Positions 1 through 23,849 of a DNA stretch of 23,849 nt are shown one piece after another. Origin of the DNA: Candidatus Pacearchaeota archaeon (GTDB lineage: Archaea > Nanoarchaeota > Nanoarchaeia > Pacearchaeales > GW2011-AR1); contig JALOBN010000006.1 in assembly GCA_023228245.1 (NCBI GenBank), forward strand, positions 1-23,849, written 5' to 3'. Under the pieces are notes generated by a model. That model ran no database searches. It was not told where the DNA came from and saw nothing but the letters and a program-made list of their open reading frames with translations. The translations under genes and the position numbers were made by a program. How positions within the stretch are numbered: position 1 is the first letter of the stretch; each line of letters opens with the position of its first letter.

Positions 1-3
1 TGA

Positions 4-222
4 TTACCTCTTCGTCAAGTACTTCTTATTGACTTTCCCCGTATACACTATCGCAGGCTTGCTTCCCCTGCCAGTCGCGTCCAACACTCGGACTTTATTA
101 TACTTACCAGACTGTGCATTTTCGGTTGCGAACCTATCGGCTCTCGTCTTTGCTGCAATATGTGATGTTTGTGGATAGAACATCGACCCATTCATCACAA
201 CCCAATAGTATCCCTTCACCAT
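4..222 (-). CDS. Small protein of unknown function, paralogue of its upstream neighbour
   Basis: A basic 72-aa protein that I do not recognise. Its pattern (Y-x-V-V near the N-terminus, then A..A..FA, then KV.VL, then GS....Y) is shared with the 88-aa product encoded just upstream, so the pair look like diverged tandem duplicates. It begins at ATG 222, five bases after the stop of that neighbour. A GGGTGAAGTGAG ribosome-binding site lies in the neighbour's last codons, so the two genes are probably cotranscribed and coupled. There is no signal peptide, membrane segment or metal motif. The TAA stop lies at the window edge, so nothing can be said about what follows. Confidence 0.7.
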   Translation of the reverse strand: MVKGYYWVVMNGSMFYPQTSHIAAKTRADRFATENAQSGKYNKVRVLDATGRGSKPAIVYTGKVNKKYLTKR

Positions 223-226
223 ATTC

Positions 227-493
227 TCACTTCACCCTAAATTTCATCTTACGAGCAACCTTCACAGGCACCGTCTTCGCCTTCTTTGCCTTCAGTTGCC
301 CTGCGGTTACTTCGTACATGACCTTCATGCTACCGTCTTTGGAGCATTCTAAAATAGTCACTTTGTCCCACACGTTTCTGTTCGCGTGCGCTAGTTTATC
401 TGCGAACTTGATCGCATCTTCCCTAGCACGTCTGATGCCACGAAACGCGCCTTTGAACACAATTACGTACTTGTAACCTACTAACTTACCCAT
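227..493 (-). CDS. Small basic protein of unknown function, paralogue of the 72-aa neighbour
   Basis: An 88-aa protein with a very basic C-terminus (KAKKAKTVPVKVARKMKF). Residues 7-60 follow the same predicted beta-alpha-beta pattern as the 72-aa product downstream. The Lys/Arg-rich tail would suit nucleic-acid binding, but no known fold is recognised. The start is ATG 493, because a TATA-like element (CTTATATATG, 526-517) is centred about 28 nt upstream, so the mRNA would start at or just before the ATG. A palindrome (491-505) overlaps the start codon and is a candidate operator. Confidence 0.75.
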   Translation of the reverse strand: MGKLVGYKYVIVFKGAFRGIRRAREDAIKFADKLAHANRNVWDKVTILECSKDGSMKVMYEVTAGQLKAKKAKTVPVKVARKMKFRVK

Positions 494-505
494 GTACTAT
501 ACATG
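491..505. promoter_or_regulatory. Palindrome over the predicted transcription start of the 88-aa gene
   Basis: A perfect inverted repeat with arms catgta / tacatg and a 3-nt spacer. It sits on the predicted transcription start and on the ATG of the minus-strand gene 227-493. A bound protein here would block initiation, so it is a candidate operator. No regulator can be assigned. Confidence 0.4.
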
Positions 506-516
506 TGTTAGCTCAT

Positions 517-526
517 CATATATAAG
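517..526 (-). promoter_or_regulatory. TATA box, leaderless promoter
   Basis: CTTATATATG read on the minus strand. Its centre is about 28 nt before ATG 493, close to the usual archaeal TATA-to-start distance, so the transcript would have essentially no 5' leader. Confidence 0.6.
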
Positions 527-577
527 AGGCGCGACACGCAGACACGCATTCGAACGCACGAAAAAAGAGAGAAAACG

Positions 578-829
578 CTATGCAACGACAGTCATTGCAT
601 ATGCATAAGATGCTGTATTGCGCTGCTTGCAGATCCGTTCAGCGTGCTCCTTGCTATACAGCACCTTGCCGCGTATCGGTTTTTTGCGCGGATTGTGCGG
701 ATTGTGCTCAGTTATGATGAGAGCAAACTTCACGGACTTGCCTCGCGCACCAGGGACTCCTTCGTTGCTTCGCCGTTCCATCTCGCGCAATTCCTTCTCG
801 CGTTTTGTTATCCTGAGTGTCTTCCTCAT
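578..829 (-). CDS. Small basic protein of unknown function
   Basis: An 83-aa protein, highly charged at the N-terminus (KREKELREMERR), then a short Gly-X-Y stretch (GVPGARGKS), then a predicted beta-alpha-beta segment ending YAYAMTVVA. I chose ATG 829 because AGGAGTGAT lies about 5 nt upstream. A GTG at 838 overlaps the preceding stop codon (GTGA) but has no properly spaced ribosome-binding site. The gene follows the membrane-anchored gene 835-1146 directly and is probably cotranscribed with it. The strand pattern faintly recalls the two paralogues downstream, too weakly to claim homology. Confidence 0.65.
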   Translation of the reverse strand: MRKTLRITKREKELREMERRSNEGVPGARGKSVKFALIITEHNPHNPRKKPIRGKVLYSKEHAERICKQRNTASYAYAMTVVA

Positions 830-834
830 ACCAA

Positions 835-1146
835 TCACTCCTGAACACTCTCTGTTATGGGTGATATTAGCTCACTCCATGCCTTCAGTGTCGCGTCATC
901 CGGTGTATTGTTTTGTACCACATATTGTGTATCCCATATGTAGTGTGATGGACCTAGTGGAGTCATGTTGAATGCGCTAGTGTTCAACACGCTCCAATTG
1001 GCACGTTGCAGGTCGATGCACTTACTTACGTCGCTCTGCCCTGCGTCGCGCAATGCTTCTGATGGAGTTAGTGCCTGGGCCTCCAGCAGCACGCATGCGC
1101 CGATGAGCAACCCCGTGAACGCCAATACCCCAAGAACCGATCTCAC
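835..1146 (-). CDS. Secreted or membrane-anchored protein with many N-glycosylation sequons
   Basis: A 103-aa protein starting at GTG 1146, which overlaps the previous stop as GTGA; AGGTG lies about 7 nt upstream. Residues 3-21 form a hydrophobic signal or anchor segment, and EAQA at 22-25 could be a signal peptidase site; the IGAC at 15-18 is a weak lipobox alternative. The exported part carries four Asn-X-Ser/Thr sequons (N50, N55, N60, N79). Archaea N-glycosylate surface proteins at such sites, so a cell-surface or virion-surface location is inferred. No homologue is recognised. The open frame continues upstream to 1248, but that part only overlaps the preceding gene in another frame. Confidence 0.7.
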   Translation of the reverse strand: MRSVLGVLAFTGLLIGACVLLEAQALTPSEALRDAGQSDVSKCIDLQRANWSVLNTSAFNMTPLGPSHYIWDTQYVVQNNTPDDATLKAWSELISPITESVQE

Positions 1147-1553
1147 TTCAGCACCTTCACGCCAGGACCTGCAGCTCTCCGCCTGATCCTTCCAGTGGCC
1201 CAGACTCTCAGGCCGTCCCTGCCTCCCACCTTGGAGTCCTTGTACCATCCCAGGCGGGTCAGCTCTCTGCCGGTGGCGTCCTTCAGTCTGATCGCATCAG
1301 CATCTCCCTCATAGAGAGCACCAATCAGGTCCTCGTTCATGACGGCCTTGATCACCTTGTCTCCCTGTTTTACCTGAATGGCAGGTACGGTGACTGCCTT
1401 ACCGCCCCGGAACACCACCACATGAGACACCAGGTCTTCCACCTGGAAGCCTTCGGGCACTATTCCACCTGAAGGGTCCTTGGCACCCGGACCTTCATAA
1501 GTCAGACATTCAAGCCAATCTTTTCCAGATTCCGTTGTTGGTATCGTTGACAT
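1143..1553 (-). CDS. Unknown protein, 136 aa, possibly beta-rich
   Basis: A 136-aa protein without recognised family. Residues 40-70 (SHVVVFRGGKAVTVPAIQV) and the repeated V/I alternation suggest a small beta-rich domain. The C-terminus is basic (RIRRRAAGPGVKVLK). The frame is open further upstream to 1676, but ATG 1553 is preferred: AGGTGA (1563-1558) precedes it by four bases, and a TATA-like stretch at 1587-1596 would start an mRNA about 12 nt before the ATG. The next gene overlaps its stop by four bases, so the two proteins are translationally coupled. There is no signal peptide or membrane helix. Confidence 0.7.
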   Translation of the reverse strand: MSTIPTTESGKDWLECLTYEGPGAKDPSGGIVPEGFQVEDLVSHVVVFRGGKAVTVPAIQVKQGDKVIKAVMNEDLIGALYEGDADAIRLKDATGRELTRLGWYKDSKVGGRDGLRVWATGRIRRRAAGPGVKVLK

Positions 1554-1586
1554 ATATTCACCTATTCCAATGTTCTTGCTTCTTGC

Positions 1587-1596
1587 TATATGTATA
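1587..1596 (-). promoter_or_regulatory. Possible TATA element for the 136-aa gene
   Basis: An alternating T/A stretch between genes, read on the minus strand. It predicts a start near 1565, just upstream of the AGGTGA ribosome-binding site at 1558-1563. It is weaker than the other promoters here because cotranscription from the preceding gene is equally possible. Confidence 0.35.
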
Positions 1597-1656
1597 TTGG
1601 GATTCATTGCCCGTATTCTTAATGCCGTCGCCTTCACCGGCAGAATTTCACTCCTC

Positions 1657-1875
1657 CTATTTCGACACCATTTCATTCACGCCGTTCGCCGAGTTCCAGA
1701 TATTCATCATCTGGTACAATGACACCGCGGCGAACGCACCTGCGAGCGTGTAGGCAACCACTTTGCCGGTGTCTGCCTTCGCGCTGCCGTTTGTCTTATA
1801 CTGATCTATACTCAGATAGACCAGCGTCGTAACAATCATGCTCGCCACGTAAGCGATGGCGCTACTTCGGTCCAT
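1657..1875 (-). CDS. Small membrane protein with two transmembrane helices
   Basis: A 72-aa protein with two hydrophobic segments, about residues 5-23 and 39-57, joined by a short polar loop (DQYKTNGSAKADTGK), and with polar ends. The start is ATG 1875 because TTTATA (1904-1899) is centred 26 nt upstream, giving a leaderless mRNA; the frame is open to 1899 but that ATG falls inside the TATA region. A single small two-helix protein with its own strong promoter is the layout seen for major capsid proteins of spindle-shaped archaeal viruses. That comparison is structural only: no homologue is recognised, and a holin-like or other membrane role is equally possible. Confidence 0.7.
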   Translation of the reverse strand: MDRSSAIAYVASMIVTTLVYLSIDQYKTNGSAKADTGKVVAYTLAGAFAAVSLYQMMNIWNSANGVNEMVSK

Positions 1876-1898
1876 GTCAGTCCGTTGCACCCCCATCA

Positions 1899-1904
1899 TA
1901 TAAA
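1899..1904 (-). promoter_or_regulatory. TATA box, leaderless promoter of the two-helix membrane protein
   Basis: TTTATATG read on the minus strand, centred 26 nt before ATG 1875. This spacing decides the start codon. Confidence 0.65.
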
Positions 1905-1913
1905 GGAGTTGTC

Positions 1914-1968
1914 GGCACCCGGTGAAAAGGTGGAAGGAAGTAGAAGGAACTAAGATCCACCGGGCGCC
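1914..1968 (-). ncRNA. Candidate structured RNA: long stem-loop between genes
   Basis: Two 11-nt arms (1914-1924 and 1958-1968) pair across a 33-nt pyrimidine-rich loop. Read on the minus strand all 11 pairs form, one of them G-U; on the plus strand that pair would be an A-C mismatch, so the structure favours a minus-strand RNA. A TATA-like AAGTATAAATATGG (about 2055-2042) predicts a start near 2023, and a 6-bp inverted repeat, gcctag (1985-1990) with ctaggc (2015-2020), would fold upstream of it. ACTAAG near the 5' end can pair with CTTAGT in the loop. The 156-bp gap 1900-2055 has no credible gene. It could instead be a long leader or a DNA site. Confidence 0.35.
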
Positions 1969-2041
1969 ATTGAGGTGCTAATTGGCCTAGAGACCGCAGC
2001 CCAGCGAATCCCCGCGCTAGGCTTAGTACCAAGCATGCTCT

Positions 2042-2055
2042 GTCCATATTTATAC
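2042..2055 (-). promoter_or_regulatory. Possible TATA element upstream of the candidate structured RNA
   Basis: AAGTATAAATATGG on the minus strand, immediately after the stop of gene 2056-2316. It would start a transcript near 2023 that covers the two inverted repeats in this gap. Confidence 0.35.
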
Positions 2056-2316
2056 TTAATTGCCGACTCGTTCTATTGTCCCGTTTTCGTACACCTCCCA
2101 GGTATCGTTACCGATACGCAGCGATGTATTGTTGTAGCTGTAGGTCCAATTGGAGTCGTTGAGGGCTTGGTTAACGTGAAGAGATTGCTCCGAAGTCGCG
2201 AAGTCTTCTGTGACGGTGCCTTTGCCATTCGTGATCCCAGTTATTGTCATTGTGGCGACAGTCGGATCGGCCAGCAGTGCAATGAGTAGGACGACATAGA
2301 CGTTATTCGTCCTCAT
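2056..2316 (-). CDS. Secreted protein with six N-glycosylation sequons
   Basis: An 86-aa protein with an N-terminal signal sequence (hydrophobic residues about 6-15, possible cleavage after VATM near 23). The exported part is Asn/Thr-rich and has six Asn-X-Ser/Thr sequons (N53, N56, N62, N63, N70, N78) within 26 residues. That density suggests a heavily glycosylated surface or virion protein, which is inference. The start ATG 2316 lies inside the end of gene 2303-2638 (14-bp overlap), with GGGCGGAGG just upstream, so translation is coupled to that gene. No homologue is recognised. Confidence 0.75.
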   Translation of the reverse strand: MRTNNVYVVLLIALLADPTVATMTITGITNGKGTVTEDFATSEQSLHVNQALNDSNWTYSYNNTSLRIGNDTWEVYENGTIERVGN

Positions 2317-2638
2317 CCTCCGCCCTCACCCCCACCCCCACCATCTGCTTCTCATCCGGGATATTCACGTAGCGTCCATGCAAGTCTTGCCTTACACCCC
2401 ATGTCAGATTGGTCGGGGTTTTCAGCGCTGTGATGTGCATCATATCCAGCGCTTGGATTGTGGATTTTGCAATTCCGTTAAAGACGCTGGGAGGGAAGAA
2501 CATGGTTCTGATAGTCTTGCCCTTCTCTGCGACCCTCAGTACTTGCAGGGCACTGGGCCGGAAGGTGAATATCACAGCACAAGTTCGACGGTCAATGTCG
2601 ATCAACATATTTTTTTTACTTACGAGTAATGCTTCCAT
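2303..2638 (-). CDS. Unknown protein, 111 aa, acidic tail
   Basis: A 111-aa soluble protein. The N-terminal two-thirds is predicted mixed alpha/beta (CAVIFTFRPSALQVLRVAEKG) and the end is strongly acidic (RAEDEDE). The start ATG 2638 is supported by a TATA box (TTTAAATA, 2670-2663) centred 28 nt upstream, so it is leaderless or nearly so. It is the first gene of the pair that ends with the sequon-rich secreted protein. Function unknown. Confidence 0.7.
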   Translation of the reverse strand: MEALLVSKKNMLIDIDRRTCAVIFTFRPSALQVLRVAEKGKTIRTMFFPPSVFNGIAKSTIQALDMMHITALKTPTNLTWGVRQDLHGRYVNIPDEKQMVGVGVRAEDEDE

Positions 2639-2662
2639 AGTTGATACCTGTGATACTGTTTC

Positions 2663-2670
2663 TATTTAAA
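2663..2670 (-). promoter_or_regulatory. TATA box, leaderless promoter
   Basis: TTTAAATA on the minus strand, centred about 28 nt before ATG 2638. Confidence 0.6.
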
Positions 2671-2710
2671 CTTTTCTTATTATCACTTCCTGGCGGTGGG
2701 AGACGGTAGT

Positions 2711-2785
2711 TTTTAGTGTTTCTACACAACACGCCCCGTCACATTGGTGGGCGTTCGGTGTTTTCTGTAGGTCATGACACTAAAA
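2711..2785. other. 75-nt imperfect hairpin: possible RNA gene or origin structure
   Basis: Successive arms pair in order: ttttagtgt (2711-2719) with acactaaaa (2777-2785), 9 bp; ctaca (2722-2726) with tgtag (2766-2770), 5 bp; aacac (2728-2732) with gtgtt (2758-2762), 5 bp; gccc (2733-2736) with gggc (2749-2752), 4 bp, around a 12-nt loop. An alternative inner pairing is acgccc with gggcgt. On the minus strand the TATA-like palindrome 2818-2825 would start a transcript near 2795, just before the structure. On the plus strand an AT-rich stretch near 2680-2690 would start one near 2710. The strand is therefore unresolved, and it may act as DNA. Confidence 0.4.
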
Positions 2786-2923
2786 TTGGTCTGATATACA
2801 TTATATAATAACACCACTTATATAACGCAACGTCTACCGATATCGATTGTGGTTTTTTAAGCTCTCTATATAGGAGCAAAAATGGGTCAAAATCGCTATC
2901 AGTAGGCACAATGTAGGTGGGCG

Positions 2924-2946
2924 ATCGAATAACGCCGTTATTCGAT
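2924..2946. repeat. Perfect 10-bp inverted repeat
   Basis: Arms atcgaataac (2924-2933) and gttattcgat (2937-2946) around a 3-nt gcc spacer. Each arm holds the GTTATTCG octamer also found at 3058-3065. It is a candidate site for a dimeric initiator or repressor in the presumed origin. Confidence 0.6.
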
Positions 2947-3036
2947 GTGCATCGACCGCGTGACCTTAACTTAAGACTTAAATATATACATACCAAAGTA
3001 AAAAGATACATGCCGGTAATATTTTTCAAAATCCGA

Positions 3037-3063
3037 AATAACAGTGTTAACGAATCTGTTATT
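3037..3063. repeat. Inverted repeat sharing the GTTATTCG core
   Basis: Arms aataacag (3037-3044) and ctgttatt (3056-3063) around an 11-nt spacer that contains GTTAAC. The right arm runs into GTTATTCG (3058-3065), linking it to the repeat at 2924-2946. Confidence 0.5.
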
Positions 3064-3088
3064 CGTATATACTATAGGAATACGCTTC

Positions 3089-3127
3089 AAAAAAACGGTT
3101 TTTTGGTAGCAGTAAGGCCCAAAAAAA
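3089..3127 (-). terminator. Paired T-tracts after the replication operon
   Basis: On the minus strand two T7 runs (3127-3121 and 3095-3089) follow the primase stop within about 55 nt; the second is preceded by a run of six A (3104-3099), giving a small A/T stem. Archaeal RNA polymerase terminates at oligo-T, so this is a likely end for the 9 kb operon. Confidence 0.5.
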
Positions 3128-3141
3128 TCAACGTACATAAA

Positions 3142-6100
3142 TTAGGCAGATGTCGTATATTTCGGATGTTTCGCATCGCCGCGACGCTTAACTTTCCCAG
3201 AAAATCTAAGCGCTTGGATGCGAGAACGGAACATCGCGTAACGGACAGTTGGATACACGGCTTTGTACAAATCTTTCAGGTCCATCTCAGGAGCGTTCGT
3301 GTTACGCTTTGCATACGAATCACGTTGCCTGTCCAGGATGTTCAATATTTTCGCGTCTAGCTTATCTATATATAGTTCGTCCAAGTCAAACGGCGATGCA
3401 TCGATGTTTTCTAGGACGCTTTCACGAAAAACCGCGTCTACCCGGTTCGAATCTACCGCATCCGACCATTCGCTTCCTATATATAGATCCTCTATCGTGG
3501 TATTCGGCTGGAACAAAAAACGACTGGTTAAATTATTATCGACGATCGCCTTCGCGACAGACACAGAGCTTGGAGGGCAACCGTTTGGATCTTTGAGTTC
3601 TATCACCTTATCGCCCAGGTAATTTATCTTCCATAGGTCTGCGCGAGGAACCAATATGATCTTGGGCTTAGACACCCTTCCAGAGCGCATGGTTGGTGCG
3701 ATACGCAGAGCACAGTTGGTCGCCTCGTCTGACGTGATCGATTCTAGTATCTCTTTTGCGCCTTCCAAGCCGGCGTGTCTCGCCGCACTCCAGAAAGGCA
3801 CGGCGAACGAGCTGTCATGCAGTGCCAGTACGCCGTAGAAGTCAACGTCGAGTCCTCTGGCAACTGCAGCGTTGAGCACGGCAAGATTGATGCTTCCAGC
3901 TCTGAAGTTCTTCTCCTGGGCTATTTCGCCACCTTCCATGGAGATGTGGGACTTCTCACCGAACTCGTGTGCCAGGTAGGACTGCTTAGACTTGGAGCCT
4001 GAGAACACGAGGATTGGCCGGTCAACCTTAGAGTCTGCCGGGCCGGCGATGAGCTTAATGACTTCACGAAGCTTGGATTGTTGCCTACGGTATATGTTTT
4101 TCATATCCTTTTGGTCGTCCTGGTCGATCGGCACCACGGCGTAATTTCGAGCGTACTTGAATTTGGGTATGCTGATCACCGTGGGATTCTCATCTATCTT
4201 GGATGCGAACAGCTCCGCCAGGGTCGCGCCTATGACCACGATCTTCTTACTGCCATAGATCCAATCCATGTTCATCAGGGGTACACGCGCATCGCCGATT
4301 AGGTACATAGAGCGGTATCCGTTGCCTGTATTCGACCAGTGCACTGGTCGATCAGTGTATGGTACAAGTAGTGCCGTCACAACCTGTCTCAGATCGATGT
4401 CACCTTCTCCCTCGGCTGAATGGTACATGTTGTCTAGTGCGCTTAGGAGTTCTATTATCTCGGTATGCGATCGCTCCTTGTGGTCACGCACCACAAACTT
4501 TGTGATCGACTCACCCACTTCTTTAGGCGACATGTTTCGATCACGCATGTAGTTGAGTGCTATGCTGATGTCTTTTACCTTCTCCAATACGGTGAGCAGC
4601 ACTCTGTCGTATGCAGATTTGCGTTTCTTTTCTTCTATCTGCAGTATGACCGACTCGACCGCAGGCATCACATGAATTAGGTTGTTTATTATGTGGACTT
4701 CACTATAAACCATCTTTACTTTAGCCAGTTCCGGCGAGCCTGGGAAGAAGTAGTCCAGGGTCGGGTCTTCGTCTATTACCGTGAAGTCTCGTTTTATGAT
4801 GTTTATATTGTCGATATTATTTACGACGGTGAATACGTACTTCGCGTGCTCCGTGGCGAACCTGAGCACGTAGTAAGGACAGTATTCATCGGGCACGTCG
4901 TTCTTTGTCAGTACTGGGATGTTGTGAGTGAGGTTCACTGCAATGCCCTGCATCTGGAAGAATCCCATCTGTCCTTCTTCGTCCTTCCGGCTTTCGTCTG
5001 GTTTGAGTTTGCACTTGGTGCAGTCATGGTTCTTCCTGCACATTCCTGGCCGGCCTTTCCCTTCTACCACCACGGCGCCCTTTCCGCCCAGGTCCCTAAA
5101 GATCTTGATGGCATGGTCGATGATCGAGTATCGATGGGTCAGGTAGTTTCCGCTGCCGTTTTTCACAAGTTGCTTTACGCTCCAGTGAGATTTGCCTATC
5201 CTGGGCGGACCCCTCACGGCGTCTACCTTATCATCAGGTAGTACGTCGGGTAGCTCGTCTACTTCTATACGGCTATCAACGATTTCAGCAGTGGTGTCGT
5301 GCTGCCCGGATCCTGGGAGGTATTTTTCCAGCACTTCGTCTGGGATCTCATGACCATCGTCCAGGGCCGCCTCGACCGCCTGCCAAAACTTCTCGCCCTT
5401 CAGGCAACCCTCCACCGCTTCGTCGCACTTTATGATGCCATGCTTGAGCGCTACCAGCTCCAGCCCCGACCCACCGGTGTGGCACCTGAAACATGACCAC
5501 ACGTTCTTCTTGGTGTCTACATGGAAGTTCTCTCCATTATCGGAACCATGAAAAGGATGCTCGCCTTTTGCCGTTGCGCCAATCCACCGGGATATAGGCT
5601 CGGGCATTGCCACGTCTTCACATTTTATGTAAGAAGAAATATTTTTGTATGCATCGTCGTCAACGGGCGTGTCCCGCTTCCCTTTCGGGCTCTTCTTCAC
5701 CCGAATTACGACGCGCTTCTTGTCCTTCGAGTGAGGGATGCAGTTCATCACTTCCCAGAATTGTTCTTTCGTTATGGTGGCGATCGGGACATCATTGATG
5801 ACTGTGTAGACGCCGCCTGAGTGATGGTGGCTGCCGGGCGACACAACGTAAAAAGGGGTATCTGGTGTGCCGGCCTGGAGTGACCCGAGCTGCACATCTT
5901 CGTGTTCCGGATCAGTAAATACTACTTTTTCGTGTAGCTCCTCTGAGATGAAGTAGTAGTGGACACCCTCACCGTTCGCCCGGCCCGTGCGTACTTGGAA
6001 CGTGTCGGGCCACTTCGCGAAGTCTGCGCCCAGCTCCTTGAAGCGGCTCAGGTGGTCAGCATCGAATACGATGAGTCCGCCATAAGCGGTTATGACACCA

Positions 6101-6294
6101 TAATTGCCGTCGCGCCGTCTCCATCCACTGAGGAATGGAGAGTCGAAAGAGTGTATGTTGGCGTTCTTTCCTTGTTTCTTCCACGACTTCCCAGCGATGG
6201 GCTTTTTTCCTGACGAATCGTCTCCTGGGGTCGGTTTCTCTATGGCGAGAAAGCGAAAAAGTAGGTTGCGTAGCTGTGGGGGGATTTCAATCAA
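3142..6294 (-). CDS. PrimPol primase / zinc finger / XPD-like SF2 helicase fusion
   Basis: A 1050-aa replication protein. Residues 1-185 form an archaeo-eukaryotic-type bifunctional primase-polymerase: catalytic VFDAD (76-80) and the His motif SPGSHHH (152-158). A zinc finger follows, with H246, H249, C268 and C271 (HPFHG...CFRC). From about 355 there is an SF2 helicase: Walker A GPPRIGKS (362-369), four Cys spaced as an XPD-type Fe-S cluster (C419, C425, C428, C472, the last in CPYY), Walker B VIDEDP (506-511), GATL (689-692), motif V ARGLDV (812-817) and a divergent motif VI at 860-870. A winged helix is likely at 975-1045. It would prime and unwind the element's DNA. The start is TTG 6294, supported by GAGGTG six bases upstream; no ATG or GTG fits. 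It is the last gene of the operon. Confidence 0.85.
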   Translation of the reverse strand: MIEIPPQLRNLLFRFLAIEKPTPGDDSSGKKPIAGKSWKKQGKNANIHSFDSPFLSGWRRRDGNYGVITAYGGLIVFDADHLSRFKELGADFAKWPDTFQVRTGRANGEGVHYYFISEELHEKVVFTDPEHEDVQLGSLQAGTPDTPFYVVSPGSHHHSGGVYTVINDVPIATITKEQFWEVMNCIPHSKDKKRVVIRVKKSPKGKRDTPVDDDAYKNISSYIKCEDVAMPEPISRWIGATAKGEHPFHGSDNGENFHVDTKKNVWSCFRCHTGGSGLELVALKHGIIKCDEAVEGCLKGEKFWQAVEAALDDGHEIPDEVLEKYLPGSGQHDTTAEIVDSRIEVDELPDVLPDDKVDAVRGPPRIGKSHWSVKQLVKNGSGNYLTHRYSIIDHAIKIFRDLGGKGAVVVEGKGRPGMCRKNHDCTKCKLKPDESRKDEEGQMGFFQMQGIAVNLTHNIPVLTKNDVPDEYCPYYVLRFATEHAKYVFTVVNNIDNINIIKRDFTVIDEDPTLDYFFPGSPELAKVKMVYSEVHIINNLIHVMPAVESVILQIEEKKRKSAYDRVLLTVLEKVKDISIALNYMRDRNMSPKEVGESITKFVVRDHKERSHTEIIELLSALDNMYHSAEGEGDIDLRQVVTALLVPYTDRPVHWSNTGNGYRSMYLIGDARVPLMNMDWIYGSKKIVVIGATLAELFASKIDENPTVISIPKFKYARNYAVVPIDQDDQKDMKNIYRRQQSKLREVIKLIAGPADSKVDRPILVFSGSKSKQSYLAHEFGEKSHISMEGGEIAQEKNFRAGSINLAVLNAAVARGLDVDFYGVLALHDSSFAVPFWSAARHAGLEGAKEILESITSDEATNCALRIAPTMRSGRVSKPKIILVPRADLWKINYLGDKVIELKDPNGCPPSSVSVAKAIVDNNLTSRFLFQPNTTIEDLYIGSEWSDAVDSNRVDAVFRESVLENIDASPFDLDELYIDKLDAKILNILDRQRDSYAKRNTNAPEMDLKDLYKAVYPTVRYAMFRSRIQALRFSGKVKRRGDAKHPKYTTSA

Positions 6295-6336
6295 TCTAGC
6301 ACCTCGGTCTCTTTTGTTGGTCTTTCTATATCTTAT

Positions 6337-7746
6337 TTATCTACGGCGGGTGACGGTGGGGCGGTCTCCAAAAACTAAGGTCTCACCGAACACTTTGACG
6401 TATATATTTTTCCGCTCCATACTATGCCTACTTACATACTTACCTGAATCGCTAAAGTCTATAACGTAACCATATTTCTTCCCCGGTGCAGGTCGCAATA
6501 CCCTACCTATACGCTGTATCGTGGCTATCTCCGACGTACCACCGGCAGCATTGATGAATGCATCCATATTAGGAATGTCAGCGCCTTCTCCGAGGAGCGT
6601 GGAGATCAGGCATAGTATCTTCTTTGCTTTGAAATCTGTTATCACGTCTTCCCGTTTCTTCTCCCCGTCCACGCCGGTAAGCAGAGCGCTTCCCGGTATC
6701 ATCCTATTGAGTATCTGCCCGTGTACTACCTGAGTAACGTGTACGTAAACACTCCCTCCCTTGCTAGTGGCTTTACTTACCATCGCAGCGATTTTTTTGT
6801 TCCTGCCGTCGTTCTTCACCACGCCCCACTTATAGGCGGCGGCATACGTGTTACCCAGTACAGTAGGCTTTGGTGCGGTGAGGAAGATGAACTTAGGCCG
6901 GGCGAGGAAGCCTTGATCTACCAGATCAGTTGCGGTAGTGGTGGAAATGACGTGTCCCAGGCCACCTACGAATTTCAGGTCCGCGCCGTCCTTGCGGTTC
7001 TCTGGGGTTGCACTCAAGCCTAGTCGGTAGAAGGCGGGGCAGGACATGGAGACGGTCCAGAAAGTCTTAGCTGCGAATCGATGTACTTCGTCTACACATA
7101 GGAACTTAAACTGATCGAGTGATACTTCTTTGTTTTTCAGCCTCGCAGCCAATGTCTGTGCCGTCGCTATTGTGATGCTTCCCATGTCGCGTTTAGTGTC
7201 ATGATAGTAGAACGGCTCTACTCCAAGCGCGCTTCTTACTCCTCCTATCCACTGCTTCGCGAGGGTAGTGTTGGGTACTACTACTATCGTCTGTGCGCCT
7301 AACATTTGGATGATCTTAAGAGAACTGAGAGATTTTCCCCCGCCCGTAGGACTCTTCATGATGCATCCCCGGCCACTCTCTACCCACTTCATAGCTTCGA
7401 GTATGTCTTGCACCTGATAGGGCCGGAGGTCCGGGCCATTCCACGCCCAGGTATACTCTTGTGGTGGCTTGGGTGGGAGTTCTACGGTGACGTTGTGACC
7501 TAATTTAGTAAGTATTGCCTCTACTAAAGCGAGCAATCCAATGGGTACGTAGAGCATGCCGTTGTGTGCCCGGCGCATCATGTGATAGCGACCGTCCCAC
7601 GATGTGCCATACTTGGGTGAGTACTCCGCACCGGGTACATCGTAGCTCGTGGCGTCTACTATGATCTTAAGTTCTTCCGGTGATAGTCCAGCGTCGCTAA
7701 AGTAGACGTTGGAGCGTTTGGTGCCGCCGCGAAGAGTTATGTCCAT
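6337..7746 (-). CDS. SF2 DNA helicase, UvsW/XPB-like
   Basis: A 469-aa ATP-dependent helicase. Motifs in order: RPYQ (108-111), Walker A SPTGGGKS (132-139), DEVH (219-222), SAT (245-247), LGEGAD (385-390) and QRIGRVLRP (411-419). Both RecA-like domains are complete, so the enzyme should be active. The N-terminal 100 residues resemble the substrate-recognition domain of phage UvsW-type helicases, which act on branched DNA in recombination-dependent replication and fork restart; that specific role is inferred. The start ATG 7746 lies inside the methyltransferase gene's last codons (10-bp overlap) and 42 bp separate its stop from the primase start. Confidence 0.9.
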   Translation of the reverse strand: MDITLRGGTKRSNVYFSDAGLSPEELKIIVDATSYDVPGAEYSPKYGTSWDGRYHMMRRAHNGMLYVPIGLLALVEAILTKLGHNVTVELPPKPPQEYTWAWNGPDLRPYQVQDILEAMKWVESGRGCIMKSPTGGGKSLSSLKIIQMLGAQTIVVVPNTTLAKQWIGGVRSALGVEPFYYHDTKRDMGSITIATAQTLAARLKNKEVSLDQFKFLCVDEVHRFAAKTFWTVSMSCPAFYRLGLSATPENRKDGADLKFVGGLGHVISTTTATDLVDQGFLARPKFIFLTAPKPTVLGNTYAAAYKWGVVKNDGRNKKIAAMVSKATSKGGSVYVHVTQVVHGQILNRMIPGSALLTGVDGEKKREDVITDFKAKKILCLISTLLGEGADIPNMDAFINAAGGTSEIATIQRIGRVLRPAPGKKYGYVIDFSDSGKYVSRHSMERKNIYVKVFGETLVFGDRPTVTRRR

Positions 7747-9239
7747 AAGTCGTCCTCGTCTGTGTCAGTGGTCGGAAAGATGCGTCGAGTGGCTATTTCA
7801 CAGTATTCCTCGCTCTGTTCAATCAGGATGTAATGAAAACCCTCTTGTATTGCTGCGAGTCCGGTCGTGCCCGATCCCGCGAACGGGTCCAAGATAATGC
7901 CGCCAGGTGGAGTGATTAGGCGGCATAGGTAGCGCATGAGAGCTAAGGGTTTCATGGTGGGATGAGTTGAACCGTTTCTTTCTGCTCGGCTCGCCTTAGC
8001 TTGGTATATGAGGGGTGGCAAATCTTCTTCGGTTATAAGGCAATGCTGGAAAAATCTAGCTGTAGAACCGGAATCTGCATATTCCTGGCTTTCATGATTG
8101 TCAGATAACCAGTTAGTCCCTTCGACTTTTGCGGCTTTGCTTTCAGCGGTTCGTTTTCCGGTGATGCTGCTTTGAGGGAACATTCTCAACACGGAATCTT
8201 TGCCGGGACTGTGCTCTGGGTAGGATAAAATCAGATTTGCTGGGAATCGGCCCGGTGCGTTATAATTCGTTCTTTCGTTTGAATCCTTGCCGTAGATCAT
8301 GTTATCGCGTTGTCCACTCCCAAAATCTCGGTGCTGGTTTTTATTTTTTGATTCTTTTTCATCATCTTGACTGGCGAATCCCACTCGACATCCGTCTATA
8401 TTTAACCCGCCGACGCCCCACTTAATGATGTTCTCGGCGATGGTGCGGCCATCGAGAGGCTTGCGAAAGAGCCACCAGTCTTCGTGTGCGGGTTTAAGGG
8501 CGGTGCCAAATCCGGCCCATTGTTTGGCGAGAGAAGTGGCCGGAGCTGTAATGTCTATATTTGCCCTGGTTCCTTCTTTTGATTCACCGATCTGGTATAA
8601 TTCAGTTGGTGCGGTATATCCTGCGTTTCCGATTACGTTCCGTTCGGCCTCGATTCGCTCTATCAGTTCATCAAAGCGATCGTCTAAATTTAATATATCC
8701 TTCAATATTAGATAATTCTCTTTGATAGGCAATTGAACGCCAGATAAACGACCTTCCCACCAAGAATAAGCGGTGTTTGTGCCCATCTTTCTGTCAATTT
8801 CTGACATAGAAAGCCCAAGGGCCAAACGCCTCTCTCTCAGATATGCTCCAAAATCAGGATATTGTAAATTTCTTCCATTCAATCGGTCTATCGCCTTGTC
8901 TATTGATAGCGATTTCGGAAATCCACTTCCAAACACATGAGCTATTTTATCCCTGGGTTCCCAACCCGCCTCTTCCCATGCCATCCCCGTCCAATGGGAG
9001 GTTCTAGGGAGCGCCCACACAAGTGCATGGCCGCCTGGCTTGATTACTCGTAGACATTCACTGGCAATATCAGTCATCCACGTTATCCAGACTTTGCGGC
9101 CACCTCTGTCTTTGTCCCATTCTTTGCCCATGAAGGCAATTCCAGCGGGGGGATCTGTCACAATCGCATCTATGCTATCTTCTGGAAGTGCCGGCAGTTC
9201 TTCTTTGCAATCTCCGTGAATGATTCGATCAAACCTCAT
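7737..9239 (-). CDS. DNA (N4-cytosine/N6-adenine) methyltransferase with inserted HTH
   Basis: A 500-aa SAM-dependent DNA methyltransferase. Residue numbers count from MVDG at 9251. Catalytic motif IV is TDPPAG (32-37) near the N-terminus and the SAM-binding motif DPFAGSG (455-461) is near the C-terminus, the order of the beta class; HPTMKP (430-435) is also present. Motif IV reads DPPA rather than DPPY/DPPW, a variant met in phage-type enzymes. An XRE-like helix-turn-helix (about 135-190) sits between them and probably belongs to the target-recognition part. Bases 8050-8900, the middle of the gene, are richer in A+T than its ends, suggesting a swapped module. The start is ATG 9239 (ATGA overlap, GGTGG five bases upstream). 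No cognate restriction gene is recognised, so self-protection against host restriction is likely. Confidence 0.9.
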   Translation of the reverse strand: MRFDRIIHGDCKEELPALPEDSIDAIVTDPPAGIAFMGKEWDKDRGGRKVWITWMTDIASECLRVIKPGGHALVWALPRTSHWTGMAWEEAGWEPRDKIAHVFGSGFPKSLSIDKAIDRLNGRNLQYPDFGAYLRERRLALGLSMSEIDRKMGTNTAYSWWEGRLSGVQLPIKENYLILKDILNLDDRFDELIERIEAERNVIGNAGYTAPTELYQIGESKEGTRANIDITAPATSLAKQWAGFGTALKPAHEDWWLFRKPLDGRTIAENIIKWGVGGLNIDGCRVGFASQDDEKESKNKNQHRDFGSGQRDNMIYGKDSNERTNYNAPGRFPANLILSYPEHSPGKDSVLRMFPQSSITGKRTAESKAAKVEGTNWLSDNHESQEYADSGSTARFFQHCLITEEDLPPLIYQAKASRAERNGSTHPTMKPLALMRYLCRLITPPGGIILDPFAGSGTTGLAAIQEGFHYILIEQSEEYCEIATRRIFPTTDTDEDDLWT

Positions 9240-9421
9240 ACCGTCCACCATATCAACCGTCTACTATTGTACTCTTTCATGCAGGCCGCCTCACCGCACC
9301 GCTCTAACGACTTCAGTGATCTCTGTACCGCTACTTGCGTAATTCCAAGAGCCGTGCTGAGCTGATGAGATGTGAGTGGGCCGAACACATGCAAAAAAGG
9401 ATAAATTTCTGTCTGGCTCAC
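9236..9421 (-). CDS. Small winged-helix DNA-binding protein
   Basis: A 61-aa protein whose residues 17-41 (LTSHQLSTALGITQVAVQRS) form a helix-turn-helix, followed by a short wing (NSRRLIWW). It resembles the MarR/ArsR-type winged helix reduced to its DNA-binding part. The start is GTG 9421, overlapping the previous stop as GTGA, with GAGGAG eight bases upstream; a GTG at 9427 is too close to that site. It overlaps the methyltransferase start. It may regulate this operon; no target site is identified. Confidence 0.7.
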   Translation of the reverse strand: MSQTEIYPFLHVFGPLTSHQLSTALGITQVAVQRSLKSLERCGEAACMKEYNSRRLIWWTV

Positions 9422-10056
9422 GTCCACAACTCCTCCTCGCTCTTCTTGGCTTGCTTCAGCTCTTCCTCGCTGAGAGTCGATGTTACCTCGTCGTCCTCAT
9501 CGGCGGCGTCTTCTGGTATAATGACTTTACTCGCTACTTTGGTGTGGTCGAGTTTCAGTTCCTTGGCAATCTCCTGTATATCCTCCTTGGTGATCCCTAA
9601 TGCGAATTTGATCGCGGCTTTTGTTGCGCTCGTGTCCGCCGTTGCTACCAGGTTGTCCTGTCCTATAGGCTTCTTCCTTCGCAATGTGTCGCTCCGGAGG
9701 CTGATAGTGCGTGCGCCGGGCACTCCACCGATCACGACATGTGCGGATACAACGCATACATATGCATATACTGGAACGCGGGATGTGGTGTCCTTTCGGT
9801 AGTGCTGTGATGGGGTCATGGGTGCATCCGCATGCGAGCCCGAATAGGTATCTACATGTTCGGTCTCGCTCTCCTCTCGCACCAAGATCTTCTCAAAATG
9901 CTTTAGCTCGGTGGTATATTCGCTCAGGCCTCCTTGGTGAGCCAATATCATCCACCCCTCCTTGTCAATATCGAAGGTTATTTTTCCTTTGAAATCCATC
10001 ATGAAGAAGTGCGATTCGATCTTTTTGAAATCTAATCGTTTTAATTCGGAGCGCAC
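9418..10056 (-). CDS. Possible Rad52-like single-strand annealing protein
   Basis: A 212-aa protein. Residues about 95-140 predict a beta hairpin region (VYAYVCVVSAHVVIG, then ISLRSD) followed by a helix with ATADTSATKAAIKFALGI. This resembles the A.TDA.KRA...FGIG signature of Rad52/Erf-type annealing proteins. The match is by eye and partial. The C-terminus is acidic (EDAADEDDE). Position supports the idea: it lies between a PD-(D/E)XK nuclease and a UvsW-like helicase, after a possible ssDNA-binding protein. The start is GTG 10056 with GAGGTG just upstream, overlapping the nuclease gene by 16 bp. Confidence 0.5.
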   Translation of the reverse strand: MRSELKRLDFKKIESHFFMMDFKGKITFDIDKEGWMILAHQGGLSEYTTELKHFEKILVREESETEHVDTYSGSHADAPMTPSQHYRKDTTSRVPVYAYVCVVSAHVVIGGVPGARTISLRSDTLRRKKPIGQDNLVATADTSATKAAIKFALGITKEDIQEIAKELKLDHTKVASKVIIPEDAADEDDEVTSTLSEEELKQAKKSEEELWT

Positions 10057-10697
10057 GTTTTCACCTCTTCTCTGAGTTGATCACAACAAAGCACTACTTT
10101 GTCTATTGGGCGTTCGTATTGTGCATATCTTGCTATGCTTCTACACGAATTTGTTATGCTCAGGGAAGATTTCGCGTTTATCGAATCCCCCGGCACGAGC
10201 CACACATGGAGCGGTTTCAAGTTGTCGCGGTTGTCGAATCCGAGTAGTAAGAAATAATCCGCTACGTTGTTTTGGTTAATCGGAAATGCCCATCTTTGAT
10301 AACGGTGGTTTTTGTCGTGTTGTCTAAGACAAGAAGATTTTACGTCTATTTTGAATCCACGCCCACATACGAAGTCGTAACCTGGATTGCCATATGGCAT
10401 TCGCTCAATATGGTCAAAATATTTTGATAGTGCGCGTTCTGCGACGTGGACTCCAAGATATGAACTGCATTGGGTAGATGTTGCGTATGGGCGTGTGATC
10501 CCCAATTTGTGGTTTCTGGTGCGCTGTAGTGTATTGTATCTGGTTCTGTTTTTGTGTCTCCATTCGATCATTTTTGAGTAATTACATTCAATGCAATATG
10601 ATCGGATCTGGCCACTTCGATTAATGTAAAATTTGGAGAGTGGTAAATCATTACCACACCCCAAACAACGCTTATAGTTCGTCGTCCTTTCCGTCAT
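10041..10697 (-). CDS. Zinc-finger PD-(D/E)XK endonuclease
   Basis: A 218-aa nuclease. The N-terminus holds a four-Cys zinc finger (C11, C14, C35, C38) of the kind common in phage endonucleases (KRCLGCGNDLPLSKFY). The core has E87 in the first helix, then YD (107-108) and IDVK (117-120), the acidic and D-x-K residues of the PD-(D/E)XK fold. It is richer in A+T than the genes on either side, consistent with late insertion of a free-standing homing-type nuclease. The alternative is a recombination or branch-resolving nuclease of this operon. The start ATG 10697 has GAGGTG seven bases upstream and lies within the preceding gene. Confidence 0.7.
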   Translation of the reverse strand: MTERTTNYKRCLGCGNDLPLSKFYINRSGQIRSYCIECNYSKMIEWRHKNRTRYNTLQRTRNHKLGITRPYATSTQCSSYLGVHVAERALSKYFDHIERMPYGNPGYDFVCGRGFKIDVKSSCLRQHDKNHRYQRWAFPINQNNVADYFLLLGFDNRDNLKPLHVWLVPGDSINAKSSLSITNSCRSIARYAQYERPIDKVVLCCDQLREEVKTCAPN

Positions 10698-12081
10698 CCT
10701 GGGGCACCTCCGCAGCAGCGCTCACGTCTTCCTTCGGCAGCTTAGAGTTGTATGCTACCTCGATCAGCATTCGATCATACTTCTTATCCAACTTGGTCTT
10801 CTTAATAATCTCCTCCAGGGGCCGGTCTGTTATGTTCTTCATTCCAAAGACACGGCAGATGTTTGGAAATTCTTCTACGATCTCCGATATGATGTCGGAC
10901 TGGCTCTTCTCCTTGCCGTTCTTGGGTCCTGGCGTGCCCGATGCACCGGCATCGCCTATCGGTTCGCTGTCTCCTCCTGGGTTCTTCTGTGTCTTCTCCA
11001 CCGGCAGCACTGTCTGTCCAGCATCATTCGCCAGAATCGGCAGGTCCTCGGGCACGTCAATTACCGCACTCGCACTAATGTCCACGTTCCTTATACCTGA
11101 GTTCGTCGCGTCTCCAGCTCGGATGCCCCGCATCGTACCTACTGCCAGGATCGGCCTACCTATGAAGAGCCCGGATACCTCGGCGGCCTGCTTCTCCGGC
11201 TGGTCCGGGTACTTGTCGTAGGCCTCGGTGACGAGTTCCTGCAGGTCCTCTATTAAGTATACTCCATGCAGTGACCTGCGCTGATCCAGGGAGACCCGAA
11301 CGGCAGTTCCTTGCTCAATGGCCAGGGCGATCTGGAGCACTGGGTGGAGGAGCTTGTCTGGGGTGTCATCTGGCATGAGCAGGGGCAGCTCCCCGGTCTT
11401 CTCCCAGGTGGCTTTGTTGATCTCATCGCCTTCAGATGTTTTGGAGAACACCGGGATCGGGTTAATGCCACTGATCTTCCCCTGGATGACTACTACCTGG
11501 TACTGGTCGAGATCGCTTATGTCGCCCAGCTTCTTGGTCTTAATGTTCCCCAGAAGCTTTGTTGCTACCGCGGCGGTGTCCAGCTCCTTGACATCGATGA
11601 CATCAAGTAGCTTAATGCTCTCTCCTATGTCATTGTTCTTGGTAGTGTAGCGCTCCTTCTCCACGGACATGCGCACTACGGAAGGCATCACGATGTCAGC
11701 CGGCGCGCCGTCTCCCTTCTTCAGGGAGTTGCCCCACACAGCTATCTCGAAGTGCTGCCCCTTCGGGCGCAAGAACGTGACGTGACCAGGTAGACGCTTG
11801 CCCTTTGCGGAGAGCTGTGTGGTGTCGCGTTGCCCTATACAGAGAGCAGTGACTTGCTCAGCACTCTTGATCCTGATAGCCTGCTTAATGGCGGCCTGGA
11901 TCACTGAGAGCCCCACCCTGTAGGAGCGTCCCTTGTTTTTCTCTTGGTGCTCCTTAATGAGTGTCTGTACGGTGGGCTCACCCAGTACGGCATTGGCCTT
12001 CACGAAGAATCCGGTTTCTCTCGTTTCGATTCCCTGGATAATCTGGGCCAGGGTCATATCTCCAGTCTTAGTTTGTTCCAT
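10672..12081 (-). CDS. Possible RPA-like single-stranded-DNA-binding protein
   Basis: A 469-aa protein, first gene of the replication operon. Two beta-rich segments (about 55-165 and 190-345), with strings such as VTFLRPKGQHFEIAVWG and YQVVVIQGKISGINPI, look like OB folds. A Pro/Gly-rich linker (365-395, including GASGTPGPKNGK) leads to a helical domain (396-450) and an acidic tail (QDDGKDDEL). Acidic tails recruit partners in many ssDNA-binding proteins. Identity rests on this architecture and on the operon, not on a clear motif. The frame is open to 12255, but ATG 12081 has AGGACTGA upstream and a 40-nt leader from the TATA palindrome at 12144-12151. Confidence 0.5.
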   Translation of the reverse strand: MEQTKTGDMTLAQIIQGIETRETGFFVKANAVLGEPTVQTLIKEHQEKNKGRSYRVGLSVIQAAIKQAIRIKSAEQVTALCIGQRDTTQLSAKGKRLPGHVTFLRPKGQHFEIAVWGNSLKKGDGAPADIVMPSVVRMSVEKERYTTKNNDIGESIKLLDVIDVKELDTAAVATKLLGNIKTKKLGDISDLDQYQVVVIQGKISGINPIPVFSKTSEGDEINKATWEKTGELPLLMPDDTPDKLLHPVLQIALAIEQGTAVRVSLDQRRSLHGVYLIEDLQELVTEAYDKYPDQPEKQAAEVSGLFIGRPILAVGTMRGIRAGDATNSGIRNVDISASAVIDVPEDLPILANDAGQTVLPVEKTQKNPGGDSEPIGDAGASGTPGPKNGKEKSQSDIISEIVEEFPNICRVFGMKNITDRPLEEIIKKTKLDKKYDRMLIEVAYNSKLPKEDVSAAAEVPQDDGKDDEL

Positions 12082-12102
12082 GTCTCTCAGTCCTTTACAT
12101 AG

Positions 12103-12121
12103 ATCCCATGGTACATGGGAT
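12103..12121. promoter_or_regulatory. Perfect 8-bp palindrome at the start of the replication operon
   Basis: Arms atcccatg (12103-12110) and catgggat (12114-12121) with a gta spacer. It covers the predicted minus-strand transcription start (about 12121) and would place a repressor exactly on it. It could be bound by the HTH proteins encoded here; none can be assigned. Confidence 0.5.
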
Positions 12122-12143
12122 GACATGGACTTACACCGATTGG

Positions 12144-12151
12144 TATATATA
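12144..12151. promoter_or_regulatory. Bidirectional TATA palindrome between the two major operons
   Basis: TATATATA reads the same on both strands. To the right its centre is 27 nt before ATG 12175 (leaderless). To the left it predicts a start near 12121 with a 40-nt leader for the replication operon. One element may serve both directions. Confidence 0.6.
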
Positions 12152-12174
12152 GATGCCGGTCTATTGGGGTGGGT

Positions 12175-12453
12175 ATGAAACATAGTCATGTGAAGGCAAT
12201 TGCCCGGAGAGCCGCTATGAAGGAATGGGTGAGCAGGAATGATGATGTATTGCATGGGGCATTATCGGAATCTGATGCACATGTCTTTACGGTGGCATTC
12301 AACATGGGGTGGAATGCATGCACAAAATTGGTCCGTTGCCCTAGAAAGACAGGCACTCAATTGAAGTGCATTCGCGAGATGTATCGAGTGGACAACCAGG
12401 CGCACGGATCAATTAAATATTTCGACACGTATAATTTAAATGAGGTTTACTGA
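12175..12453 (+). CDS. Small basic protein of unknown function
   Basis: A 92-aa basic protein, first gene of the plus-strand operon. It has a phage-like AFNMGWNAC turn (about 41-49) and two Cys (49, 55) but no recognised domain. The start is ATG 12175 because the TATA palindrome is centred 27 nt upstream, giving a leaderless mRNA; a GTG at 12169 in the same frame would lie upstream of the predicted transcription start. Its stop overlaps the TFB-like start as TGATG, so the two are coupled and a joint role in early gene control is possible. Confidence 0.7.
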   Translation: MKHSHVKAIARRAAMKEWVSRNDDVLHGALSESDAHVFTVAFNMGWNACTKLVRCPRKTGTQLKCIREMYRVDNQAHGSIKYFDTYNLNEVY

Positions 12454-13103
12454 TGAGAAAACGTCGGTATGCGACCGGGGTTAAGGAGCTAATCGCAATA
12501 GCCAGAGCCACGGGCACGAGTCGTGATACGACCAGGGAGGCAGTCAAGCTGTTCAGGAACACGCTCCGGGCAAAGGCAACGCCGGGCGATGTGGTATTTG
12601 GGCGAAGCTACATAGTATTTGAGATCGCGTCTCTCTATATAGCATCGCGCGGAACCCAGGATGAACACTCTATGAAGGAGTATGTCAGTGCCGCAAGTGA
12701 GTTATCGGAGTCGCGGCAACACATAAGCATAAGAGAGTGCAACTGTGCGGTGACTGCACAGAGGGAGCTGGTGGGGGTGTGTCAATATGCGTATACTAGT
12801 GTTGATAAGTACGTTCGGATAATAACGACACGCGCTGGTCTGAGCAACGATACGTGTGATAAAGCGCTTGAGTTGGTTGATCGGTACGGCGACGTTCCAA
12901 GCGTCCAAAAACGCCACCCAAGGTCGATCGCGGCGGGTATGATCTATGTCGCGACAGTGACATATAAGACCGATACAATTACACAGCCCGAGCTAAGCAA
13001 GTACTCGGGGGCGAGTCTGGTGACCATCAGGCAGGTGGCAAACGCGGTGAGAAAGAAGATGACGACTAAGAAGAGTATCAGGTTTACCGTGAGGAAGGCA
13101 TGA
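12453..13103 (+). CDS. TFB (TFIIB)-like transcription factor core
   Basis: A 216-aa protein made of two cyclin folds (about 8-105 and 112-204). The second is clearest: R-S-I-A-A-G-M-I-Y-V-A (157-167), then a helix-turn-helix QPELSKYSGASLVTIRQV (178-195), the TFB pattern of GxSPtxxAaaaiYxA followed by evaxxagVtxvTIRnr. Archaeal TFB binds TBP-TATA and the BRE through these folds and recruits RNA polymerase through an N-terminal zinc ribbon and B-reader. Both are missing: the protein starts directly at the first cyclin fold. It may therefore redirect promoter choice, compete with host TFB, or work with another recruiter. ATG 12453 has GAGGT six bases upstream and overlaps the previous stop. Confidence 0.8.
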   Translation: MRKRRYATGVKELIAIARATGTSRDTTREAVKLFRNTLRAKATPGDVVFGRSYIVFEIASLYIASRGTQDEHSMKEYVSAASELSESRQHISIRECNCAVTAQRELVGVCQYAYTSVDKYVRIITTRAGLSNDTCDKALELVDRYGDVPSVQKRHPRSIAAGMIYVATVTYKTDTITQPELSKYSGASLVTIRQVANAVRKKMTTKKSIRFTVRKA

Positions 13104-13225
13104 GGGTTGAGCACGCACGAGTAAAGCGTCCCTGGCCACCGATTCACGTCGAGATGCTGCACCACCCGCGCAGGTGGTTCGAGGACAGAGAGATGGTGAG
13201 GAGAAGATGGGGGGGAGTGAAATGA
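13100..13225 (+). CDS. Very small Arg/His/Trp-rich protein between TFB-like and methyltransferase genes
   Basis: A 41-aa frame that fits exactly between its neighbours. ATG 13100 overlaps the TFB-like stop (ATGA) with GAGGAAGG upstream, and its TGA overlaps ATG 13222 of the methyltransferase (ATGA). This double coupling, plus the absence of any other use for the 118 bp, argues for a real gene. The product is basic and rich in Arg, His and Trp (RPWPPIHVEMLHHPRRWF). Function unknown; nucleic-acid binding is possible. Confidence 0.6.
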   Translation: MRVEHARVKRPWPPIHVEMLHHPRRWFEDREMVRRRWGGVK

Positions 13226-13863
13226 GAGCACTTGACTTATTTTGTTGCGCCGGTGGTGCATCGCGTGGATTAGAACTTGCCGGATTCGATGATATTGTTG
13301 GTGTTGATATAGTTGATCAGCCGCGTTATCCATACGAGTTTATCAATTGTGATGTTATGAAATTGGAAGAATCATTCGACGAGGACTTTTTGTGGGACTT
13401 TGATTATATATGGGCGTCGCCTCCGTGTCAAGCATTTACAATTGCGACGATGCAATGGAAAAACAAAGGACGATCTTATCCGGATTTAATTGAATATACG
13501 AGAAATATGTTGAAATCAACAGGAAAATTATATACAATCGAAAACGTACCTCAAGCACCACTCATTAATCCGGTAATGCTGTGTGGTACGATGTTCGGCA
13601 TGCGGATGTATCGCCATAGGATATTCGAAAGCAATTTCAGTGTCCGTCAACCCGATCATGGTAAGCACCTGACTAAGAATGCTAAACTAGGACGGCCCAT
13701 TGACGGTGATCAATTTATTCAGATGGTCGGTCACTTCAGTGGCGTGCAGCGTGCTCGTGATATGACCGGTTGCCAGTGGATGAATCGTTATGAATTGGCG
13801 CAATGCGTTCCACCCGCATATTCCCGTTACATAGCAACTGAGATGATGAGAGGCAAGAAATGA
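13222..13863 (+). CDS. C5-cytosine DNA methyltransferase, phage type
   Basis: A 213-aa SAM-dependent enzyme that methylates carbon 5 of cytosine. Motif I is DLFCCAGGAS (5-14), motif IV SPPCQAFT (66-73) with catalytic Cys69, motif VI ENV (107-109), motif VIII RHR (131-133), and the end GCQWMNRYELAQCVPPAYSRYI (from 183) is the phage-type motif IX-X region. The target-recognition region is short, which makes the enzyme much smaller than bacterial Dcm-type enzymes but complete for the phage subfamily. Its codons are richer in A+T than its neighbours', suggesting separate acquisition. ATG 13222 has GGGGGAG upstream. It probably shields the element's DNA from host nucleases. Confidence 0.9.
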   Translation: MRALDLFCCAGGASRGLELAGFDDIVGVDIVDQPRYPYEFINCDVMKLEESFDEDFLWDFDYIWASPPCQAFTIATMQWKNKGRSYPDLIEYTRNMLKSTGKLYTIENVPQAPLINPVMLCGTMFGMRMYRHRIFESNFSVRQPDHGKHLTKNAKLGRPIDGDQFIQMVGHFSGVQRARDMTGCQWMNRYELAQCVPPAYSRYIATEMMRGKK

Positions 13864-14561
13864 TCCGCCAGGGAATTAACGGTATTCGTCACTATCTGGA
13901 CGAGCATGACAAGCTTTGGGTGCCGTCAGTCACCGCTATAATAGGTCGGATGATGTGCAAGGACGGTCTCGTTGCGTGGAAGCGTCGAAATGTAAATCAC
14001 AAGGCTTATTCTAGGAACGAGGCCATACTGGGGTCCCTGAAGCATCTACGCATATTGCAGCAATATGCAGACGCGGAGCTGGAACTGGTGGACCTGCCGG
14101 ACATTGACTGGCTCACAGACGACCGGTTGGACCAGCTAGAGATCGCAGAGGCTATGTGGGAGGGCCTGGGGCTGGAGGTTGGGTGGCCCAGGCACGTGGA
14201 ACACACCGTGTACCGTCGAGAGTATCCCAGATGTGCCGGGTCATTGGACTTGCATGCACAATTGCACTCGCCGGTAGAGTGGTCCGAAGGGCTCACCCTG
14301 GGGGATATAAAGTCATCGAAGAGTCCACAAGAGAGCCACAAGGTGCAGCTCGGGGCATACTACGTGATGCTTCCACCTGAGCTGCGAGATGCAACCGAGC
14401 GCGGCATAGTTTTCTACTTGCATACGCAGGAGGCGAACAATCCCACCCTGCAGCCTACCGTAGTGCTGTTGAAGAAGAAAGAGCTTGAGCAGCAGGGCGA
14501 GAGGTTCCTGGTGATGGCGAGAAAGTTCTGGGAGCTATACGAGGGGAATGCAAATAAATAA
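13860..14561 (+). CDS. RecB/Cas4-family PD-(D/E)XK exonuclease
   Basis: A 233-aa nuclease with the full RecB-type motif set: G59..H62 (GSLKH), E114 in HVEHTVY, GSLD with D130, DIK (149-151) and QLGAYY (163-168). The opening VPSVTAIIG and LVAWKRR also match this family. No four-Cys Fe-S cluster of Cas4 type is visible, so it is closer to viral RecB-like exonucleases, which process DNA ends for recombination or degrade host DNA. A partner could be the possible annealing protein of the other operon. ATG 13860 overlaps the methyltransferase stop (ATGA), with GAGAGG upstream. Confidence 0.8.
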   Translation: MIRQGINGIRHYLDEHDKLWVPSVTAIIGRMMCKDGLVAWKRRNVNHKAYSRNEAILGSLKHLRILQQYADAELELVDLPDIDWLTDDRLDQLEIAEAMWEGLGLEVGWPRHVEHTVYRREYPRCAGSLDLHAQLHSPVEWSEGLTLGDIKSSKSPQESHKVQLGAYYVMLPPELRDATERGIVFYLHTQEANNPTLQPTVVLLKKKELEQQGERFLVMARKFWELYEGNANK

Positions 14562-14563
14562 AT
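14553..14563 (+). promoter_or_regulatory. TATA-like AT stretch, leaderless promoter
   Basis: AATAAATAAATA between the nuclease stop and ATG 14588, centred about 29 nt before the ATG. It probably starts a second transcript within the plus-strand block. Confidence 0.45.
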
Positions 14564-14587
14564 AGCATTGCCTCAATAACTCTTCAC

Positions 14588-15304
14588 ATGGGCGCGAGTA
14601 TTACACCGAAAGGGACGGGTTTGTATGATTTATACAACCTGTGGACAACCGTGACGGATCTTTTCAAACAATATACTCGCGCACCTCCGGCTCAGCAAGC
14701 GTCTGCCCCAACTGGTTGGGTCAGTCAGGACTCACAAAATACACAATCTCAGCTCATCTTTTCTCAGTTACCTACAATTAACGTAGATCCGTGTGCAAGT
14801 GTCGCCAAGCCCGGTGTATTCGCTTCTGATCAATACGTATACAAGCTTGCTGAATGCTGCAAAGGTCGAAATCCACCTGGAGCTACATGCTCCGCATTCG
14901 CGAAGTCCTGGGAAGCTGCCAAGATGACGCTGCCAGACGGTTATCAACTCGGCGACCTGGCTTACATTGATAGCATAGTCGCCGGCATCAATGCAAATGG
15001 GAGTGGGATGTTGTCTGTCTTGTCGGTTGGTAGCAATGACCAGGCGATGCGGGCCGCCGTGAATACCGTGATGCAGGCCAGGGTAAGATCGGTATTGGGT
15101 GAAATGTATCCGTCGTCGGCCCAAAAGCTTCGATTGGGAACGCTTACAACGAAGCAAGTCGCGCAGCCAGTATCGACAATACGTCTAGGGAACTTATCAG
15201 TTCCGGAGTCGTCTGGCGTGCAATCTTCTGGTATTCTCAATTTGTTCAATCCGTCACAGGCTGCCAGGATCGTGACCAACATGATAACATTCAAGAAGGT
15301 GTGA
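14588..15304 (+). CDS. Unknown 238-aa protein, possibly structural
   Basis: A 238-aa protein without recognised family. The N-terminal 70 residues are polar and Pro/Gln/Ser-rich (APPAQQASAP). Residues 75-115 hold four Cys (DPCAS, AECCKGRNPPGATC) that could form disulphides. The remainder is predicted helical with a Ser/Gly-rich end. It has no ribosome-binding site; a TATA-like stretch about 29 nt upstream makes ATG 14588 leaderless, unlike the coupled genes before it. Low charge, paired Cys and the nearby metallopeptidase would suit an exported or virion protein, but that is a guess. Confidence 0.7.
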   Translation: MGASITPKGTGLYDLYNLWTTVTDLFKQYTRAPPAQQASAPTGWVSQDSQNTQSQLIFSQLPTINVDPCASVAKPGVFASDQYVYKLAECCKGRNPPGATCSAFAKSWEAAKMTLPDGYQLGDLAYIDSIVAGINANGSGMLSVLSVGSNDQAMRAAVNTVMQARVRSVLGEMYPSSAQKLRLGTLTTKQVAQPVSTIRLGNLSVPESSGVQSSGILNLFNPSQAARIVTNMITFKKV

Positions 15305-15558
15305 AAGTGCCAAATTTGTTCAAAGTGGAGGGAGGCAATATACTAATCGGGATCGAGAAGTGCGGTACTTCTGATGTGCAATCCACCTTCAATCGTCTGA
15401 TCTCGCAAGGGTTCCGGGGAGTGTCCGAAGACCAACGGGCCTGGTACTGGGTTGCGCCTGAGACCCCAGGGCGTCGTATATTTGCGGGACTAATCGCACA
15501 GGACGAGAGGGTGCGAAATCCAACTGCGTCATCGTGTGGTAAGATGGGACTTTGGTGA
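15301..15558 (+). CDS. Small protein of unknown function
   Basis: An 85-aa soluble protein starting at GTG 15301, which overlaps the preceding stop as GTGA with AAGGTG just before. It has a beta-alpha-beta-like opening (NILIGIEKCGTSDVQSTFNR) and WYWVAPE near residue 50; function unknown. Its end carries GGTGAT (15554-15559), the ribosome-binding site of the metallopeptidase gene, so the three genes 14588-16249 form a unit. Confidence 0.65.
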   Translation: MKVPNLFKVEGGNILIGIEKCGTSDVQSTFNRLISQGFRGVSEDQRAWYWVAPETPGRRIFAGLIAQDERVRNPTASSCGKMGLW

Positions 15559-15565
15559 TACGTCC

Positions 15566-16249
15566 ATGAGTGATATCATCGATGCCAAATGGGCAGAGAG
15601 CGAGTTCTGTGATGGCAGTAAGAAACACCCCACCGCAAAAAATCCTATCACCGTGGACCCGTGGATATATTGGTATGGTGACAGTGATCTCACTGGACAG
15701 GAACTGCCTGCAAAAATATATTATTATATGGGAGTGTTGATAATCGAGCCGGATGATGTCGAGTTGCGTGAGATGAATCGTATTGACAACAACGACATAT
15801 ATCGTGCCATTCGTCGGGTTCCTACTATTTTACGAAATTGTATCGACGCGGTTCAAATAAATCCATATGCTGAAGAGGATGATTCGGCTAGGGCACAAGC
15901 GGACGGAGCGACCATAATACTATTCGGATATCAGAGTGCGGAGGAAGCACGCGAAACCACCGACGAATTACCATATATTTTCGTGCATGAGGCCGCGCAT
16001 TTATACGATATATCAAACGGTCGGATATCAAGATCCGATGCATATCGTGAAGCAATGTCATTGGACGGAAATCATGCGAGTTCATATTCACAGACGAATA
16101 TGGTTATGGACGGTATCGGTGGTCGAAATGGAAAAGCGGAGGACTTTGCCGAATCCGTTGCTTTATATGTTCAGTATCGTCCGAAGTTTGAGAAGCGGTG
16201 TCCACACCGAGCGAAGTTTATTCGGATGCGAGTATTGAGGAGGAGCTGA
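15566..16249 (+). CDS. Putative zinc metallopeptidase (HExxH, gluzincin-like)
   Basis: A 227-aa protein with HEAAH at 141-145, where the two His would bind zinc and Glu142 would be catalytic. A downstream E192-DFAE196 matches the third ligand E-x-x-x-E pattern of ATLF-like/gluzincin peptidases. The spacing of about 47 residues between the motifs is acceptable for that clan. There is no signal peptide. In a virus such an enzyme could mature virion proteins, open the host envelope, or be a cargo toxin. ATG 15566 is chosen for GGTGAT seven bases upstream; a GTG at 15536 in the same frame lacks one. The gene is AT-richer than its surroundings. Confidence 0.7.
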   Translation: MSDIIDAKWAESEFCDGSKKHPTAKNPITVDPWIYWYGDSDLTGQELPAKIYYYMGVLIIEPDDVELREMNRIDNNDIYRAIRRVPTILRNCIDAVQINPYAEEDDSARAQADGATIILFGYQSAEEARETTDELPYIFVHEAAHLYDISNGRISRSDAYREAMSLDGNHASSYSQTNMVMDGIGGRNGKAEDFAESVALYVQYRPKFEKRCPHRAKFIRMRVLRRS

Positions 16250-16251
16250 CT

Positions 16252-16464
16252 GTGGGTCAACTCGAAATTAAAGGGGTGTTGCCGTTCGAGGGTGATGGGG
16301 GGGAGCTGTCCGCAGAACAAATCGCAGCGCGATTGGGGGAGAACGTTGGCACCGTGAGAGTGCTACTGACCAGGATCAGAAACAAGCCTAATGATGACGA
16401 AGTTGTGACGCATGAAAAAATAATTGATGGCGTGTCTATCTACCACTATGCGAGGAGACGCTAA
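16252..16464 (+). CDS. Small HTH DNA-binding protein
   Basis: A 70-aa protein with a helix-turn-helix at about 20-44 (SAEQIAARLGENVGTVRVLL) and a short C-terminal beta wing (GVSIYHYARRR), a winged-helix layout. The start is GTG 16252, two bases after the metallopeptidase stop, with AGGAGGAG eight bases upstream. The frame is open further upstream but there only overlaps the metallopeptidase gene. It ends the plus-strand operon, seven bases from a convergent gene. Probably a transcription regulator. Confidence 0.65.
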   Translation: MGQLEIKGVLPFEGDGGELSAEQIAARLGENVGTVRVLLTRIRNKPNDDEVVTHEKIIDGVSIYHYARRR

Positions 16465-16470
16465 TCTATC

Positions 16471-16650
16471 TCATGTTTTTAGTAGTCGCATAGATGACAC
16501 TGTTCCATTTATGGCTTCCATTTTGCTTCTCCATTCTTGTTCTTGTTCTGGTGTCATTCCTCTGGGCTTGCATGCCAGTAGGCCATTGATCATTTCCATT
16601 TTTGGCCCTGATACACCAGGTCCACCGGTCTTACCTATTGGCCCAGTCAT
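16471..16650 (-). CDS. Small protein with collagen-like Gly-X-Y N-terminus
   Basis: A 59-aa protein. Residues 3-17 are five uninterrupted Gly-X-Y triplets (GPI GKT GGP GVS GPK), followed by a charged predicted helix with Met/Glu/Gln (EQEQEWRSKMEAI). Five triplets are too few for a stable triple helix alone but could help trimerise the helix. ATG 16650 shares a base with the helicase stop (TGATG) and GGGTGAT lies four bases upstream. It ends the operon 18562-16471. Function unknown. Confidence 0.6.
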   Translation of the reverse strand: MTGPIGKTGGPGVSGPKMEMINGLLACKPRGMTPEQEQEWRSKMEAINGTVSSMRLLKT

Positions 16651-18224
16651 CAAATCACCCTCAGCGCCTCTCTAAAGTAAGGCGGATATAGCATCCTATT
16701 TTGACCGTAATGCGCACTGAATTTACCATCACATATCACGGTGGTACTGAAGTCTTCGGGTCCTCTAGTGCATCGGCTCGCGGCTTGCACCACATCGACT
16801 GCCACCCCAGTATTATACCAGAGTTTACCATCAAATGCATTGCGAGCACTTATCCAGGAGTCTTTGTATGGTGGGTAGAATACGTTTGCGATGATATTTA
16901 GTGGGTAGTCCGGGCCGTCGCATGAGATACCTTCGTTCCGCTCTACCGCGAGTAGTATCGTGTTGCTGCCAGCTCTCCATGCATTCATAGTGCGTTCCCT
17001 ACCAAGTGCGCCGCTCTCCTGGAGGATCACGTTGTCGAACAGTTCCACCGGTACGAGCGGATGTCGATGGAATGCATGAGTTTCAAAACCATCGTAAATC
17101 AAATTTGCCACTCCATACGTGCCACAATGTACGAGAGTGTGCTTCCCTTGTGCATACTTCGTGTGGTACTGAGCTATCTTCAGTGCCATGTAAGGAGCCC
17201 ATTTTTCGCGGTCCTGGTACGTCATCTTCATGGTGGCCTGGGTGCCCGGCGCAATCGGATCATAGTACACGAGCCTGTGATTCACGTCTGTGGGGTGTGG
17301 TATGGACACGCTCTTGTAGTCTTTTGTCAGGAGTGCGGTGGTGGGAGTGCCGGACGCGAGCACAACGAATTGCAGTTTCTCTATGAGCGACTGGAAGAGC
17401 ACTTTGCCTTCTATGAGCCTGAAATGCCTCTTCTCGTCTATGATGTATGGCACATGCTGATCTAAGAATCCCATGCACCGCGCGCACTTACGTGCGTCTC
17501 TGCTCACAGCATTATACTTCCTCGTTGCTTTTTTAAGTTCCGAGAGTGCTTTGCGATCGCCTTTCTTCGCATCTTCTTTCAGTTCTGTGATCAGGCGTTC
17601 TAGTCTGGATGCTTCCACTACTAGCTTATGGTAGTATATGGGTAGGCTGCCAGGCAAATCGTCTACATCGACTTCGGGTGGTATGAGCATATCGACTCTA
17701 TTGAGGAGCTTATCTTCTGTGGTGGCGGACTCGTCTATAAACAGACCTCTGCATCGCGCGTTTATGCTGGGGTCGCTTAGGTATCGGTCGAATGTCGTCG
17801 CGCCGTAAGGAGATTCTATAAAAGTGTGGTAGTCGAGCCTGTAAGGGCACATGGCGCATTGGATGAATCCCTCTTCGGACGAACTGAATGGGCAATCATC
17901 CGCCGTAGCGGTAGGCTCTACCAAGCACTTGTAGTTACCTTTACCTACAAGTACAGGAAGATCCGGAAACTGTGCGCGAAGCTGGTCAGAGACGAGCTGT
18001 ACCTGGGGAGAAGTATATGTGAGATAGTTGTAGTCTAACTCATGGTGGAGGAATAATATCGTTGCATATATATCTAAGCTCTTACCAGAGGCAGTTGGCG
18101 CACGCAACTCGATCACCTTTTGTCCCTCTTCGATTAGGTCTAGCATGCCGTTGATGGCGTCCAACTGGCCTGGTCTAAACGATTCGTATGGATTGTACCT
18201 TTGCAGATCGCGAGTTTTGATCAT
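16650..18224 (-). CDS. XPD/DinG-like Fe-S SF2 helicase
   Basis: A 524-aa helicase. Walker A is APTASGKS (42-49). GKGNYKC (94-100) opens an Fe-S domain with C100, C111, C123 and C126 (CAMCPYR), as in XPD/DinG. Motif II reads FIDESA (162-167) rather than DEAH. SGTP lies in the second half and motif VI is QAASRCTRGPED (480-491). Family members unwind DNA 5' to 3' from single-stranded gaps. It is a second Fe-S helicase besides the primase fusion, in a separate operon, and may serve repair or R-loop removal. ATG 18224 overlaps the previous stop (ATGA) with GGAGG upstream. Confidence 0.85.
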   Translation of the reverse strand: MIKTRDLQRYNPYESFRPGQLDAINGMLDLIEEGQKVIELRAPTASGKSLDIYATILFLHHELDYNYLTYTSPQVQLVSDQLRAQFPDLPVLVGKGNYKCLVEPTATADDCPFSSSEEGFIQCAMCPYRLDYHTFIESPYGATTFDRYLSDPSINARCRGLFIDESATTEDKLLNRVDMLIPPEVDVDDLPGSLPIYYHKLVVEASRLERLITELKEDAKKGDRKALSELKKATRKYNAVSRDARKCARCMGFLDQHVPYIIDEKRHFRLIEGKVLFQSLIEKLQFVVLASGTPTTALLTKDYKSVSIPHPTDVNHRLVYYDPIAPGTQATMKMTYQDREKWAPYMALKIAQYHTKYAQGKHTLVHCGTYGVANLIYDGFETHAFHRHPLVPVELFDNVILQESGALGRERTMNAWRAGSNTILLAVERNEGISCDGPDYPLNIIANVFYPPYKDSWISARNAFDGKLWYNTGVAVDVVQAASRCTRGPEDFSTTVICDGKFSAHYGQNRMLYPPYFREALRVI

Positions 18225-18562
18225 TCTTCCTCCACCGCGACGTCTACCAATATGGACTTAGCTCCCACGCGCTGTACCATCTCCATAGCGTACCACAGGG
18301 TGCAATCTACTTCGATCCATTCTATGATCAAATCTGGGTCGTCGTCCCTATATGTTACCACGCAGATCGGGTCTTCCATGTTTGCGCACTTCTCACGCCA
18401 CAAGGCGTACGGGAGAGTGGCGGTTACTATGTCTTTGGAGAGCATTTCTTTGAGCGCATCGCGTTCGCTCTGGTTATTCTCAGCCAATCCTATCTTGGTC
18501 TGCATCGACATGAGTTCATCTAGACTCAGGTAACGTGTTTTGCGTTCTCGTAGGTCGGGCAT
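18221..18562 (-). CDS. Unknown 113-aa protein upstream of the Fe-S helicase
   Basis: A 113-aa acidic protein. The N-terminal half is helical and charged, and the rest is predicted beta-alpha-beta (DPICVVTYRDDDPDLIIEWIEV, split by acidic turns). The start is ATG 18562, with the TATA box TATATATA (18592-18585) centred 26 nt upstream, so the mRNA is leaderless. It is coupled by four bases to the helicase, suggesting a partner or regulator of that enzyme. No family recognised. Confidence 0.7.
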   Translation of the reverse strand: MPDLRERKTRYLSLDELMSMQTKIGLAENNQSERDALKEMLSKDIVTATLPYALWREKCANMEDPICVVTYRDDDPDLIIEWIEVDCTLWYAMEMVQRVGAKSILVDVAVEEE

Positions 18563-18584
18563 ACGGTTTACACGAACTGCTTTC

Positions 18585-18592
18585 TATATATA
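18585..18592 (-). promoter_or_regulatory. TATA box, leaderless promoter of the helicase operon
   Basis: TATATATA centred 26 nt before ATG 18562. With its flank it mirrors the plus-strand TATA at 18619-18626 (arms ctatatatagat and atctatatata), giving a symmetric divergent promoter pair. Confidence 0.65.
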
Positions 18593-18618
18593 GATATCGC
18601 ATCTACTTATCCGACATC

Positions 18619-18626
18619 TATATATA
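18619..18626 (+). promoter_or_regulatory. TATA box of the plus-strand block 18724-20886
   Basis: TATATATA centred 26-27 nt before 18649, so the transcript should begin at the first base of the stem-loop 18649-18700. Confidence 0.6.
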
Positions 18627-18648
18627 CATAGCACGTTACGCTACTTAT

Positions 18649-18700
18649 AGCGCGGCTGGGTCCTCCTGAGTTCAGCAGGTCCTACTTTCCTGGCCGCGCT
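18649..18700 (+). promoter_or_regulatory. Stem-loop at the predicted 5' end of the leader of gene 18724
   Basis: Arms agcgcggc (18649-18656) and gccgcgct (18693-18700) pair perfectly. The next four bases, UGGG with CCUG, add four pairs, two of them G-U only when read on the plus strand, so the RNA is plus-sense. A smaller CCTG/CAGG hairpin (18665-18679) sits in the loop. The predicted start of transcription falls on the first stem base. It could be an RNA thermometer, ligand-sensing leader or 5' stabiliser; the ribosome-binding site GAGGTG (about 18713-18718) lies outside the stem. Confidence 0.45.
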
Positions 18701-18723
18701 TATGATCATAGTGAGGTGTTAAG

Positions 18724-18951
18724 ATGGAAATGGGACTAAGAACAGCACAACTAATAGACGAAGTGAACCACGCCCTGGTAGATCATCCACGCACTCAGTG
18801 GTCGCCCGAGTTGGAAGCGCTATATGTAAAGGCATTGGAGCAGATGCACATAGTTGATGAGATCGACGCACGTGGGGAACCCTGTAGCAAGGATGAGTGC
18901 GTGTATGAGGCACCATTAAAGTTGGTGCGGGAAGGATTATGTTCAAGCTAG
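18724..18951 (+). CDS. Small acidic protein of unknown function
   Basis: A 75-aa protein, mostly helical and acidic, with three Cys near the C-terminus (CSKDEC, GLC). ATG 18724 has GAGGTG five bases upstream. It is the first gene after the structured leader, and its end overlaps the next gene by 13 bp. No family recognised. Confidence 0.65.
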   Translation: MEMGLRTAQLIDEVNHALVDHPRTQWSPELEALYVKALEQMHIVDEIDARGEPCSKDECVYEAPLKLVREGLCSS

Positions 18952-19478
18952 ACGCAATGAAGAAGGATATGGCCTTGAGGTACTTGGACCTTCTTTCCAG
19001 TGATGTCACTGTGAAGGCAAGTGATATTGAGACCATCACAAATCTGATTAACAGCGGCACTGAAGTGGGCTTGGATGAAGCGATTCGGCTTGGGTCGGAG
19101 CTTATCCATACAATGGAGGAGTCTGGATTATGTCCCATGCGGGTATACTACGTCAAGGCTGGTGATATGGTCAATGAAGCCATACAAGACATATCGGCGA
19201 AGTCGCCCGATACAACAAGTACTAACGCCAAAGCGATCATGGAACAGCTCGCATCGCGTACTCCCACCGAGGTCAGAGAGCCATTCGTGCTGGGGATGTT
19301 CATCGGTCGGTTCTTGGCAGAAGCCGAGTTCGAAGAGGTGCAGGTGATGGCCATGAAACGAGCACAGGACATGCTCGGTGGCACGATTATGAAAAACGTA
19401 CTCGATGCGGTGGGCGATCCCATGGCCTTGCTCAATAAGCTCAGGCCGCCAAAGAACGGTGAAGAGAATGACAACTGA
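18939..19478 (+). CDS. Unknown helical protein, 179 aa
   Basis: A 179-aa soluble protein, predicted almost wholly helical (DIETITNLINSGTEVGLDEA, later FIGRFLAEAEFEEVQ). No motif is recognised. ATG 18939 has GGAAGGA just upstream, within the preceding gene. It is coupled to the zinc-ribbon protein that follows. Confidence 0.7.
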   Translation: MFKLDAMKKDMALRYLDLLSSDVTVKASDIETITNLINSGTEVGLDEAIRLGSELIHTMEESGLCPMRVYYVKAGDMVNEAIQDISAKSPDTTSTNAKAIMEQLASRTPTEVREPFVLGMFIGRFLAEAEFEEVQVMAMKRAQDMLGGTIMKNVLDAVGDPMALLNKLRPPKNGEENDN

Positions 19479-19641
19479 GTGGGTTGGTCCGAGATGGGCG
19501 GATTACAGGTGTCCCAGGTGTGGCCGGCGTGTAAAGCGCCCTGGGCTCGGTCCGGTTTGCGCTGCAAAGGTGGCGAAGGAAGCTGCGGAGGACAAGGAGG
19601 ATAACAATGGAGTGCCGTCTGACGCTGATAACGTCGAGTAA
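19468..19641 (+). CDS. Small zinc-ribbon protein
   Basis: A 57-aa protein with CPRCGRRV (15-22) and GPVCAAK (28-34), the pattern of the small phage zinc-binding proteins that read C..CGR.L...GP.CA.K; a fourth ligand is not obvious. The C-terminus is acidic and disordered. ATG 19468 lies within the end of the previous gene with GGTGA upstream. The frame is open earlier (from 19405) but there only overlaps that gene. Confidence 0.65.
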   Translation: MTTEWVGPRWADYRCPRCGRRVKRPGLGPVCAAKVAKEAAEDKEDNNGVPSDADNVE

Positions 19642-20431
19642 ATCGCAAGAATCGGTACTTGACAGGGCAGCGAGTGTTATAGAACAGCTTATTGCGGCAA
19701 GCGGCGCGCATTGTGATATGATCTGGAAGGAGGCACGCGCCATTGATGGCATGGACGATACCGCTAAGCGCGAGGTGCTTACGGCAATTCGGGCGTCCGG
19801 CTACCCAGGCAAGGCGGCAGTGTTGCTCACTCCACCCATTTTACATGTGGTGATCACATCGAGTTCGAGCTTGGTGGAGACTCGTGACAGAACGCTTCCC
19901 GCCAGAGTCATTCAGTCCGCCAAGTTGACCGATCCGCTGAAGGGGGTACTCGCAGAGATGCTGCATGGTGTCATTCGAGCGGAAGCCACCGCGTTCCGAC
20001 CACCGCAAGTGCCTTCTCGTAAATCGAATTGGAACTGGCTGCCGGATGATTGGATTGAACCAATGAGTGGACCAGGGGCAGAAACGTGTTATTGCAGAGT
20101 CATGGCACGAAAGATGCTAGTCGAAGAAATGCGCGCGGGACGTGCAGGAAGGACAGTTGATGTCAGCGACTTGTTACCGGATGTGTCGGATAATGACGTT
20201 GAAAATATAATACGTGCGATCAGAAATGCGATGGAGTGCGAAACACATGATGCACCACAAGGCATGCAACGCGAATTAACGAAGTCGTATGGTAGATCGG
20301 AGCAAATTGCATACTTTACCGCGATGCGGGTTGCGAACCATAGTGCGGCACTGAAGCTCATTAAGACGTTTCCTGGGGATGAAAGGGCGGTCAAATTGGC
20401 GAAAGAACTTGATCCATGGGCGGATTTCTGA
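19607..20431 (+). CDS. Unknown protein, 274 aa
   Basis: A 274-aa soluble protein. Mostly helical at both ends, with a short beta segment near 80-90 (ILHVVITSSSS). A WNWLPDDW patch (about 141-148) and CYC near 160 are its most distinctive features. No family is recognised. ATG 19607 has a strong AAGGAGG site seven bases upstream and overlaps the zinc-ribbon gene by 35 bp; its stop overlaps the next start (TGATG). Its second half is AT-richer than its first. Confidence 0.7.
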   Translation: MECRLTLITSSKSQESVLDRAASVIEQLIAASGAHCDMIWKEARAIDGMDDTAKREVLTAIRASGYPGKAAVLLTPPILHVVITSSSSLVETRDRTLPARVIQSAKLTDPLKGVLAEMLHGVIRAEATAFRPPQVPSRKSNWNWLPDDWIEPMSGPGAETCYCRVMARKMLVEEMRAGRAGRTVDVSDLLPDVSDNDVENIIRAIRNAMECETHDAPQGMQRELTKSYGRSEQIAYFTAMRVANHSAALKLIKTFPGDERAVKLAKELDPWADF

Positions 20432-20886
20432 TGATCGATCTGAAGTTACTGGAAACTGAAGCGGAGGTAACGCTTCGGTACACGCGAATGATCGAATCAC
20501 TGGAGAGACGGCGTGACCGTGACATAGAGAACCTAAAAATTGATGAATGGCGGCACGCACTCGATCTCCTAGATGAAATGTTGAAAAATCATCCGAATAT
20601 CGAGGCGGGGCATGGGTTTATTGTCGCGGATTATGACGCGATGAATAAAATCTTTTATGACATAGGAAAATTGCCGCTTTGGAAGTTAGGCGAATTCCAT
20701 ATCGACATGCCGGAACGTTTTGATTCAATCCGTTATATAAACATGTTTCGTCAGATGCTCGGTTGCCTGGAATCTGAGCGCGTCGACATTGAGCTGAGAT
20801 GCGACGATAGAACAACGGAACTTCGCTTGAGCCGCGCCAGGGATCTATTGTTAATCGAATGTACCAAGCGTCTCCAGAATTTCTAA
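20431..20886 (+). CDS. Unknown helical protein, 151 aa
   Basis: A 151-aa protein with charged heptad-like helices at the N-terminus (SLERRRDRDIENLKIDEW) that could form a coiled coil, and a further helix at the end. No family recognised. ATG 20431 overlaps the previous stop, with GGCGGAT upstream; the frame is open from 20416 but the earlier ATG is less well placed. A T6 run right after the stop (20889-20894) could terminate the transcript and merges into the next TATA box. Confidence 0.65.
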   Translation: MIDLKLLETEAEVTLRYTRMIESLERRRDRDIENLKIDEWRHALDLLDEMLKNHPNIEAGHGFIVADYDAMNKIFYDIGKLPLWKLGEFHIDMPERFDSIRYINMFRQMLGCLESERVDIELRCDDRTTELRLSRARDLLLIECTKRLQNF

Positions 20887-20891
20887 ACTTT

Positions 20892-20899
20892 TTTATATA
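20892..20899 (+). promoter_or_regulatory. TATA box, leaderless promoter
   Basis: TTTATATA centred 25-26 nt before ATG 20921. The preceding T-run doubles as a possible terminator for the upstream gene. Confidence 0.65.
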
Positions 20900-20920
20900 A
20901 CCCCGTCGTATAAACACCTC

Positions 20921-21256
20921 ATGTCTGCCAGCGATGTCGCCGCTCTCTTAGTCGCGGGAGCAATATTATATGTTACGTACAATTATAGTAAGTCACAATC
21001 TCAACCAGCACAACAGGCCATGCCTGCAGTTGCGCCCAGTGGGCAGGTGCAACAACATCCACAGATCGTCTATGTGAATATTCCTGTATCCCAGGTTCCC
21101 ACGTCTCAAGCGCCCGTCAACAACACGGCGGCAGCCGCACAAGCAGCATATGACGAACAGGTGTATCAGGAGTACTTAGCCGCTGCAATGCAGATAGGGC
21201 AGATACCAAAAGAGAACGTGCCTGGTCAGGGTCCAAGTTGGCTGGGTTGTGTATAA
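20921..21256 (+). CDS. Membrane-anchored protein with Pro/Gln-rich stalk
   Basis: A 111-aa protein with one N-terminal transmembrane helix (about 7-22, AALLVAGAILYVTYNY) and a Gln/Pro/Ala-rich extended region (PAQQAMPAVAPSGQVQQHP) ending in an Ala-rich helix. It has its own leaderless promoter, unlike the coupled genes before it, so it is probably needed in quantity. A virion membrane or spike-base protein is a reasonable guess; no homologue is recognised. Confidence 0.7.
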   Translation: MSASDVAALLVAGAILYVTYNYSKSQSQPAQQAMPAVAPSGQVQQHPQIVYVNIPVSQVPTSQAPVNNTAAAAQAAYDEQVYQEYLAAAMQIGQIPKENVPGQGPSWLGCV

Positions 21257-21276
21257 GAGGGTGAATGAAGGGAGTA

Positions 21277-21657
21277 CTACTCCTCTTCTCTATCGGCACA
21301 CCCCCCGCCAAGGTACTCGTAGGCAGAAACATGGTCCTTCGCAGTGTCCTCTTTTTCTGCCTCGCTTGTCCCGCTCCCAGTGATCACCCTGAACAGCTCT
21401 ACCAGCAATGAGGCAACGCGGTTGTACTCGTCTATTGCATAGAGGTTGGTCTTACTGAGAGTGCGGGTGACACGTACTACGCCCAATGCATTGAGCTGGG
21501 AGAGTACGAGTCTTGCAGTCCCCTTGCATAGCCCATTTGCTTCTGCCACCTCGCCAGGGCTGTGGTCCTGGGCAGGATTCTCGATCATGTACGCCAAAAT
21601 ATCTGCCACGCTCGGCTTGAAGCCGAGCACTCCGGTCAACGACTTATCGGTTTCCAT
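21277..21657 (-). CDS. Winged-helix transcription regulator
   Basis: A 126-aa protein. Residues about 14-70 form a winged helix of ArsR/MarR type: VADILAYMIENP, then SPGEVAEANGLCKGTARLVL as the recognition helix region, then a wing with VVRVTRTLSKTNLYAI. The C-terminal 45 residues are acidic and may mediate dimerisation. ATG 21657 is leaderless (TATA centre about 28 nt upstream), and its TATA box lies between two direct ACTTGTG repeats, suggesting autoregulation. Confidence 0.8.
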   Translation of the reverse strand: METDKSLTGVLGFKPSVADILAYMIENPAQDHSPGEVAEANGLCKGTARLVLSQLNALGVVRVTRTLSKTNLYAIDEYNRVASLLVELFRVITGSGTSEAEKEDTAKDHVSAYEYLGGGCADREEE

Positions 21658-21674
21658 GTTACTATGATGTGGTG

Positions 21675-21696
21675 ACTTGTGTATATAATACTTGTG
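21675..21696. promoter_or_regulatory. Direct repeat flanking the TATA box of the regulator gene
   Basis: ACTTGTG occurs at 21675-21681 and 21690-21696, 15 nt apart in phase, with the TATA element (21682-21689) between them. This is a likely operator for the 126-aa winged-helix protein itself. Confidence 0.5.
21682..21689 (-). promoter_or_regulatory. TATA box, leaderless promoter of the regulator gene
   Basis: ATTATATA on the minus strand, centred about 28 nt before ATG 21657 and overlapping the region just after the upstream gene's stop. Confidence 0.6.
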
Positions 21697-22197
21697 CTAG
21701 AAATATTCATTTTGGTAGAGATAATACACAAGTGCAAGTGACGCGAGCGCGATTATGCCATATACCAGGTATGATGCCGCGGGCGTGGTCTGAGTGTTCG
21801 CGAACCCGAACGCTGTTGCTTCTGTTTCGTATATTCCATCTTCCAACACATTGACCTTACCGGACTGTAGCGCGGCCTGTATGTCAGTGCTGCTCTGCGT
21901 GGTTGTGCTCGCAGGAGTCGTGGTGGCTACGGTCTTCGCGGTCTGCGGGGTTTGCTGAGTAACGGGTAACATCTCCAGGGTGCCCATGTCTCCCAGCTTC
22001 ATGCTCATCTGATTGGGTATCTTGATTGGATCGGTGGAAGGGAGCCACTCTTGGGTATTGCTCGATCCCTGTTTTTCTATCTGTTGCTGAGCCCATGACT
22101 TCTGTATGGGTTGCAGTGCGTAGCTGATGGGCTGGCCCGAGCTGGCGGGCATCACCAGGAACGGGCCGCTGACTTCAGTGACAAGTGCGGATGACAT
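21697..22197 (-). CDS. Tail-anchored membrane protein with Thr/Gln-rich linker
   Basis: A 166-aa protein. A polar N-terminal domain (1-80) is followed by a low-complexity Thr/Gln/Ser linker (80-105) and, after a short folded stretch, a C-terminal transmembrane helix (142-161) ending in a short polar tail. There is no signal peptide. ATG 22197 is leaderless, with TTATATAA (22217-22224) about 24 nt upstream. Its own promoter and this layout fit a virion membrane protein, possibly a partner of the 111-aa anchored protein; this is inference. Confidence 0.7.
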   Translation of the reverse strand: MSSALVTEVSGPFLVMPASSGQPISYALQPIQKSWAQQQIEKQGSSNTQEWLPSTDPIKIPNQMSMKLGDMGTLEMLPVTQQTPQTAKTVATTTPASTTTQSSTDIQAALQSGKVNVLEDGIYETEATAFGFANTQTTPAASYLVYGIIALASLALVYYLYQNEYF

Positions 22198-22216
22198 GTG
22201 GTTAGGCAGGTGGCGA

Positions 22217-22224
22217 TTATATAA
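22217..22224. promoter_or_regulatory. Palindromic TATA box between divergent genes
   Basis: TTATATAA reads alike on both strands. To the left it gives a leaderless mRNA for the gene starting at 22197. To the right it predicts a start near 22247 and a leader of about 54 nt for the gene at 22301. Confidence 0.5.
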
Positions 22225-22244
22225 GATGGTGTGGGTGATGTATC

Positions 22245-22257
22245 GTTTACCGTAAAC
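22245..22257. promoter_or_regulatory. Palindrome at the predicted plus-strand transcription start
   Basis: Arms gtttac and gtaaac around one base, placed over the predicted start near 22247. The half-site gtttac also occurs just upstream of ATG 18562. It is a candidate operator for the right-end operon. Confidence 0.4.
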
Positions 22258-22300
22258 TATTTGAGCTCAGAGCGCCTATATGTGGTTGAGGTGTTATGAT

Positions 22301-22762
22301 ATGAAGACCAAAGCGGCTATTCGGGAAGATCTGATGAGAACTGATGACTATGAGAACGGAATCCGTGTGGAGGCCATCTACACTCATCCGCAGACAATGT
22401 GCGGAGGATGCCCGTTTTGGGCGCAAACCGCCACTGACTGCACCGGTAAGCTCATTGGCAAGTGCCAGTGGGCCAAATCGAACACGTTCGACCAAAACAG
22501 ATGTGGTCTGCCGTGGCAGATCAATGTTTTGTCCGCTCAGGCGGAGCAAGCTGCCAGAGACGCGGGACTGGTGGTATGGATGGCCGGGATTGCAGGAGAC
22601 TATCGACCAGCTCTTAGAGATAGAGATATGGGAAGACTTCTTGTAGACGGGTCCCTTGTAGCGGGAAATGTCCGGCTCGTGCTGGGGCCACATACCACCG
22701 CGCCAAACGCATTCGGGGGCGTCCGACACGCCAATGTAATTGTTGAGGGAGAGGTGGCCTAG
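22301..22762 (+). CDS. Cys-rich protein of unknown function
   Basis: A 153-aa protein. Five Cys lie in the N-terminal part (C34, C37, C47, C55, C68; CGGCPFW first), enough for a zinc or Fe-S site. The second half is predicted alpha/beta. ATG 22301 has GAGGTG seven bases upstream; the frame is open from 22280 but without a site. It is the first gene of the right-end operon and its TAG directly precedes the next ATG. Confidence 0.7.
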   Translation: MKTKAAIREDLMRTDDYENGIRVEAIYTHPQTMCGGCPFWAQTATDCTGKLIGKCQWAKSNTFDQNRCGLPWQINVLSAQAEQAARDAGLVVWMAGIAGDYRPALRDRDMGRLLVDGSLVAGNVRLVLGPHTTAPNAFGGVRHANVIVEGEVA

Positions 22763-23221
22763 ATGGCCCAAGAATTGATCGAGAAGACCCTCCCGCGTGG
22801 GAAAGAGTTGAGACTGACGCTCAAGTCTAGCATCAGGGCTGGACCGTGGTCTGAGCCAGACCATGAGTACGTCGCGCCGTGTGGCTGCGCGTACCAACAG
22901 CGTGCTCATGGGCGCGGAGAAGGATGGGGCTATATTTGCCCCGATCACAGAGGCGCAATCCAATATATCGACTCTGAGGAGGCTCGTGAGGTGTTGCCCT
23001 ACCGATGCTCCTCCGAGGAGTATCTGAGAAAAAACACATCAGGGGCGTTCCTGGCTTTCCTGGCGGGCCGGGATTATCGACCCGACACATATGAATATGG
23101 GTCGAATGCTGGGGATTACAGCTCCCCGTTGGTATCTGAAAACGGGGAGCTGTGGTACTATAATGTCCGGCAGTCTTGCCCGACTAAGCGGGCGATAATC
23201 GCTAAGAGGGAGGTGATCTAA
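22763..23221 (+). CDS. Putative zinc-binding protein of unknown function
   Basis: A 152-aa protein with APCGCAYQQRAH (38-49) and YICPDH (57-62), giving C40, C42, C59 and H62 as possible zinc ligands. The rest is unremarkable mixed alpha/beta. ATG 22763 follows the previous stop without a gap, with GAGAGGTGG upstream. The next gene starts two bases after its stop. Confidence 0.7.
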   Translation: MAQELIEKTLPRGKELRLTLKSSIRAGPWSEPDHEYVAPCGCAYQQRAHGRGEGWGYICPDHRGAIQYIDSEEAREVLPYRCSSEEYLRKNTSGAFLAFLAGRDYRPDTYEYGSNAGDYSSPLVSENGELWYYNVRQSCPTKRAIIAKREVI

Positions 23222-23222
23222 G

Positions 23223-23573
23223 ATGGGTCACTACGTATCGTTCTGGGGATTTGTCCCTGGAAGGGATATTCCCTGGGGAGAGGAAGCATCCGCTATCAGA
23301 GCGGATGTAGAAAGCCAGTGCCAGGCGAAGGACATAAAGTTCTCCAATCTCCTGGTTATGGCCGGAGGTTCCGGAAAGGGGATCATCCAGACCAGTGATG
23401 GTCGGAGGTTCTTTGTTGGAAGCCACCATGGCCTAATCGAGCTACCTGAAGGTGTGGAGTGCCCACACCGGTCAAGTATTGGATACCATAGTGCAGGCGA
23501 GATACCTTGCCCGCTGTGCAAGGCATACGGGCCACGTATCACCAGGGAAAAGCTTGGGTGGGAGGTGCCCTGA
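23223..23573 (+). CDS. Putative zinc-binding protein of unknown function
   Basis: A 116-aa protein with a C-terminal CPH (80-82) and CPLC (96-99) that could hold one zinc. The centre has a Gly-rich loop (MAGGSGKGI, 46-54) that recalls a P-loop but lacks the surrounding strand-helix pattern and a Walker B. ATG 23223 has GGAGGTGAT about five bases upstream. It belongs to the tight 22301-23747 operon. Confidence 0.65.
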   Translation: MGHYVSFWGFVPGRDIPWGEEASAIRADVESQCQAKDIKFSNLLVMAGGSGKGIIQTSDGRRFFVGSHHGLIELPEGVECPHRSSIGYHSAGEIPCPLCKAYGPRITREKLGWEVP

Positions 23574-23747
23574 ATGCCCCGCCCCAAGAAAGCCGGGCGG
23601 GTCCTCTTCACCCGACTCGCGGTGGGTGACGAGAAGGCATTCGACGCTCTGCCAGGCACGGAATCGGAGAAGCTGCGGGATCTGGTGCATGAAGCACTTG
23701 TGGCCAGTGAGGTGAGAACACGGCGAATCGAGTCCGCGTCGAAGTAG
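23574..23747 (+). CDS. Small ribbon-helix-helix-like protein
   Basis: A 57-aa basic protein. RVLFTRLAV (9-17) as a beta strand, then KAFDAL and EKLRDLVHEAL as two helices, match the ribbon-helix-helix plan of Arc/MetJ-type DNA-binding proteins. ATG 23574 follows the previous TGA without a gap and has GGAGGTG six bases upstream, a strong site. Another frame is open here (23452-23715) but lacks these features. Probably a transcription regulator of this block. Confidence 0.65.
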   Translation: MPRPKKAGRVLFTRLAVGDEKAFDALPGTESEKLRDLVHEALVASEVRTRRIESASK

Positions 23748-23761
23748 ACTCGGCTGAAGTC

Positions 23762-23849
23762 GTGAGGTTGTATGTGGAGGAGTGCATGTCGATCACGGAA
23801 CTTTCAGCTAGGTATCATCGCGGTCATCAAGTGATTTCTCGTATACTCA
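23762..23849 (+). CDS. HTH protein, cut by the window edge
   Basis: The frame is open to the last base. It reads VRLYVEECMSITELSARYHR then GHQVISRIL, a homeodomain-like helix-turn-helix (S-I-x-E-L-A-x-x-Y ... V-I-S-R-I-L) typical of small phage and transposase-type regulators. The start is uncertain: GTG 23762 keeps the whole first helix but has no clear ribosome-binding site, while ATG 23786 has GGAGGAG properly spaced but would trim that helix. The C-terminus lies outside the window. Confidence 0.5.
   Translation, partial: MRLYVEECMSITELSARYHRGHQVISRIL

What the first reader, a model, noticed from the sequence alone, without database searches (positions are those of the whole stretch)
3142..6294. 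One polypeptide joins PrimPol, a zinc finger and an XPD-like Fe-S helicase
Seen: VFDAD and SPGSHHH (PrimPol), HPFHG...CFRC (zinc finger), then GPPRIGKS, four Cys with CPYY, VIDEDP and ARGLDV in XPD order. Known: viral and plasmid PrimPols are usually fused to SF3 or DnaB-like helicases, while XPD/DinG helicases act in repair and transcription. Inference: here an XPD-type 5'-3' helicase has become the replicative helicase of a mobile element.
Basis: partly seen in the sequence, partly recalled or inferred. Interest (0 to 1): 0.7.

Follow-up and report, generated by a model that had tools for sequence, protein, structure and literature searches.

The report
Archaeal-element primase fused to XPD-like helicase
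A mobile genetic element, probably of an archaeon, carries one protein that joins a DNA primer-making domain to a DNA-unwinding motor of the XPD repair-helicase type, in the place where many related elements carry a quite different motor, so a repair-type motor may have been recruited for copying archaeal viruses and plasmids.

Summary
ORF 3142-6294(-), 1050 aa, carries a PrimPol domain, a CHC2-like zinc ribbon, an XPD/DinG-like SF2 helicase and a C-terminal winged helix. The fusion is conserved: 35 of 39 proteins found with the helicase half, the window's own included, bear Prim-Pol. Four cysteines between motifs I and II are invariant in 32 of 32 aligned proteins and align with the four invariant cysteines of ten archaeal XPDs. 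A model of residues 335-1050 matches XPD/DinG at Foldseek ranks 1-18; profiles favour XPD (94%) over SF3 (0.4%). Of 50 viral loci sharing the PrimPol-CHC2 half, 27 continue into SF3-like helicases and 2 into the XPD type: the motor was swapped in a known module. A cultured methanogen has a divergent version in a 14.8-kb tRNA-flanked element. Haloarchaeal plasmids down to 8.9 kb pair another XPD/DinG-like helicase with other primases; 27 of their 34 other genes show no replication domain. Most likely it is the element's replication primase-helicase. Fe-S, polarity and priming are untested; the window's clade has Ser at the third PrimPol acid, and motif VI is divergent. No report of the fusion was found in the papers searched.

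The parts
3142..6294 (-). ORF of 1050 aa: PrimPol - CHC2-like zinc ribbon - XPD/DinG-like helicase - winged helix
5776..6216 (-). PrimPol (archaeo-eukaryotic primase) domain, residues 27-173; D78, D80 and H112 kept, Ser138 where most relatives have Glu/Asp
   Evidence: Pfam PF09250 E 1e-10; family profile matches pRN1 ORF904 1rni_A E 1.3e-7; column counts
5413..5577 (-). CHC2-like zinc ribbon, residues 240-294, presumed ligands H246, H249, C268, C271
   Evidence: PF01807 E 1.3e-4, below curated cut-off; family profile matches DnaG zinc domain 1d0q_A E 3.4e-6; column counts
3580..5292 (-). XPD/DinG-like SF2 helicase, residues 335-905
5188..5211 (-). Motif I (Walker A) GPPRIGKS, residues 362-369
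   Evidence: P364, R365, K368 invariant in 32 of 32
4879..5040 (-). Putative Fe-S domain span, C419-C425-C428 ... C472PYY
   Evidence: four Cys invariant in 32 of 32; each aligned by hhalign with a Cys invariant in ten archaeal XPDs
4762..4779 (-). Motif II (Walker B) VIDEDP, residues 506-511
   Evidence: D508 and E509 invariant; aligned with XPD DEAH by hhalign
3844..3861 (-). Motif V ARGLDV, residues 812-817
   Evidence: R813, G814, D816 invariant
3703..3729 (-). Presumed motif VI DEATNCALR, residues 856-864 (divergent; assigned by eye)
   Evidence: D856, E857, T859, N860, L863, R864 invariant
3145..3417 (-). C-terminal winged helix, about residues 960-1050
   Evidence: family profile positions 929-1017 match RPA32C 9f29_C E 1.3e-4; helices and wing strands in the model
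6337..7746 (-). UvsW/XPB-like SF2 helicase directly upstream in the same strand and gene run
   Evidence: phrog_16 E 1.1e-71, PF04851
16650..18224 (-). second, separate XPD-family helicase
   Evidence: phrog_2488 E 1.8e-42, PF13307, hhalign to XPD prob 97.5 over 478 columns

Best explanation
The protein is the replication primase-helicase of an archaeal mobile element (virus or plasmid). Shown by sequence and model: an N-terminal PrimPol and CHC2-like zinc ribbon of a module that is often joined to an SF3 helicase, here joined to an XPD/DinG-type SF2 helicase with a four-cysteine insert, then a winged helix. Inferred: the winged helix and zinc ribbon bind element DNA at or near the origin, the XPD-type motor loads on single strand and unwinds 5'-3' with a [4Fe-4S] cluster as wedge, and the PrimPol lays down primers as the duplex opens, to be extended by an element or host DNA polymerase. 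No DNA polymerase was recognised in the window; a 69-kb relative encodes its own PolB.
For: Fusion conserved: 35 of 39 proteins, the window's own included, bear PF09250; 31 of 32 aligned members match PF09250 and 28 of 32 the zinc ribbon at E<=1. XPD/DinG fold: Foldseek ranks 1-18, E 4.4e-14 to 9.6e-8, next Hna 2.8e-6 and UvrB 3.0e-6. Four cysteines in 32 of 32, aligned one to one with the four invariant Cys of ten archaeal XPDs. Modular swap: of 50 viral loci sharing the PrimPol-CHC2 half, 27 SF3-like, 2 XPD-type, 12 other, 9 short. Mobile setting: M. sediminis element between two tRNA-Val copies with a 45-bp exact repeat; in the 69-kb viral contig with the fusion, 45 of 80 called ORFs were scanned and include PolB, a UvsW-like helicase and dCMP deaminase. 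Parallel case: complete circular haloarchaeal plasmids of 8.9, 10.8 and 14 kb whose one large protein has an XPD/DinG-like helicase (hhalign of the set to XPD 96%; model of a relative, XPD/DinG at Foldseek ranks 1-18); 27 of their 34 other annotated genes were scanned, with no helicase, polymerase or Rep domain.
Confidence: 0.65

Rival explanations
1. It is an origin initiator, not a fork helicase: the winged helix binds the origin, the XPD-type motor melts it locally and the PrimPol primes once, after which the host MCM or the element's UvsW-like helicase runs the fork.
For: C-terminal winged helix; a C-terminal winged helix behind primase and ATPase is proposed for origin recognition in the PrimQH family (passage of PMC5862659); a second, UvsW-like helicase lies next to it in the window and also occurs in the 69-kb relative.
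Against: The three small haloarchaeal plasmids show no second helicase among the 27 of 34 other genes scanned, although a host helicase is always available.
Confidence: 0.2
2. It is a repair or restart enzyme of the element: PrimPol reprimes and the XPD-type helicase clears damage or stalled forks.
For: XPD-family helicases act in genome stability (abstract of PMC6300356) and cellular PrimPols in repriming (recalled).
Against: It takes the place held by SF3-like helicases behind the same N-terminal module, and in the three small plasmids it is the only candidate replication protein seen.
Confidence: 0.1
3. The cysteines bind zinc or nothing, and the helicase half is a translocase without unwinding, as in some DinG relatives without the cluster.
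For: Motif VI is divergent; the haloarchaeal group has three invariant cysteines there and a distant standalone relative has no cysteine cluster by eye (L109); S. [quoted passage not shown]
Against: Four cysteines at the XPD positions, invariant in 32 of 32 members.
Confidence: 0.05

Closest known systems
pRN1 ORF904-type PrimPol-helicases (Sulfolobus plasmid)
   Same: One polypeptide with N-terminal PrimPol and a helicase; the family profile matches ORF904 structures (1rni_A E 1.3e-7); plasmid replication protein (passage of PMC10345425).
   Different: ORF904 carries an SF3 helicase (recalled); this one carries an XPD/DinG-type SF2 motor plus a CHC2-like zinc ribbon.
XPD / DinG family Fe-S helicases (SF2)
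   Same: Best fold match, profile match over motif I to II with all four cysteines aligned.
   Different: Fused to a primase, on a mobile element; motif VI divergent; too far in sequence for Pfam DEAD_2 in the window protein (3 of 32 members reach it weakly, best E 0.0056).
All3500-family PrimPols with a remote SF2 helicase (Kazlauskas et al. 2018, PMC5862659; section 17 and search passages seen)
   Same: A mobile-element primase fused to an SF2-type helicase.
Methanothrix harundinacea plasmid pH6Ac protein WP_014271915
   Same: PrimPol-CHC2 half, 30.5% identity over window residues 2-320.
   Different: Continues into a different P-loop ATPase (GEQGSGKS).

Membership tests
XPD/DinG helicase family | SF2 core with XPD/DinG as the nearest fold | tested here: met
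XPD/DinG helicase family | Four cysteines between motifs I and II (Fe-S domain pattern) | tested here: met
   C419, C425, C428, C472 in 32 of 32, aligned with four Cys invariant in ten archaeal XPDs (those ten were chosen by DEAH and CP[YF], so the fourth Cys is fixed by choice)
XPD/DinG helicase family | Bound [4Fe-4S] cluster | not testable with these tools
   needs purified protein
XPD/DinG helicase family | Arch-type helical insert between motif II and motif III | tested here: inconclusive
   model shows a mostly helical stretch at about residues 535-655; match to the arch not checked residue by residue
XPD/DinG helicase family | Canonical motif VI with GR pair (recalled) | tested here: inconclusive
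   DEATNCALR placed by eye; R864 invariant, no GR pair
XPD/DinG helicase family | 5'-3' translocation | not testable with these tools
   needs biochemistry
PrimPol (archaeo-eukaryotic primase) domain | Pfam PF09250 over curated cut-off | tested here: met
   42.7 bits, cut-off 22.8
PrimPol (archaeo-eukaryotic primase) domain | DxD pair and motif II His | tested here: met
   D78 in 81, D80 in 84, H112 in 85 of 86 rows; all three kept in the window
PrimPol (archaeo-eukaryotic primase) domain | Third metal-binding acid | tested here: inconclusive
   column is E/D in 70 of 86 rows, S in the window and 8 others; an insert lies next to it in part of the window's clade, so another acid could serve
CHC2 zinc ribbon (DnaG type) | Pfam PF01807 over curated cut-off | tested here: inconclusive
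   22.1 bits against 24.9, but the family profile matches 1d0q_A at E 3.4e-6
SF3 PrimPol-helicases | SF3 helicase C-terminal to PrimPol | tested here: not met
   the C-terminal half matches the XPD/DinG SF2 fold; hhalign to a set of 14 SF3-like relatives prob 0.4%

The most novel reading that the evidence does not exclude
XPD/DinG-type helicases are a separate, widespread class of replicative helicase for archaeal viruses and plasmids, joined to different primase types (PF09250 PrimPol with CHC2 zinc ribbon; DnaG-core type; another AEP, seen by eye) in methanogen and haloarchaeal elements, and have replaced other motors such as SF3 within the PrimPol-CHC2 module.
Probability: 0.45. Interest if true: 0.82.

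Novelty: new variant of a known kind. Interest (0 to 1): 0.68.

Why it matters
Primases of mobile elements are often fused to a helicase, and the partners listed in PMC5862659 are MCM, RepA, DnaB, SF3 D5-like, VirE, DUF927, DUF3987 and a remote UL9-like SF2 kind (passages seen). An XPD/DinG-type Fe-S helicase in that seat would extend the family from repair and transcription to replication, raise the question how a non-ring motor (recalled for this family) drives a fork, and give a testable system: haloarchaeal plasmids under 15 kb from cultured hosts carry a parallel fusion.

Tried and rejected
Single-sequence searches for the helicase half in Pfam, PHROGs, NCBIfam and PDB sequences gave nothing convincing. 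The single-sequence scan of viral contigs and tblastn of phage records gave nothing, so the family alignment was used. tblastn of the M. sediminis protein in plasmids and phages, and of the haloarchaeal protein in phages, gave nothing. hhalign spoke against SF3 and UvsW for the helicase half (0.4% each); XPB got 52% over 55 columns, which I read as the shared SF2 core but did not exclude further. Among the 50 rows shown no SF3 or DnaB structure appears; that absence proves nothing. The match to E. coli DinG as a single sequence failed (0.8%), and the pair L054+L095 did not reach XPD (1.7%, 0.2%), though it matches the window family at 100%. The ten XPDs used were kept out of 26 loci by having DEAH and CP[YF]; the 16 others were dropped. 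Whether the haloarchaeal helicases are the same clade as the window's: hhalign 69% and 87% over motif I to II only, and they also reach XPB at 87%, so I call them parallel, not proven kin. The tree of the PrimPol-CHC2 part (75 of 89 rows; 14 near-copies or fragments dropped) needs 4 changes for the XPD label (shuffled mean 25; starred branches force 2), so one origin of the swap is not shown; several long branches make it unsure. The first count of the third PrimPol acid (89 rows) took in three rows without a PrimPol; it was redone without them (86 rows). Papers: no primase-XPD fusion in the titles and abstract starts listed (20 of 35 papers listed; 2 of 2; 20 of 39; 4 of 4; 20 of 50), or in the passages of PMC5862659, PMC10345425 and PMC5512222 searched; PMC5512222 mentions DinG/RAD3-like helicases fused to RadC/JAB domains. 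Iyer et al. 2005, a main survey of AEP fusions (recalled), was not held, so an earlier mention is not excluded.

Full report
What is there. The ORF at 3142-6294(-) encodes 1050 aa from a TTG start. Pfam Prim-Pol matches residues 27-173 at E 1e-10 and the DnaG-type zinc ribbon residues 240-294 at E 1.3e-4, slightly under its cut-off. As a single sequence the helicase half has no convincing match in Pfam, PHROGs, NCBIfam or PDB sequences.

It is a conserved fusion. A protein search with residues 330-1050 listed 39 proteins, the window's own (P0001) among them; 35 have a precomputed Prim-Pol domain and four do not: P0003, P0023, P0024, P0039. Its candidates were those of 0.55 to 1.75 times the window protein's length, so short standalone helicases could not appear. 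In an alignment of 32 (window plus 31; seven shorter ones left out), motif I (P364, R365, K368), motif II (D508, E509), R813-G814, D816 and R864 are invariant, and so are C419, C425, C428 and C472. Of five cysteines in window residues 335-905 these four are the conserved ones. In the seven left out the four are present too, except that P0024 does not cover the first three. The family profile matches, among solved structures, pRN1 ORF904 (1.3e-7), a DnaG zinc domain (3.4e-6) and an RPA32C winged helix at the C-terminus (1.3e-4).

Motor swap. A scan of viral contigs with the family alignment returned 50 loci; most share only about residues 1-350 or less. Classified with profiles, 27 carry an SF3-like helicase, 2 the XPD type (L002, L005), 12 something else and 9 are short or cut (the SF3 profile was built from 14 of these same loci and extended once, and some loci are near-copies). 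Of 392 genomes drawn from the phylum of M. sediminis, 61 match the family profile at E<=0.001, but the helicase part only in G001, G002 and G100, plus one short stretch in G079 (at most two candidates per genome were scored, so these are lower bounds). In a quick tree of the PrimPol-CHC2 part of 75 proteins the XPD label needs 4 changes against a shuffled mean of 25.

Mobile setting. Four genome loci hold the fusion: two in a Methanocellaceae MAG, one, cut at its end, in a contig binned as Syntrophorhabdus, and one in the isolate Methanoculleus sediminis. The last encodes 1276 aa; together with a relative from G100 it matches the window family's helicase at 100%, E 1.4e-57, while this pair does not reach XPD itself (1.7%). 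Its PrimPol motifs are seen by eye; Pfam does not call them. The gene lies between a tRNA-Val(cac) gene and a second copy, with a 45-bp exact repeat, bounding about 14.8 kb. In the 69-kb viral contig of L002, 45 of 80 called ORFs were scanned: they include PolB, a UvsW-like helicase and dCMP deaminase; among the 25 families shown of 71 (PHROGs) and of 35 (Pfam) no capsid or terminase is named. The window itself encodes a TFB-like factor (PF00382 E 2.7e-10), which points to an archaeal host.

Parallel case in haloarchaea. Complete circular plasmids of 8.9, 10.8 and 14.0 kb have one large protein each of 1062, 1246 and 1764 aa. The set of ten such helicases matches XPD at 96% (E 1.7e-9) over motif I to II, XPB at 87%. 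A related protein, P0141 (61% identical to the helicase region of the 8.9-kb plasmid's protein), modelled with 33 sequences (pLDDT 74.5), gives XPD/DinG at Foldseek ranks 1-18, 2.8e-11 to 9.9e-6, with SecA next at 1.0e-5, though VIA Z does not separate it from RecQ-type helicases and SecA. Of the 120 proteins listed of 294 found, 12 bear PF08275 (DnaG core) and 5 PF09250. Of the three plasmid proteins, the 14-kb one matches DnaG core over the cut-off, the 10.8-kb one under it, and the 8.9-kb one has no Pfam primase (an AEP by eye). Of their 34 other annotated genes, 27 were scanned: integrases, HTH and restriction domains and a toxin among others, but no helicase, polymerase or Rep domain at E<=0.01. 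Three cysteines of that span are invariant in this group. Standalone versions of 633-649 aa occur on large plasmids.

Mechanism. I commit to a replication primase-helicase: DNA binding by winged helix and zinc ribbon, unwinding by the XPD-type motor, priming by PrimPol. The domain order and the position taken over from SF3-like motors support it; the biochemical steps are inference. Cautions: the third PrimPol acid is E/D in 70 of 86 rows but Ser in the window and eight others, and motif VI is unusual. An initiator role with another helicase at the fork is the main rival.

Relation to print. PMC5862659 lists helicases joined to such primases (MCM, RepA, DnaB, SF3 D5-like, VirE, DUF927, DUF3987, a UL9-like SF2); I read section 17 and search passages, and XPD and Rad3 do not occur in its main text. 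The listings, partly capped at 20 papers, show no paper on such a fusion; the library lacks most subscription papers and Iyer et al. 2005.

Noticed in passing
window 16650-18224 (-): A second, unfused XPD-family helicase with clustered cysteines by eye (phrog_2488, hhalign to XPD 97.5%), so the element carries two helicases of this family.
   Followed up: partly
window 6337-7746 (-): UvsW/XPB-like helicase in the same gene run as the fusion; the 69-kb relative also has one (L066 2970-4418).
   Followed up: partly
window 12453-13103 (+): TFB-like (TFIIB repeat) protein, which suggests an archaeal host.
   Followed up: no
window about 12200-12450: Gene direction flips and GC skew changes sign here; a possible origin or transcription divide.
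   Followed up: no
window 5881-5883 (residue 138): Ser in place of the Glu/Asp that most relatives have at the third PrimPol acid; shared by the window's clade.
   Followed up: partly
L054 6225-21074: 14.8-kb element flanked by tRNA-Val(cac) copies in Methanoculleus sediminis, with a second PrimPol-like ORF (7270-8502, by eye) next to the fusion gene.
   Followed up: partly
L156, L157, L159: Small haloarchaeal plasmids whose large protein, annotated MarR regulator or hypothetical, has an XPD/DinG-like helicase behind different primase types.
   Followed up: partly
L109 4580-6829: A 750-aa standalone relative of the window helicase (hhalign 97.6%) without the cysteine cluster, by eye.
   Followed up: no
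L003 9995-12694 and L004, L006, L007: PrimPol-CHC2 proteins close in the N-terminal half to the XPD type but with a C-terminal part that matched neither the XPD-type nor the SF3 profile.
   Followed up: no
L053: Contig binned as Syntrophorhabdus carries a copy that looks the same as the Methanocellaceae one (L052) over its length; probably misbinned.
   Followed up: no
window 10041-10697 (-), 7737-9251 (-), 13174-13863 (+): Endonuclease VII-like protein, N4/N6 DNA methyltransferase and C5 methyltransferase in or near the replication gene run.
   Followed up: no
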